Origin: Lachnospiraceae bacterium
GTDB taxonomy: Bacteria > Bacillota > Clostridia > Lachnospirales > Lachnospiraceae
DNA length: 64,000 bases
Reading direction: 5' to 3'
NCBI GenBank assembly: GCA_024698485.1
Contig: JAILRC010000002.1
Coordinates: 1-64,000, forward strand
Shown here: positions 1 through 64,000 of the stretch, in pieces
Layout: each line of letters begins with the position of its first letter
How positions within the stretch are numbered: position 1 is the stretch's first letter
The notes under the pieces: generated by a model
Seen by the model: the letters and a program-made list of their open reading frames with translations, nothing else
What the model was told of the DNA's origin: nothing
Databases searched by the model: none
Position numbers and translations under genes: made by a program

Positions 1-1
1 A

Positions 2-139
2 AACAGGAGAATAGCCTATATGCTTGGAATATCGGAACAGACAGTGAAAAATCATTTCTCGCATATTTATGAAAAGGCGTTTGTTCCGGGAAAGAAGGAA
101 TTCAAAGAGCTGTTTCTGAACTCCCCACCTTCCCCTTGA
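2..139 (+). CDS. C-terminal fragment of a LuxR-type HTH regulator (truncated by window start)
   Basis: Frame 2 reads NRRIAYMLGISEQTVKNHFSHIYEKAFVPGKKEFKELFLNSPPSP*, a LuxR/GerE-like recognition-helix pattern. Confidence 0.6.
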   Translation, partial: NRRIAYMLGISEQTVKNHFSHIYEKAFVPGKKEFKELFLNSPPSP

Positions 140-164
140 CAATCGCTCTAAAACTCTATATAAT
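136..164 (+). promoter_or_regulatory. Consensus sigma-A promoter for the SRP RNA
   Basis: TTGACA (136-141), 17-nt spacer, TATAAT (159-164), just upstream of the SRP RNA. Confidence 0.8.
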
Positions 165-171
165 GCCAAAT

Positions 172-276
172 CGAAGCCTCGGACTTACGAAGCGGGTGCT
201 CCTGAACCGTGTCAGGTCAGGAATGAAGCAGCACTAAGGGATGCCACCCGTTTGTCGTAGGGAACCCGGGGCTTCT
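172..276 (+). ncRNA. ffs: Small bacterial signal recognition particle RNA (4.5S-like)
   Basis: GGTGCTCCTGAACCGTGTCAGGTCAGGAATGAAGCAGCACTAAGGGATGCCACC core with closing stem GAAGCCTCGG...CCCGGGGCTTC and following T-run. Confidence 0.85.
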
Positions 277-280
277 TTTT

Positions 281-2758
281 CTATCTTTTGATCTTGGTAA
301 GTCTTCCTACCATATCTTCAAAGGACTCCACCGCATCTTTGTTGTACTCTTCGTAATCCACGGTGAGAGTCTTCTTTACTTCGCCTCTCAGGCACGCTCT
401 TATGCCTTTCGCAATGCCTTCGGTGGAATCTTCCACCAGCATGCCGTTGTATTTTTCCATGAAGTCCGTGGGGCCGGTGATACGTGTGGAGAAGCAGGGA
501 ACTCCAAGGATGTCCGCTTCACAGAGCACAAGTCCGAAGCCCTCGTAGTAGGATGAGAGCACCAGAAAGTCACAGCGCTTTATAAGCGGGAAGGGATTTG
601 CCAGGAATTTGATGACGGTGATCCTGTCCTTGAGAGGGGATGAGGCTGCTCTGTCTGCTACTTTTTGGTAATCAGGTCCGTAGGAACCCAGGATGATGAG
701 CCTTGCATCGGAAAAATCGGATGCTGCCTTTTCAAAGGCATCTATGAGTCTCAGCTGGCCCTTTTCATAGGAAAAACGCCCTACGTTGATGATGACCTTT
801 TCAGGCCCGTCAAGGATCTCCTTAAGTTTCTTTTCGGTGATGTCGGTCTCGGTGTTTTCATCAAACACCAGAGGTTCTTCCGCTCTTTTTAATATGGTCT
901 TATAGTCGATGATATTGGGGATGACGGTGTAATCCCTTTTTTTGTATCCGGATCCTTCAATGAAGACATCCATTCTGGGAGCCAGTTCTCCCGCCACTAT
1001 GGCAACTTCGTCATAGGATGTGTAGGCATCGGAAAGGAGCTTTCTGGGAACCGCAAAGGATTTCCTGTTCTCGCCGTTCATATCGTTGTGGACGAAGATG
1101 GCGCGTCCGCAGTCCATCACCTTGAACATGGAGATGATGTCGGGAAAATAGCCGTTAAATTGTATTGCGGCATCGATCCGCGCATTTCCGAAGGTTTTTG
1201 CTGCCTCCCGGCGGGCTATGCGTTCATATGCATTTTTTGACAAATTGAAAGGAAGGAAAGGAAGGAGCCTCTGGGCTCTTTTCCATAATTTGGACATGAT
1301 GAGTTCATACCAGGTGCCGCATCTGGGATTTGTGATGCCCAGCGTGGACATGTCCATGGGGATCTCGTCAAGAGCGGGCTCGTGATAGCCGGGCTGGTTG
1401 TTGGTCTTGGGGCTGTATTTGTAAAGAATGAGATAGTTGAACTTCTCACGGTCTATGTTTCTTACCAGATTGATGAGAGCCGTTGCTATTCCGTTCCGGA
1501 TGAAGTCGCCTCCGTAGATTGCCACATTTTTTCTGCCGTTGGACGGGATCTGAGGATAGGAGGAAAGATCGCCGGATATAAAATTGCGCATGAGCTCCTT
1601 TGTGACACCTTCACGATCCCACGGACAGAAACGCTCGATAAAACTTTCGTCGTCATATGCCGTAGGGGCTGCCAGTTCGTCTGAAAGGGCCTTGACGGTT
1701 TTTACCCTGGGAAAAGGAAGTTCGCTCAGAGGGAAGAGCAACCCTCTCTCGCGGGAATAGGTTTCTTCGTCATATGTATAGAGGATGATGGGACGGTGGG
1801 TCACGGCATAGTCGAACATGATGCTGGAATAGTCGGTGATGAGGCCGTCCGTTGCCTGCAAAAAGTCGTAGGAAGGCACATCATCGGGGAAGGTGAGGAT
1901 GTGCTTGTAGTTTTCCGTGTTCATGCTGCCTCTGAGCATGGGATGGAGTTTCACATAGACTGCCATGTCTTCCGGAAGCATGCTGTCAAGCTCCGTGAAG
2001 ACCGCATCCAGATCGTTTTCCTGACCGCGACGGTCAACGTTACCAACAATGCCTCTCCAGGTGGGAAGGTAGGCATATACCCGCTTTCCGTTCAGATTGA
2101 AACGCTCACGCATCTCTTCGCGGGTGTCTTGGGAAAAGAACACTTCGTTTCTGGGATAGCCTGTGAGAGCAAGTCTTCCCGTTCCGAAGTTCTCTACCAT
2201 GTAGTCCTTCAGCATTACGTTTTTGGTGTGCTCGTTGGGGTAGAGAAGGAGATCTGCGGAAAGGAAATTTCTCTGAGCATTTCCGATGGCAAATCTTTCG
2301 CCCTTTATGGATCTTCCCAGAGTTTTAAGGGGAGTTCCGTGCCAGGTGTTTAGATAGAGCTGCCCGGGCTTCTTCATAAAAAGTGGCATAAAAGTGTTGT
2401 CGTTTATCAATCGTCCCGCAGTGGCAAGGATCCGGAAATACTCGTGAGAATCGAATCTTACTGCCTTTACCCTGTCTCCGTTCTTAAAGTCCGACCATTG
2501 GGCGCGAAGAGCCTTCTCGGTGTTTTTTCTCACCGTTACATAAAGTTTAAGATGGGAGAATTCCTCTTCTTCACAAAGGGTTTTAAGGATCTTTGCTATG
2601 TTTCCGCCCAGGACAGTTCCGTGCTGTGATTCCAGAAGAACCGTGTTTTTGTCCACAGGAAGTCTGTCATACATCTTTATATAAGCTCTGTGGGAGTAAA
2701 AATCCTCCTTGAAAAGCCTTTGTACAAATACTTTTTTTCTGTCAAGTTTTCGACCCAT
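281..2758 (-). CDS. Fused CDP-glycerol glycerophosphotransferase-like / family 4 glycosyltransferase
   Basis: 825 aa; N-half YLNTWHGTPLKTLGR...TDYSSIMFDYA (TagB/TagF-like), C-half GRFSYEKGQLRLIDAF...SSYYEGFGLVLCEA (GT4-like). Confidence 0.8.
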   Translation of the reverse strand: MGRKLDRKKVFVQRLFKEDFYSHRAYIKMYDRLPVDKNTVLLESQHGTVLGGNIAKILKTLCEEEEFSHLKLYVTVRKNTEKALRAQWSDFKNGDRVKAVRFDSHEYFRILATAGRLINDNTFMPLFMKKPGQLYLNTWHGTPLKTLGRSIKGERFAIGNAQRNFLSADLLLYPNEHTKNVMLKDYMVENFGTGRLALTGYPRNEVFFSQDTREEMRERFNLNGKRVYAYLPTWRGIVGNVDRRGQENDLDAVFTELDSMLPEDMAVYVKLHPMLRGSMNTENYKHILTFPDDVPSYDFLQATDGLITDYSSIMFDYAVTHRPIILYTYDEETYSRERGLLFPLSELPFPRVKTVKALSDELAAPTAYDDESFIERFCPWDREGVTKELMRNFISGDLSSYPQIPSNGRKNVAIYGGDFIRNGIATALINLVRNIDREKFNYLILYKYSPKTNNQPGYHEPALDEIPMDMSTLGITNPRCGTWYELIMSKLWKRAQRLLPFLPFNLSKNAYERIARREAAKTFGNARIDAAIQFNGYFPDIISMFKVMDCGRAIFVHNDMNGENRKSFAVPRKLLSDAYTSYDEVAIVAGELAPRMDVFIEGSGYKKRDYTVIPNIIDYKTILKRAEEPLVFDENTETDITEKKLKEILDGPEKVIINVGRFSYEKGQLRLIDAFEKAASDFSDARLIILGSYGPDYQKVADRAASSPLKDRITVIKFLANPFPLIKRCDFLVLSSYYEGFGLVLCEADILGVPCFSTRITGPTDFMEKYNGMLVEDSTEGIAKGIRACLRGEVKKTLTVDYEEYNKDAVESFEDMVGRLTKIKR

Positions 2759-2774
2759 TAAGATTTTTCTCCGA

Positions 2775-4832
2775 TCATAATCTAAGTTTGCTCTCTATCC
2801 CCTCAAAGGAGATCCGGACTTTTCTTCCGTCTCTGAAAATAAGAGTGGGGATCTCCAGAGCCTCATCTTCTGCGCTTTCGTATGTCATTTCTTTAAGAGG
2901 AAAAATGTCCTCTTCGGTAAATTCACCGCCGTCTGCACGGGTGATGACCTGAGACACCATCATATGCCCCTCTTTTGCACTGTATAGTTTGTTTCTGTGA
3001 CCTGCACCGTAGACGATGACGGAATCACCTCTGTCGGGATTGGTCCCCCCGGATGTCACACTGCCCATTTCGTCAAAACCGTAGAAACAGGTCATGGCCA
3101 TGGATATGCTCCTTCCGTGACCGTCTTTTCCTTTAAGGACGAAGGCTTTGGCGCCGTCTTTTTCCAGCTTTTTGATGTCTGCACTTACGTCGGGGAAACC
3201 GTAGGAAGCTAAAGTCACTGTCACAGGCTTTCTTACGATCCTCATGCGATCGACGCGAAACACACCGTAAGGGACGGTGAAGTCTGCCAGATCCATGGCA
3301 TCGATCCAGTGCATCTCGGTTTCGAGTTCGTAGTTAAAGAATTGCCTTCTGTAGAGAACATCATTTTCAACACCTGCATAGAATACCGCGTTTCCCACGG
3401 AAACTTCCGACATGGTGGCATCCTTTACGGTATATTGCATGGGAATGATACCTTTTTCTTTTATAAATGCACTGTCCCAGGGGAAGTCAGTGTTGTAGCA
3501 CAACTTGGCATAGTTGAATATGCCATGGATGTCCTTTTTGCTCTTAAGGACTTTTCCCGTGCGTAGTATGGTCTCGCCGTTGGAGGCATGATTGGAGAAC
3601 ACCAGAGCAGGGCCGTCTAAAACCGTGGTGCGGACATCCTTCCCGGAAAGACCTTCAAAGTTGTCCTTTTCCGTTGCTGTCCAGAAGGGATGATCCTCGG
3701 GAAGTTCAAGACAGAGGAAGGCTTTACCCAGCCATAAGGGTGATTCCGCGCAGGAGTAACCCTGCACCAGAGGGGGGAACTGTCCGTAAAAGCCGAGAGA
3801 GGGAATGCCTCCCGCCAGAAAGTCTTCTCTTTCAAGGAACTGCAGAAGGGCTCCTGCGGTAACACGTCTGCAAAGGCCGGGATCGGCAGCGGGGTTTTTA
3901 AAAAAGAAATTTGCGGCCAGCGGGCTCACAGCAGCATTTCTGTAGATGCCACTCCTTCCCCACATGTTCACAAAGCCGTTCCTGCCGAAATAGAAAGGAA
4001 AAGTCTTTACCAGGTCGTTGGAAGCCTTCTCGAAAAATTCGGCTATATGAGGCATATGTTCGTAGCCGTATTCTCTGCACCAGATGGGTGTGTAAACATT
4101 GAAAGCCCAACAGGAGTAGTAGTCAAAACTCTGACCGTCCCTGTACCAGCCGTCTCCGACATAATAGTTCTTAATGGCAAGAGCGTGTTCGCGCATTATG
4201 TCCTCGTCTATTTCATAGCCGTGTTTTGCAAGAAAAGCCAGATCCAGCATGTTGAACAGCCGCCAGTTCTGGGGGACCGTCATGTTGTGACCGTATCCCG
4301 AAAGGAATCCGGCGATCACATCCTGCTGTTCTTTTGTATATTCATCCCAGATCTCTTTTTCGCAAATGTTCAGGCAGATCACCAGAGCGCAGGTCTCCAC
4401 TGTCTGCTGGAAGCAGGCATAGGGGTTGTTGCCTGCACTTTTTTTCATCTCTTCGTAGCTTCCCGCACTTTCGGGATTGCCTGAGGACGCGACGCGGAGC
4501 ACACGCTCCTTGTAATAGTCCCTGAGGGAAAAGCCGTTTACGGTGAGATCGGGTTCTTCGTGGATCACCGGAGCCGCAATAAAAAAGGATCTTGCAAGCC
4601 CTTCAAAGATCTCTGCCCGTCTCTCACGGTCCAGCTGTTCCGGACCTGCATTTTTGTGGGGGTAGGTGATGTCAAATTCCGTACGTTTTACCACGGGAGC
4701 GGCATCTATGTCTTTGATCTCCGAAAAAAAGCCCTTAAGGAGATATTTTGCTGCTTCAAGAAAACTGTCTCTTGTGAGCCCTGTGAAAGGACTCAGTGTA
4801 TAGTCTGTGTGTGTAGGCTTGAATATGCTCAT
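2775..4832 (-). CDS. DUF2264-like protein
   Basis: ORF with overall resemblance to DUF2264 proteins (GNNPYACFQQTVETCALVICL, YVGDGWYRDGQSFDYYSCWAF); start chosen at MSIFKPTHTDY with upstream GAGGG. Confidence 0.65.
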   Translation of the reverse strand: MSIFKPTHTDYTLSPFTGLTRDSFLEAAKYLLKGFFSEIKDIDAAPVVKRTEFDITYPHKNAGPEQLDRERRAEIFEGLARSFFIAAPVIHEEPDLTVNGFSLRDYYKERVLRVASSGNPESAGSYEEMKKSAGNNPYACFQQTVETCALVICLNICEKEIWDEYTKEQQDVIAGFLSGYGHNMTVPQNWRLFNMLDLAFLAKHGYEIDEDIMREHALAIKNYYVGDGWYRDGQSFDYYSCWAFNVYTPIWCREYGYEHMPHIAEFFEKASNDLVKTFPFYFGRNGFVNMWGRSGIYRNAAVSPLAANFFFKNPAADPGLCRRVTAGALLQFLEREDFLAGGIPSLGFYGQFPPLVQGYSCAESPLWLGKAFLCLELPEDHPFWTATEKDNFEGLSGKDVRTTVLDGPALVFSNHASNGETILRTGKVLKSKKDIHGIFNYAKLCYNTDFPWDSAFIKEKGIIPMQYTVKDATMSEVSVGNAVFYAGVENDVLYRRQFFNYELETEMHWIDAMDLADFTVPYGVFRVDRMRIVRKPVTVTLASYGFPDVSADIKKLEKDGAKAFVLKGKDGHGRSISMAMTCFYGFDEMGSVTSGGTNPDRGDSVIVYGAGHRNKLYSAKEGHMMVSQVITRADGGEFTEEDIFPLKEMTYESAEDEALEIPTLIFRDGRKVRISFEGIESKLRL

Positions 4833-4949
4833 CTGTTTTCCCTCTTTTCTTAATGTAATGAGTTTAAGACTTGTTGGGGCATATTTCAAGTTTTTTTGAG
4901 AGGAAAGGGAGGGGAAGAAATAAAATTTGAAAATTCTACATATCTACGA

Positions 4950-4978
4950 TTGATATTTAAATCACAAAATGATAGGAT
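4950..4978 (+). promoter_or_regulatory. Putative promoter of ABC transporter pair
   Basis: TTGATA-N17-TAGGAT upstream of ATG at 5010. Confidence 0.5.
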
Positions 4979-5009
4979 AGGCAGAAAATAATGAAGTAGG
5001 GGCCGAGTT

Positions 5010-5708
5010 ATGAGACAAAAACTGGTAATTACCGATCTGAACAAGAGCTACGGAAAAAAAGAAGTGCTCAAGGATGTGAACATTTCATTTGACGAAGGAA
5101 AGATATACAGCCTTATAGGTGTTAACGGTTCAGGAAAAACAACATTCTTCAACTGCGTTGACGGAGACCTTGTTTACAACGGTGGGAAAGTCGAACTGGA
5201 AGATGAGAACGGGGAGAGGAGAAAACTCAAGTTTGACGATGTGGGGCTTGTGTTGGATTCTCCCATGCTGCCGGATTATCTTACAGGTTATGAATTCCTT
5301 TATTTCTTTGCAAGTCTTCATGGGGAAAAGGATGAGAAAGTGATCGACTCTTACTTTGACATGGTTCAGATCAAAGAGGAGGACAGACACAGGATCCTGA
5401 GGGACTATTCCTTCGGAATGAAAAACAAGATCCAGCTTCTTTGCTGTCTGATCAGAAAACCCAAGGTGATCCTTTTGGATGAACCCCTCTCTTCCTTTGA
5501 CATCATTGTTTCTCATCAGATAAAAGAGGCTCTTGTGAAGATGAAATCGGAGCACATTATCGTCATGTCCACTCACATAATGCAGCTGGCTCAGGATATC
5601 AGCGATGAGATCGTACTTTTACGCGACAAAAAGATGCAGCTGATGAATTCCATAGACATTCATTCTCCTGAGTTTGAAAAATACATCATTGAAGAATTAT
5701 CGGAGTGA
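5010..5708 (+). CDS. ABC transporter ATP-binding protein
   Basis: 232 aa; Walker A GVNGSGKTT, Walker B VILLDEP, signature-region YSFGMKNKIQLL. Confidence 0.85.
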   Translation: MRQKLVITDLNKSYGKKEVLKDVNISFDEGKIYSLIGVNGSGKTTFFNCVDGDLVYNGGKVELEDENGERRKLKFDDVGLVLDSPMLPDYLTGYEFLYFFASLHGEKDEKVIDSYFDMVQIKEEDRHRILRDYSFGMKNKIQLLCCLIRKPKVILLDEPLSSFDIIVSHQIKEALVKMKSEHIIVMSTHIMQLAQDISDEIVLLRDKKMQLMNSIDIHSPEFEKYIIEELSE

Positions 5709-5714
5709 GCGGCC

Positions 5715-7289
5715 ATGGATTATACAACGTTTATCAAGATCCAGATATGTAATGACACCAATGCGTTTCTCGGGATCCTTCGAAACATCCCCGTACTGGG
5801 CCGTTTTATCCCCGACAGGATCTTTGGCTTGTACAAGGTAAAAAAATGGCTTTCCTGGGGAGGTATCCTTTGGGATGTGCTGGGTAGCATATTAAAGGCG
5901 AATCTGGCGTTGGTCATATTTGTTTATTACATTCCAAGAATGATCATGAAAGAGGGAGAACTTGGAAACGGTACATACATGGGTTTGTTCATCCTCCTGT
6001 TTGTTCTTGGCACAGTGCTGGGTGGAAGTACACTTTTTAAGTGTACAAAGGAAGATTTCATGTTCATCCATCATTTCATGGTGGATCCTTCAAAGTACTA
6101 CAAATACAAAGCTGTCAGAAAGATCGTCTTTCAGGGCATATTCATAGCAGCCGGATTGGCGTTTGTTTTCAGAGATGTGCTTACGGTGGTATCGGTAACG
6201 GCTCTCCGAATGGCGGCGCAACTCCTCACAAATGTGATCTACCTTGAGATGTTTAAACGAAAGAACAGGATCATACATGTAAGGGTCCGTGAGTTTGCTT
6301 CTTTTGCAAGTTTGTTTACGGCATATGCCCTGTGTTTCACGAAGATATTGAACAGGATAACATACAACGACCTGTTCCTGATCGTTGTTTTTGTTGTAAG
6401 TACCCTGACCATCGTTCTGAGCTTTGTTTACCACAGCAGATATGAACTTTACGAAAAGATGGCCATAAAATACACGGACAAAGGATTTGTGCACATTTCC
6501 GTGGGCTCTTCGGAAGAATTCAATGAAGGGGATAACGGATTAAAGAGTTTAAAACCTGAGGAAGGAAAAGCATATTTTGAAAGTAACAAGCACAAGTCTC
6601 CTTTGGTCTATATGGATGAAACATTCCGAAAACGTTACGGAAAGGCCATCAGAGAACCCATCATAAGTCATTTTGTTTTCCAAGTGGTGATCCTTGGAAT
6701 ACTGGGATTTTGCATCAGGACAGGCTGGATCCCCATTACGGCCGATAATGTGTTCGAGTATTCGCCCGTCATAATCTCTGCGACTCTTGCCTCCTCATGT
6801 GCTGACACATTTTCCTATCTGTATTTCAGAAATATGGATTGTTTCTTCATGAAACTAAAGTTTTATGACAGAAACAGTGTAAAGAAACTGATGACAGAAA
6901 GGTTTTTCAGGACATTACGATGGGATGGTCTGATCCTTTTCTTTCTTGTGCTGGAAGTGCTGGCTTTTCTTTTGACATCAGGGATAAAACTTCCTTTTGA
7001 AGGTCTTTTGAAAATGATCCTGGTGTGCCCGCCCATCCTGATCATAAGTGAAGTGTGGGATTGGCTGGTTTACTACTTGGTCCAGCCATACTCAAGGGAC
7101 ATTACCATAAAGAATCCTGTCATGTGGATCGTGGGAAGACTAAGAGGAATATTGGAACTGATCTTTGTATTTATCAGAGCGAACATCACCACCCAACTTC
7201 CGATCATCCTCGTGATCACCCTGGCTTTTGTGGGAGTGTATTTTGTGATGGAAAAATATGCGTATAAATTCTTTAAGGTGAGATTTTAG
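5715..7289 (+). CDS. Multi-pass membrane protein, putative ABC transporter permease
   Basis: 524 aa, many hydrophobic segments, directly downstream of ATPase gene. Confidence 0.6.
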   Translation: MDYTTFIKIQICNDTNAFLGILRNIPVLGRFIPDRIFGLYKVKKWLSWGGILWDVLGSILKANLALVIFVYYIPRMIMKEGELGNGTYMGLFILLFVLGTVLGGSTLFKCTKEDFMFIHHFMVDPSKYYKYKAVRKIVFQGIFIAAGLAFVFRDVLTVVSVTALRMAAQLLTNVIYLEMFKRKNRIIHVRVREFASFASLFTAYALCFTKILNRITYNDLFLIVVFVVSTLTIVLSFVYHSRYELYEKMAIKYTDKGFVHISVGSSEEFNEGDNGLKSLKPEEGKAYFESNKHKSPLVYMDETFRKRYGKAIREPIISHFVFQVVILGILGFCIRTGWIPITADNVFEYSPVIISATLASSCADTFSYLYFRNMDCFFMKLKFYDRNSVKKLMTERFFRTLRWDGLILFFLVLEVLAFLLTSGIKLPFEGLLKMILVCPPILIISEVWDWLVYYLVQPYSRDITIKNPVMWIVGRLRGILELIFVFIRANITTQLPIILVITLAFVGVYFVMEKYAYKFFKVRF

Positions 7290-7330
7290 ACGGTGAAATA
7301 CGCCAAAATGTGAACGCATGCGCAGGATAT

Positions 7331-7388
7331 ACAGCATGTTAAAACTCTTCGAAAGGACGCTTTCGGAAGATCGGCATGCTGTTTTTTT
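7331..7388 (+). terminator. Rho-independent terminator
   Basis: ACAGCATG...CATGCTGT outer stem with inner TCTTCGAAAG/CTTTCGGAAGA and T-run. Confidence 0.7.
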
Positions 7389-7439
7389 GTGAATTGTAAC
7401 TAAAAACTTCATTAAAAATCTCGCTGCTTCCTTGAATGC

Positions 7440-7468
7440 TTGAAACAGAATAAAATAATTGGTATAAT
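7440..7468 (+). promoter_or_regulatory. Putative sigma-A promoter of rsmA operon
   Basis: TTGAAA-N17-TATAAT. Confidence 0.7.
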
Positions 7469-7504
7469 TACTCTAATGTGGAGAAAAATGTTCATTTTTA
7501 AATC

Positions 7505-8383
7505 ATGAAAGAAACAGAGAGTAATATGGCCTATCTTGTAGATCCCAAAGAAACAATCGAAATTTTAAATAAATACAGGTTTATTTTTCAGAAACGCTTC
7601 GGACAGAACTTTCTGATCGATCAGCATGTTTTGGACAAGATCCTTAACGCTGCGGAGATCGGGAAGGATGATTTTGTGGTGGAGATCGGACCCGGCATCG
7701 GGACCATGACCCAGTTCCTTTGCGAAAGGGCAAGGGAAGTGGTGGCGGTGGAGATCGACAAAAATCTCATCCCCATCCTGCAGGAGGACACCCTGAAAGC
7801 ATATGACAATCTTACCCTCATCAATGAGGATATATTAAAATTGGACCTTAAAAAGCTGGTGGAAGAAAAAAACAACGGGAAAAAGATAAAGGTGGTGGCA
7901 AATCTTCCTTACTACATCACCACCCCCATCATCATGCAGCTTTTTGAGGATCACATTCCCATCGAGAACATCACTGTAATGGTGCAGGAAGAAGTGGCGG
8001 AACGTATGCAGGCGGGACCGGGTACCAAGGATTACGGAGCACTGTCTCTGGCGGTTCAGTACTATGCTGAGCCCTACATTGCGGCTTATGTGCCCCAGAA
8101 CTGCTTTATGCCGCGACCCAATGTTTCTTCGGCGGTGATCAGGCTCAGCCTTCACGATGAAAAGCCTGTAAAAGTCAGTGACGATAAAAAGATGTTCTCC
8201 CTCATAAGGGCATCTTTCAATCATAGAAGAAAAACCCTTGTAAACGGACTTACTTCGGATCTGGGTAATCTCTATACAAAAGACAGGATCCTGGAAGCCC
8301 TGAAAAAATGTGGGTTTAAAGAAACCGTTCGAGGAGAAGAACTGACCCTCGGGCAATTTGCCGAACTCTCGGAGGCATTATGA
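7505..8383 (+). CDS. rsmA: 16S rRNA (adenine(1518)-N(6)/adenine(1519)-N(6))-dimethyltransferase RsmA/KsgA
   Basis: 292 aa; KRFGQNFLID, VVEIGPGIGTMT, VVANLPYYITTPI. Confidence 0.93.
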   Translation: MKETESNMAYLVDPKETIEILNKYRFIFQKRFGQNFLIDQHVLDKILNAAEIGKDDFVVEIGPGIGTMTQFLCERAREVVAVEIDKNLIPILQEDTLKAYDNLTLINEDILKLDLKKLVEEKNNGKKIKVVANLPYYITTPIIMQLFEDHIPIENITVMVQEEVAERMQAGPGTKDYGALSLAVQYYAEPYIAAYVPQNCFMPRPNVSSAVIRLSLHDEKPVKVSDDKKMFSLIRASFNHRRKTLVNGLTSDLGNLYTKDRILEALKKCGFKETVRGEELTLGQFAELSEAL

Positions 8384-9006
8384 AACTCATCTTCACAGCA
8401 GATGACGAAGCAAAGATAATATCGGGGCCCATGGAAGCGGATGTTTTCCTTTTGGGAAACGGCGAGGCGGAGGTGAAGATCACCGCCTTCGGGAAAAAGC
8501 CTGTTGTAAGAAGGTTTGAATCCTTTGCGGCAAAAGTGGCCAAAAAGCTTTCGAAGGAAGACGTGGAAAGGGTCTATTTCATCGCAGAAGGCGGTTCCGA
8601 CACGGAACTCTGCATGCGGGAAAGCAGAAAGATCAAGCCCTCCCACAGGGAATATATGTTTGCCCTGAAACCGGATCCCGACAGAAAGAACGAAGAAGGG
8701 GCTGAACTTCTTCTCACCAACGGTGTGGAAGAGGAAGAAGACACCATCATCGTACGTTCGGGAGAAAAGGGGATCTTTACCGCAAAACTCAGATCCTACA
8801 ACGGCGGGATGTACATTTACAGTGTGGAAGTACGGGAAGACATGCGTCATTGCGGTTACGGTACAAAATATATGAAGAGCATAGCCTATGCCTTCAGGGA
8901 CACAAAACTCTATCTTCAGGTGGGAAGTCCCAACGAGATCGCCTGCAGACTCTATCGCCATGCGGGATTTGAAGTGGAAACGGAACTGGTTTATTACACT
9001 TTATGA
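8380..9006 (+). CDS. GNAT-family N-acetyltransferase
   Basis: 208 aa; YSVEVREDMRHCGYGTKYMKSIAYAF; start overlaps rsmA stop (ATGA). Confidence 0.7.
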   Translation: MKLIFTADDEAKIISGPMEADVFLLGNGEAEVKITAFGKKPVVRRFESFAAKVAKKLSKEDVERVYFIAEGGSDTELCMRESRKIKPSHREYMFALKPDPDRKNEEGAELLLTNGVEEEEDTIIVRSGEKGIFTAKLRSYNGGMYIYSVEVREDMRHCGYGTKYMKSIAYAFRDTKLYLQVGSPNEIACRLYRHAGFEVETELVYYTL

Positions 9007-9494
9007 GAACATTGGATGAAAAATATATGCGCGCGGCCATCAATCAGGCGAAGCGCGGAAAGAACATCGGAGAAGTCCCCATCGGATGCGTTATCGTTTA
9101 TGACGGAAAGATCATAGGACGGGGCTACAACAAGCGGAAGACCAAGAAGACCACCCTGGCCCATGCAGAGATCGAGGCCATCGCCAAGGCGGGGAAGGTC
9201 ATCAAGGACTGGCGTCTGGAAGACTGCGACATCTATATCACCCTTGAACCCTGTCAGATGTGCGCCGGAGCCATTGTTCAGGCGAGGATGAGACGCTGCA
9301 TCATCGGATGCAGAAATCCCAAGGCCGGATGCGCAGGATCGGTATTGAATATCCTGCAGAACGACTCCTTCAACCATCAGGTTGAAATTACGGAAGGAGT
9401 TTTGGAGGAAGAGTGTTCAACTCTTCTCACGGATTTTTTTAAAGATCTGAGAATCAGAAACGCCGAAGAAAAAAAGGCAGGAGGTAACATATGA
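9003..9494 (+). CDS. tadA: tRNA-specific adenosine deaminase
   Basis: 163 aa; HAEIEAI and TLEPCQMCAGAI zinc motifs. Confidence 0.92.
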   Translation: MRTLDEKYMRAAINQAKRGKNIGEVPIGCVIVYDGKIIGRGYNKRKTKKTTLAHAEIEAIAKAGKVIKDWRLEDCDIYITLEPCQMCAGAIVQARMRRCIIGCRNPKAGCAGSVLNILQNDSFNHQVEITEGVLEEECSTLLTDFFKDLRIRNAEEKKAGGNI

Positions 9495-11818
9495 GCAGTT
9501 ATCCTTTGAAAATAGGAGAAGCCAATGCAATACCGAAGGGAACGGTGATCTTTGAAGAAAAAGACCCGCTGACCTGCATATGCGCAGTTATCAAAGGTTC
9601 CGTAACGGCAAAGAACGACTTTGTGAAGGTGGATCTTCCCACCGGCACTTTTATAGGCATTCCCGACAGCACCAACAGAAGATATCTTATGGACTATGTT
9701 GCGGGACCCAGCTGCATGATCTACGCTTTTCCCGTTGTTGAATTCGAGGGACTTAAGAACATGCTCTCCACAAGCAACAAGGATTACAAGGGTCTTGTGG
9801 TGACCTCCCTTACAAAACTTTACAGCGAGCTCATGAAGATCAACGAGCGCTATCTGGCTCTTTCGGAAAAACTGTATCCGGTTTTGAGCGAGGGCTACGA
9901 AAAGTATGTCAAGGCCTGCAAGAACGGCGGTATGGCCATTGCGGATCTTATGGGCATAGACGAACTTAAGCCTTACAAGGACGCCGATCCCGTTCCCGCA
10001 TCGGAGAGGGATTACTATCTTGAACTTTCCATGGTTCCCGGAAATGTGATCAAGGCTTTTTACGGCGATTCTCTGGAAATGGTCATGAGAACCGTAAAGG
10101 AAACAAGCGCTTCCATTTTTAAGATGTTGGACAACACCATGAATGTGGGGGCCTATATCAATGAATTTTATTCCGTCATATACAACGAAGGTGAGAACAA
10201 CCTTCTGAACAGATCCGTCTGCCTGTGCAAGGAATTGGACAAGACGGGCAGGTCGGATAAGACCGTGGAGACTCTGTGCGAAACTCTGAGAGATTTCTTC
10301 CTGAAGGCTGAAAAGACAGTGGTGGACTGCATGGGAAATGCACGTCCCGTCAATAAGGACAGACTCAAAAATCTCATGGATTCTCTGAGCAGCGGCGAAG
10401 ACGTGGCTGTAAGCAGTGTTGAGACCATGGCTTATCAGGATGAGGATCTTTACAGATCTTTGAAAAACTCTTTAAAGACGATCCTTGCCTTCGGAAACAT
10501 CCAGGAAGGATATGCCAAGGAGATAGAAAGCGACATCAACGCATTTGTGGATCTCAAGGATCGCCTGGGAGGCGAGGATGCCGAAAGAAAACTGAGACAT
10601 CGTGTTTCCGACGGTTTCTATAAGGTCTACAGGGAAGTGTTCCTTAACAGCCTCAGTTCCGCCAGGATACCCAAGCCCGTCGAGCTTTTTTTGAACTTCG
10701 GTTTTATGGACGAGAGGCTCCTTACCAAGGAACAGGCCATTGAACTCTGCAGGCTTAACTTCCAGACAAAACAGAGTTATTTCTGCCACATCTACACCAT
10801 CCCCGAGTGGCTTAAAGCCATATATGACGGCAGAAAAGAGCCTTCCAAGAACGAATTCGACCTGGAATACAACGAGGCCTTGAGAGAAATGCTTAAGACC
10901 AGGGAGATCGACGAAAAGGAAGCAAAGCTCCGTCAGGCAGACAGAGACAGAAAACTGGATTTCGAGATCTTCAATATGTTCAAATACACGGAGCGTATCG
11001 TAAACGGCTCCTTGAGTACTTTTGTACCGGTGCTCTGCAGCGAACAGATCCCCGGAACCTTTCTTAAGTGCCTTGTGACCAAGGACAGGATGGGGCAGAC
11101 GGTTCAGCGATACAGAGAACTGGATTTCTCGGCTTTCCACCGCGAACTTTTCTTTGCGGACAAGAAACTGGGCATTGAGAAGGAAAACATCCTTCTTGAA
11201 GTGGGACCCGACATCATCCTCTTCCCCTGCGTGGGAGCAAACGGCATCATGTGGCAGGAGATCAGTTGCAAACACCGTGACAGTGCGGGACGTTTCCTTT
11301 TCCCCATCTTTGTGGAAGGTTCTTTGGATGACCTTTACATAAGAAACCTGGGACGTTTCCGCTGGGAACTTTGCAGAACGATGCAGGGCTCCGCATGGAA
11401 CAATATACATTTCAGATCCCTTACATCGGAGTACTCGGATTACATCCAGTGCTACAGAAAGAACAGGGATCTTACGGACGATAAGAAAGAGAAGGTTAAG
11501 GCTCAGCTCTTAAAGGGCAAGAACAATGTGCGGGAAGTTTTTGTACAGGATTACGAGCAGTGGATCAAGTTTGAGTCCCAGGGCGGCATGAAGCTGAACA
11601 AACCTTCCCGAGAGATACTTGCTCTCTATTGTCCTTTTAACAGGGAAGTACGTAAGAATCTTGAAACCCAGCCGGCTTTTGCGGAGGCAGTGGGCAAATA
11701 CAACCGTGAAGCCCAGAAAAAGGCAAAAGAGCTGGATCTCAGATATCGTGCCATGGAAAAGAAAAATGAAATACCGGAGATTATGCTTAATACGTTGAAA
11801 TTTTACAAGGAGATGTAA
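9491..11818 (+). CDS. Large protein with N-terminal cyclic-nucleotide-binding-like (CRP-fold) domain; remainder uncharacterised
   Basis: 775 aa; N-term KIGEANAIPKGTVIFEEKDPLTCICAVIKGSV...PTGTFIGIP resembles cNMP-binding beta-roll; start overlaps tadA stop (ATGA). Confidence 0.55.
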   Translation: MSSYPLKIGEANAIPKGTVIFEEKDPLTCICAVIKGSVTAKNDFVKVDLPTGTFIGIPDSTNRRYLMDYVAGPSCMIYAFPVVEFEGLKNMLSTSNKDYKGLVVTSLTKLYSELMKINERYLALSEKLYPVLSEGYEKYVKACKNGGMAIADLMGIDELKPYKDADPVPASERDYYLELSMVPGNVIKAFYGDSLEMVMRTVKETSASIFKMLDNTMNVGAYINEFYSVIYNEGENNLLNRSVCLCKELDKTGRSDKTVETLCETLRDFFLKAEKTVVDCMGNARPVNKDRLKNLMDSLSSGEDVAVSSVETMAYQDEDLYRSLKNSLKTILAFGNIQEGYAKEIESDINAFVDLKDRLGGEDAERKLRHRVSDGFYKVYREVFLNSLSSARIPKPVELFLNFGFMDERLLTKEQAIELCRLNFQTKQSYFCHIYTIPEWLKAIYDGRKEPSKNEFDLEYNEALREMLKTREIDEKEAKLRQADRDRKLDFEIFNMFKYTERIVNGSLSTFVPVLCSEQIPGTFLKCLVTKDRMGQTVQRYRELDFSAFHRELFFADKKLGIEKENILLEVGPDIILFPCVGANGIMWQEISCKHRDSAGRFLFPIFVEGSLDDLYIRNLGRFRWELCRTMQGSAWNNIHFRSLTSEYSDYIQCYRKNRDLTDDKKEKVKAQLLKGKNNVREVFVQDYEQWIKFESQGGMKLNKPSREILALYCPFNREVRKNLETQPAFAEAVGKYNREAQKKAKELDLRYRAMEKKNEIPEIMLNTLKFYKEM

Positions 11819-11827
11819 TTCAATACC

Positions 11828-13909
11828 ATGAGTGACCGGAATTTTGACAGATTAAAGGACCTGTTGGCGGATGAGAAATACGACGAAGCCATCAACCTTC
11901 TTACACAACTGAATGAAAAACATGCAAGGACCGCTTCGGATTTCATCGCGCTTGCCAAAGCCTACGGCAAAAGAGGTGATTTCAAAAGAGCAGAAAAGAT
12001 GTTCAAAAAAGCATACAGACTCCGTCCCTCGAAGCTCATGTATCATGATGTTATGGATGTTTGTTTGGAAACCGGGCACATAAGGGATGCAGAGGAATAT
12101 CTGAAGGAATATGCATCACTGCCTGCTCATGACGAGTTCAGCTGTGCGGTTTATGAGTATAAGATCCTTAAAAAGCAGAATGCCGACAGGAAAGAGATCA
12201 TAGAGACACTGCAGAAGATCAACAGCCTGGGTTATGACGAGAAATGGGCATATGAACTGGCAAAGCAGTACTACAAGGCAGGCATGGAGGAAGAATGCAA
12301 GCGGGAATGCGAAAAGATCGTTAAGAACTTTGAACTCAGTCCCGTGGCTTCGAAGGCCGCTATGCTCCTGGCTTACTATAACGGAGAAGTTACCGCAGAT
12401 GACATCAAGAATTCCGTTCCCGCAAGCGTAAGGCGTGTGGGAGGAGAGGTGAGAGCAGCGGAGATCATAGCCCATCCCGAGGAAGAACCGACCGCGGATC
12501 CGGCAACCATAGAACTGGAGACAGCGGTGTTTACGGAACCTTCGCCGGATGACATGGCCTCCGAGATCATTGCAGCGGAGGCATCCTACGGCCTTGATGA
12601 CATTGCCCGGGGAGTGAGAGACATAATTGAAGAGGAGCAGACTGCAGAGCCTGAGATAGAGGAGATCACTGCGGAGCATTCCGACCCCGAGATCGAAGAG
12701 ATCACGGCGGAACACTCCGATCCCGAGATAGAGGAGATCGCTGCGGAACATGATCCCAACGACCACAGGGATGTTGAAGGGGAGAGCAATTTTGACGAAG
12801 ATGCGGAAGAGGAGACGGAAGAAGTAGCCCCTCAGGCTGCTGTTCCCGCGGGACCGGAAGATTTTACCGCCATGGTCAGACAGTCGGTGGAGGAAGATGG
12901 GGAAGAGGTCCGTCCTTCCAGGGAAGAGGAAGAGAGAGAATATGAGAGCGGATTCGACGATGAACCCAAGGCCGAAGCTGCTCAGGAAATAGATGATGAA
13001 GCTGATATCGATCGTTTGAAGCGGTCAAGAAACGTGCTTGAAGAAGGTTTCATGAGGGAACTGAACAGCAGGCGCTTTGAAAGGACCATGCCTCAATATG
13101 TTTTGTATGCTCCGAAGATGAGTTTTTCAAAATCCGAGATCAAGGAAGGAAAACTCAGGGATCTTATTGTTGAAAGAGGTGTTGACCTTGAAGGCATATG
13201 CAAAAATTACTTCAGGATCGACGACCTGAGAAGATCCATTCTCAAATCCCTGGATCTTGCGGTGAACGAGAAGGGAGCGCTCTGCTTTGTGATCACGGGA
13301 GAGGAACAGTCCGGAAAGAGTACGCTTGCCCTGACCATGATCCATATGATGTATGAGATCGGCATTATTAAGTTTGAAAAGACTGCCAAGATCAGCGGGG
13401 ATAAGATGAACAGGATCAATCTCTCCGAAAGAGCCGGAGATCTGAAGGATTGCAACATCCTGATCGAAAATGCGGGAGAACTCTCGAGCGAAAGCCTGAG
13501 GGATCTGGTGGATCTTTTTGGACAGAAGCGCTTGGACACCTGTCTGATCCTGGAAGACAATATGAAGATGATAAACGGTCTTTTCAGGACCAACGACCGT
13601 TTCAACGGAATTTTTAACAACAGGATACATTTGCCCAAGTACGGGACCGATGAACTTATGGGCTTTGCCTATGACATCTTTACGGAGGCGGACTATTCCA
13701 TAGAAGCTTCGGCTGCGGATGTGTTCAAGAAGCTGATCGCGAAGAAGACCATGGGGAACGTGGCAAAACTCCCCGCGGTGCTTGAACTGGCGAAAAAAAC
13801 GGTTGCCAATGCGGATGAGAGGCTTACTCCGGACATATTAAAAATGGCCGCCGAAGCAGCCATAGAAAATTACAATCTTGTGATACTGGAACAGGACATC
13901 AGACCTTAA
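11828..13909 (+). CDS. TPR-repeat protein with acidic linker and C-terminal P-loop ATPase domain
   Basis: 693 aa; N-terminal TPR-like helices, Glu-rich middle with 12-aa repeats, VITGEEQSGKSTLALTMI Walker A-like. Confidence 0.65.
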   Translation: MSDRNFDRLKDLLADEKYDEAINLLTQLNEKHARTASDFIALAKAYGKRGDFKRAEKMFKKAYRLRPSKLMYHDVMDVCLETGHIRDAEEYLKEYASLPAHDEFSCAVYEYKILKKQNADRKEIIETLQKINSLGYDEKWAYELAKQYYKAGMEEECKRECEKIVKNFELSPVASKAAMLLAYYNGEVTADDIKNSVPASVRRVGGEVRAAEIIAHPEEEPTADPATIELETAVFTEPSPDDMASEIIAAEASYGLDDIARGVRDIIEEEQTAEPEIEEITAEHSDPEIEEITAEHSDPEIEEIAAEHDPNDHRDVEGESNFDEDAEEETEEVAPQAAVPAGPEDFTAMVRQSVEEDGEEVRPSREEEEREYESGFDDEPKAEAAQEIDDEADIDRLKRSRNVLEEGFMRELNSRRFERTMPQYVLYAPKMSFSKSEIKEGKLRDLIVERGVDLEGICKNYFRIDDLRRSILKSLDLAVNEKGALCFVITGEEQSGKSTLALTMIHMMYEIGIIKFEKTAKISGDKMNRINLSERAGDLKDCNILIENAGELSSESLRDLVDLFGQKRLDTCLILEDNMKMINGLFRTNDRFNGIFNNRIHLPKYGTDELMGFAYDIFTEADYSIEASAADVFKKLIAKKTMGNVAKLPAVLELAKKTVANADERLTPDILKMAAEAAIENYNLVILEQDIRP
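12650..12757 (+). repeat. Three tandem 36-bp coding repeats
   Basis: Encode PEIEEITAEHSD / PEIEEITAEHSD / PEIEEIAAEHDP. Confidence 0.85.
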
Positions 13910-14234
13910 AGGTAAGGGAAACATCGGTCTTCAGGGTCTGACCGCCTACGGACCGGACGTTCTTGGAAACGTTGAGCCTGTAAGAGGAGTCCTTGGCATA
14001 GGGAGCCAGAGGCTCGATCTCGATCTCCTGAGTGTCACTGTTGTAGTGAATGGAGGTCTGGAGCTTACTTCCTTCCAGGTCCGTAACATTGAGATTATTG
14101 TTATTTACAGAGGCAGGATCGAGGGGCGCAGAGAATTTGATGCGCCAAACGAACTTGCCTGTTTTAAATTTGAGTTTTTGTTTAACCTTGCCTTCAACCT
14201 CTGAAGGTGTGGATTCGATATTGATAAAGTCCAT
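13899..14234 (-). CDS. Small Ig-like (SbsA-type) domain protein
   Basis: 111 aa; WRIKFSAPLDPASVNNNNLNVTD...YRLNVSKNVRSVGGQTL typical Ig-like/Big_5 pattern; overlaps 3' end of convergent neighbour by 11 bp. Confidence 0.6.
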   Translation of the reverse strand: MDFINIESTPSEVEGKVKQKLKFKTGKFVWRIKFSAPLDPASVNNNNLNVTDLEGSKLQTSIHYNSDTQEIEIEPLAPYAKDSSYRLNVSKNVRSVGGQTLKTDVSLTFKV

Positions 14235-14435
14235 TCTGTACTCCTTCGTTGAATAACACAGACAATGCTAAAAGATATCGCTACATATAGATATATCGGT
14301 ATTGTAACACACTTTATTTAGAATGAAAAGAAGAAAAATTTGCTTTACAAAAGACAAGAGATGAATTATTATAAAGAGTGATATAGTGCCCTATTCACAA
14401 GGAATGCACTAAAAATTATCCACGGGAGTTTTCTA

Positions 14436-15734
14436 ATGGATCAGTATGTGATCAAGGGGGGCTCGCCGCTCTGCGGTGAGGTGACGATCGGAGGAGCGAA
14501 GAATTCCGCTTTGGGAATCCTTGCGGCAACTACGTTGACCGAAGAGACCGTTACCATTAACAATGTCCCCAATATCAAAGATATTGACTATCTTCTTCTT
14601 GCTTTGGAGGAGATCGGTGCAAAAGTAGAAAGACAGACGTCTCATTCCGTAAAGATAAATGCGAAAGGGATCTCTCCTCTTTCGTTGGACAACGAGTACT
14701 TAAGAAAGATCAGAGGATCCTACTATCTGATCGGCTCTCTTCTCGGACGTTTTAAAAAGGCACAGGTAGTGCTTCCGGGAGGATGTAACATAGGCAACCG
14801 TCCCATCGATCAGCACATCAAAGGCTTTGAAAAGCTGGGGGCAAGGGTTGAGATCAAACATGGCATGGTAATGGCTGAAGCCAGAGAACTGAAGGGAAGT
14901 CACATCTTCCTGGATGTTGTCAGTGTGGGAGCCACCATTAATATTATGCTTGCGGCTGTTCTTGCAAAAGGACAGACCATCATAGAGAACGTGGCAAAGG
15001 AACCCCATGTGGTTGATGTGGCCAACTTCCTGAACAGCATGGGAGCCAACATCAAGGGCGCAGGTACCGATGTCATCAGGATCAGCGGAGTCGAAAGACT
15101 TCATGCCAGCACCTATTCCGTTATTCCGGATCAGATCGAGGCAGGAACTTTCATGATCGCGGCAGCGGCTACTCACGGCGATATCGTCATTGAGAATGTC
15201 ATTCCGAAGCATCTGGAAGCAGTTACGGCAAAGCTCATTGAAATGGGTGTTTCCGTTGAGGAGAGGGATGATGCCATCCGTGTTTACACCGAGGAAAGAA
15301 CAGGCAACACTCACATCAAGACCATGCCTTATCCCGGATTTCCCACAGACCTTCAGCCTCAGATGACGATGCTCCTTGCTCTTTCCAGGGGCACCAGTGT
15401 CATCAACGAAAGCATCTTCGAGGCACGTTTCAAGTATGTGGACGAACTTGTGCGCATGGGAGCATCCATTAAGGTCGATGGAAACACTGCGGTTGTGGAC
15501 GGAGTGGAGTCCTTGAGCGGAGCCACCGTCTTCGCATCGGATCTTCGCGCAGGCGCAGCTCTCGTAATTGCGGGACTTACCGCAGAAGGCATCACCATTG
15601 TGGAGAACATCGAATATGTTGAACGCGGATATGAGTGCTTTGAAGAAAAGCTCATGAAGCTGGGCGGCATCATTAAAAAGATGGACAGCGATGATGAGAA
15701 AGCTCTGAGAAAATTTAAGATGAAGATAAGCTAA
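14436..15734 (+). CDS. murA: UDP-N-acetylglucosamine 1-carboxyvinyltransferase
   Basis: 432 aa; GGAKNSALGILAAT, GGCNIGNRPIDQHIKGFEKLGA. Confidence 0.93.
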   Translation: MDQYVIKGGSPLCGEVTIGGAKNSALGILAATTLTEETVTINNVPNIKDIDYLLLALEEIGAKVERQTSHSVKINAKGISPLSLDNEYLRKIRGSYYLIGSLLGRFKKAQVVLPGGCNIGNRPIDQHIKGFEKLGARVEIKHGMVMAEARELKGSHIFLDVVSVGATINIMLAAVLAKGQTIIENVAKEPHVVDVANFLNSMGANIKGAGTDVIRISGVERLHASTYSVIPDQIEAGTFMIAAAATHGDIVIENVIPKHLEAVTAKLIEMGVSVEERDDAIRVYTEERTGNTHIKTMPYPGFPTDLQPQMTMLLALSRGTSVINESIFEARFKYVDELVRMGASIKVDGNTAVVDGVESLSGATVFASDLRAGAALVIAGLTAEGITIVENIEYVERGYECFEEKLMKLGGIIKKMDSDDEKALRKFKMKIS

Positions 15735-15745
15735 AGCAAAAAAAC

Positions 15746-15777
15746 AAGCGGCATTTAAAAATGCCGCTTAATTTTTT
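15746..15777 (+). terminator. Bidirectional-looking terminator between murA and HD-GYP gene
   Basis: AAGCGGCATTTAAAAATGCCGCTTAATTTTTT. Confidence 0.75.
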
Positions 15778-16870
15778 ATACGATTCCTACAATGTGCACA
15801 TCCCGGTCCACGGAAAGATCGATGCACTCCGAATTAAGGAGACGCACGATGGGGCGGGCGGGAGCGTGCTTGTTGACCATTACGATCTCACCGATCTGAC
15901 CGTTGCTCAGAAGCACATACTGGTTCAGATAGGTGGAGATGACGTGTTCCATGAAGGTCAGCAGGAACTTGGGGTCATATTTGGAAAGACCGTCGTTTTC
16001 AAAGGTGTTCAGAACCTCCAGCGGGCATATGGGACCACGGTAGCTTCTTGCAGCCGTCATGGCATCATACACATCGCAGATGGCCACGATCTTTGCAAAT
16101 TCACTGATGTGACTTGCCATGAGACCGTCCGGGTAACCGGAGCCGTCGGAGCGCTCGTGATGCTGAAGCGCGGAGAGCGGGATCCGGGGATCGATGTTGG
16201 TCTCTTTCAGGAGATCGTAACCTGCCTTGGCGTGTCCTTTGATGATGGTGAACTCCTCGGCGGTGAGAGCACCTTTTTTCTTGAGGATGCTTTCAGGTAC
16301 CGAAAGTTTGCCGATATCATGCAGGAGTCCGGAAAGGATCAGCATGTCCGAGTCTTTTTTGTCGAATTTCAACCACTGAGCAAACACCGTACAGATGATG
16401 GCAACGTTGAGACCGTGTACGAAAGTGATGTCGTCCAGATCCCTGATGCACATGAGCATGTCAAAAAGCTGCCCGTGACTGGCCACCGTGCTGTAAACAT
16501 CTGCCACATTTCCGAGAAGAACGTCGGGCTCCAGTGTTTTGCCCGAAGCGACAAAAGCTCTCATTCTCTCTTCGACACTGTTGAGAGAACGGGCATAAGC
16601 ACTGGAGAAGTTTTTGAAGTCATCGCTCTTCTTGACGAATTCCGTATAACTTACAAATTTCTCGGGTTCTTTCTTCTGTCTCGGAGGTTTTTTCTTTACC
16701 TCATAAGAAACTGTAACTTCACGAATGGAATAAAACTTGAGACGGGTGATGCTGTGGTCCGACAGAACGGTTCCCTCGCTGAGGACAAGCTGATCGACGG
16801 CGTTGTAAACGTCTTCGGTCAAAACCATTCCCGGCTTTACTTTTGAAATTGAAATTTTCTCGGTCTTCAA
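15776..16870 (-). CDS. HD-GYP domain protein (putative c-di-GMP phosphodiesterase)
   Basis: 364 aa; GLLHDIGKLSVPESIL, HHERSDGSGYPDGL, AICDVYDAMTAARSYR. Confidence 0.88.
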   Translation of the reverse strand: MKTEKISISKVKPGMVLTEDVYNAVDQLVLSEGTVLSDHSITRLKFYSIREVTVSYEVKKKPPRQKKEPEKFVSYTEFVKKSDDFKNFSSAYARSLNSVEERMRAFVASGKTLEPDVLLGNVADVYSTVASHGQLFDMLMCIRDLDDITFVHGLNVAIICTVFAQWLKFDKKDSDMLILSGLLHDIGKLSVPESILKKKGALTAEEFTIIKGHAKAGYDLLKETNIDPRIPLSALQHHERSDGSGYPDGLMASHISEFAKIVAICDVYDAMTAARSYRGPICPLEVLNTFENDGLSKYDPKFLLTFMEHVISTYLNQYVLLSNGQIGEIVMVNKHAPARPIVRLLNSECIDLSVDRDVHIVGIV

Positions 16871-16924
16871 CTGAGCCTCCCGTGGCGGTTCTCTACTCTG
16901 AAATCTCCAAATACTCCGAAGGAC

Positions 16925-18115
16925 TTAAAACAGGTATTTCTTTAATTCTTCAACCTTGTCCGTCTTTTCCCAGGGAAGATCCAGATCGTTTCTTCCAAAG
17001 TGTCCGTAAGCAGCGGTCTGCTTGTAGATGGGTCTTCTCAGATCCAGCATCCTGATGATGCCTGCGGGACGGAAATCAAAGTTTTCTTTAATGACTTTTG
17101 TAAGGGCTACATCGGAAAGCTTTCCCGTACCGAAGGTGTCCACCATGATGGAAGTGGGCTCGGCAACACCGATGGCATATGAAACCTGGATCTCGCACTT
17201 GTCGGCCAGGCCTGCGGCAACGATGTTCTTGGCAGCATAACGTGCTGCGTAAGAAGCGGAACGGTCAACCTTGGTGCAATCCTTTCCGGAGAATGCACCG
17301 CCACCGTGTCTTGCATATCCGCCGTAGGTGTCTACGATGATCTTTCTTCCGGTAAGTCCGGAGTCACCGTTGGGGCCGCCTACTACGAAACGACCGGTGG
17401 GATTTATAAAGAATTTCGTATTCCCGTCTACAAGCTGAGGCGGAAGAACGGGCTCGATCACATACTTGGTAACATCAGCGTGGATCTGTTCCTGAGGGAT
17501 CTCAGGAGAGTGCTGTGTCGAAACTACGACAGCATCGATGTGTACAGGATGTCCTGCCTCATCATATTCGACGGTGACCTGAGACTTTCCATCGGGACGA
17601 AGATAGGGAAGTATCCCCTCTTTACGTACCTTTGTAAGCTGTCTTGTGAGTTTGTGGGCAATGGAAATGGGATAGGGCATAAGTTCTTCGGTCTCGTTTG
17701 TGGCATAACCGAACATCATACCCTGGTCGCCGGCACCGATGGCTGCGATGTCTTCTTCGCTCATCTTGCCGGTTTTGGCTTCGAGGGCCTTGTCAACTCC
17801 CATGGCAATGTCAGGGGACTGTTTGTCAAGAGCGACCATAACAGCACAGGTCTTTCCGTCGAAACCCATTTCCGAGCTGGTGTAACCTATATCGCAAACG
17901 GTCTTACGAACTATGCTCTGATAGTCAACGTTTGCTGTGGTTGTAATTTCACCCATAACAAGAACAAAACCGGTGGAGCAGGCTGTTTCGCAAGCTACTC
18001 TCGCCATAGGGTCCTGAGCCATTATGGCGTCCAAGATGGCATCCGAAATATTGTCGCAGACTTTATCGGGATGTCCCTCGGTAACTGACTCGGATGTAAA
18101 TAATCTTTTATCCAT
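16925..18115 (-). CDS. metK: S-adenosylmethionine synthetase
   Basis: 396 aa; [37 protein letters not shown]. Confidence 0.95.
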
Positions 18116-18157
18116 ATTTCTCCTTTTTGATAATAAAATTAATTGGTACTATTTTCT

Positions 18158-18185
18158 ATAATATCTCAAAATGCGGTTTTGTCAA
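18158..18185 (-). promoter_or_regulatory. metK promoter
   Basis: Reverse strand TTGACA-N16-TATTAT about 40 nt upstream of metK; no room for a SAM riboswitch. Confidence 0.7.
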
Positions 18186-18252
18186 GAAAAAGAAGGAAGG
18201 TGTCGGAAGGGGAAAAAAGTCGAAAGCATTAAAAAGACAGGCCTTGATAAGT

Positions 18253-18268
18253 GTTAGCCGCGGCTAAC
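18253..18268. promoter_or_regulatory. Perfect 16-bp palindrome, putative operator
   Basis: GTTAGCCGCGGCTAAC in the metK/histidine kinase divergent intergenic region. Confidence 0.5.
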
Positions 18269-18379
18269 CAATAATATCTTTATTATGATAACAAAAATTT
18301 TATCTGTGTATACAAAATATAAAAAAGTATGTTATAATCAACAATTAAGTATGGACAGGGGACCGTACGGGGAGGAATT

Positions 18380-19867
18380 ATGAATCTTCAGAAAAAAATC
18401 CTGTTTTCTTTTTTGGTGATGATTCTGTCTCCGTGTTTAGTGATCACAGGCTGTACACTGCTGGCTTTGGGGATCGGACTTCACGGTTTCGGGACCGGGA
18501 AGGGTGGCTCTGTTTCCATTATCACTCAGCCTATGCTTGCCCTGACGGAACTTACGAAGAGTGAGTACAACGAGCTGAGTTCGGCTGTACTGATCTATCC
18601 CGAGAGGTTTGAAAACCTAAAGTGGATAGGGGAACTCAACAACGATCTGGAGAAAAAATTTTCTTATCTTGTGGTGGAAAAAGGCGGCGATGTGATCTTT
18701 GCCGGACGGGAATCAGCTTATGACGAGATCAGAACGGCGGTTCTGACCACCATAGCTTCCAAAGGAGAGGCCTTTGACGGCGCTGTTTATCTCAACAGCA
18801 AGAATCCTGTACTGGTGAAACACGGAGAGATCGTTTTTCCCGATAAAACGGAAGGGGTCTTTCTGATAGTAACGGAAGCTTCGGTACTTTTTACAAGAAT
18901 GAATCGATCGTTCTTAGCGGGTATCGTTATGGCAGTGATCTGTATAGCGGCCATAGCTCTGTGCCTCATCATGTGGCTTAACGACAGCATAGTGAGACCT
19001 CTGGACTCTTTGAGGATAGCCACCAGAAAGATCGGAGAAGGAAATCTGAACTTTAGGCTCAAAAGAGACTACAACGATGAGATCGGGCAGTTGTGCAATG
19101 ATTTCGAAGAAATGAGAGTCCACCTGAAAACCCAGATCGACCAGAGAGAACAGTACGAGCAGGATGTAAGGGAAATGATCAGTAATGTGTCCCATGACCT
19201 GAAAACTCCGCTTACCGCCATTAAGGGATATGCGGAAGGGATGCTGGACGGAGTGGCGGACACCAAGGAACGGCAGGAGAAGTACCTTAAGACCATCATG
19301 GTGAAGGCTACGGACATGACACTTTTGGTGGATGAGCTTTCCTACTATGCAAAGCTTGACAACAACAAACTTCCCTACAACTTCGAAAAGGTCAATGCGG
19401 TAGATTACTTCAGGGATTGCGTGGATGAATATGCCATGGAACTTGAGATGAAGGATTTCACCATGAACTTCGTTTCGGAGATCGATCCCGGGACAATAGC
19501 TGTCATCGACTGTGAGCAGATCAGGCGTGTAATGAACAATCTCATCGGAAATGCGGTGAAATACCGACGGGAAGAGATACACGGAGAGATATGCGTAAAG
19601 CTTACGGACTCCGGGGATTCGGTGAGGATTTCCGTAATAGATAACGGGATAGGAATTTCCAAAGAAGCCCAGCCGCACATATTCGAGCGGTTCTACAGGG
19701 CAGATAAATCCAGAACATCGGGTCGGGCAGGGACAGGAATTGGCCTGGCCATTGTAGATAAGATCGTAAAAGAACATAAAGGCAGAGTTTTTGTTAAGAG
19801 TGAATTGGGAAAGGGAACAACGATCTCATTCACAGTCAAGAAAGGAGCACTGAGTACAAATGGCTAA
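18380..19867 (+). CDS. Membrane sensor histidine kinase (HAMP)
   Basis: 495 aa; SNVSHDLKTPLTAIKGYAEG, NLIGNAVKY, GRAGTGIGLAIV. Confidence 0.9.
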   Translation: MNLQKKILFSFLVMILSPCLVITGCTLLALGIGLHGFGTGKGGSVSIITQPMLALTELTKSEYNELSSAVLIYPERFENLKWIGELNNDLEKKFSYLVVEKGGDVIFAGRESAYDEIRTAVLTTIASKGEAFDGAVYLNSKNPVLVKHGEIVFPDKTEGVFLIVTEASVLFTRMNRSFLAGIVMAVICIAAIALCLIMWLNDSIVRPLDSLRIATRKIGEGNLNFRLKRDYNDEIGQLCNDFEEMRVHLKTQIDQREQYEQDVREMISNVSHDLKTPLTAIKGYAEGMLDGVADTKERQEKYLKTIMVKATDMTLLVDELSYYAKLDNNKLPYNFEKVNAVDYFRDCVDEYAMELEMKDFTMNFVSEIDPGTIAVIDCEQIRRVMNNLIGNAVKYRREEIHGEICVKLTDSGDSVRISVIDNGIGISKEAQPHIFERFYRADKSRTSGRAGTGIGLAIVDKIVKEHKGRVFVKSELGKGTTISFTVKKGALSTNG

Positions 19868-20555
19868 GATTTTAATCGTTGAAGATGATGCATCCATCGC
19901 AGAACTTGAAAAAGATTATCTTGAACTTAACGGATACAAGGTTGATGTTGATACGGACGGGAGAACCGGACTTAAGGACGCGCTGGAAAAAGAATATGAC
20001 CTTCTGATCCTTGACATAATGCTCCCCGGAGAAGACGGCTTTGAGATCTGCAAGCAGGTCCGTGAAAAGAAGGATGTTCCCATTATCATGGTTTCCGCAA
20101 AGAAGGAAGACATCGACAAGATCAAGGGCCTCGGATACGGTGCGGATGACTATATGACAAAACCTTTCAGCCCCAACGAACTGGTTGCGCGCGTAAAGGC
20201 GCACATCTCTCGTTTCGAGAGACTTTCCGGAGAAGGCGGAAGAGCGGGCGAGATCATCGAGATCCGCGGACTCAAGATAGACAAGGCTTCCCGCAGGGTT
20301 TTCATCAATGGTGACGAGAAGAACCTCACAAAGAAGGAATTCGATCTTCTGACCTTCCTTGCGGAGCATCCCGACAGAGTCTTCGAAAAGGAAGAACTCT
20401 TCAACCGCATCTGGGAAATGGAATCCTACAGCGACGGTGACATTGCCACCGTTACGGTTCACATTAAAAAGATCAGGGAAAAGATCGAGGAAGACGCAAC
20501 AAATCCTCAGTACATCGAAACCATTTGGGGTAAAGGATACAGATTTAAAGTATGA
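19860..20555 (+). CDS. OmpR/PhoB-family response regulator
   Basis: 231 aa; LILDIMLPGEDGFEIC receiver; winged-helix C-term [10 protein letters not shown]. Confidence 0.92.
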   Translation: MAKILIVEDDASIAELEKDYLELNGYKVDVDTDGRTGLKDALEKEYDLLILDIMLPGEDGFEICKQVREKKDVPIIMVSAKKEDIDKIKGLGYGADDYMTKPFSPNELVARVKAHISRFERLSGEGGRAGEIIEIRGLKIDKASRRVFINGDEKNLTKKEFDLLTFLAEHPDRVFEKEELFNRIWEMESYSDGDIATVTVHIKKIREKIEEDATNPQYIETIWGKGYRFKV

Positions 20556-21745
20556 TTTCAGAGGTTATGACGAGCCTTGGAAAAAAGCGCTCGACTATCA
20601 GGGAAATATTTGAATACGGAAATCAAAGAGCCAAGATCGTGGGCAGAGAGAACATCTTCGATTTTTCTCTTGGGAATCCCAGCGTTGCTCCGCCTCAGTG
20701 TGTGACAGACGAACTTGAGAGATTTGTCGCCGACGAAAGGCCGGAGGTGCTCCATGGGTACACTTCCGCCACGGGACTGGAATGGGTGAGACAGGCTATG
20801 GCAGACAGCCTGAATTCACGCTTCGGAACGGCTTTCAATAAGGACAATTTTTATATGACCGTGGGAGCTGCCGCTTCCATATGCATCGTCCTTAAGGCTC
20901 TTGCATGTGCGGGAGACGAGTTCATCGTTCCCGCGCCTTATTTTCCGGAGTACAAGTGCTGGATTGAAAACACTGCAAATGCCAAGTGCGTACTGATCCC
21001 TGCCAATCCGGAAAACTTTCAGATCAATTTCCTTGAGTTTGAAAAGAGTCTTTCGGAACACACCAAAGCCGTCATAATAAACAGCCCCAACAACCCCAGC
21101 GGCGCTGTATATTCGGAAGATACGATAAAGAAGCTTTCCGACATGCTTGAAAATGCTTCGAAAAAATACGGTCATCCCATTTATTTGATCTCCGATGAGC
21201 CTTACAGGGAGATCGTATTTGACGGTATTAAGCTTCCCTTTGTTACAAAGTACTACAGAAATACATTCATATGCTATTCCTTCTCAAAGTCCCTTTCTCT
21301 TCCGGGAGAAAGGATCGGCTATGTGCTTGTCCCCGATGAGATGGATGACTGCAAAGATGTTTATGCTGCGGTCTGCGGAGCAGGCAGGATTCTGGGATAT
21401 GTCAATGCTCCGAGTCTTTTTCAGAGAGTGGCGGGGAAATGCGCCGACAAAACGGCGGACATTTCCATATACAATAAAAACAGGGATATTTTGTATAAGG
21501 GTTTACGTGATGCGGGATATGCCTGCGTGAAGCCGGAGGGAGCGTTTTACATGTTCCCGAGAGCGCTGGAGGCGGATGAATATGCTTTTTGCGAAAGGGC
21601 AAAGAAGCATGATCTGCTCCTGGTACCGGGAACGGATTTCGGATGTCCCGGCCATGTGCGCATAGCATATTGCGTTCAGACAGAGACCATAGAACGTGCT
21701 CTGCCGATTTTTGAAAAACTTGCCGCTGAATACGGCATAAGATAG
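20552..21745 (+). CDS. Pyridoxal phosphate-dependent aminotransferase (class I/II)
   Basis: 397 aa; [29 protein letters not shown]. Confidence 0.87.
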
Positions 21746-21759
21746 AAAGGAATACTAAT

Positions 21760-23157
21760 ATGGATTGTAAGATCACAAACATTCGCGAGATCTTCCGCGA
21801 AAAAGAAAAGTACCTCGGTAAAGAAGTTACCGTAGGCGGATGGGTAAGAAGCATCAGAGATTCCAAGAACTTCGGTTTCATCGTTTTAAATGACGGAACC
21901 TTTTTTGAGCCTCTTCAGATCGTTTATCATGATACACTTTCGAATTTTGACAATATTTCCAAACTGAATGTGGGTGCAGCTGTCATTGCTACAGGAACAC
22001 TGGTGGCAACTCCCGAGGCAAAGCAGCCTTTCGAGATCCAGGCTACCGCAGTTACCGTTGAAGGCGAGTCCACACCCGACTATCCCCTTCAGAAGAAGCG
22101 TCACACTCTTGAGTATTTGAGAACCATCACACACTTAAGACCCAGGACCAACACCTTTGAAGCTGTGTTCAAGATCCGCTCCCTGGCTGCATATGCCATC
22201 CACAAATTTTTCCAGGAGAGAGATTTCGTTTACGTTCACACTCCCATCATCACAGGAAGTGACTGCGAAGGTGCAGGAGAGATGTTTCAGGTGACCACCC
22301 TTGACATGAACAACCTTCCTCTTACGGAAGACGGCAAGGTGGATTTCTCCAAGGATTTCTTCAACAAGCCCGTTAACCTTACCGTTTCGGGTCAGCTGAA
22401 CGGTGAAAACTACGCTATGGCTTTCAAGAACATCTACACCTTCGGACCTACATTCAGAGCCGAGAACTCCAACACCACACGTCACGCTGCGGAGTTCTGG
22501 ATGATCGAGCCCGAGATCGCTTTTGCCGATCTTGACGACGACATCATCCTTGCGGAGAGTATGCTGAAATACATCATCAGATACGTTCTGGAGAACGCTC
22601 CCGAAGAGATGAAGTTCCTGAACCAGTTCGTTGATACGGGACTCATCGAGAGACTTACCCATGTAATGAACTCCGAATTCGGCCGTGTGACCTACACGGA
22701 TGCCATCAAACTTCTTGAGGAGCATAACGACGAGTTCGATTACAAGGTTTCCTGGGGTTGCGACCTTCAGACGGAGCATGAGAGATACCTTACAGAGCAG
22801 ATCTTCAAGCGTCCCGTTTTCGTTACTGACTATCCCAAGGACATCAAGGCTTTCTACATGAAGCTGAATCCCGATGGAAAGACCGTTGCCGCTACAGACT
22901 GCCTCGTTCCCGGTATCGGTGAGATCATCGGCGGAAGCCAGAGAGAGGACAACTACGATCTTCTTGTTAAGAGAATGGATGAGCTGGGACTTAAGAAGGA
23001 AGATTACGAATCCTATCTTGACCTTCGTAAGTACGGTACCGCAAGACATGCAGGTTTCGGTCTCGGCTTTGAGCGCTGCGTCATGTACCTTACAGGTATG
23101 GGCAACATCAGAGACGTGCTTCCTTTCCCCAGAACAGTAAACAATTGCGAGAGATAA
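21760..23157 (+). CDS. asnS: Asparaginyl-tRNA synthetase
   Basis: 465 aa; OB-fold [74 protein letters not shown]. Confidence 0.94.
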
Positions 23158-23160
23158 AAT

Positions 23161-25107
23161 ATGAAGATTTCGATTTCGGATATCAAAACCCACGATATAA
23201 ATCCAAATATGTTCGGTCTCTTCTTAGAAGACATCAACTATGCCGCTGACGGCGGTCTTTATGCGGAGATGATAGAAAACAGGAACTTTGAGTTCTTTAA
23301 GACCACAGGTGACTTCGACGCATATGCACCGGAGTACGACGGCATCTACGGCTGGTACAGATATCCCAAGGATTGCCCCTTTGTGGTGATGGAGACAAGG
23401 ACTGTGAGACCTCTGGTAAAGGAGAATCCTCACTACCTTCACCTGAAGACTCTGAGAGCCAATTCCGGATTTACCAACAAATCTTTTGACGGCCTCTGTC
23501 TCAAGAAAGACAACGGCTATAACGGAGTGTTTTGGATGAACACTCCCGCTTATAACGGCGATGTGAATGTCATTATCGAAAAGGATAAGGACGTCATATA
23601 CAAGAAGACCTTTACGGTGACGGCCGGCGATTGCTGGAGAGAGTTCAAGTACTCCTTCACCGCTCCCTATTCCGTAAGAGGCGCCCGTCTTGTCATCACC
23701 CTTTCCGAAAGAGGCGAAGCGGATTTTGATTTCATATCCCTCTTCCCTCAGGATGCTGTAATGGGACTGTTCAGAAAGGATCTGGCAGAACTGCTTAAGG
23801 ATCTGAAACCCGGATTCCTCCGTTTCCCCGGAGGATGTATCATCGAGGGTAACACCCTTGAGAACAGGTATCAGTGGAAACTCAGCGTGGGAGATCCCAA
23901 GAGCCGTGTTTCCAACTGGAACCGCTGGGCAGTACACGGAAACAACAGGGAAAACAACTATACGGGCAGGTTTTCACATTACAACCAGACTCTGGGTCTC
24001 GGTTACTATGAGTACTTCCTGCTCTGTGAATACATAGGGGCAAAGGCACTTCCCGTCATCAATGTGGGACTTGCCTGCCAGTACCAGTCAACGGAACTTG
24101 TGGAGACCACGGATCCCCGTTTCTACGACTTCGTCCATGATGCTCTTGATCTCATAGAGTTTGCCAACGGAGACATCGGAACAAAGTGGGGGTCCTTAAG
24201 AGCAAGGATGGGTCATCCCGCTCCCTTCGGCCTTGAGTTCATGGGTATAGGAAATGAGCAGTGGGAAACGGAGAAGGTGAACTTCTTTGAGAGATATACC
24301 ATCTTTGAAAAGGCTATTCATGCCAAGTATCCTGACATGAAGCTCATAGGTTCCGCAGGTCCCGATGTCCGCACCGAGAGATATGAGGCAGCATGGAACT
24401 TCTACCGTGAGAACAGGGATAAGAAGAATTTTACCTATGCAATAGATGAGCATTACTACATGCCTCCGGAATGGTTCCTTGAGAACACTCACTTCTATGA
24501 CGATTACGACAGAGCTGTCAAAGTGTTCTCCGGCGAGTATGCGGCCCATCCCAAGCGCATCGGCTCCGAAAAGAGCGGAAACACACTTCAGGGCGCAGTT
24601 TCCGAAGCAGCTTTCCTTACAGGTGTTGAGAGAAATGCCGATGTGGTGGTGATGTCCAGTTATGCACCTCTGTTTGCAAGAGAAGGCTACGTTCAGTGGG
24701 CTCCCGACATGATCTGGTTCAATGATGAGACTGCCTACGGAACTCCCAGCTACCATGTGCAGAAGATGTACATGAACAACCTCGGAAGCTGGGATCTGGA
24801 AGCGGATTCGGATTTTGATCCCGATGCGGCAAAGATCTTCTTCAACGCGACCTATGATGTAAAGAGGGATGAAGTGATCCTTAAGGTTGCCAATGCCTCG
24901 GACGAGGACAGTGAGATCGCTTTCGATCTTTCGGATCACGGAAGTGTTAAAAGTTGCGAGGTAACGGAACTCACGGGAGACGACCCGAGAGCGTTCAATT
25001 CGGTAGATTTTAAGGACAGGGTGGATACGAAGAGATATAGTGCAGATCCCAATGAAAGACATGTTTTCCCGAAACAGTCCTTCACTGTTGTAAGATTCGG
25101 ATTATAA
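23161..25107 (+). CDS. Alpha-L-arabinofuranosidase, GH51-like
   Basis: 648 aa; MFGLFLEDINYAADGGLYAEMIENRNFEF, FLRFPGGCIIEGNTLENRYQWK, EFMGIGNEQWE. Confidence 0.88.
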   Translation: MKISISDIKTHDINPNMFGLFLEDINYAADGGLYAEMIENRNFEFFKTTGDFDAYAPEYDGIYGWYRYPKDCPFVVMETRTVRPLVKENPHYLHLKTLRANSGFTNKSFDGLCLKKDNGYNGVFWMNTPAYNGDVNVIIEKDKDVIYKKTFTVTAGDCWREFKYSFTAPYSVRGARLVITLSERGEADFDFISLFPQDAVMGLFRKDLAELLKDLKPGFLRFPGGCIIEGNTLENRYQWKLSVGDPKSRVSNWNRWAVHGNNRENNYTGRFSHYNQTLGLGYYEYFLLCEYIGAKALPVINVGLACQYQSTELVETTDPRFYDFVHDALDLIEFANGDIGTKWGSLRARMGHPAPFGLEFMGIGNEQWETEKVNFFERYTIFEKAIHAKYPDMKLIGSAGPDVRTERYEAAWNFYRENRDKKNFTYAIDEHYYMPPEWFLENTHFYDDYDRAVKVFSGEYAAHPKRIGSEKSGNTLQGAVSEAAFLTGVERNADVVVMSSYAPLFAREGYVQWAPDMIWFNDETAYGTPSYHVQKMYMNNLGSWDLEADSDFDPDAAKIFFNATYDVKRDEVILKVANASDEDSEIAFDLSDHGSVKSCEVTELTGDDPRAFNSVDFKDRVDTKRYSADPNERHVFPKQSFTVVRFGL

Positions 25108-25111
25108 AAAA

Positions 25112-25140
25112 TGAGGCGGCAAGTCAAAAACTTGCCGCTT
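25112..25140 (+). repeat. Left copy of 29-bp direct repeat (terminator hairpin)
   Basis: TGAGGCGGCAAGTCAAAAACTTGCCGCTT; identical to 32402-32430; preceded by an A-run but lacking a following T-run. Confidence 0.92.
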
Positions 25141-25146
25141 CAAATT

Positions 25147-25201
25147 TGTAGACAAAGGGTCCCTGGTCCGTTAGGATTTCGGAACTTTTTGTATTTTTTA
25201 T
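25147..25201 (+). repeat. Left terminal inverted repeat of island
   Basis: TGTAGACAAAGGGTCCCTGGTCCGTTAGGATTTCGGAACTTTTTGTATTTTTTAT; blocks TGTAGACAAA, CGTTAGGA, ATTTTTTAT recur in inverse at 32349-32398. Confidence 0.8.
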
Positions 25202-25346
25202 GCCGTGATAAATCGATGTTTTTGTTGGTTCGATGTATAACTTTTGATTTCATGTGGATATTTGATTCGGTTTCACTTATAAGAGCAACTGGGCCTATGC
25301 ATCATTTGTGTATAACGGATATGATCGTAAACGAGGGATTTCTTTC

Positions 25347-26732
25347 TTATATAAATGGTTCCGAATAACATATTCCCGATATAATATCACTATAAATATT
25401 CTTACATCTATCCATGGAACCATTAATACTGCCTTCTGCTAGTGCTTCTGCTCGGCATCCACCTCCGCAAAAATATTTATATTTACAAGAATAGCAGTCT
25501 GTTTTTTTGCTTTCAACATTATGTTGTCTGTTGAAACATACACCTTCTTTAATTATAGAATTTAGTTTATCATTAAGTGTACCAATCCTATATGCGTCAT
25601 AGTGAAGTGAAGGACAGGGATAAATATTTCCATTTGGAACTATGCTGATTATTTTTTTTCCTACACCGCAACTGACAACCTTACCACCTATTTTTATTTT
25701 TTGGGTTATTTCAAAAGAATTACTCACAGATATTGAATAACCATCTTTTTTTAACTCAGCTACTTTTTTTAAAAATACTTTATAGTTTTTGTCAAAACTA
25801 TCGAAATAGCCACCGATAGCCTTATTCATATTTTTACCGGTTCGAATAATACGATTTATGTGAACCGAATGAATTCCAAGGCCTTTTGCAAAAGCTGGAA
25901 AGTCAAGTAGATCATCTATATTATCTTCTGTAACAGCAAACGAAATAATTATATTTTTAAAGCCCAAGGAAACAGATTTCTTGATTCCCATAAGCGTTTT
26001 TTCAAATGATCCCGCTCCCCTGTTTTTTTCGTGAGTTTCTTTTTTTATCCCATCTAAGGAAAACTGAATTCCGTTAATATAAGGAAAAACTTGTGAATAT
26101 ATGTTGTGTCCGACCGTTCCGTTTGTAATAATTTTTACAGAGGGAAACCTCAATCTTTCTTTTAAAAGACGCAGAATTGTTACAAGTTCCTTATTCAAAA
26201 ATGGTTCCCCGCCACTAATCACTATATTTTTACGTTTCCACAAAGGGATCTGATTTAAAAATTTTTTTAAAAGACTAATATCGATATTCTTTATGCCACC
26301 TTCATCCAAAACATTTCTTGCTCTAAAATAACAGTACGGACATGAAAGATTACACGTATCAATTATATGAATCCATATTTGTTCAAAAGAAGCCTTGGTT
26401 TCTTTTGGCAATTTATTTTTCTTTTTTTCTTCATTACCATTATTATCAGCAACGACTAAGAACCCAACTTTAAGCATCGCTTCTATGCTTTCATTGTATA
26501 TTTTGGCTACATAGCTATATTTGGTTTTGTTTTCTTTAGCAACCTCAGTCAAGTAAGCTTTTATTGTTGAACCGGAAATACTCTTTGCCATGGAATAGCC
26601 TATCTCGTCCAGTTCTATCCAATTACCTGACTTATAATTCAAAAAAATAAGTTTATTACAATCAGGGGCCTTTATAAAATCTTGATTTATAACAAGTTGT
26701 TTATTGCATATTGAATTAAATGACTTTTTCAT
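25347..26732 (-). CDS. Radical SAM/SPASM peptide maturase with N-terminal PqqD-like region
   Basis: 461 aa; CNLSCPYC (CX3CX2C); SPASM DCYSCKYKYFCGGGCRAEALAEGSINGSMDRC (CX2CX5CX3C...C); N-term WIELDEIGYSMAKSISG...EAMLKVGFLV. Confidence 0.88.
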   Translation of the reverse strand: MKKSFNSICNKQLVINQDFIKAPDCNKLIFLNYKSGNWIELDEIGYSMAKSISGSTIKAYLTEVAKENKTKYSYVAKIYNESIEAMLKVGFLVVADNNGNEEKKKNKLPKETKASFEQIWIHIIDTCNLSCPYCYFRARNVLDEGGIKNIDISLLKKFLNQIPLWKRKNIVISGGEPFLNKELVTILRLLKERLRFPSVKIITNGTVGHNIYSQVFPYINGIQFSLDGIKKETHEKNRGAGSFEKTLMGIKKSVSLGFKNIIISFAVTEDNIDDLLDFPAFAKGLGIHSVHINRIIRTGKNMNKAIGGYFDSFDKNYKVFLKKVAELKKDGYSISVSNSFEITQKIKIGGKVVSCGVGKKIISIVPNGNIYPCPSLHYDAYRIGTLNDKLNSIIKEGVCFNRQHNVESKKTDCYSCKYKYFCGGGCRAEALAEGSINGSMDRCKNIYSDIISGICYSEPFI

Positions 26733-26739
26733 CTTTCTC

Positions 26740-27588
26740 TCACCGGAATATATAATACTTAATAAGTTCTACCATGTTCAAAAAAACATCATCATTGCAT
26801 GCGTGAAACAGAATTGCCACCCCAATACATCCTGACTTGTCATATAGTACTGCGCATACCATTCCAACAAAGATTATTTGTACCAGATTAAAAAAAACTG
26901 ACCACGACCATTCCCAACTTAATGAGGTCAATAATCCAACATGCCATAAAGCAAATATTATTGAAGATACTAGTATGGCATATTTCTTCTTTGTTATTTT
27001 CTTCAGGGTATTGTATAAGAAGCCCCTAAAGAACAGTTCCTCTAACAACGCGGCGGTAAAAAAGGCAAGCAGAATATCTTGAATAAGCACATTTTTTTCA
27101 AAAACTCTTGCCCTACGTTCATAAATGGTTATGATGTTATTCACCAACAACGGAACAAAGGCCAATAAGTATACATTTATATGAGATTTGTCAGTTGTTC
27201 TTTTTAAACGTTTGTTATTTTTTATATCATACACTGTCAGCCCCAGGGGAAAAATTTGAACGGCAAGCATTTCCCAAGAAGTAAAAATGTAATATCCTGC
27301 TATTTTTATTGAATGATTCCAATGTCCGTAATAAAACGAAATAATGGCTGCAAAAGCACAGATAACCGAAATTACGGTTAGGCTTAGTATGATTTTTTTA
27401 GGTGTGTTACTATTATCTTCCCTAAAACTCTCAATATTTATTTTCCCGATGATAAGAAAAAGAAGAAACGGGAAATAAGAATTCAGTAAACTTAATATAA
27501 TAAGCCCTATCAAGATACTTACTTGCTTTAACATATGCAATGTGTATTTATTTTTTTCTGATGTACCCTTTGTTATGGAAGTGTCCAT
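26740..27588 (-). CDS. CPBP-family intramembrane metalloprotease
   Basis: 282 aa; EELFFRGFLYNTL, IIFALWHVG, ILFHACND motifs; start uncertain (overlaps upstream gene by 41 bp). Confidence 0.82.
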   Translation of the reverse strand: MDTSITKGTSEKNKYTLHMLKQVSILIGLIILSLLNSYFPFLLFLIIGKINIESFREDNSNTPKKIILSLTVISVICAFAAIISFYYGHWNHSIKIAGYYIFTSWEMLAVQIFPLGLTVYDIKNNKRLKRTTDKSHINVYLLAFVPLLVNNIITIYERRARVFEKNVLIQDILLAFFTAALLEELFFRGFLYNTLKKITKKKYAILVSSIIFALWHVGLLTSLSWEWSWSVFFNLVQIIFVGMVCAVLYDKSGCIGVAILFHACNDDVFLNMVELIKYYIFR

Positions 27589-27907
27589 TTTTACATTGCT
27601 CCATTTTAATATAATAATAGTAAATTCCTTCGGTTAAATTTACTGAAATTGAATCCTTGAAATCCTTTCCTTCGAAGAAATATATGTCGTCTCCGGCATC
27701 ATTGTAAACTTTGACAATCATATTACCGCTTTCCACTGTTCCTTCAAAATCAGCTTCAAACGTGGAGTCAGAGTTTATGATGAATTTTTCTGTTTTCTCT
27801 GTATCAAATGCTCCGAATCTTGCATTATCTTCAAAGCATTTAGTCTCGCCACATCCTTGAACCAATAATGTTATCAAGATAAACAAGGCCAAACATTTCT
27901 TTTTCAT
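27548..27907 (-). CDS. Small putative lipoprotein (possible immunity protein)
   Basis: 119 aa; signal MKKKCLALFILITLLVQGC lipobox. Confidence 0.6.
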   Translation of the reverse strand: MKKKCLALFILITLLVQGCGETKCFEDNARFGAFDTEKTEKFIINSDSTFEADFEGTVESGNMIVKVYNDAGDDIYFFEGKDFKDSISVNLTEGIYYYYIKMEQCKNGHFHNKGYIRKK

Positions 27908-27922
27908 CTTATTATTTCCTTT

Positions 27923-29083
27923 CTATGATATCATTGCCTTCTTGGGGCTGGTTGAACTGATCCTTACTTTAAGGATCCCGGTAATTGCGATCAGAACTAC
28001 CGCAGTGATCATCAGCATAAGAAGGATTATTCTGAAAGATACGTTATATACCGAGATTGGGAAGCCTATCTCTTTGGAAAATCTGCTGTTAATTATAGTA
28101 CAGATTATTTTTGTAACAACAACAGCAAAGATAGAAGAAGTCGACTGGATAATTGCAACCCCGCCCAAATAGCAACTCAAAATGTACTGATCTCTGAGTC
28201 CCAGTGCTTTAAGAATACCAAGTTTTCTTGAGAGACCCTTCATAGCATAGGCAAGAAGAAGAGCTTCCAATACCACCGCAAAAACAGTAACAAATACAGG
28301 CATTACCCTTCGAGTCCCCTTGGTTCCGGACATCCCTAAATTTTCTGAGCACCCGACTACCTGATAATCCGAAAGTTTAATACTCGACGTGATAGCCCTG
28401 TAACTTTCCTCTGCTTCCTTTGTAGGAAGGTAGATCCAAACAACGTTTGGAACAGTGTTTTCCTGTGTTTCTGCCTCAAAAATCACAGAATAATCAAATT
28501 TTGCGCCTGCAGAGTCTAATATTCCAACGACTTCATAGGGAATTTCGGTCATCTCACCCGTAACATCAAAATACATTAATCCACCGCGAACCTCTTTTCC
28601 GAAATCGATGTGTGAGATCGTATCCCCCACCTTGATATTTGCTGTATTTGCAAGATATCCGCCAACAAGTATCTCGTTTTTACCTTTTTCGGGAATACGA
28701 CCTTCATGGATAAATTCCTTCATAACCTCTTCAAGAAATTCGTGCTCGCAGGCATATCTTATGTAGTCATCTCCCGTAAGCTGCCCGGGTCTCGTTATCG
28801 ATAATGAGTACCTCGATGTCAATTGATAAATTTTAGAATCTTTTGAAAGCTTTGATCTCAGATCCTTGGCAAAATCGGGTGAAATGTCCTCATACATTCT
28901 TGAAAAACTCCTGCTGGCCTGTCCTGAGAATATGACATTCGGAGAAAGCTTAGCATATGATCTTTCGGACGTGAAAGTTAATAGAACGCATATTAAAAAC
29001 ATGGATATTAGAGTCATTATCGCGAAAAAGATAGTTTTCCCCATACCTCCAAACAATTCTTTGGCAAAAAGCTTGGTTTTCAT
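27923..29083 (-). CDS. MacB/FtsX-like ABC transporter permease
   Basis: 386 aa; one N-terminal TM, large extracytoplasmic domain, three C-terminal TMs. Confidence 0.75.
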   Translation of the reverse strand: MKTKLFAKELFGGMGKTIFFAIMTLISMFLICVLLTFTSERSYAKLSPNVIFSGQASRSFSRMYEDISPDFAKDLRSKLSKDSKIYQLTSRYSLSITRPGQLTGDDYIRYACEHEFLEEVMKEFIHEGRIPEKGKNEILVGGYLANTANIKVGDTISHIDFGKEVRGGLMYFDVTGEMTEIPYEVVGILDSAGAKFDYSVIFEAETQENTVPNVVWIYLPTKEAEESYRAITSSIKLSDYQVVGCSENLGMSGTKGTRRVMPVFVTVFAVVLEALLLAYAMKGLSRKLGILKALGLRDQYILSCYLGGVAIIQSTSSIFAVVVTKIICTIINSRFSKEIGFPISVYNVSFRIILLMLMITAVVLIAITGILKVRISSTSPKKAMIS

Positions 29084-29094
29084 TCTTTCCCCTC

Positions 29095-29730
29095 CTATAA
29101 TTCGACAATCTCATCACAAATATCATCAAACACGGACGTGTGGCAGGTTACTATTACCAACTTTGTCTTTTTCAGTTCCTTTAGCAATTCAATGATAATC
29201 TGTGCATTGCCTTCGTCTACATTGGAGATCGGTTCGTCACAAATGAAAATCTCCGCATCTTTCAAAAGCGCTCTCGCAAACGCAAGCCTTTGTTTCTCAC
29301 CTCCGGACAATTCTGCTGTCCTGTGATGTTTTCTGTGTGCAAGGTTCATCTTTTGCAGAAGATCATCAATCTTCTTTCCATCAAATTTTTCCTTAGTATC
29401 CTCATATATCAGTTTAAGATTTTCAAAGACTGAAAGATTTTCAAAAAGAGCATAGTCCTGGAACACAAAAGAATATCTTTCTTTACGAATACTGCACAGA
29501 GTGTTTTTATCCGAAAAATCCAAAACTCTTCCATCAATCGACAGATCACCGTATGTCGGGTCATCTAAAAGGCCCAAAATGCTGAGCAAAGTTGTTTTTC
29601 CTTTGCCCGAAGCTCCTTTAAGAAGATACATTTTACCTGCTTCAAATGCGTGACAGAAATCCTTGATAACTTCTATATTGTTTTTCCCTTTTCTATACGT
29701 TTTTCCGAGATTACTTGCCTGAATCCTCAT
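29095..29730 (-). CDS. ABC transporter ATP-binding protein (LolD/MacB-like)
   Basis: 211 aa; GASGKGKTTLL, LSGGEKQRLAFARALL, IFICDEP. Confidence 0.88.
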   Translation of the reverse strand: MRIQASNLGKTYRKGKNNIEVIKDFCHAFEAGKMYLLKGASGKGKTTLLSILGLLDDPTYGDLSIDGRVLDFSDKNTLCSIRKERYSFVFQDYALFENLSVFENLKLIYEDTKEKFDGKKIDDLLQKMNLAHRKHHRTAELSGGEKQRLAFARALLKDAEIFICDEPISNVDEGNAQIIIELLKELKKTKLVIVTCHTSVFDDICDEIVEL

Positions 29731-29742
29731 TGGGTTGCTCCT

Positions 29743-31377
29743 TTATATAAAAACTGTTTTTACATTAAAATATTGTTCGATTGAATCATCATGTGAAATC
29801 ACTATTATAATTTTCCCTTTAAGTTTATTTAATATTTTTTCAAAAATACGTAATCTTGTTTTTTCATCAATACAAGAAAATGATTCGTCAAAAATATAAA
29901 CGTCCGCTTGTTTCAACAAGGTTCGGGCTATTGATAGGCGTTTAATCTCTCCTCCGGAAAAATTGCAGACTACTTCTTCTATTTTTGTATTCAAGCCTTT
30001 TTTTAATCTTGAAACAAAGCCTAAAGCCTCCGCAATATCAAGTGCTTCATTAATATTTCCCTCAATTACTTCTCCATCATCTGACCTCGAGAGATTGGCG
30101 TATATTGTATCAAAGGCGAATATATCTTCTTGATAGCATACTGCCACTTTTTTTCTCATATCATTTTCTTTGAATGAATAAGTATCGTTGACATAAATGT
30201 TTCCTGACGAAGCCTCCAAATTTTGTGATATTAAGTTTAAAATTGTACTTTTCCCTTTGCCGCTTGTTCCTTTAATGATATAAGGTAACTTGTTTGTAAA
30301 TGTCATGTTGAAATCTTTTAAGATTTTTCTGTCTTCACCCGAAAAGGAAAATGAGACATTATCAAAAGTTATTTTTTCTATTTTGTGTGGGTTATTGAGC
30401 TCTCCTTTGATAACATCCAATTCTAAGTCCAGAATATCAATTATTCTTTGAGCCGAAACCTTAACCTTCTGTAGCTGAATATTTACCGAAACAATCTGTG
30501 TAAAAATACTTCTGAGAGATGATGCTACTCCAATGATTGCTACAAACGCTCCTAAAGATAAAGAGTCATTCATAACCTTTCTCGCACCTACATATAATAA
30601 ACTTACATCTCCAAGTATACCTATTAATGATACAGCAAACCTAGAAATATACTCCACATCAAAGTTTCTGACACTGATTCTTCGTATTTGCTTTAAACAA
30701 TTATAATAATCATTGATCAGCTGTCCTTGAATCGAAAAAACTTTTACCAAAGGTAAACATATCATATTTCTTGTAAGCATCTTCAAGTGGTCTTGTGTAA
30801 CTACGCGTGCATCGTTTTGATTCTCTCTTATTTTTGATGAAAACAAACGAGTGACCAGCATCTGAAGCAAAGAAGGAAGAAGTACCATTAGAAAAAAAAC
30901 GATGGAATATGTGCAGAGATATGCAGACAAGCATATGAGCGTAAAGATTAAGGATGCATTCCCAATAAGTACATTATTGAAAAAATTATTTACGTAAGTA
31001 ACATCTTCCATGATTCGGGTAGATATCGCGGATGAAGATAATTTGTTAATATCACTGAACTTTGCAAGATGAACCCTTTTTAAAAGATCGATTCGCATAT
31101 CAATACCACATTGTTGCGAAACAGCAATATTGCATCTTTCTGCTGCCCAAGATAGAAAGATGCATATAATGCTGACAAAAAGAAAAAGACAGAAAAAACT
31201 CGGAAGCATCGAAAAATCTCTACTTGCTATAACAGTATCAATCAAGTGCTGATTAACGATATATTGATACATGGATACAACAGTTCCAATCAGTAAAATA
31301 ATCAGCATAAATGCGACTTTTATCCAGTATTTTCGAAAGTACAAATTATATAACCTAAACAGACCCTCTTTGCTCAT
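29743..31377 (-). CDS. ABC exporter, fused membrane and ATPase domains, no C39 peptidase domain
   Basis: 544 aa; N-terminal TM domain then GTSGKGKSTIL, FSGGEIKRLSIARTLL, VYIFDE. Confidence 0.87.
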   Translation of the reverse strand: MSKEGLFRLYNLYFRKYWIKVAFMLIILLIGTVVSMYQYIVNQHLIDTVIASRDFSMLPSFFCLFLFVSIICIFLSWAAERCNIAVSQQCGIDMRIDLLKRVHLAKFSDINKLSSSAISTRIMEDVTYVNNFFNNVLIGNASLIFTLICLSAYLCTYSIVFFLMVLLPSLLQMLVTRLFSSKIRENQNDARVVTQDHLKMLTRNMICLPLVKVFSIQGQLINDYYNCLKQIRRISVRNFDVEYISRFAVSLIGILGDVSLLYVGARKVMNDSLSLGAFVAIIGVASSLRSIFTQIVSVNIQLQKVKVSAQRIIDILDLELDVIKGELNNPHKIEKITFDNVSFSFSGEDRKILKDFNMTFTNKLPYIIKGTSGKGKSTILNLISQNLEASSGNIYVNDTYSFKENDMRKKVAVCYQEDIFAFDTIYANLSRSDDGEVIEGNINEALDIAEALGFVSRLKKGLNTKIEEVVCNFSGGEIKRLSIARTLLKQADVYIFDESFSCIDEKTRLRIFEKILNKLKGKIIIVISHDDSIEQYFNVKTVFI

Positions 31378-31469
31378 TTATATCCTCTTTGTTCAATCAA
31401 ACATGTCTCATCATGAAAAAATGAACTGCTCCAATAATAATTTCTTTATACGAAAAACGGACAGGATTA

Positions 31470-31688
31470 CTAAATAAACTTTAATATCCAATCTATAATT
31501 GTGACAATGATTCCAATCTTTCCGACTGTATCGTCTGATGAACTGTTGTCAATTTTCCCGGCGCTACCATAGGGATCGCATGAAAAATCATACTGTGTGT
31601 TTCCGTAAGAATCCGTATAAGTTCCACATGCATAATCCTTTTTCATATTAGATATGCGTACTCGGGGTAACTTAAGTAAAGTATTCAT
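31470..31688 (-). CDS. Putative RiPP precursor peptide 2 (72 aa)
   Basis: MNTLLKLPRVRISNMKKDYACGTYTDSYGNTQYDFSCDPYGSAGKIDNSSSDDTVGKIGIIVTIIDWILKFI; internal start of the 31470..31862 ORF, GGGAGG RBS upstream. Confidence 0.8.
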   Translation of the reverse strand: MNTLLKLPRVRISNMKKDYACGTYTDSYGNTQYDFSCDPYGSAGKIDNSSSDDTVGKIGIIVTIIDWILKFI

Positions 31689-31689
31689 T

Positions 31690-31896
31690 TTAACCCTCCC
31701 GTCCAAATATGAAATCAATAATTTTTTGAAGAAGTCCCCTGTCATCAGCATCAATTTTTCCTTGATTTCCATAAGGATTACAAGAGAAGTCATACTGCAC
31801 GTTTCCATTGGAATCCGTATATGTTCCGCATGCATAATCCTTCGTTGCAATAGAAGATACATTTACTTTGGGTAACTGTAATAATAATTTTTTCAT
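31690..31896 (-). CDS. Putative RiPP precursor peptide 1 (68 aa)
   Basis: MKKLLLQLPKVNVSSIATKDYACGTYTDSNGNVQYDFSCNPYGNQGKIDADDRGLLQKIIDFIFGREG; AAGGAGGA RBS; paralogous to peptide 2. Confidence 0.82.
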   Translation of the reverse strand: MKKLLLQLPKVNVSSIATKDYACGTYTDSNGNVQYDFSCNPYGNQGKIDADDRGLLQKIIDFIFGREG

Positions 31897-31992
31897 TTTT
31901 TCCTCCTTAGTCCATTTTTCATTGATGAGACCACATTTGATTGACTCCGGACCAAAAAGTGATTAAAATAAAAAAGACTTTATGGTCACTTT

Positions 31993-32036
31993 GCAAGCGC
32001 TGTTTATTTTCGAAGGTATCCGGCGCTTGCTTTTTT
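31993..32036 (+). terminator. Orphan plus-strand terminator-like hairpin in the leader of the peptide operon
   Basis: GCAAGCGC...GCGCTTGC followed by TTTTTT. Confidence 0.6.
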
Positions 32037-32224
32037 ATGCAAAGAATGGTTTCCCATTCGTTTTGCCTTATATAAATATTTTGCGTGAAAAAATAATTCA
32101 GTTCACTTTTGCATGCTACCATAGTAACTAAAAAAAATCAACCGTAAATAGACTGATTTTTTAATTTTTTTTTTGGGTGGGCACATTATTACCTTGAATG
32201 AGATTGTTAGCTTGTCTATTTTTT

Positions 32225-32248
32225 GTTTCAAAAAAAAATATTTGAAAC
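32225..32248. repeat. Inverted repeat upstream of peptide operon
   Basis: GTTTCAAA-N8-TTTGAAAC. Confidence 0.55.
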
Positions 32249-32348
32249 GGAAAATGCGAAATGCTCGTGACAAAAAAATTTTAAAAAGTCTTAAGAACCG
32301 ACCGGTGCAGAGGTAAATAAAACCAATTCCTCTTTTTTGAAAACAACA

Positions 32349-32398
32349 ATAAAAAATGGCTCCAAAGTCCTAACGTACTCGAAACCATTTTGTCTACA
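32349..32398 (-). repeat. Right terminal inverted repeat of island
   Basis: Reverse complement TGTAGACAAAATGGTTTCGAGTACGTTAGGACTTTGGAGCCATTTTTTAT. Confidence 0.8.
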
Positions 32399-32401
32399 GT
32401 C

Positions 32402-32430
32402 TGAGGCGGCAAGTCAAAAACTTGCCGCTT
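32402..32430 (+). repeat. Right copy of 29-bp direct repeat (terminator hairpin)
   Basis: TGAGGCGGCAAGTCAAAAACTTGCCGCTT followed by TTTC; identical to 25112-25140. Confidence 0.92.
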
Positions 32431-32435
32431 TTTCT

Positions 32436-33563
32436 TTACATTACTTTGATTATCTCCAGTTCGGGATGTTTCATAAGATCCACAAACTCGGAGGCAACCT
32501 TTATGATGGGGCGTGTGAGGCGCTCGTTCAGCATGATCAGCTTTCCGTCGGTACCGTCATTTAAAATGACATGGGATCCGATGAGAGACTGAGCAAGACA
32601 GTTCAGGAACGGGAGAAGACCCGCAACGTCATATTTGCTGTAACCGTCTTTTTCAAAGCCTGCAACCACGTCGAAGGTGCATATGTCTTCACGATAGGGA
32701 CGCTTCGAGGTCATGGCATAGTAGACATCGGCAATGGCCACATAGCGGGCGTAGAAAGGTATCTTTTGGCCGTTAAGACCGTCGGGATAGCCGGATCCGT
32801 CAAAACGTTCATGATGATAAAGGGCGCAGAGAGCAACGTGTTCCGGAAGAGTGGTCTGGGTGAGGAGGCTGTAGCCGAGAGTGGTGTGAGAACGGATCTC
32901 TTCCAGTTCGTCCTCGGTGAGTCTTCCCTGTTTGTTGAGCAGTTCTTCGGGAATGGTGATCTTTCCGATGTCGTGGAAGATCGAGCACAGGATCAGCTCT
33001 CGGAGCTGTTCCTCGGTAAATTGAGCCTTGATGCCTATGATGATGGAGATCAGGGTAACACCGACCGTGTGGATGTATATGCTGTCGTCAAAGTCTCGCG
33101 CTGCCTGCAGGAGCTCAAGAACATGAAGGGTCTCGCCGTATTTTTCGGAGAAAGACTTGATCTTATCGATGAGACCGTCGGTATCGATATCGGAGCGGGG
33201 ATTCATCATGAGGCGTTCAAATACCTCGGAGATGTCTCCGGCCACTGCCAGCAGTTCGCGACGGAAATCCTGATATTCCTTGGTGTCTTTCAGTCTGTTT
33301 TCGAGTGGAGCCTCTTCCTCCAATTCCTCAGGGGTTGCAATGTAGTCGGGAATATAAACGCTGATGGTCTTTAATCCCGCATTGGTGAGGCGTGCCATAT
33401 AGCGCTGAGAAAGGACAGTACTTTTGGGTACAACAACCTGGCCGTTTGTTCCCACGGCGTCTGATGCCATGATCATTCCTGCACGTATATCGTTTACGAG
33501 AATGTTTTTATTAATCATGACCCCTTCCTTTCTGATATGGTAGGTAGTTTGCAACTTGTGCAT
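32436..33563 (-). CDS. HD-GYP domain protein
   Basis: 375 aa; CSIFHDIGKITIPEELL, HHERFDGSGYPDGL, AIADVYYAMTSKRPYR. Confidence 0.87.
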   Translation of the reverse strand: MHKLQTTYHIRKEGVMINKNILVNDIRAGMIMASDAVGTNGQVVVPKSTVLSQRYMARLTNAGLKTISVYIPDYIATPEELEEEAPLENRLKDTKEYQDFRRELLAVAGDISEVFERLMMNPRSDIDTDGLIDKIKSFSEKYGETLHVLELLQAARDFDDSIYIHTVGVTLISIIIGIKAQFTEEQLRELILCSIFHDIGKITIPEELLNKQGRLTEDELEEIRSHTTLGYSLLTQTTLPEHVALCALYHHERFDGSGYPDGLNGQKIPFYARYVAIADVYYAMTSKRPYREDICTFDVVAGFEKDGYSKYDVAGLLPFLNCLAQSLIGSHVILNDGTDGKLIMLNERLTRPIIKVASEFVDLMKHPELEIIKVM

Positions 33564-33572
33564 ATCACCTTC

Positions 33573-33601
33573 ATACTACACTAAATGTAGTGTAAAGGCA
33601 A
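33573..33601 (-). promoter_or_regulatory. Putative promoter of HD-GYP gene with palindrome in spacer
   Basis: Reverse strand TTGCCT-N17-TAGTAT; ACTACA-N5-TGTAGT palindrome covers 33575-33591. Confidence 0.5.
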
Positions 33602-33628
33602 GAGAAAAATGAAGGGGTCATTGTGGTT

Positions 33629-35698
33629 TTACATCCTGTTCTTTATGATGTTTTTACTGCTGAAGAAGGTGATGAGGAAGTAGCCTCCGTAGATCAGGAG
33701 CAGTATAGCGGATGTGACCGTTATGGAAGTGGAGACGTTTTCGGTTCCCACGATCTCCAGAACCTGTTTGGCAAACTTCATTCCGAAAATGGAGTGGAAC
33801 AAAGCAAGAAGAAGAGGCAACAGGAAGAATATGCCTGTCTGTATGAAAAGGGAACCTGTGACAGAAGACTCTTCCGCACCGATCTTTCTCAGCATCTCGT
33901 ATCTGGGCAAGCTGTCAACACTTTCGGAAAGGGTCTTGAGGGCAAGGATGGCTCCGCTGGCAATGAGGAACACGATGCCTATGTAAAGACCGATGAAGGT
34001 GAGGATGGCAGTGAGTCCGATGGCGTTTTCATAGAGCTCGGACTTTGTGGCAAAATCGTACCAGTAACCGCCGTATTTGACATCGTCTCTGCCGTAGGTG
34101 TCACCGACCCACTGAAGCCAGGAATTTTCAATGAACTCGTGCAATCTGTTTTCTGCAGCTCTGACCTCTTCTTTTGACCCCTGTTTGTAATTTCCGATAA
34201 AGTAATCCTGCACCTTTTGAGTCTCATCCACAGCCTTGTCGGGAATGATGAAAATGCCTGAGCAGACGGCAGTGTTGCTGAGATCGATGAAGCCGTCCAC
34301 ACACTCGTTGCAAGCGGGCTTAAGACTGTTACCGAAGACGGTTATGCCGAGACCTGTGCTCAAAGGAAGGTCCAGCATCTTTTTCATGGAATCGTAATTG
34401 CAGATCACCAGATACTCGTCGTCCTTAAGAGTGAGACGATCTCTGTGATAAAGATCCATGAGAGCATTGTAATCGCTGATTTTTACAAAAGTCGCGGGTG
34501 CACTGAACCTGAAAAATCTGAACTGCTTTTGCAGATCCTCCAGGTAGGGACCGAAGAAATCGCCCAGGGTCACATCCTTGTCATTATAGGCTGCAAAATG
34601 GGCATATTCACCGAAAACATCGGTAAGGTCACAGCCTGCTTCCTGAAATGATTCTTCTATATCTACATAGACATTGTAGGTCCTGTCGCTGTCATAAACG
34701 GTGAGTTCAATCTGGGCATCTGCGGGGCAGTACTTCCGAAGGTTGCCGTTCATGGCGTTCCTGAATGAGAAGGAAGCTGAAAGGGCACATATGGTGACGA
34801 AGAGCATCAGGCAGATGACGGTCATGGCAAAGATCATGGTGTTGACCTTACTGCTGATCTGACGGAAGGTGAAAGCGTTCAATCCTCTGTGGTAAAGCTT
34901 CTTGAAGGACATGAGGATCCTTAAGAGAAGACCGGATACCGAGAAGAAGATGAGCAATGTGGAAACGGCGCCAAGGCATATGCTGATGATGACCTTTGTC
35001 TCGTTCAGGTGTTCAAAATCGTAGGCTACCATATAGTAAGCCCATCCCAGAGCAACGGAGGCGATGATAAAAAGGATCACGGAAAGAACGGGATTCTTTG
35101 CGTGGATAGTTTCGGAACGCTTTCCGCTCTGGATAAGGTCTATGAGCTTCATCTTTGTGACAGAAATGCTGTTAAAGAACATCACGAAGAGATACATGAC
35201 TGCAAAGCAGACAATGGTCTTTATGATGGCACTGCCGGAAACAGTGAATTTAAAGGCGGTCATGTCAGCTTCAAAAAGGTTTGCCACAACGGCGCTCATG
35301 AGCTGTGAAAGACCGACCCCTGCCACGAGACCCGTGATCAGTGAACCGATGCCGATGATGACCGTTTCCATGAGAAGAATGGCGGAGATCTTTCCCTTTC
35401 CCATGCCAAGGAGCATGTAGAGGGCAAATTCGCGGTTTCTTCGCTTCATGAGGAAACGGCTGGCATATATGATGAGAAGAGCCAGGACACCGGCTACAAA
35501 AATGCTGACTATGGAGAGGATCTCCGTAAGGAGGCGCACCATATCGTTGCGGCTTTCCTCGACCCTAAGCATGGCAGCCTGGGAACCTACGGCGTTAAAA
35601 ATGTAGAAGATGGAAACGCCGATGACCAGTGTGAAAAAGTAAACAGCATAGTCCTTAAGGCTTCTGCGAATGTTTTTTAAGGAGATCTTAAAGAGCAT
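33629..35698 (-). CDS. BceB-like ABC transporter permease (FtsX family)
   Basis: 689 aa, many predicted TMs with a large internal extracytoplasmic domain, next to BceA/S/R-like genes. Confidence 0.82.
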   Translation of the reverse strand: MLFKISLKNIRRSLKDYAVYFFTLVIGVSIFYIFNAVGSQAAMLRVEESRNDMVRLLTEILSIVSIFVAGVLALLIIYASRFLMKRRNREFALYMLLGMGKGKISAILLMETVIIGIGSLITGLVAGVGLSQLMSAVVANLFEADMTAFKFTVSGSAIIKTIVCFAVMYLFVMFFNSISVTKMKLIDLIQSGKRSETIHAKNPVLSVILFIIASVALGWAYYMVAYDFEHLNETKVIISICLGAVSTLLIFFSVSGLLLRILMSFKKLYHRGLNAFTFRQISSKVNTMIFAMTVICLMLFVTICALSASFSFRNAMNGNLRKYCPADAQIELTVYDSDRTYNVYVDIEESFQEAGCDLTDVFGEYAHFAAYNDKDVTLGDFFGPYLEDLQKQFRFFRFSAPATFVKISDYNALMDLYHRDRLTLKDDEYLVICNYDSMKKMLDLPLSTGLGITVFGNSLKPACNECVDGFIDLSNTAVCSGIFIIPDKAVDETQKVQDYFIGNYKQGSKEEVRAAENRLHEFIENSWLQWVGDTYGRDDVKYGGYWYDFATKSELYENAIGLTAILTFIGLYIGIVFLIASGAILALKTLSESVDSLPRYEMLRKIGAEESSVTGSLFIQTGIFFLLPLLLALFHSIFGMKFAKQVLEIVGTENVSTSITVTSAILLLIYGGYFLITFFSSKNIIKNRM

Positions 35699-36470
35699 CG
35701 TTTACTTCACCTCCCAGCAGGGTGACAACATCCATGATCCTGTCGAAGAATTCTTTACGCTTTGCGTTTCCTCTTGAGATCTCATTGAAGATCTTTCCGT
35801 CTTTAATGAAGATAACGCGGCTTGCATAGCTGGCTGCAAAACTGTCGTGGGTAACCATCATTATGGTGGCATTGTATTCTTTGTTCAGGAAATTGAAACG
35901 CTCCAGAAGCATGCCCGAGGACTTGGAGTCCAAGGCGCCTGTAGGCTCGTCCGCAAGGATCAGCTTGGGATTTGCCACGATGGCACGGGCGGAAGCCACA
36001 CGCTGCTTCTGACCGCCGGAAAGCTGGTAGGGATATTTGTCTAAGATCTCTTCGATGCCCAATTGTTGCGCCACGATCCTGACGGCCTTTTCGATGTCAC
36101 TGACCGGCCATTTTTGGATCGTGAGCGAGAGAGCGATGTTTTCATAAGAAGTAAGGGTATCAAGAAGATTAAAATCCTGAAAGATAAAGCCAAGCTTTTC
36201 CCGACGAAAGGAGTTTAGCTTCTTCCCCTTTAACTCTGTGATGTCCTGGTTTTCAAGATAGATGTGACCTGCAGTAACGCGGTCGATGGTGGATATGCAG
36301 TTGAGAAGGGTTGTCTTTCCGCTTCCGGATGCACCCATGATGGCAACGAACTCTCCTTTCTCCACCGAGAAGGAAATATCGTTGAGAGCCTTTGTAAGGC
36401 TTGATTTGTTTCCGTAATATTTTTCAACCTGCTGTACTCTGAGTAATTCCATTTTTTTGATTCCTTTCAT
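35688..36470 (-). CDS. BceA-like ABC transporter ATP-binding protein
   Basis: 260 aa; GASGSGKTTLLNCIST, LSGGQKQRVASARAI, LILADEPTGALDS. Confidence 0.9.
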   Translation of the reverse strand: MKGIKKMELLRVQQVEKYYGNKSSLTKALNDISFSVEKGEFVAIMGASGSGKTTLLNCISTIDRVTAGHIYLENQDITELKGKKLNSFRREKLGFIFQDFNLLDTLTSYENIALSLTIQKWPVSDIEKAVRIVAQQLGIEEILDKYPYQLSGGQKQRVASARAIVANPKLILADEPTGALDSKSSGMLLERFNFLNKEYNATIMMVTHDSFAASYASRVIFIKDGKIFNEISRGNAKRKEFFDRIMDVVTLLGGEVNDAL

Positions 36471-36548
36471 TTTTTCTGTAGTATAACGGACCGGGTTCAG
36501 AGTGTCGCAATTGCAATCTTATTTAACATTACAATTTTGAAAGGTTGA

Positions 36549-37565
36549 TCACCGGGAGATCTTGAGAAGGGTGCTTTTGGCGAAGGAAAGGGCAAATTCC
36601 GTGCAGACATCCTCTTGGGAAGAGACCGTGACGGAATGTCCCAGACGGGTGCAAAGGCTTTTTACGATGTAGAGGCCCATGCCCGTGGAGCCGGGGTTTT
36701 TCCTGCCGTTAAGACCGGTGAAACTTTTTTCGAAGATCCTGGGGAGGTCGGTTTCCGGAATTCCTATGCCGTTATCCCTGAAGTAAAAGGTCACTCTGTC
36801 TTCCGTTTCTTCGGCCCTGACCTTTATTATCAGAGGACGGGAGGGATGGGCATATTTCAAACTGTTGGCAATGAACTGGCCTATGATGAATTCCAGCCAT
36901 TTTCCGTCGGTGAGGACGGTATGGTCCAGATCGGATGCATCGATCTCTGCATTGGCGAGCTGCAGAAGTTCGCGGCTTTTGACCGCTGCGTTTCCGAAGG
37001 CTTTTTGAAGGGAGTACTCTTTTATCACATAGTCTTTTTCAGCATTTTCGGAACGGGCATAGTAGAGGACGTTTTCAATGTAGTCGTCGATCTTTTTTAG
37101 CTGCCCCGTCATTTTGGCCCTGACGTCGGGATTGTTCTTGCATATGAGTTCAAGGGCGGCTACGGGAAGTTTGGCTTCGTGTACCCACATTTCTATGTAT
37201 TCCCTGAACTCTTTGGTCTGAAGCCTGTAGACCGCCACATTTTCCGCCATGGATTTACTGCTGTCCATAAGGATCTCGCTAAGGAGCCTGCCCTCCAGAA
37301 AATCCGCGTCCGGAAGCATTTCGGAGATCAGGTATTTGCGGTCCAGATTTTCGAGATTGGAAAAGACGGCGTTGTAGAAAGCCCGCCGTCTGTTGAACTC
37401 TACCATGTCTGCAAGGAGGCAGGCCGGAACAAGGACACCCGTTACCGTGATGACAGACACCGTGGGAGTTTTCAGGGCGGTGAGAAAGATGAGAACTATA
37501 AAGTAGAAGACTCCCCGGATGAGCAAGGTGTATTTTTTGTCTTTAATGTAGGCGAAAAAATTCAT
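36549..37565 (-). CDS. BceS-like intramembrane-sensing histidine kinase
   Basis: 338 aa; two short N-terminal TMs, HEAKLPVAALELICKN, GSTGMGLYIVKSL. Confidence 0.82.
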   Translation of the reverse strand: MNFFAYIKDKKYTLLIRGVFYFIVLIFLTALKTPTVSVITVTGVLVPACLLADMVEFNRRRAFYNAVFSNLENLDRKYLISEMLPDADFLEGRLLSEILMDSSKSMAENVAVYRLQTKEFREYIEMWVHEAKLPVAALELICKNNPDVRAKMTGQLKKIDDYIENVLYYARSENAEKDYVIKEYSLQKAFGNAAVKSRELLQLANAEIDASDLDHTVLTDGKWLEFIIGQFIANSLKYAHPSRPLIIKVRAEETEDRVTFYFRDNGIGIPETDLPRIFEKSFTGLNGRKNPGSTGMGLYIVKSLCTRLGHSVTVSSQEDVCTEFALSFAKSTLLKISR

Positions 37566-38251
37566 TTCAGTACATACCCCTGTTTCTTTCTGGTCTCGAT
37601 AGCTTCAGGGAGACCAAGATCCGCCAGTTTGTTCCGCAGGCGGCTGATGTTTACGGAAAGAGCGTTGTCATTAATGAATTCGTTGTTGTCCCAGAGCACT
37701 GTCATAAGGTCGTCTCTGGAAACGATCTCCCCGGAATGATCCAACAGAAGCCGAAAGATCAGCATCTCGTTTTTGGTAAGCATCTGTTCCGCACCGTTTC
37801 GGGAGAGTGTACCCTTCAGAGTGCTTACATGCACATCTTTGTAGATCATTTCCTGGCCGGTCTTTCTGGTCCTTTTGAGAACCGCGGAGATCCTGAGGAG
37901 GAGAATGGTGGGGTTGTAGGGCTTGGTGATGTAATCATCCGCACCGTAACTCATTGAGATGAGTTCATCCAGTTCAGCCGTGCGGCTGGTGAGCATTATG
38001 ACGGGAGTGTCCTTGGTCTTCCTGAATTCCTGAAGAAGGGCTTCTCCGTTCTCTCCCGGGAGATTGATGTCCATGAGGATGAGGTCCGCACCGGAGCTCT
38101 TAAGGAGGGAAGAGACGTTACCGAAGTCTGTCACCTTTTCCGCGGTGTATCCGGCGTTATTTAAAAGAATGGACAGTTCTTCGCTTAAGGTCTTGTCATC
38201 TTCAATTATGAGTATTTTGTTCATAGGTTTTCTGCTCCTCCTGTTTCGCAT
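37562..38251 (-). CDS. BceR-like response regulator
   Basis: 229 aa; LILMDINLPGENGEALL, C-terminal winged helix. Confidence 0.87.
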   Translation of the reverse strand: MRNRRSRKPMNKILIIEDDKTLSEELSILLNNAGYTAEKVTDFGNVSSLLKSSGADLILMDINLPGENGEALLQEFRKTKDTPVIMLTSRTAELDELISMSYGADDYITKPYNPTILLLRISAVLKRTRKTGQEMIYKDVHVSTLKGTLSRNGAEQMLTKNEMLIFRLLLDHSGEIVSRDDLMTVLWDNNEFINDNALSVNISRLRNKLADLGLPEAIETRKKQGYVLK

Positions 38252-38286
38252 TTCTATAGTATATCATATTATGAGGCAGCGGGCAT

Positions 38287-38327
38287 AAAAAAAGCGCCTT
38301 TTAAGGAGTAAACCGAAAAAGGCGCTT
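38287..38327 (-). terminator. Terminator downstream of prs
   Basis: Reverse strand AAAGCGCCTTTTT...AAAAGGCGCTTTTTTT. Confidence 0.75.
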
Positions 38328-38333
38328 TGAGAT

Positions 38334-39515
38334 CTAGTTGTTGAGCTGATTGTTCTTGTACTTCTCGATGTATTTCTGAATACGTGCCGTGGGGCTCAGG
38401 AACTCGCTGATGGAACGGTCGTGGTTCATGGCGTCGATGAGAAGTGCAATGTATTTTGCCATCTCTGCGGATGCATAGTAAGGACGTGCAAGAAGTTCGG
38501 GGGTCTGGTAAACCAGGTTTGTGGTGATCATGAGATCGAAAATGCCTTCTGCATTTGCTTTATCGAAAGCATCCAGTCCGTTGGTGAAAAGACCGAAAGT
38601 GGCGCAGAGGAAGATCCTCTTTGCTTTTCTGGCCTTTAATTCTCTTGCTGTATCAAGAAGGCTTTCACCGGAGGAGATCATATCGTCGATGATGATGACA
38701 TCCTTGCCCTCAACGTCGGAGCCCAGGAACTCGTGAGCTACGATGGGGTTTCTGCCGTTAACGATCTTTGTGTAATCACGGCGTTTATAGAACATACCTA
38801 CGTCCGTGCCTGTAACGGAGCCGAAGTAAACCGCTCTGCTCATGGCGCCTTCATCGGGGCTGATGACCATGGTGTGCTGGGTATCAAGGATGATATCCGG
38901 AACCTTGCGAAGAAGAGCCTTGATGAACTGATAGGTGGGTTGTACTGTCTCAAAGGAATTTAAAGGAATTGCGTTCTGAACACGGGGGTCGTGAGCATCG
39001 AAGGTAATGATGGAGTCTACGCCCATGTTGATGAGATCCTGAAGGGCAAGTGCACAGTCAAGAGATTCTCTTGCACTTCTCTTGTGCTGACGTCCTTCAT
39101 AGAGAAAAGGCATAATGACCGTGATCCTGCGGGCTTTTCCGCCGACAGCTGCGATCAGTCTTTTAAGATCCGAAAAATGATCGTCGGGTGACATGTGGTT
39201 TTCATGTCCGCTTACAGTGTAAGTAATGGAGTAATTGGTAACATCGACAAGGAAATAGAGATCGTCGCCGCGGACTGTTTCCTTGATAAGACCCTTTGCT
39301 TCGCCGGATCCGAATCTCGGACATTCGGCATTTACAAGATAAGAGTCCTTTTTGTAATCCTCAAAGTTGATGGTGTTCATCTCTTCGTGAGTACGGCCGC
39401 TGCGCCACTCAACGATGTACTTGTCCACCTTCTTTGCAATGTCGTCACAGCTTCGCAAGGGTATGATGCCAAGCTTGCCGACGGGAATGGTGCTCCAGAT
39501 TTCATCCTGAGACAT
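38334..39515 (-). CDS. prs: Ribose-phosphate pyrophosphokinase
   Basis: 393 aa; VIMPFLYEGRQHKR, KDVIIIDDMISSGESLLDTA. Confidence 0.88.
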   Translation of the reverse strand: MSQDEIWSTIPVGKLGIIPLRSCDDIAKKVDKYIVEWRSGRTHEEMNTINFEDYKKDSYLVNAECPRFGSGEAKGLIKETVRGDDLYFLVDVTNYSITYTVSGHENHMSPDDHFSDLKRLIAAVGGKARRITVIMPFLYEGRQHKRSARESLDCALALQDLINMGVDSIITFDAHDPRVQNAIPLNSFETVQPTYQFIKALLRKVPDIILDTQHTMVISPDEGAMSRAVYFGSVTGTDVGMFYKRRDYTKIVNGRNPIVAHEFLGSDVEGKDVIIIDDMISSGESLLDTARELKARKAKRIFLCATFGLFTNGLDAFDKANAEGIFDLMITTNLVYQTPELLARPYYASAEMAKYIALLIDAMNHDRSISEFLSPTARIQKYIEKYKNNQLNN

Positions 39516-39631
39516 TTTTGGTCCTCCAATGACGGTTTTAGCCGCTGTTCACGGCTTACCTGCAATATGATGTTGATAGTTTATTCGTAAACCCGCGACA
39601 CACTTTACAGCAAGTTTTGTCTTTTGTCAAG

Positions 39632-40639
39632 TCACACGGCGGTAAGCTTTTGAACAAAGCGCAGATCCTTGCCATAGAAGCGATAGAGCGTATAAAGACC
39701 GGCTATCCTTGAGAAATTTCTTTCACCGTAAGTCTCATTGATCTCATAGGGCATGAGGTTTGAAGAGATGATGGTGGAGTGTCCGGCGAGTATGCGTTCG
39801 TTGATGCAAATGTTGAGGCAGGAAACGGTAAATTCCGTGGCATGTTCCGAACCGAGATCGTCGATGATGAGAAGATCGCAGGTCATGATGTAATCTCCGA
39901 GTTCGGAAGACTCTCCTTCGCCTTCTTTTTTGGGAATATAATCTTTCCTCATGATGTCAAAGAGTTCGGGAGCGGAAAGATAGAGGACCGTATAGCCCTT
40001 TTTTAACAGTTCGTCGGCAATACAGTGGGAAAGGAAAGTCTTTCCCAGACCTGCCGTACCCGAAAAGAACAGGTTTTCTTTTGAAGCGGGAAAACCTGCC
40101 ACAAACTCTTTTGCTCTGGTGAGATTGATGTTCATGAGATCGTAAGAGCTGCAGTTGCTGACGGGATCTATGTCCGTCCTGCTGTACAGATCCGAACGGA
40201 AAGTGCTGAAATTTTCTTTTTTAAGAACTTCCTTGATGTTGGACTGAGAATAGAGCAGGTCCACGATGGCCTGCTTGAAGCAGTGACATTTCTGAGTGCC
40301 GATGTAGCCGGTGTCTTTGCAATCGGGACAAGAGTACACGGGCTCCAGATAATCTGCGGGGTAACCGTTCTTTAAAAGAACCTGCTTCTTCCGGTCTGCG
40401 ATACGGGTTACCTTATCACGGAGGGCCTCAAGGGTGCGGTCGGAATCACCCGTTGAGTCAAGTAATGTCATGCGGGCATATTCCATGGAGGCATCGATGG
40501 CTTCGTTGTCCAGAGCTTTGTATTCCGGAACCCTTCGCAGGACTTCGCTGAGCCTGGAATCGTGTAAAAGTCTGGCGGAGTTTTGCTTTTCTTCGTAGTC
40601 CCGCATGATCTTTGAGTATTGACTGTTACTGAGTGCCAT
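39632..40639 (-). CDS. DnaC/DnaI-like ATP-binding helicase-loader protein
   Basis: 335 aa; NLFFSGTAGLGKTFLSHCIA, LLIIDDLGSE, zinc-like CPDCKDTGYIGTQKCHC. Confidence 0.85.
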   Translation of the reverse strand: MALSNSQYSKIMRDYEEKQNSARLLHDSRLSEVLRRVPEYKALDNEAIDASMEYARMTLLDSTGDSDRTLEALRDKVTRIADRKKQVLLKNGYPADYLEPVYSCPDCKDTGYIGTQKCHCFKQAIVDLLYSQSNIKEVLKKENFSTFRSDLYSRTDIDPVSNCSSYDLMNINLTRAKEFVAGFPASKENLFFSGTAGLGKTFLSHCIADELLKKGYTVLYLSAPELFDIMRKDYIPKKEGEGESSELGDYIMTCDLLIIDDLGSEHATEFTVSCLNICINERILAGHSTIISSNLMPYEINETYGERNFSRIAGLYTLYRFYGKDLRFVQKLTAV

Positions 40640-40642
40640 AAA

Positions 40643-41788
40643 TCATCCCTCTTGTTCCTGTTTGATGGAAAAGCCCAAAGATCTTTCCAGCATCTGGCGT
40701 TCGATCTCACGCATATCCGATGCGGAATATTCTCTCTGAGTGTATCTGTTAAGGTAATTTTCTGCGGATTTGGAAACCTTTCTGGCAGGTTTCGTTCCCT
40801 TTGCCTTGGTGAAGTTCCTGTCCTTCTCCGCAAGGGCTTCGGGAGTCTTGATGTTCTCCTCGTTCCAGGAGGTGAGGATCTTATCCGCATATACAAAACT
40901 GGTCTTGTTGGTCTTTAAAAGAGTTCTGTCACAGGCTTCTTTCACCATTTCCGGAGAAAAGCCCATTCCTTCCCATGCACGGATGAACTTTTGTTCTTTG
41001 TCTCCGGGAAGACGTCCCAGATTGAAAGCCTTGTTAACGGCATTGAAGTAGGCGTTGTAAAGCATGGTGCGATTGTCGGCTTCTTCCACTGTGGTGATGC
41101 CCTGCTCATACCAGTCCAGAGCTGTGGACCAGATGTAGGAGTTCTTTTTCTTGTTCCTGTCTATGCAGATCTCATAAAGATGAAGGATGAGATCCTGAGA
41201 AAAACCGAGATTTTTATAAAGGTTCACCAGAAGGTTCTGGTCTTCTTCGCTTAAAGTGCGCTGGAGGTACATTTCAAGAGCATTGCTCATGAAGTTCACT
41301 TCTTTTTCTTCCAGTGCCTTGTTTATGTCCGCTCTGGAAAGAGAAGGCAGGGCTCTGACAGAGGAAGTGTCCTCCGCTTCAGGCTTGGAGGCCTCTTCCG
41401 CAACAGACTTTGTTGCATCGGGACGGATGTTGTTGATGGAGATCACTTTTGCGTTGGATCCGGTAACCTTAGGTGCTGTCTTTGCAGGTTCCGCAGTGAG
41501 ATCCAGAAGAGTGATGCCCGTGATGTCATCACCGTTACGGTAGAGACGGATCACATCATTCTTGTCCCAGTACTTGAGGGCACGGATGATGTCGCTTTCG
41601 GTCTCGTCGAAGAAATCTGCGGCGGAGGAAATGGAAAACTGCATTTCGTTACCTGTAAGACAACGAAGAAGATAAAGATATATTTTGACGTAGGCTCCGT
41701 TTGCGGAAGCCAGATAGCGATCGATAAATACGTTCGGAATAACTGTTGCTGAGTATTTGCGTTCGGTGTTGATCATTATGTCGTTCAT
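40643..41788 (-). CDS. DnaD-domain replication initiation protein
   Basis: 381 aa; AADFFDETESDIIRALKYWDKNDVI and DnaD-type C-terminal helices; immediately upstream of the DnaC-like gene. Confidence 0.8.
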   Translation of the reverse strand: MNDIMINTERKYSATVIPNVFIDRYLASANGAYVKIYLYLLRCLTGNEMQFSISSAADFFDETESDIIRALKYWDKNDVIRLYRNGDDITGITLLDLTAEPAKTAPKVTGSNAKVISINNIRPDATKSVAEEASKPEAEDTSSVRALPSLSRADINKALEEKEVNFMSNALEMYLQRTLSEEDQNLLVNLYKNLGFSQDLILHLYEICIDRNKKKNSYIWSTALDWYEQGITTVEEADNRTMLYNAYFNAVNKAFNLGRLPGDKEQKFIRAWEGMGFSPEMVKEACDRTLLKTNKTSFVYADKILTSWNEENIKTPEALAEKDRNFTKAKGTKPARKVSKSAENYLNRYTQREYSASDMREIERQMLERSLGFSIKQEQEG

Positions 41789-41890
41789 AACTGCCTGCCC
41801 CTAAAGTTCACATTTTTTCATTTTCCCAATGGGCTCCGAAGGGCTGCATCCGTAATGGATAAGCGCTTCTTATCGAGCTCGACAGCAGCG

Positions 41891-41919
41891 ATTATAACAC
41901 AGAAAAATCGATCTTTGAA
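41891..41919 (-). promoter_or_regulatory. Putative promoter of dnaD-dnaC operon (extended -10)
   Basis: Reverse strand TTCAAA-N17-TATAAT with TGT immediately before -10. Confidence 0.6.
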
Positions 41920-41955
41920 TTGCAAATTTTGTGTTAGAGCCTTGTAGAATGGCAT

Positions 41956-41973
41956 TGTGGATAATGTGGATAA
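41956..41973. promoter_or_regulatory. Two abutting perfect DnaA boxes
   Basis: TGTGGATAATGTGGATAA = two copies of the TTATCCACA complement; further 8/9 copy AGTGGATAA at 42065-42073. Confidence 0.7.
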
Positions 41974-42015
41974 AAAAACTCTTGACAAGGTCAAAGCCAA
42001 ACAACAAGGGGCTGA

Positions 42016-42059
42016 ATAAAAATCACGGCCTCCCCGTGGATGAATGGGGATAGGCCGTG
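42016..42059 (-). terminator. murC terminator
   Basis: Reverse strand CACGGCCTATCCCC...GGGGAGGCCGTGATTTTTATT. Confidence 0.75.
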
Positions 42060-42073
42060 GATAGAGTGGATAA

Positions 42074-43471
42074 CTACAGACACAAAAGATCATCACCTAC
42101 ATTTACAATGTCTCCGGCTCCCATAGTTATCAACAGGTCGTTTGTTGATGAAAAACCCGATAAAAAATTTTCAATTTCTTTAAATGATGAAAAATAGTAT
42201 GCTTCCTTACCATTTTTGACCAGAAGGTCCTTGAGCATTTCCGAGGACACTGTTCCGTCGTCGATCTCGCGGGCGGAATATATGTCTGCCATTACGATGA
42301 CGTCTGACATTGAGAGGCTTTCCACAAACTCCTTGAGAAGGGACTTGGTCCTGGAATAGGTGTGAGGCTGGAAAACGGTAACGATACGTTTCCTCTTGAA
42401 ACGACGGGCAGTGTTGAGGGTCGCCCTGATCTCGTCGGGATTGTGGGCATAGTCGTCGTAGACCTCCGCTCCCTTAAAGTTTCCTTTGTACTCAAAACGG
42501 CGTTTTGTGCCTGTGAAGTCTTTTAAAGTCTTTAACATGGAAGAAAAGGGAACATCGTACTTCCTTGCAACCGCAACGGCAGCCAGAGAGTTTGAAACGT
42601 TGTGACGTCCCATGAGGCCAAGCTTCACATGACCCAGAAGAACGCCCTCTTCGTAAAGGTCGTATTCTCCTCTTCCGCAGTCGTCATAGGATATGTTTGT
42701 TGCGGTATAATCATAGGAAGAGGGAACCTCGCCGTCTTCTGCAAGCCCGTATGTCTTCAGGGTACCGTGGATGTTTTTGAACAGCTTTTGGTGATCCTCG
42801 ATCTCGCCGTTCACCACCACAAGGCCTTTTTCGGGAACAAGGGCAGCGAAGCGGGCAAAGGAGTTTCTAATGTCGTTCAGATCCTTAAAGAAATCCAGAT
42901 GATCTTCCCTTATATTAAGGATGACAGCGTCCGTGGGGAAGAAATCCAGGAAGGAATTGGTGTATTCGCAGGATTCCACCACGAAGTAGTCGTTTCCGCC
43001 GATCTTAAAGTTGGTGTCTATGCCGGGGATTATGCCTCCCACGGAAATGGTGGGATCCATGCCTGCGTTCAGGAACATCATGGACAAAAGGGATGTGGTG
43101 GTGGTCTTTCCGTCAGTGCCGGAGATGCCGATGGCGTGAGGGAAGTTCTTCATAAGTTCTCCCATGAGTTCGCCTCTGGAAAGCTCCGGCAGCTTTCTGC
43201 GCCTTGCCTCCATGAATTCCGGATTGTCGGGATGAATGGAACCTGTATATATGATAAGGTCGATGTCGTCGGTGATGTTGGCGGCTTTGAGGCCGATGTT
43301 CACTTTTCCGCCCAGTTTCTTGAGCTCCTCGATGAGGGGAGAATCATGGTCGTCGGAGCCGGAAACGGTGAAGCCGTTTACCAGCAGGAACTTTGCAAGT
43401 CCGCTCATGGATATGCCTCCGATGCCCAAAAAGTGGACATGGACAGGCTTTTTAAGATCTATCTGATACAT
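42074..43471 (-). CDS. murC: UDP-N-acetylmuramate--L-alanine ligase
   Basis: HFLGIGGISMSGLA, GISGTDGKTTTTSLL, DDYAHNPDEI; start placed at MYQIDLKK with GGAGGATAT upstream. Confidence 0.93.
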   Translation of the reverse strand: MYQIDLKKPVHVHFLGIGGISMSGLAKFLLVNGFTVSGSDDHDSPLIEELKKLGGKVNIGLKAANITDDIDLIIYTGSIHPDNPEFMEARRRKLPELSRGELMGELMKNFPHAIGISGTDGKTTTTSLLSMMFLNAGMDPTISVGGIIPGIDTNFKIGGNDYFVVESCEYTNSFLDFFPTDAVILNIREDHLDFFKDLNDIRNSFARFAALVPEKGLVVVNGEIEDHQKLFKNIHGTLKTYGLAEDGEVPSSYDYTATNISYDDCGRGEYDLYEEGVLLGHVKLGLMGRHNVSNSLAAVAVARKYDVPFSSMLKTLKDFTGTKRRFEYKGNFKGAEVYDDYAHNPDEIRATLNTARRFKRKRIVTVFQPHTYSRTKSLLKEFVESLSMSDVIVMADIYSAREIDDGTVSSEMLKDLLVKNGKEAYYFSSFKEIENFLSGFSSTNDLLITMGAGDIVNVGDDLLCL

Positions 43472-43540
43472 ATATCCTCCGTGATATGCATGTAAATATG
43501 CTTTCCGTATTATAGTCTTTCGGGGGGAGAAAGACAATCA

Positions 43541-44446
43541 TCAAATCTCTTTATATTTAAGCAATTCCTCTATGTATGCCTTCCCGTACTTACTCAGATA
43601 CCCGCCTCTTCTGATTATGTATCCGATCACAAGCGGATCTTCTTCTTTCAGTTTTACGGATACCATGCCCTTAAGGGTGGCTTCCTTCTCTGCCAGCATT
43701 CCCGAGCCGATGGAGTAGCCTCCCAGTTCTGCCAGAAGTTCCATGGTGGTGGCTCTGTCGTCGGATTTTATGGTCTTCTTGAAATCGTAATCCGCCATGG
43801 CCTCCTCCGTAAGATAGAAGTGGCCTGCATCGCTCTGGTCGAAGGAAACGCAGGGGTAATCCTCCAGTTCCGAAAGAGAGATCTCCTTTCGGGAGGCAAA
43901 TTTATGGTTCTGCCAGACATATGCATAGGTTTCCCTTTGCATGAGGGGCACAAACTCCAGATTATATTCTCTTATGAGCTTCTTTATGAGGGCTTCATTG
44001 GCACCCGAGTAGGAAACGATGCCCACTTCGCTCTTCAGATCTCTCACATACTCAAGAACTTCGTTTGTCCTGGTCTCATGGATGGAAAAGTCATATTCTC
44101 TCGGATCGAAGGTTTTCAGTATGTTTGTGAAGGACTTGATGGCAAAGGAGTAGTGCTGGGTGGATACAGAGAAGGATTCACGGCTCTTGTTCTTTCCAAG
44201 ATACCTGTCCTCCACTATCCTGTATTGCCCCACAGCCTTCTTTGCATATATAAGGAAGTCTCTGCCTTCTTCCGTGAGCCTGATGCCCTTATTGGTCCTT
44301 TCAAAGAGCAGTATGCCCAGTTCTTCTTCAAGTTCACGGATGCTGGCGGATAAAGCCGGCTGTGAAACAAAGAGTTTTGTCGCTGCTTCTCTCATGGAAG
44401 AGGAGTCTGCCACTTCGATCACGTATTTCATCTGATTGATGTTCAT
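43541..44446 (-). CDS. LysR-family transcriptional regulator
   Basis: 301 aa; MNINQMKYVIEVADSSSMREAATKLFVSQPALSASIRELEEELG. Confidence 0.92.
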   Translation of the reverse strand: MNINQMKYVIEVADSSSMREAATKLFVSQPALSASIRELEEELGILLFERTNKGIRLTEEGRDFLIYAKKAVGQYRIVEDRYLGKNKSRESFSVSTQHYSFAIKSFTNILKTFDPREYDFSIHETRTNEVLEYVRDLKSEVGIVSYSGANEALIKKLIREYNLEFVPLMQRETYAYVWQNHKFASRKEISLSELEDYPCVSFDQSDAGHFYLTEEAMADYDFKKTIKSDDRATTMELLAELGGYSIGSGMLAEKEATLKGMVSVKLKEEDPLVIGYIIRRGGYLSKYGKAYIEELLKYKEI

Positions 44447-44503
44447 AGATACTGTCTCCTTTTTATTGGGAAGATTTTAGCACGAAGAAGCAATAAAGTA
44501 AAT

Positions 44504-44526
44504 GGCGATAAACAATGCTTATCGCC
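44504..44526. promoter_or_regulatory. Putative LysR-type operator
   Basis: GGCGATAA-N7-TTATCGCC (ATAA-N7-TTAT type) in the divergent LysR/substrate-binding protein intergenic region. Confidence 0.65.
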
Positions 44527-44553
44527 CACGATAAAATGTCGGTAATTTTCAAC

Positions 44554-44568
44554 CTACCAAATTGGTAG
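44554..44568. promoter_or_regulatory. Second operator-like palindrome
   Basis: CTACCAA-A-TTGGTAG. Confidence 0.5.
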
Positions 44569-44617
44569 TAATATATGCGGCATATTAAATCTGAACCAAA
44601 CAACAGGAGGAAAAACA

Positions 44618-45508
44618 ATGAAGAAGATCATCAAAAAAATTTCGGCAGTACTTGTGGCGTTGGCATCCGTAGCGTCACTTACGGCATGTTCATCAAAAGC
44701 ATCCGATCTGAAAGTGATAAAGGCAGAGACTTTCGGAAAGCCTTCACCTTTCATTTATACAGTGGACAAGGCGGAAGATGCATTGTACACCACATCTGAG
44801 GGAGTTTATCTTTCGGGATATGATATCGCGGTTCTGGTAGAACTTTTTAAGACAAAGGCTCTCGAGGGTTACACTCTGGATCTTGTGGTAAGCTCCAACG
44901 CCATTGTGGATGCACAGCAGGGAGTTGTGGATTTCGGCGTGAACAACTTCAGCTACAATGTGGACAGAGCAGCAAGCTTCTACTTCTCTTATCCATACAC
45001 AAAAGCAAAATACGCCATCCTTACACCTAAGGGAAAAGAACTTTCATCCTTTGAAGCGGTCGCAGCATCGGGACTTCCGGTGGAGACCTCCGCAGGAAAC
45101 AATGTGGCAAACGCCCTTGAGAGATGGAATGCGGCAAATCCCGACAAGCAGATCAAGATCGAATACACCTCGTCCGATATCACCGCACAGTTACAGCACA
45201 TCGCAGAAGGCACATACGTAGGTATCGGTGATACACCCGTATGGCAGGCATACAGAGAAGCCTATCCCGAGATCTTTGCAAAACTTACCGAGAACATCCT
45301 TTCCGATGAGGAAGCCCTTCTCATCACAGAGCATTCCACATCCCACCTTCTCTTCGGTAAGACCGGACCCAATGCAAAGGAGTATCAGAAACTTCTTTCC
45401 GAAGGCATATATGAACTCTATCAGAACGGAACTCTTGAAAGACTGGCAAAGCAGTATACAGGACTTGACATTGTTCCCTCGGCATCTGATTTCATCTATC
45501 TCAACTAG
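44618..45508 (+). CDS. Amino-acid-type ABC transporter substrate-binding lipoprotein
   Basis: 296 aa; ASLTACSSK lipobox; family-3-like solute-binding protein pattern. Confidence 0.85.
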   Translation: MKKIIKKISAVLVALASVASLTACSSKASDLKVIKAETFGKPSPFIYTVDKAEDALYTTSEGVYLSGYDIAVLVELFKTKALEGYTLDLVVSSNAIVDAQQGVVDFGVNNFSYNVDRAASFYFSYPYTKAKYAILTPKGKELSSFEAVAASGLPVETSAGNNVANALERWNAANPDKQIKIEYTSSDITAQLQHIAEGTYVGIGDTPVWQAYREAYPEIFAKLTENILSDEEALLITEHSTSHLLFGKTGPNAKEYQKLLSEGIYELYQNGTLERLAKQYTGLDIVPSASDFIYLN

Positions 45509-45533
45509 TTAAAGACAAAAGGAGGAAAACATC

Positions 45534-46778
45534 ATGGCAGAACCCTTAAGCTGCGGAATTGCGGCACACAGAGCAAAAGTAAAAGCTGAAGCAGAAAGAA
45601 AGCCGGCATATACGGACGAGCTTGCGGATTATCTTGCAGGACTCAACAATACAAAGCCCAGACCCACCATCACTCAGGGAGAGATCGATGAAAAGGGATA
45701 TTGGGTAAGACAGCCCAATTTCCTCATCACACCCTTCGGTGACGGAGAAAAAGATCTTAAGGCTGACAAGGACAGATACATCATCTACTGGAACCCGGGA
45801 TGCAACTGGAGCCAGCGCCCCGTCATAGTCAGAGAACTTCTGGGCCTTACGGATGTCATCAAAGAGGAAAAGGTGAGCCATACAGGCGAGCACAATAAGT
45901 ACGGCTGGGGATTCCCCGACAGCCCCAACTTTAAGGATCCCATAACGGGAGTAAACTTTCTGTCGGATCTCTACACAAATGCGGATCCCAACTACACAGG
46001 CCGTGCCACTACACCCACCTTTGCGGATTACAAGGAAAAGAAGGCCGTAAACAACGACTATCACAGGCTCACCAACTATCTTGAGGTCCAGTTTAGAAAG
46101 TATCAGCCCGTGGACGCTCCGGACCTCTATCCCGTTAAGTTCCGTAAGGAGATCGACGAACTGAACGACTGGCTGTTCCCCAACATCAACGACGGACATT
46201 ACCGTCAGGCTTTTGCCCAGTCCCCCGAAGCATATAACGACGGACATGCAGCTTTCCATTCAGCTCTTGAAAAACTGGACGAGAGACTTGCCACAAACCG
46301 TTTCCTTTTCGGTGATTACATCACAGATTCCGATGTGAGAGCCTATGTTTCCCTTATCAAGTGGGAAACGGATTTCTACCTTAACGCAGGTCCTCAGAAG
46401 AAGAGGATCTCCGAGTACAAAAATGTTTGGGAATATGTGAAGGAACTCTACAGTATTCCCGCATTTTCAAGGTACATAAACAGACATGACAAAGCAAAGG
46501 ATGACACCAGAGGTGATTTCAGTTCCTACATCTTCAGGATCGTTAGCAAACTGGATCTGGACGAATTCCTTAAGACGGATCACGCAAGAAAAGCACTTTC
46601 AGCAGATCCCGAGAATCTGTTCCTTAAGCATCCCGCAGGGGAGACTCCCGAGGACTACCAGTCGGTGATCTCGAAGACGAAGTGGAACGATCCTTCTCAG
46701 GAAGTGAGAGCCGACAAGAAATTCAAACTTTCCGTGGATGCATCCGTAAATCCTTTAAAGGGAAAACTTCACAACTAG
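45534..46778 (+). CDS. Glutathionyl-hydroquinone-reductase-like GST-fold protein
   Basis: 414 aa; IIYWNPGCNWSQRPVIVRELLGL, LDERLATNRFLFGDYITDSDVRAYVSLIKW. Confidence 0.8.
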   Translation: MAEPLSCGIAAHRAKVKAEAERKPAYTDELADYLAGLNNTKPRPTITQGEIDEKGYWVRQPNFLITPFGDGEKDLKADKDRYIIYWNPGCNWSQRPVIVRELLGLTDVIKEEKVSHTGEHNKYGWGFPDSPNFKDPITGVNFLSDLYTNADPNYTGRATTPTFADYKEKKAVNNDYHRLTNYLEVQFRKYQPVDAPDLYPVKFRKEIDELNDWLFPNINDGHYRQAFAQSPEAYNDGHAAFHSALEKLDERLATNRFLFGDYITDSDVRAYVSLIKWETDFYLNAGPQKKRISEYKNVWEYVKELYSIPAFSRYINRHDKAKDDTRGDFSSYIFRIVSKLDLDEFLKTDHARKALSADPENLFLKHPAGETPEDYQSVISKTKWNDPSQEVRADKKFKLSVDASVNPLKGKLHN

Positions 46779-46792
46779 GAGGAACCTGACCA

Positions 46793-47749
46793 ATGGCTGT
46801 TACATATAAAGAAACCGCAGAAGGAACAGATCCCGAAGAGATCGCAGATGTCCTTAGGATCGCCTTCGGTCGCGGGGAGAACGCTTTTCGGAGCGTAAAA
46901 GAGGTCTTTGAAAACTCTTCCCTTGTTGTCTTCGCCTATGACGGCAGTCGCCTGATCGGAGCAGGCAGGGCGCTGTCAGACGGATATGACTGGGCGGGCA
47001 TATACGATGTGGGCCTTCTTCCCGAGTATCAGGGGAAAGGTATCGGCAGGGAACTGATCCGTCACCTGACAGACCGCCTTAAGGGACAGCATGTCTTTCT
47101 CTGTTCTGTTCCGGAAAAGGTTTCTTTATTTGAACACCTTGGTTTTCACAGATCCAAGACGGCATTTACCTACGTGGGAGGAAGTGTTAAGGATGGCTTC
47201 TTTCTGCCGGAGGGTTATAGATTTGAAGAAGAGTTCTATCCCCGAAAGCCCTTCATTGACAACGGAAATACAGAGAAGAAAACAAAGGTGGGTGAGATCA
47301 CCTATAAAGAGTCTCCCGAGGGTATAGACTATAGTCGTGTGAACGCCGTACTTTCAAAAGCTTTCGGCGGACATGAAAGGGATGAGTTGAAAACAAAGGA
47401 TGCTTTTGAAAGATCCCAAAAGGTTGAATATGCCTTTGCGGACGGTGAACTTGTGGGTGTTGCGAGAGCTGTTACGGACGGGAAAGAACAGGCCATCATT
47501 CTGAACGTGGCCGTGGATCCTGCTTATCAGGGATTTAAGATCGGGTGGAACATCGTAGCGAAACTCGCTGCCCGGCTGGATGGCTACAACATCTTCCTGA
47601 ACACTCATCCGGGCGCGGTGGGATTTTACAACCGTCCGGGATTCAGGAGAAACAGGACCGCCATGTGCTATGATCCGGTGCAGATGCCGGAGGAAGTGGC
47701 AAAGGGATTTGAACTTCCCGTGGGATTCAGATTCCCGGATGAATATTAG
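46793..47749 (+). CDS. Tandem-GNAT acetyltransferase
   Basis: 318 aa; two internal GNAT copies with LLPEYQGKGIGRELI and VDPAYQGFKIGWNIV. Confidence 0.8.
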   Translation: MAVTYKETAEGTDPEEIADVLRIAFGRGENAFRSVKEVFENSSLVVFAYDGSRLIGAGRALSDGYDWAGIYDVGLLPEYQGKGIGRELIRHLTDRLKGQHVFLCSVPEKVSLFEHLGFHRSKTAFTYVGGSVKDGFFLPEGYRFEEEFYPRKPFIDNGNTEKKTKVGEITYKESPEGIDYSRVNAVLSKAFGGHERDELKTKDAFERSQKVEYAFADGELVGVARAVTDGKEQAIILNVAVDPAYQGFKIGWNIVAKLAARLDGYNIFLNTHPGAVGFYNRPGFRRNRTAMCYDPVQMPEEVAKGFELPVGFRFPDEY

Positions 47750-47764
47750 GAGAAAGGAAAAAGC

Positions 47765-48499
47765 ATGTCGACAAACTTTTCGGATTTCTTCAGTTTGGAA
47801 CTGGTCTGGAAGAGGATCCCCGAGCTGATCAAAAAAATACCCATAACCCTGGAACTTGCCTTGTTCTCGTTCCTTGTGTCCATCGTGGTGGGACTTCTGA
47901 TCGGTGTTGCCAGATACAAAAAAATAAAGGTTCTGGGTTCGGTGGCTACGGCTTTCCTTTCCTTTATGCGGGGAACACCCATGCTGATCCAGCTGTATGT
48001 GGCTTATTACGGCATCCCCGCTGTATTGAAGATCTTCAATTCCTGGGGTGCGAACATCAACGTGAACCTGGTACCGAAGCTGGTATATGCTTTTGTGGCA
48101 CTTGGGCTTTACCAGTCGGCTTTCACCAGTGAGACCATAAGAGCGGCGCTGGAATCCGTGGACAAAGGTGAGATCGAGGCGGGGACTGCCATGGGCATGA
48201 CCTATCCTCAGATCTTTCGCCGGGTCATCATTCCCGAAGCTATTGAGAATGCGCTTCCGGGCATCAACAATTCCATCATCGGACTCATCAAGGGAACCTC
48301 CCTTGCATCCACCTGCGGCATAATAGAGATCACCTATCAGAACCAGATACTTGCCGGTCGTGATTACAGATATCTGGAAGGATATGTGGCTCTGGCCATA
48401 ATCTACTGGGTCATCACTCTGATCCTTGAGCGTGTGTTCAAGGTGGTGGAAAAGAAGACCCGGATACCCGAGCAGCCCAAGGAACTTGCGGAGGTTTAA
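47765..48499 (+). CDS. Amino-acid ABC transporter permease
   Basis: 244 aa; MRGTPMLIQLYVAYYGIP, EAGTAMGMTYPQIFRRVIIPEAI. Confidence 0.92.
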   Translation: MSTNFSDFFSLELVWKRIPELIKKIPITLELALFSFLVSIVVGLLIGVARYKKIKVLGSVATAFLSFMRGTPMLIQLYVAYYGIPAVLKIFNSWGANINVNLVPKLVYAFVALGLYQSAFTSETIRAALESVDKGEIEAGTAMGMTYPQIFRRVIIPEAIENALPGINNSIIGLIKGTSLASTCGIIEITYQNQILAGRDYRYLEGYVALAIIYWVITLILERVFKVVEKKTRIPEQPKELAEV

Positions 48500-48522
48500 G
48501 AGCAGTATAAAGGAGAAGGCAT

Positions 48523-49293
48523 ATGGCTATATTGGAAATAAAAGGCCTGAGTAAAAAGTTTAATAATAATGTGGTACTTGACGGTATCGACCTTACGATA
48601 AATCCCGGGGACATCATCGGAGTTGTCGGACCTTCGGGAACGGGTAAATCCACGCTGCTCAGGTCCATAAACCTTCTGGAAAGGCCCGAAGAAGGCAGCA
48701 TATCCTTCGGAGAACTGAAACTTGACCTGCCTCTTAAAGGAAACGGCAAGAAAACGGTGAAGGAACTCCGCATGCATATGGGAATGGTGTTCCAGAGGTT
48801 CAATCTTTTTGAACACAAGACAGCCCTTGCCAATGTCATGGAAGGCCTCATCACGGTTCAGAAAAAAACAAAAGAAGAAGCGAGAGAGATCGCTCTTAAG
48901 GAACTGGAGAACGTGGGACTTCTGGAATGGCAGAACCACTACCCCAAGCATATGTCAGGCGGACAGCAGCAGAGAGTGGCCATAGCCAGAACTCTGGCAA
49001 TGAGACCTGACATCATCCTCCTGGACGAGCCCACAAGCGCTCTGGATCCGGAACTGGTAACGGAAGTCCTTAACATCATCAAGAAGGTGGCGGAGCAGGG
49101 CTACACCATGCTCCTGGTGTCCCATGAGATGGATTTCATAAAGAAGATATCCACCAGAGTGCTGTTCCTGGATGGCGGAAAGATCATCGAGGACGGCAGT
49201 CCCAGAGAGGTTTTCGGAAATCCTAAAAGCGCCCGGGCAAGAGAGTTCTTCGCCAAGATGAACAAGCTTAAAGAGCCTGACTATATTATTTAA
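48523..49293 (+). CDS. Amino-acid ABC transporter ATP-binding protein
   Basis: 256 aa; GPSGTGKSTLLRSINLLE, MSGGQQQRVAIARTLAM. Confidence 0.92.
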   Translation: MAILEIKGLSKKFNNNVVLDGIDLTINPGDIIGVVGPSGTGKSTLLRSINLLERPEEGSISFGELKLDLPLKGNGKKTVKELRMHMGMVFQRFNLFEHKTALANVMEGLITVQKKTKEEAREIALKELENVGLLEWQNHYPKHMSGGQQQRVAIARTLAMRPDIILLDEPTSALDPELVTEVLNIIKKVAEQGYTMLLVSHEMDFIKKISTRVLFLDGGKIIEDGSPREVFGNPKSARAREFFAKMNKLKEPDYII

Positions 49294-49311
49294 AATGATC
49301 GGAGATCATAC

Positions 49312-50448
49312 ATGGAATTTGAAACTCTTTGTTTACACGCAGACAATAATGAGAGTGACGAGTGGGGGACACTGACTGTGCCTATATGTCAGTCCGCCAC
49401 TTTTGTGCATAAAGGGGTCAATGTCCCCTCGGAATACAGTTATTCGAGACTTTCCAATCCTACAAGAAGGCATTTGGAAAGAACTGTGGCAGCTCTGGAA
49501 GGGGGAGCGGACGCATATGCCTTCTCTTCGGGGATGACTGCCATTACTGTGTCTATGATGCTGTTCGGGCCCGGGGATCATGTGATCGCCTCGGACGATC
49601 TTTACGGAGGGGCATTGCGTCTTTTCAGACAGGTGTGTGCCTGTAATGGCATAGACTTTGACTTTGTCGACACCTCGGACCTCGAGGCGGTAAAGAAGGC
49701 TGTGAGGCCCAACACAAAACTCATATATCTTGAAACTCCGTCGAATCCACTTATGCATGTGACCGACATCGGGGAGATCGTAAAGATCGCTCACGGTATC
49801 GGAGCCCTTGTGTATGTGGATAATACTTTTTTGACCCCTTATTTCCAGCGGCCTTTGGAACTGGGGGCGGACGTTGTGCTCCATTCCGGGACGAAGTACC
49901 TGGGAGGACACAATGATACTCTTGCGGGATTTGCCGTGGCTTCCACAAAGGAACTGGCGGAGAAGATTCTCTTCTATTCCAAGACCATAGGCGGTCAGCT
50001 GGCTCCCTTTGACGCATTTTTAATTGAAAGGGGCATCAAGACCCTGCCCCTCAGGATGGACAGGATCAATGAGAATGCAGGAAGCATCGCGGAGTTTTTA
50101 AGAAACGAGAAAAAGATCGGGAAAGTATATTATGTAGGCTTAGAGGACTTCAAAGGCTATGATATAATGAAAAAACAGGCTCGGGGCTTCGGAGGCATGA
50201 TCTCCGTTGAGGTGGAGTCAAAAGAACTGGCGGAAAAGATCCTGGCTGGTGTAAAAGTGTTCAGATTTGCGGAATCCCTGGGAGGTGTTGATTCTCTCAT
50301 CACCTATCCCATGCTGCAGACCCATGCGGACGTTCCGGAGGAAGAAAGAAACAGAAGAGGAATAAACGACAGATTCTTAAGGATCTCAGTGGGGATTGAG
50401 AATGTTAATGACCTTATAGAGGATCTTCGGCAGGCGATAAATGGGTAA
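49312..50448 (+). CDS. Cystathionine gamma-synthase/beta-lyase family PLP enzyme
   Basis: 378 aa; YSYSRLSNPTRRHLERTVAALEGG, HSGTKYLGGHNDTLAG. Confidence 0.9.
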   Translation: MEFETLCLHADNNESDEWGTLTVPICQSATFVHKGVNVPSEYSYSRLSNPTRRHLERTVAALEGGADAYAFSSGMTAITVSMMLFGPGDHVIASDDLYGGALRLFRQVCACNGIDFDFVDTSDLEAVKKAVRPNTKLIYLETPSNPLMHVTDIGEIVKIAHGIGALVYVDNTFLTPYFQRPLELGADVVLHSGTKYLGGHNDTLAGFAVASTKELAEKILFYSKTIGGQLAPFDAFLIERGIKTLPLRMDRINENAGSIAEFLRNEKKIGKVYYVGLEDFKGYDIMKKQARGFGGMISVEVESKELAEKILAGVKVFRFAESLGGVDSLITYPMLQTHADVPEEERNRRGINDRFLRISVGIENVNDLIEDLRQAING

Positions 50449-51628
50449 ATACAACTTTGACGAGATAATAGAAAGAAAAAACACCAATTCCTTAAAATAT
50501 GACTGGGCGGTGAAAAGAGGGAAGCCCGCGGATGTACTGCCTCTTTGGGTGGCGGACATGGATTTCAGGACTCCGAAGGAAGTGACGGAAGCACTGTGTG
50601 CTAAGGCGCAGCACGGCATATTTGGTTATTCCGAGCCTGCGGAGGGCTACTTTGATGCCCTTACAGCCTGGTTTGAGAAATATTTCGGCTGGAAGCCCGA
50701 CAGAAATAAATTTGTACTGTCCTGCGGCGTGATCTTTGCCATATGTAATCTCATAGAAATCCTGACAAAGGAAGGAAACGGTGTGATCATCAATCAGCCT
50801 GTCTACTATCCCTTTAGTGAGGCTGTCAGGGATAATAAGCGAAAACTTGTGGTTTCGGAATTAAAATATGCTGAGGGAAGATACTCCATCGACTTTGAAG
50901 ATTTCGAAAAGAAGATCACAGAAAATAACGTGAAACTCTACATCCTTTGTAATCCTCACAATCCCGTGGGAAGGGTCTGGACGAGGCAGGAACTGGAAAG
51001 GGTGTCGGAAATATGCCTGAAACACAACGTTTTTGTAATCTCCGATGAGATCCATGCGGATTTTGTGTACAGTAAATACAAGTTCACATCCTATGCGACT
51101 TTGGGCGGGGAAGCCCTTAAAAACGCGGTCATATGTACAGCCCCCACCAAGACTTTTAATCTGGCGGGACTCCACAACAGCAATATCTACATTGAGGATG
51201 ACGGTTTGCGTGCGGCTTACATCAAAGGACGTGACAAAAGGGGCTATTCCCAGTCAAATATCATGGGCATCGTGGCCTGCGAAGCGGCTTACAGATACGG
51301 CGAAGAATGGCTGGGAGAACTTCTGACTTATCTTGAAGGAAATGTGGCTTTTGTAAGGGAGTATCTTAAGGAGCACATCCCGGGGATATCTCTTGTGGAG
51401 CCGGAGGGAACTTATCTTATATGGCTGGATTGCAGCAAGCTGGGGCTGAATGACAGAGAACTTAACGATCTCGTTTTGAACAAGGCAAAACTTTGGCTGG
51501 ATGCAGGAAGCATATTCGGAAAAGCGGGTAACTGCTTTGAAAGGGTGAACATAGCCTGCCCGAGAAAAATACTGGAAGAGGCTTTTGACAGACTTTACAA
51601 CGCTTTGAAGGAAGCAGGGAAGGTGTGA
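50441..51628 (+). CDS. PatB/MalY-type C-S lyase
   Basis: 395 aa; VLPLWVADMDFRTP, CNPHNPVGRVWT, ISDEIHADF. Confidence 0.88.
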   Translation: MGKYNFDEIIERKNTNSLKYDWAVKRGKPADVLPLWVADMDFRTPKEVTEALCAKAQHGIFGYSEPAEGYFDALTAWFEKYFGWKPDRNKFVLSCGVIFAICNLIEILTKEGNGVIINQPVYYPFSEAVRDNKRKLVVSELKYAEGRYSIDFEDFEKKITENNVKLYILCNPHNPVGRVWTRQELERVSEICLKHNVFVISDEIHADFVYSKYKFTSYATLGGEALKNAVICTAPTKTFNLAGLHNSNIYIEDDGLRAAYIKGRDKRGYSQSNIMGIVACEAAYRYGEEWLGELLTYLEGNVAFVREYLKEHIPGISLVEPEGTYLIWLDCSKLGLNDRELNDLVLNKAKLWLDAGSIFGKAGNCFERVNIACPRKILEEAFDRLYNALKEAGKV

Positions 51629-51629
51629 A

Positions 51630-52718
51630 ATGGTAAACAGAAACAGAATGATCGATGCGTTTAGGACGCTCACTGCCTTTGACTCGGAATCTTTTCATGA
51701 AAAGGAAATAGCGGATCATCTCGAAGCGAAACTCAGAGAACTGGGGACGGAAGTGAAAAGGGATAACGACGGCAATATATATGCCTTTTTAAAAGGGAAC
51801 GCGGGAGGTGAACCCATCCTCTTTTCGGCGCATATGGACACTGTGTCTCCCGGAGTGGGGAAAAAGGCCGTTTTCCATGATTCCGGAAAGGTGACTTCCG
51901 ATGGACGTACGGTCCTTGGAGCGGATGACGTGACGGGTATCGTTGCCATATTGGAAATGCTTGAGGTTATAAAAGAAAAGAGATTGAGCCATCCCGACAT
52001 CGAAGCGGTGTTTTTCGTAGCTGAGGAAGTCTACGGACTTGGATCGGCTAATTTCGACTATTCTCAAATAAAAGCACGGAAAGCATATGTGCTGGATCTT
52101 GACGGGCCTGTGGGAAGGATCGCCAACAGGGCGCCCTCCATCGTTCAGTTTGAGATCCGGATCGAAGGAAAAAGCGCCCACGCGGGCTTTGAACCCGAGA
52201 AAGGAATATCTGCCCTGCAGATCGCAGCAAGGGGGATCGATGGATTGAAACTCGGAAGGATCGACGAAAAAACCACCGCAAATATCGGGGTTATCTCAGG
52301 CGGAACAGGGAAAAACATCATTCCCGGAGAGGTGAAACTTGAAGGTGAAGTGAGAAGTCTGGATGATGAAGCGGCGTTAGCTTATATAGAGAAGATCAAA
52401 GAAAGGTTTGAGACGGTTTCGGGCGAGTTTGGAGGAAAGTGCTTTTTTACGAGCAAACGGATGATAAAAGCCTTCCACACCGAGTCTGATTCCGAGGTGA
52501 TAAGAAAATATGCCGATGCTCTTCATGCTTTGGGTTACGGTGAACCTGTGATCGTCACCACCTTTGGAGGCTCGGACAACAACAACCTTGCTCTTCACGG
52601 CATCGAGGGCATAGTGATCTCCAATGCCATGAATCTGGTACATACGGTGAACGAGTACTTCTACGTCGATGAGCTTGTAAAAAGCGCGGAGATAGTTTTG
52701 CGGCTTGGGACGAAGTGA
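51630..52718 (+). CDS. M20-family peptidase/deacetylase
   Basis: 362 aa; ILFSAHMDTVSPG, GADDVTGIVAILEML, VFFVAEEVYGLGS. Confidence 0.87.
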   Translation: MVNRNRMIDAFRTLTAFDSESFHEKEIADHLEAKLRELGTEVKRDNDGNIYAFLKGNAGGEPILFSAHMDTVSPGVGKKAVFHDSGKVTSDGRTVLGADDVTGIVAILEMLEVIKEKRLSHPDIEAVFFVAEEVYGLGSANFDYSQIKARKAYVLDLDGPVGRIANRAPSIVQFEIRIEGKSAHAGFEPEKGISALQIAARGIDGLKLGRIDEKTTANIGVISGGTGKNIIPGEVKLEGEVRSLDDEAALAYIEKIKERFETVSGEFGGKCFFTSKRMIKAFHTESDSEVIRKYADALHALGYGEPVIVTTFGGSDNNNLALHGIEGIVISNAMNLVHTVNEYFYVDELVKSAEIVLRLGTK

Positions 52719-52725
52719 ATATGTG

Positions 52726-52787
52726 TTTTCGAAAATGGACCCGGGAGACGGGGCACTAACCCCGTCTCCCGGGTCCATTTTCGAAAA
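52726..52787. repeat. Perfect 28-bp-stem palindrome with 6-nt loop
   Basis: TTTTCGAAAATGGACCCGGGAGACGGGG-CACTAA-CCCCGTCTCCCGGGTCCATTTTCGAAAA. Confidence 0.95.
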
Positions 52788-52802
52788 AATACGAAAGTTT
52801 TA

Positions 52803-52831
52803 TTGACATGGCCATTGAATAAGTGTAATAT
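52803..52831 (+). promoter_or_regulatory. malQ promoter
   Basis: TTGACA-N17-TAATAT. Confidence 0.75.
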
Positions 52832-52876
52832 TAATGTAGCTTAACGAAAATTTACGAAAATTATCGGGAGGTATTT

Positions 52877-54379
52877 ATGAAAAAAGCAAGGAAAGAACTG
52901 GAAAGAGGAGCAGGACTGCTCATGCCCATCAGCGCGCTGAATTCGCCCTACGGCATCGGAACTCTGGGAAAAGCAGCCTATGATTTTGCGGACTTTGCCA
53001 AGAAGACGGGAGCAAAGTACTGGCAGGTTCTTCCCGTAGGTCCTACAAGCTACGGTGATTCACCCTATCAGTCGTTTTCGGCCTTTGCGGGAAATCCCTA
53101 TTTTATCGATCTTGACTTCCTTAAGGAAGAAGGGCTGATAAATGACTCGGATCTGGAAGTGCTGAAAAACGTGAAGGATCCCTCGGACATAGATTACGAA
53201 TACATATACAACAACAGATTTGCTGTGCTTAAGACTGCCTTCGGGAACAGCAGGCACAGAGCAAAAGCCTCCTATAAGAAGTTTTTGACGGAGAACGAAT
53301 ACTGGCTGCAGGACTATGCCTTTTATATGGCAGTAAAGACCGAGAACGGCGGAAAGTCCTGGCAGGAGTGGGAAGACGGCATCAGAAAGAGAAAGCCCGC
53401 CGCTGTAAAGAAATACAGGGAAAAACTTGCGGAAGACATGGATTTCTGGATCTTCCTTCAATATAAATTCGATGAGCAGTGGAACAAGCTCAAGAAATAT
53501 GTCAACAATCTGGGCATGGAGATCATCGGAGACATCCCGCTCTATGTGGCTCTGGATTCCACGGATGTATGGGTTCATCCCGATCTTTTCGAACTGGACG
53601 AGGATCTCAGGGAGATCAACATCGCGGGAGTTCCGCCCGACATGTTCTCCGCAACGGGCCAGAGATGGGGCAATCCTCTCTATCGCTGGGATGTGATGGA
53701 AAAGGACGGCTTCTCCTGGTGGGCAGAACGCATGAAGTCCTGCGGAAAACGCTACGACGTTGTGAGGATCGACCATTTCATCGGTATCGTAAATTATTGG
53801 TCCATTCCCGCCACCTGTCCCACAGCTGTTGACGGCAAGTGGATCAAGGGACCGGGAAAGAAGCTCACGGACATGATAAATACCGTCATCCCCGATACAA
53901 AGCTCATTGCCGAGGATCTGGGAGTTCTTACAAAGCCCGTAAAGGACCTGATCAAAAAGAACAACTACCCGGGCATGAAGATCCTGGAGTTTGCTCTGGA
54001 CGCAAATCCCGACAACCCCTATCTTCCCCACAACTTTACCACTGACAATGCCATAGTTTACATAGGTACCCACGACAACGAGACACTGGCGGGTTCCTTA
54101 CTTTCCTGCAAGGTGGCAGACCTTAAGAAACTCATGAACTACTACAATGCCAAGACCGAAGCGGAACTGCCCAAGATGATGATCCGCGGAGCATATGCTT
54201 CCGTGGCGAGAGTCTGTGTGCTGCAGGTTCAGGATATGCTGGGGCTGGACAATTCCGCCCGTACCAATTTCCCTTCCACCATCGGTCAGAACTGGCGCTG
54301 GAGAGTGACGGGAGAGCAGCTTAAGAGCATAGACACATCCTACTATAAAGAAATGGCGAAATTGTACGGAAGGGCTTAG
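52877..54379 (+). CDS. malQ: 4-alpha-glucanotransferase
   Basis: 500 aa; YGIGTLGKAAYDFADF, YWQVLPVGPTSYGDSPYQSFSAFAGNPYFIDL, VRIDHFIGIVNYW. Confidence 0.94.
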   Translation: MKKARKELERGAGLLMPISALNSPYGIGTLGKAAYDFADFAKKTGAKYWQVLPVGPTSYGDSPYQSFSAFAGNPYFIDLDFLKEEGLINDSDLEVLKNVKDPSDIDYEYIYNNRFAVLKTAFGNSRHRAKASYKKFLTENEYWLQDYAFYMAVKTENGGKSWQEWEDGIRKRKPAAVKKYREKLAEDMDFWIFLQYKFDEQWNKLKKYVNNLGMEIIGDIPLYVALDSTDVWVHPDLFELDEDLREINIAGVPPDMFSATGQRWGNPLYRWDVMEKDGFSWWAERMKSCGKRYDVVRIDHFIGIVNYWSIPATCPTAVDGKWIKGPGKKLTDMINTVIPDTKLIAEDLGVLTKPVKDLIKKNNYPGMKILEFALDANPDNPYLPHNFTTDNAIVYIGTHDNETLAGSLLSCKVADLKKLMNYYNAKTEAELPKMMIRGAYASVARVCVLQVQDMLGLDNSARTNFPSTIGQNWRWRVTGEQLKSIDTSYYKEMAKLYGRA

Positions 54380-54401
54380 TAAAAGCCTGTCATAGATAAA
54401 A

Positions 54402-56762
54402 ATGCCGGAGGACAAAATGGTTAATTTCAAAACAAATGTTACGGAAAGTCTCAGACTGGATCACGGTAAGACCGTTAAAAATGCCACTGTGGATGAATTA
54501 TATGCAGCTGTGGCAAAGGCTTCGGTCAACAGGATCGGTCATGATTTTGCAAAGAAAGCACTGAAGGCGGAAGGAAAGAAAGCATCCTACCTTTCCGCAG
54601 AGTTTCTCATCGGACGTCTGACCTACAACAATCTTCTTAATCTGGGACTTCTTGGTCAGTATACCGAACTCATGTATGAGAACGGAAGAGATCCGGGAGA
54701 ACTGGAAGAGACGGAAGATCCCGCACTGGGTAACGGCGGACTGGGACGTCTTGCAGCCTGCTTCCTTGATTCCGGAGCTACTCTGGGTTACAACCTTAAC
54801 GGATACGGCATACGATATAAGTACGGCCTTTTTAAGCAGACTTTAAAGGACGGCTTCCAGGCAGAAGAGCCTGACGACTGGATGAAGGACGGGGATCCCT
54901 GGTCCGAAAGATGCGAAGAAGACAAGGTCAAAGTGCATTTTAAGGACGGAGATGTGTGGGCTGTTCCTTATGATATGCCCGTCATTGCATACGGCGGAAA
55001 GAAGGTCAACACCCTTCGCCTCTGGCAGGCCGAGCCGGTAAAGGAATTTGATTTTGAGATGTTCAACAATCAGGAATATGCAAAGGAAGCAGCCAACAGG
55101 AACGCTGCCTTCGGCATTTCCGCTGTGCTCTACCCCAATGATTCCACAAAGGCCGGAAAACAGCTGAGACTGAAGCAGCAGTACTTCTTCTCTTCCGCTT
55201 CCATCCGCGACATGATCCGCACCTTCAAGAGGAGTTTCGGGAACAACTTTAAGAAATTCCCTCAGGAATATGCCATCCAGCTGAACGACACCCATCCCGT
55301 GGTGGCTATCCCCGAGTTCATAAGGATCCTTGTGGAGGAGGAAGGCCTCACCTTCAAGGCGGCTGCCAAGATCGCCAAGGAGACCTTTGCCTACACCAAC
55401 CACACCGTCATGGCTGAAGCGCTTGAAAAGTGGGATGTGGCTCTCTTTAAGTCCGTGATCCCTCACGTTTACAAGTATGTTCAGATGCTTCAGAGGGCCA
55501 TGGTCAGGGAACTTTCCAAGGAAGACCTTGCACCCTACTCAATAGAGAATTACAACATCATCGACGGTAATCTCATACATATGGCGAGAATGGCCATATA
55601 TGCCACCCATTCCACCAACGGCGTTGCGGCCATCCACACGGAGATCCTTAAGAACGATGCTTTGAAGGAGTGGTACAAGCTCTACCCCGAGCGCTTCAAC
55701 AACAAGACCAACGGCATCACACAGCGCCGCTGGCTGGCTCTTTGCAACCGCGAACTTACAGGTTTCATAAACGATGCCATTGGCCGGACCTGGGTCACAA
55801 ATCTGGATGAACTCAAGAAACTGGAGCCTCTTGCGGAGAATAAGGAAGAGATCAGGAAATTCAATGAGATCAAGAGAGTAAAAAAAGTACAGCTGGCCGA
55901 GTACATCAAGGAAAAGGAAGGTGTGACCGTGGATCCCGATTTCATCTTCGATGTGCAGATGAAGCGTCTCCATGAGTACAAGAGACAGCTCCTTAATGCA
56001 TTCTCCATCCTTGACATCTACTACGGATTAAAGGAGGGGAGGATCAAGGATTTCACGCCCATGTGCTTCATCTTCGGTGCGAAAGCGGCTCCCGGCTACT
56101 TCCGTGCCAAGGGTATCATCAAGTACATCAACGAGATAGGAAGAAAGATCAACTCCGATCCCGACATGAAGGGCAGGCTTCAGGTGGTATTCGTGCAGAA
56201 CTACAATGTTTCGTATGCGGAGAAACTCTGCACTGCTGCTGACATTTCCGAACAGATATCCACTGCGGGAACGGAAGCTTCCGGAACAGGCAACATGAAG
56301 CTCATGCTGAACGGTGCGGTGACACTGGGAACATATGACGGCGCAAACGTTGAGATCGTTGCGGAAGCAGGCGAAGAGAACAATTACATCTTCGGTAAGA
56401 GGGTTGAAGAAATCGATGCCCTTAAAGCAAAGGGTTATGACTCCAAGAAACTCTACAAGGCAAATCCTCGCCTCAAGAGAGTTGTGGACACTCTGGTGGA
56501 CGGCACTTTTTCTGACGGCGGAACCGGAATGTTCAAGGAACTTTACACTTCCCTTCTTGAAGGCGCATCCTGGCACAAGCCCGATCATTACTTCATCTTT
56601 GCGGACTTTGACTCCTATGTGGAGACCAAGCTCCGTGCCAACAAGGATTACAAGGACCGCATAGCATTCGGCAGAAAGTGCCTCATGAATGTTGCAAACG
56701 CAGGAAAGTTCTCGTCCGACAGAACAATAAAAGACTACGCGACAGAAATCTGGGGACTGTAA
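54402..56762 (+). CDS. glgP: Glycogen/starch/alpha-glucan phosphorylase
   Basis: 786 aa; EDPALGNGGLGRLAACFLDS, NGITQRRWLALCN, TAGTEASGTGNMKLMLNGAVTLGT. Confidence 0.94.
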   Translation: MPEDKMVNFKTNVTESLRLDHGKTVKNATVDELYAAVAKASVNRIGHDFAKKALKAEGKKASYLSAEFLIGRLTYNNLLNLGLLGQYTELMYENGRDPGELEETEDPALGNGGLGRLAACFLDSGATLGYNLNGYGIRYKYGLFKQTLKDGFQAEEPDDWMKDGDPWSERCEEDKVKVHFKDGDVWAVPYDMPVIAYGGKKVNTLRLWQAEPVKEFDFEMFNNQEYAKEAANRNAAFGISAVLYPNDSTKAGKQLRLKQQYFFSSASIRDMIRTFKRSFGNNFKKFPQEYAIQLNDTHPVVAIPEFIRILVEEEGLTFKAAAKIAKETFAYTNHTVMAEALEKWDVALFKSVIPHVYKYVQMLQRAMVRELSKEDLAPYSIENYNIIDGNLIHMARMAIYATHSTNGVAAIHTEILKNDALKEWYKLYPERFNNKTNGITQRRWLALCNRELTGFINDAIGRTWVTNLDELKKLEPLAENKEEIRKFNEIKRVKKVQLAEYIKEKEGVTVDPDFIFDVQMKRLHEYKRQLLNAFSILDIYYGLKEGRIKDFTPMCFIFGAKAAPGYFRAKGIIKYINEIGRKINSDPDMKGRLQVVFVQNYNVSYAEKLCTAADISEQISTAGTEASGTGNMKLMLNGAVTLGTYDGANVEIVAEAGEENNYIFGKRVEEIDALKAKGYDSKKLYKANPRLKRVVDTLVDGTFSDGGTGMFKELYTSLLEGASWHKPDHYFIFADFDSYVETKLRANKDYKDRIAFGRKCLMNVANAGKFSSDRTIKDYATEIWGL

Positions 56763-56776
56763 AGTCAATTTTTACG

Positions 56777-56808
56777 AGAGTGAGCAAATGCTCACTCTTG
56801 TTTTTTTT
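56777..56808 (+). terminator. glgP terminator that is also a TetR-operator-like palindrome
   Basis: AGAGTGAGC-AAAT-GCTCACTCT followed by T8. Confidence 0.75.
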
Positions 56809-56866
56809 ATAACAACGTGATATAAATTAAATGAACGTGTTCATAAAAACGAAACGGGAGGATAAT

Positions 56867-57388
56867 ATGCCCAAGATCATAGAAAATCTTAAGGAACAGA
56901 TAACGAAAGAGGCGGAACGTCAGCTTTTCGAGAACGGATATGCGGGGACCACGGTAAGGTCCGTGGCAAAGGGCTGCAACATCGCCACAGGAACGGTTTA
57001 CAATTACTTTGAATCAAAAGATCTCCTGATCTCTGCCATTCTTTTGAAGGACTGGCATCTGTGCACTGACAGGATGAAACGGCAGGACACGGGGGACAGC
57101 AAGGCTTTTCTTAAAGGCATATACGATGCCTTAAAGGATTTCGTGGATAAATACGATCCCTTGTTCCGGGACCAAGACGCGGCAAAAGTATATGCCGGAG
57201 TCTTCAACGAGAGACACAGACAGCTGAAACAGGTCATGGGGAAGGTGATAATGCCCATATGCGGGAATTGTCCCGATCCGGTGTTCTTTGCGGAACACAT
57301 TGCGGAAACCCTTCTTTTCGGGGCAACTGAGAACACAGCATTTGAAAAAATGTTTATGATATTTGAAAAACTATTGGAGGTAAGATAA
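56867..57388 (+). CDS. TetR/AcrR-family regulator
   Basis: MPKIIENLKEQITKEAERQLFENGYAGTTVRSVAKGCNIATGTVYNYFESKDLL; start moved to 56867 (GGGAGG RBS) because the earlier ATG at 56831 lies in a palindrome. Confidence 0.87.
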   Translation: MPKIIENLKEQITKEAERQLFENGYAGTTVRSVAKGCNIATGTVYNYFESKDLLISAILLKDWHLCTDRMKRQDTGDSKAFLKGIYDALKDFVDKYDPLFRDQDAAKVYAGVFNERHRQLKQVMGKVIMPICGNCPDPVFFAEHIAETLLFGATENTAFEKMFMIFEKLLEVR

Positions 57389-57389
57389 T

Positions 57390-58325
57390 ATGAGCAGCTT
57401 TGAAAACCTTAGGATCGTGGACAATTTCTATCAGACTTCCCTTTTCTTTCCCATGCCCACGGTCCTCATCAGCACACTTAACGAGGACGGGACTACGAAC
57501 CTGGGACCCTATTCCCTGATCCAGCCCTACTATGTTGCGGGACGTGACTACTATGCAATGCTCCTCAACTGCCGTAATTCGTCCAACACGGCACAGAACA
57601 TCCTGAAAACCGGAAAGTGCGCCATCAACTTCATTGACGACAACCCCGGGAATTTCAAGGAAGCAGTGAAGCTTTCCTGGCCCGGGGACAAGTCCTCCGA
57701 GAAGATGCCCAAGTGCAACTTCAAACTGGAGAAGAGTCTGATCAATGAGGAAGATCCCTCGGACGCACGTCCCATGGTCATGACAGATGCCATCGAAGTC
57801 CTGGAATGCACATGGATGAGAGAGCTGGACGGAGCATCGGCTGACAAGCCCGGATGTCTCGAAGGCTATGAAGGCCCCTACCACGATTTCAACGGTATCA
57901 CCAGCAAGTTCGGAGCTCACTTCATTTTGAGGATCGACAGGATCCTTATGAAGAAGAAGTACTCCGATGCCATCATCAACGGTGTTACCGCCAAGGATTT
58001 CCCGCCCCTTCCCGTGGATTACGGCTATCGTGATTCCAAGAACTTCTGGTTCCACAGGAAGCGTCATATGAGAGCGGAACTCCTGCAGGTGCGTCAGGCA
58101 TCCCTGGCATCCGTAAGATATGCCGCAGATCGTGCAGACGACAAGATCAAGTTCACGGATGATGCCCTGAAGATGCTGCTGGGCGTTCCAAGAGTTTTCC
58201 TGTCCGTAGCCCTTAAAGGCTGTGTGGAATGGGCAAGAGAAAACGGCGTGGAACTCATCACCGAAGAACACATGAAGATCATTAACGACAAACGTTCAAA
58301 AGAAAAAAACAAGGGAAAGAAATAG
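57390..58325 (+). CDS. Flavin reductase-like (FMN-binding split-barrel) protein
   Basis: 311 aa; FFPMPTVLISTLNEDGTTNLGPYSLIQPYYV. Confidence 0.7.
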   Translation: MSSFENLRIVDNFYQTSLFFPMPTVLISTLNEDGTTNLGPYSLIQPYYVAGRDYYAMLLNCRNSSNTAQNILKTGKCAINFIDDNPGNFKEAVKLSWPGDKSSEKMPKCNFKLEKSLINEEDPSDARPMVMTDAIEVLECTWMRELDGASADKPGCLEGYEGPYHDFNGITSKFGAHFILRIDRILMKKKYSDAIINGVTAKDFPPLPVDYGYRDSKNFWFHRKRHMRAELLQVRQASLASVRYAADRADDKIKFTDDALKMLLGVPRVFLSVALKGCVEWARENGVELITEEHMKIINDKRSKEKNKGKK

Positions 58326-58334
58326 GAGGCAAAT

Positions 58335-59180
58335 ATGAAAGTAGCTCTTTTTGGCGCTTACGGAAATCTCGGCGCAGACATTTTCAAGGAACTTTTAAAG
58401 CAGGGACACAGCGTTATCGCAGCAGATATGATGCAGCGCGATCTCGGACTGACCGGGGATTTTGTATTTAAAAAGATAGATGTTACAAAGCCCGAAACCC
58501 TGAAGGGCACATGCGACGGTGCGGATGCCGTTATTACAACCGTGGGACTTACAAGAGGATCCGCAACTGTGACCAACTATGACATCGACTATCGCGGCAA
58601 TCTGAACATCCTTTACGAAGCAAAGACTGCCGGAGTAAAGTACTTCACATACATTTCCGTTATCAAGGCAGACAAGGCACCCAAGGTTCCCATGCTCCAT
58701 GCAAAATATCTTTTTGAAGAGGAACTTAAACAAAGCGGTCTTACCTATGTCATCCATCGCCCCACAGGCTATTTCTATGACATCGTGAAGGTTTTCCGTC
58801 CCATGATCGAAAAAGGTCAGGTTACCCTTCTGGGAAAGAAGCCCGTTCACGCCAACGTCATCTCCACCGAGGACTTTGCAGAGTTCATCGTGAAGAGCAT
58901 GACCGAAAGCAACAAGGTCTATGATGTGGGCGGTAAGGAAACCTATTCCTATGAAGAGATCGCCGATATGTGCTTCGCGGCAGCGGGAAAAGAGCCCGTC
59001 ATCAAGCGTGCTCCCGCGTGGCTTTTCGATGTTCTTGCCTTTGTGAACAAGCTCAAGAAGAACGGCAAGGAGCCTCTCCTTCGTTTTTCCAAGTGGACCC
59101 TTACGGAAGAAATGGTGGGCTCCACCAAGTACGGCGACATGAGCTTTGCAAAGTACATAAAAGAGAGTTTCAATAAATGA
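58335..59180 (+). CDS. NAD(P)-binding atypical SDR (NmrA-like)
   Basis: 281 aa; VALFGAYGNLGADIFKELLKQGHSV, YFTYISVIKADKAPKVPMLHAKYLFEE. Confidence 0.82.
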   Translation: MKVALFGAYGNLGADIFKELLKQGHSVIAADMMQRDLGLTGDFVFKKIDVTKPETLKGTCDGADAVITTVGLTRGSATVTNYDIDYRGNLNILYEAKTAGVKYFTYISVIKADKAPKVPMLHAKYLFEEELKQSGLTYVIHRPTGYFYDIVKVFRPMIEKGQVTLLGKKPVHANVISTEDFAEFIVKSMTESNKVYDVGGKETYSYEEIADMCFAAAGKEPVIKRAPAWLFDVLAFVNKLKKNGKEPLLRFSKWTLTEEMVGSTKYGDMSFAKYIKESFNK

Positions 59181-59211
59181 TCTTTAAGAGAAGAATATAG
59201 GAGATGTTTTT

Positions 59212-60015
59212 ATGCTTTGGAATGAACTTTTGATCATATGCATCGTCTGCGCTGTCCTTTGCGCAGTGGGCTTTTACAAGTATGTATACTTCCTGTCCAT
59301 CGGTTACGGATTTGCCATTGCCGGAGGCGGCATTACCGTTCTTGTGCTTTCACTTATGAACGGAAGAACGGAAGATGTGCTGTGGCTGGCAATCTTGCAG
59401 ACTGTGCTCTTCATAGCATACGGAGCAAGGCTTTCCGGCTTCCTGCTGGCACGTGAGATAAAGAGCGCCGCATATAAGAAGACTTTAAAGGATGAGATCG
59501 GCGCTGACAAGAAGATCCCTGTCTTTGTGAGCATCGCCATCTGGATCACCGTTGCAGTCCTTTATACCGCTCAGGTGAGCCCCATGCTTTACAGATATGC
59601 CAACGGATCCAAGGACGTCATCGTTCCTGTTGTGGGAATGGCGATCTCTCTTTGCGGCCTCATTCTCGAATCCGCAGCCGACAGACAGAAGACGGCTCAG
59701 AAGAAGGAAAATCCCAAGATGGTGGCTACAAAAGGTCTTTATAAGATGGTTCGCTGCCCCAACTACCTGGGAGAGATCACGTTCTGGACAGGCGTGTTTG
59801 TGGCAGGCGTTACGACCTATACAGGTCTCGGTCAGTGGCTTCTTGCGGTTATTGCCTATATATGCATCGTTTACATAATGTTCAACGGCGCACAGCGTCT
59901 TGAGAAGCGTCAGATGGCACGTTACGGAAATGATCCGGAGTACAACGCATATGCGGACAAGACTCCCATCATCATTCCCTTCCTTCCCATCTATCACCTT
60001 AACAAAAAAGCTTGA
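59212..60015 (+). CDS. DUF1295-type membrane protein (steroid 5-alpha-reductase/ICMT-like)
   Basis: 267 aa; YKMVRCPNYLGEITFWTGVFVAG, multiple TMs. Confidence 0.78.
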   Translation: MLWNELLIICIVCAVLCAVGFYKYVYFLSIGYGFAIAGGGITVLVLSLMNGRTEDVLWLAILQTVLFIAYGARLSGFLLAREIKSAAYKKTLKDEIGADKKIPVFVSIAIWITVAVLYTAQVSPMLYRYANGSKDVIVPVVGMAISLCGLILESAADRQKTAQKKENPKMVATKGLYKMVRCPNYLGEITFWTGVFVAGVTTYTGLGQWLLAVIAYICIVYIMFNGAQRLEKRQMARYGNDPEYNAYADKTPIIIPFLPIYHLNKKA

Positions 60016-60033
60016 AACAGGAGAAAGTAAATC

Positions 60034-60627
60034 ATGAAAGAATTTACCGTTCCCATGGCTCTCATGGATTTTTTGCCTGTTATTCTGTTTGCTGTGGCAG
60101 CCGTTCTTCTGCAGCGTGAATTCTATTACAAAATGGGTAAGGGTGCCTTTGCGCTCTTTGCCGCAGGAACCATAGATGTTATCTGTGCAGGCTTCTGCAA
60201 GGCTTTGTACAAGTTACTCTATGCAGCGGGCATATGCGATCTGGAACCCTTCAATTCCATCTTTTTCCCTCTGCAGTCCATCGGTTTTCTTCTGGCAGGT
60301 CTCGGTGTCATTGCCATGGTCTGCCGCAAGCAGTCGGAAAACGAACTTAAGAGCGTTGCCCCTGTTGCGGTTACCGGAACCATGTTTTTTGTTTCCATAA
60401 TGATCGTGGGGCTTGGACTCATGTTCACCGGACTATGCATCCTTGCGGCACGGATGAAGAAACCCCTTGTTATCGTGTTTTTTGTCCTGTCCTTCATATG
60501 CATGTTGGGTATGGGCTATCTTTCTTCACGTGATTTCAGCGGGTCTGCCGTCAACTGGATGGCACAGTGCATAAACACCGGGGCTCAGCTTTTACTGCTT
60601 TTGGGCGTGTTACAATTGAGAAAATAG
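60034..60627 (+). CDS. Uncharacterised membrane protein
   Basis: 197 aa, multiple hydrophobic segments, tightly spaced after DUF1295 gene. Confidence 0.6.
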   Translation: MKEFTVPMALMDFLPVILFAVAAVLLQREFYYKMGKGAFALFAAGTIDVICAGFCKALYKLLYAAGICDLEPFNSIFFPLQSIGFLLAGLGVIAMVCRKQSENELKSVAPVAVTGTMFFVSIMIVGLGLMFTGLCILAARMKKPLVIVFFVLSFICMLGMGYLSSRDFSGSAVNWMAQCINTGAQLLLLLGVLQLRK

Positions 60628-60634
60628 ATATGAG

Positions 60635-60674
60635 AAAACGCTTCGGCTTCGAGAAGGGCCGGAGCGTTTTTGCA
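60635..60674 (+). terminator. Rho-independent terminator
   Basis: AAAACGCTTCGGC...GCCGGAGCGTTTTT. Confidence 0.75.
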
Positions 60675-60771
60675 AATAGATATTGCCGATACCTTTGAAA
60701 ACAGATAGAATGGACCATATGGGTATATCTGCACGAGAGACGATGTACCAAAAGAAAGAGGAGGCTAATTT

Positions 60772-62262
60772 ATGGGAGAAGAAAGCAAAAGTTATATTTC
60801 ACGTACCAGCGGACTCAAGGCAAAGGATTATATCGGCTATGCCATGGGAGATGCGGCGGGATGTCTGGTGTTCAGCCTTGTGACATCCATCCTTCAAAAG
60901 TACTATACGGACGTGTTTAACCTGAGTCCGTTGTTCATCATGTTCATGTTCATCGGAGCGAGAGTGTGGGATGCGGTGAACGACCCAATTATGGGGCGCA
61001 TATGCGACACCGTAAAGCCTACCCGCTTCGGACGCTACAGGCAGTGGTTTCTCTATGTTTCAGCGCCTTTATGTGTGCTTGCGATCCATATGTTCCTTAA
61101 ATTCCCCGGTCTCGGAGGAGATGTGAATTATGTGGGAACTTGCATCTATGCCACAGTGACCTACGTGCTTTTCGGCATGTGCTATACGGTGCTGCAGATC
61201 CCTTACGGTTCATTGGCGTCCGTAGTGACCACCGACGTGGGAGAGAGAAACAAACTTTCCGTTTACAGAGCCATCGGTGCCGCTCTGGGCAGCGTTCCCG
61301 TGTTCATCCTGGCCTCCTTTGCTTATGCAAAGCGTGTGGACGCTGCGGGAAACTATGTTTACGGCGAGAACGGACAGATCATTACAGACATGCAGTACGA
61401 ACCTGTGATCATCGGTGTTACGATCATGGCAATATGCTCAAGCCTTCTCCTGATCCTTACATTCGCCCTTAACAAAGAGCGTGTCATCACCAAGCCCAAG
61501 GCACATGAAAAAGGCGCAGCCCTTAAGGCTTTTAAGATCCTGATCTCGAACAGGGCTTTTGTTGCCATCAGCCTTGCGGCCATGCTCCTCCTTGCGGGAC
61601 AGATGTTCACCCAGAGTTTTTATCTCTACCTTTTCAATGACTATTTCCATGCCAACTGGATGAATCTTGCCAGCCAGGCATGTACCTATTCACCCATGAT
61701 CGTCCTTATGTTCTTTATGCCGCGCCTTGCAAGAAAGATCGGCAAAAAGGAAGTGTGCACCGCCGGCGTGGCTCTTGCATCCGTTGCCAACCTGGTGCTT
61801 TTCTTCATGAGGGGCGTTGCACCCGAAAAACTCATTGTTCTCTTCCTGGTGCTCTGCTTCATCAGCGGCTGCGGACTCACGACCCTTGTGCTGCAGCTCT
61901 GGTCCATGGCCACGGACTCCATCGATCACATCGAAGTCACCACGGGTTCCAGGGACGACGGAACTGCCTACTCCTTCTTCAACTTCTTCCGTAAGCTGGG
62001 ACAGGTTGTGGCAGCCATATGCGTAAACGGCGCGCTTCTTGGCATGAACTACAAATATGAAAAGGGTGCGGTCCAGACCTTGGAGAACCTTAAGAAAATG
62101 TACGATCTGGCCACTTTGATCCCTGCCATCCTTTTTGCCCTCATGGCGGTGATCCTCCTTGTGTTCTATCCTTTATCCAAGGCAAGGGTGGAGAAACTCC
62201 AGGAGGAAAAGGAATTAAAACTCAAAGAGGCATATGAGAACAAGACCATAGATATCGCTTAA
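60772..62262 (+). CDS. GPH-family (MFS) glycoside:cation symporter
   Basis: 496 aa; AMGDAAGCLVFSLVTSILQKYYTDVF, ARVWDAVNDPIMGRICD. Confidence 0.88.
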   Translation: MGEESKSYISRTSGLKAKDYIGYAMGDAAGCLVFSLVTSILQKYYTDVFNLSPLFIMFMFIGARVWDAVNDPIMGRICDTVKPTRFGRYRQWFLYVSAPLCVLAIHMFLKFPGLGGDVNYVGTCIYATVTYVLFGMCYTVLQIPYGSLASVVTTDVGERNKLSVYRAIGAALGSVPVFILASFAYAKRVDAAGNYVYGENGQIITDMQYEPVIIGVTIMAICSSLLLILTFALNKERVITKPKAHEKGAALKAFKILISNRAFVAISLAAMLLLAGQMFTQSFYLYLFNDYFHANWMNLASQACTYSPMIVLMFFMPRLARKIGKKEVCTAGVALASVANLVLFFMRGVAPEKLIVLFLVLCFISGCGLTTLVLQLWSMATDSIDHIEVTTGSRDDGTAYSFFNFFRKLGQVVAAICVNGALLGMNYKYEKGAVQTLENLKKMYDLATLIPAILFALMAVILLVFYPLSKARVEKLQEEKELKLKEAYENKTIDIA

Positions 62263-62276
62263 AGAAGGATGATGCT

Positions 62277-64000
62277 ATGAAGTATAATCATTTATTCAAT
62301 ATCACGGATCATAACGATCACAGCTTTTTCTTTACTTCCGACGAGGGTGAAGGAAAAAGCATAGAGGGACGGCTGGACTTTTTCAGGAACATTTTGAGAG
62401 TGGCTCTTGTGCGAAATGATGTTCCGCTGTTTCCCACTTATACCGTGTGTCCCGACGGCATCTGCTCCAGGGAAGGAAGAGACAAACTGAGTATTGCGGG
62501 GTTTGAGACCGTAAGACCGGATGTAAAGGAGATACCCTGCACTCATCCCGAGGGAAAGGGAAAAACCTACAGTTTTACCACCGACTATGCTGAGATCGAA
62601 CTTAATTCCTTCAACTTTGGCCTTAAGGTGTCCCAAAAGGGGAAGATACTTTTTCAGGACAGAGACTACATATCCCTGAATCTGGGGCAAGAACTGGGAA
62701 GAGGCAGCATGCATTTCATTTCAAGAGAGTTTGAGGAAAAGATCTTCGGTCTTGGGGACAAGACGGGAAATGTCAACAAGAACGGTATGAGCTTTAAGAT
62801 CGGAGCGGGAGACGCCATGGGATTTGACGCACGGACATCGGACCCTCTCTACAAGCAGCTCCCCTTCTACATCTGCGAGAATTCCGCTGGCGCATACGGC
62901 ATATATTACGACACCTACTCCAACGGAGAGATCTCCTTCGGCAAGGAACTGAACAATTACTACACACCCTTCAAGTCCTTCAGGTGTAACGAAGAAAACC
63001 TGGTCTATTATGTGATCTTCGGTACTGTTCCCGAGATAGTGAGACGATTCTCTGAGATGTGCGGTCCCATGCTCTTCCCGCCCAAGTGGACTTTCAAGTA
63101 CTGCGGGAGCACCATGGCTTACACCGATGCGCCCGATGCGGACAGACAGCTCCGTGGCTTCATCGACACATGCAAAAAACACGGCATATCCCCCGGAGGC
63201 TTTTATCTTTCCAGCGGCTACACCCAGATCGGAGAGAAGAGATATGTTTTCCACTGGAATACGGACAAGGTCCCGTGCCCCGAGGATCTTTCGAAGTACT
63301 TTAAAGATGCGGGAGTGGAGTTTTTGCCCAATGTAAAACCTGCGTTCCTGACTGATCATCCCCTTTATTCGCAGATAGCGGAAAAAGGCTGGTTCCTGCA
63401 TTATGCGGACGGGACACCAGCCAGATTCCCTTTCTGGTCGGGCTACGGAAGCTATCTGGATTTCACGAACCCCGACGCCTATGACTTCTGGCGTGACTGC
63501 GTTAAGAAACAGCTGGTGGACAAGGGTTACAGGAACATATGGAATGACAACAATGAGTACGATGTCTGCGATGAGGAAGTTTGGGCTCACGGTTTCGGAC
63601 ATCCCGTAAAGGCATGTGACATAAGACCCCTGTTCTCTTTCCTCATGACCATGGCCAGCCTTGAAGCCCAGGACAAGTCCGAAAGGACCTATTCGGTTTC
63701 AAGATGCGGAATCGGGGGACTTCAGCGTATGGCCACCACCTGGACGGGGGACAATCGTACGGGTTTCGGAGATTTCAGATTCCAGCATAAGATGGCCATG
63801 ACCATGTCCCTGTCGGGATTCTACAATTTCGGACAGGATATCGGAGGCTTTGCGGGACCTGCTCCCGGGAAGGAACTTTTCATGCGGTGGATCCAGTATG
63901 GGCTTTTCACCCCAAGATTCACGCTGCATTCATGGAATGACGACGGAAGTTCCACCATGCCCTGGCTCTATCCGGATCTTATCTCTGATGTAAAGAAACT
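62277..64000 (+). CDS. GH31 family glycosidase (truncated at window end)
   Basis: Open frame from ATG 62277 to window end: KIFGLGDKTGNVNKNG, PPKWTFKYCGSTMAYTD, NIWNDNNEYDVC; absent from the ORF track because no stop occurs in the window. Confidence 0.87.
   Translation, partial: MKYNHLFNITDHNDHSFFFTSDEGEGKSIEGRLDFFRNILRVALVRNDVPLFPTYTVCPDGICSREGRDKLSIAGFETVRPDVKEIPCTHPEGKGKTYSFTTDYAEIELNSFNFGLKVSQKGKILFQDRDYISLNLGQELGRGSMHFISREFEEKIFGLGDKTGNVNKNGMSFKIGAGDAMGFDARTSDPLYKQLPFYICENSAGAYGIYYDTYSNGEISFGKELNNYYTPFKSFRCNEENLVYYVIFGTVPEIVRRFSEMCGPMLFPPKWTFKYCGSTMAYTDAPDADRQLRGFIDTCKKHGISPGGFYLSSGYTQIGEKRYVFHWNTDKVPCPEDLSKYFKDAGVEFLPNVKPAFLTDHPLYSQIAEKGWFLHYADGTPARFPFWSGYGSYLDFTNPDAYDFWRDCVKKQLVDKGYRNIWNDNNEYDVCDEEVWAHGFGHPVKACDIRPLFSFLMTMASLEAQDKSERTYSVSRCGIGGLQRMATTWTGDNRTGFGDFRFQHKMAMTMSLSGFYNFGQDIGGFAGPAPGKELFMRWIQYGLFTPRFTLHSWNDDGSSTMPWLYPDLISDVKK

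Follow-up and report, generated by a model that had tools for sequence, protein, structure and literature searches.

A radical SAM RiPP operon with two paralogous precursor peptides, probably the sole cargo of a discrete 7.26-kb insertion cassette in a Lachnospiraceae bacterium

Because the first 64,000 nucleotides of contig JAILRC010000002.1 of a Lachnospiraceae bacterium (assembly GCA_024698485.1; hereafter, the window) include a compact set of peptide, maturation and export genes, two questions are raised by this locus: what kind of product the genes make, and how they came to stand where they do. Eight open reading frames on the minus strand lie within 25347-31896, and in the order from 31896 to 25347 they encode peptide 1, peptide 2, an ABC exporter, an ATPase, an FtsX permease, a lipoprotein, a CPBP protease and a radical SAM/SPASM enzyme. 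An initial annotation had proposed this order for an eight-gene operon on a single strand and had read it as a radical-SAM RiPP system; the order was confirmed by the reading frames and by their Pfam and NCBIfam domains, and the interpretation is supported by a gene composition matching that of radical-SAM RiPP clusters such as skf. It is by far the best reading of the operon. The gaps of about 7-15 nt, with one of 92 nt, that had been given for the operon hold for most of its junctions. Peptide 2 and the exporter are separated by 92 nt, the gaps after the exporter are 12, 11 and 15 nt in order, and that between the CPBP and radical SAM genes is 7 nt, whereas only 1 nt separates the two peptide genes, and a CPBP gene beginning at the ATG at 27588, which has a GGAG ribosome-binding site, would overlap that of the lipoprotein by 41 nt. 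An internal ATG would place the CPBP start 13 nt from the lipoprotein gene; the ribosome-binding site is the better one at 27588.

Precursor peptide 1 (31690..31896, minus strand; 68 aa) has a core of the form DYACGTY...DFSCNPY, and precursor peptide 2 (31470..31688, minus strand; 72 aa) has the core DYACGTY...DFSCDPY. The two are paralogous and 62% identical, and share the near-invariant block KDYACGTYTDSxGNxQYDFSCxPYGxxGKID. Of the 31 codons in this block, 15 are the same in both genes, 11 have synonymous differences only and 5 differ non-synonymously (dN 0.11; dS not estimable). Between the paralogues, purifying selection has acted on the core. Since these are paralogues with a core conserved through mainly synonymous change, the peptides are translated and selected protein-coding genes, not chance reading frames. 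Both C-terminal tails contain IID[FW]I, and a strongly hydrophobic tail is found in peptide 2 only; a reading of both tails as amphipathic helices was dropped, the tail of peptide 1 having no helical moment.

Each core carries two copies of the motif D[YF]xCxxY, 16 residues apart, a feature absent from the initial annotation. Two copies arose in 2 of 200,000 shuffles of the core; since the motif had been picked after being seen, a broader test was run on shared residue classes flanking both cysteines, and it gave a p value of about 0.0016. Only two cysteines are present in each peptide, and the repeat is a natural candidate site for two equivalent cross-links.

The two peptide genes are bracketed exactly by an imperfect inverted repeat of about 50 nt (equalled in alignment by 1 of 2000 shuffles), whose upstream arm (31909..31966, minus strand) lies in the mRNA 5' leader and whose downstream arm (31378..31427, minus strand) covers the ribosome-binding region of the exporter. 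In the minimum-energy fold the repeat forms a long-range stem (z -1.8) which would cover the exporter ribosome site, and a local stem in the 5' leader competes with it (fold z -2.8). Speculatively, the long-range stem may tune the synthesis of precursors relative to that of the exporter. The operon 5' leader at 31970-32056 folds into several stems, including GCAAGCGC...GCGCTTGC (z -2.8), and a search of Rfam gave no match. Elsewhere in the window, a tandem repeat with a 36-bp period (2.8 copies) is located at 12653-12751.

The radical SAM/SPASM peptide maturase (25347..26732, minus strand; 461 aa; Radical_SAM PF04055, 9e-20) has its CxxxCxxC motif as CNLSCPYC at residues 127-134, followed by seven SPASM-type cysteines at 355, 373, 413, 416, 422, 426 and 443, while its Pfam SPASM score of 21.2 bits is slightly below the cut-off of 21.5. 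Its top NCBIfam match is the StsB family (NF045574; 138.1 bits, 3.7e-40), aligned nearly over the full length at residues 29-446, but this is far below the curated cut-off of 625 bits and the enzyme is not a member of that family. The scores against PapB (NF047865; 102.4 bits against a cut-off of 340) and SCIFF (TIGR03974; 88.8 bits against 425) are also below the curated cut-offs, and WgkB, which makes a Trp-Lys link, scores 103 bits. The closest PDB matches are the SCIFF maturase CteB (1.3e-17) and the sactisynthase SkfB (9e-7). The top family and structure matches are mostly makers of thioethers (StsB, PapB, SCIFF/CteB and SkfB), and the maturase fits none of the curated families. Its N-terminal segment of about 110 aa is probably a precursor-binding (RRE) domain; residues 1-109 matched no family in the searches for RRE, and a single-sequence structure model (pLDDT 41) was too poor for judging this point.

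Relatives of both the peptides and the maturase were sought widely. No Pfam or NCBIfam model matched the peptides, and only two matches, both by chance, came from a motif scan covering 84,980 species: one (L006) sits inside a large coiled-coil protein and the other (L007) at the end of a contig, in an unrelated frame; both were rejected. Profile searches of 7 genus and 378 family genomes, as well as searches of viral contigs and plasmids, returned only noise. The proposal that the substrate falls outside the described classes is thus borne out, as no library searched assigned it to one and the searched genomes yielded no relative. For the maturase, no close relative was detected in samples of 397 family and 391 class genomes (about 780 in total), nor in viral contigs or plasmids. 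The nearest homologues have 28-33% identity, and in the three neighbourhoods that were read the gene content is different. Because one of these homologues adjoins an unrelated precursor and none of the three has a peptide of the operon's type beside it, they supply no known class and are not orthologues. An orthologous cluster did not turn up in any of the searched genomes, and a limited literature search for StsB or for Lachnospiraceae ranthipeptides found no paper.

Two other loci were noted in the course of these searches. In another genome of the family (L013:8034-9482), a 69-aa precursor with the Cys-rich stretch GEIGCILGCTTIC is directly followed by a 411-aa radical SAM enzyme and then by ABC genes, and this is a different radical-SAM RiPP pair. 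In another member of the class (L011:4386-10474), a maturase homologue of 28% identity is accompanied by a PqqD-like protein of 91 aa and an ABC exporter, as well as by proteins which resemble, by eye, cobalamin-type radical SAM enzymes.

The five remaining genes are candidates for roles in export, leader removal and self-protection. The ABC exporter (29743..31377, minus strand; 544 aa) has its membrane domain fused to the ATPase (ABC_membrane and ABC_tran by Pfam/NCBIfam) and is a candidate exporter of the mature peptides; a C39 peptidase domain was not found in it by the Pfam/NCBIfam search. The ABC ATPase (29095..29730, minus strand; 211 aa) is an ABC_tran protein of the LolD/MacB/lactococcin-972 type by the same libraries, and the adjoining permease (27923..29083, minus strand; 386 aa; PF02687, 8.5e-7) is of the FtsX/MacB type. 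The small lipoprotein (27548..27907, minus strand; 119 aa), with a signal peptide ending in LLVQGC, is a candidate immunity lipoprotein and is predicted at low confidence to be all-beta, the structure model being too weak for a useful fold search. The last, a CPBP/Rce1-like intramembrane glutamic protease (26740..27588, minus strand; 282 aa; PF02517, 2e-20), keeps the EExxxR, FxxxH and HxxxD motifs, as read directly in its translation, and is a candidate for either an immunity protein or a leader protease.

The answer to the second question comes from the surroundings of the operon. The RiPP operon and its non-coding ends are the entire content of an island at 25141..32401 (7261 bp), whose boundaries had been missed in the initial annotation. 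GC content is 34.3% in the island and 47.7% in the remainder of the window, and no other stretch of 7.26 kb in the window falls below 45.1%. The island is flanked by two copies of a perfect 29-bp direct repeat, TGAGGCGGCAAGTCAAAAACTTGCCGCTT, each of which is a terminator. The left copy (25112..25140) is a terminator hairpin used by an arabinofuranosidase gene and also, read on the minus strand, by the RiPP operon at its end, and the right copy (32402..32430) is the terminator of an HD-GYP gene. An A-run precedes the left copy only and a T-run follows the right copy only, which is the asymmetry predicted by duplication of one bidirectional terminator. In three congeners the site is empty: alpha-L-arabinofuranosidase and HD-GYP-type genes stand 92-97 bp apart with one terminator-like region between them. 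These comparisons suggest that the operon was horizontally acquired as a discrete cassette.

Just inside the direct repeats are imperfect terminal inverted repeats of 38-40 bp, TGTAGACAAAGGGTCCCTGGTCCGTTAGGATTTCGGAAC on the left (25147..25185, plus strand) and TGTAGACAAAATGGTTTCGAGTACGTTAGGACTTTGGAGC on the right (32359..32398, minus strand), with the common pattern TGTAGACAAA...CGTTAGGA...GGANC and identity in 30 of 40 alignment columns. Gaps of 6 bp on the left and 3 bp on the right separate the direct repeats from the TGTAGAC ends. When the AT-rich ends were shuffled, the observed alignment score of 49 was not extreme (shuffle mean 27, maximum 58), and the case for terminal inverted repeats rests on identical blocks that occupy corresponding positions next to the duplication. 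In a 387-genome search, no further occurrence of the exact end pattern TGTAGACAAA...CGTTAGGA turned up in the host genome, 6 congeners or other genomes of the family, and a relaxed pattern gave one match with three mismatches in a congener, equal to the rate of its control. A search of plasmids and viral contigs with the island ends gave no relevant match, and an Enterococcus match (79.6% over 49 bp, E 0.1) was attributed to chance.

We regard it as likely that the eight genes are a complete radical-SAM RiPP operon, whose products are probably two related peptides resembling bacteriocins, and that a discrete insertion cassette of 7.26 kb carries this operon and no other cargo. The event by which the island entered duplicated the 29-bp bidirectional terminator, each neighbor gene keeping its own; as a consequence of this duplication, both neighbor genes and the minus-strand operon retain a terminator. 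No transposase or integrase is encoded in the island. An IS1202-family DDE transposase is absent from the island, and no autonomous copy was found in the host genome (79% complete), whose only rve-domain match is an IS3-type-looking reading frame at a locus without a TGTAGAC end. Transposase-less mobile insertion cassettes have been described in the literature, and the long-duplication subgroup of IS1202 combines TGT/ACA ends with duplications of 16-28 bp (PMC10132070). The island resembles both the IS1202 family and such cassettes in having cargo within terminal inverted repeats and no transposase, together with a long direct duplication and TGT/ACA ends, and it differs from them in that its cargo is a seven-kilobase RiPP operon and in that 3-6 bp separate the duplication from the TGT/ACA ends, an uncommon arrangement for a simple transposon.

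This offset bears on an alternative which we hold to be possible but somewhat doubtful, namely that the island entered by a tyrosine-recombinase (integrase-type) event, with the palindromic terminator as its att site, rather than through a DDE transposase with a long target duplication. The 29-bp repeat is palindromic with a short center and resembles the core sites of integrases, and the direct repeats and the TGTAGAC ends are not adjacent. However, the 38-40-bp imperfect terminal inverted repeats with 5'-TGT and ACA-3' resemble the ends of a transposon, ends and duplications of comparable kind are known from the IS1202 subgroup mentioned above, and neither kind of recombinase is present in the island.

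For the working of the system, we propose that the N-terminal domain of the maturase would bind the short leaders of the precursors (LLxLPxV) and that the enzyme would cross-link each core twice, once in each copy of D[YF]xCxxY, the bonds most likely being Cys thioethers. Since the exporter has no C39 peptidase domain, removal of the leader must come from elsewhere, and the leader would be cut off by a non-C39 protease, possibly the CPBP protein. The ABC exporter would then secrete the products, and the MacB-like ATPase and permease, the lipoprotein and/or the CPBP protein would protect the producer.

The target of the peptides can be read differently: they may be secreted signals, or may act on the producer's own population as in SKF-like cannibalism, and not be bacteriocins against other species. 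The gene kinds are closest to those of the skf operon, and a Bce-type sensing and detoxification set adjoins the island, consisting of an FtsX permease, an ABC ATPase, a sensor kinase and a response regulator (33629-38251) beyond the HD-domain gene. This set, however, occupies the same place in two congeners without the island and is thus native and outside it, and no dedicated receptor or regulator is found inside the island, so that this reading is an unlikely one.

Thioether formation by the maturase, as proposed above, has its own competitor, in which C-C cyclophane (triceptide-like) links are made at aromatic residues (YTD, YGN/YGS, YDF), with the cysteines joined in a plain disulfide. 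Tyr-x-Asp/Asn/Ser triplets are abundant in the cores and conserved in both peptides, and a content of only two cysteines per peptide also favors this, but both cysteines are the center of the internal repeat and the maturase's best matches are mostly thioether makers, WgkB notwithstanding; cyclophane links are, in our judgment, quite improbable. Vertical inheritance of an ordinary operon, lost in congeners and low in GC for compositional reasons, is extremely unlikely: the comparison is limited to six other genomes of the genus, but none of the three intact junctions that were read contains the operon, an insertion is marked by the exact 29-bp duplication and the terminal inverted repeats, and the low GC is unmatched in the window.

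Orphan radical-SAM RiPP clusters are common, so that one more is unsurprising in itself. This operon is raised above other orphans by a precursor family with no detected relative, a maturase outside every curated family and exact boundaries, and its clear repeated Cys unit makes a test of the cross-links simple. The boundaries suggest that a whole operon of the peptide-antibiotic type can move as a terminator-targeted cassette without a recombinase of its own, which would give clusters of this kind a concrete way of passing between related bacteria. Tentatively, and with the odds rather against it, the operon could be the founding member of a new radical-SAM RiPP class, in which paired substrates with two D[YF]xCxxY cross-linking units are spread as a non-autonomous cassette that targets and duplicates bidirectional terminators, harmless to both neighbors.

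Comparison with known RiPP systems places the operon near several of them. The StsB-family sactipeptide maturases are the closest NCBIfam match of its maturase, at a score far under their cut-off, and with the PapB and SCIFF ranthipeptide maturases it shares the nature of a radical SAM/SPASM enzyme, probably of the thioether-forming type, and its top PDB match is CteB, again with family scores far under the cut-offs. PapA precursors carry CxxxD repeats, and SCIFF has a six-Cys pattern; the precursors of the operon have neither. Like thuricin CD, a two-component sactibiotic, the operon has two related peptides, presumably processed by radical SAM chemistry, in one cluster, a likeness of description and not of aligned sequences, whereas thuricin CD uses two radical SAM enzymes (PMC12093266) and the operon has one. 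The skf operon, which specifies a sactipeptide, consists of a precursor gene, a radical SAM gene, a putative protease gene (skfC) and ABC export/resistance genes (PMC8172795). The present operon has the same kinds of genes, and SkfB is a detected relative of its maturase with a solved structure. It differs from skf in having two paralogous precursors of unrelated sequence, an additional ABC exporter and a lipoprotein, no thioredoxin gene, and a maturase with a full set of seven SPASM cysteines instead of a twitch domain.
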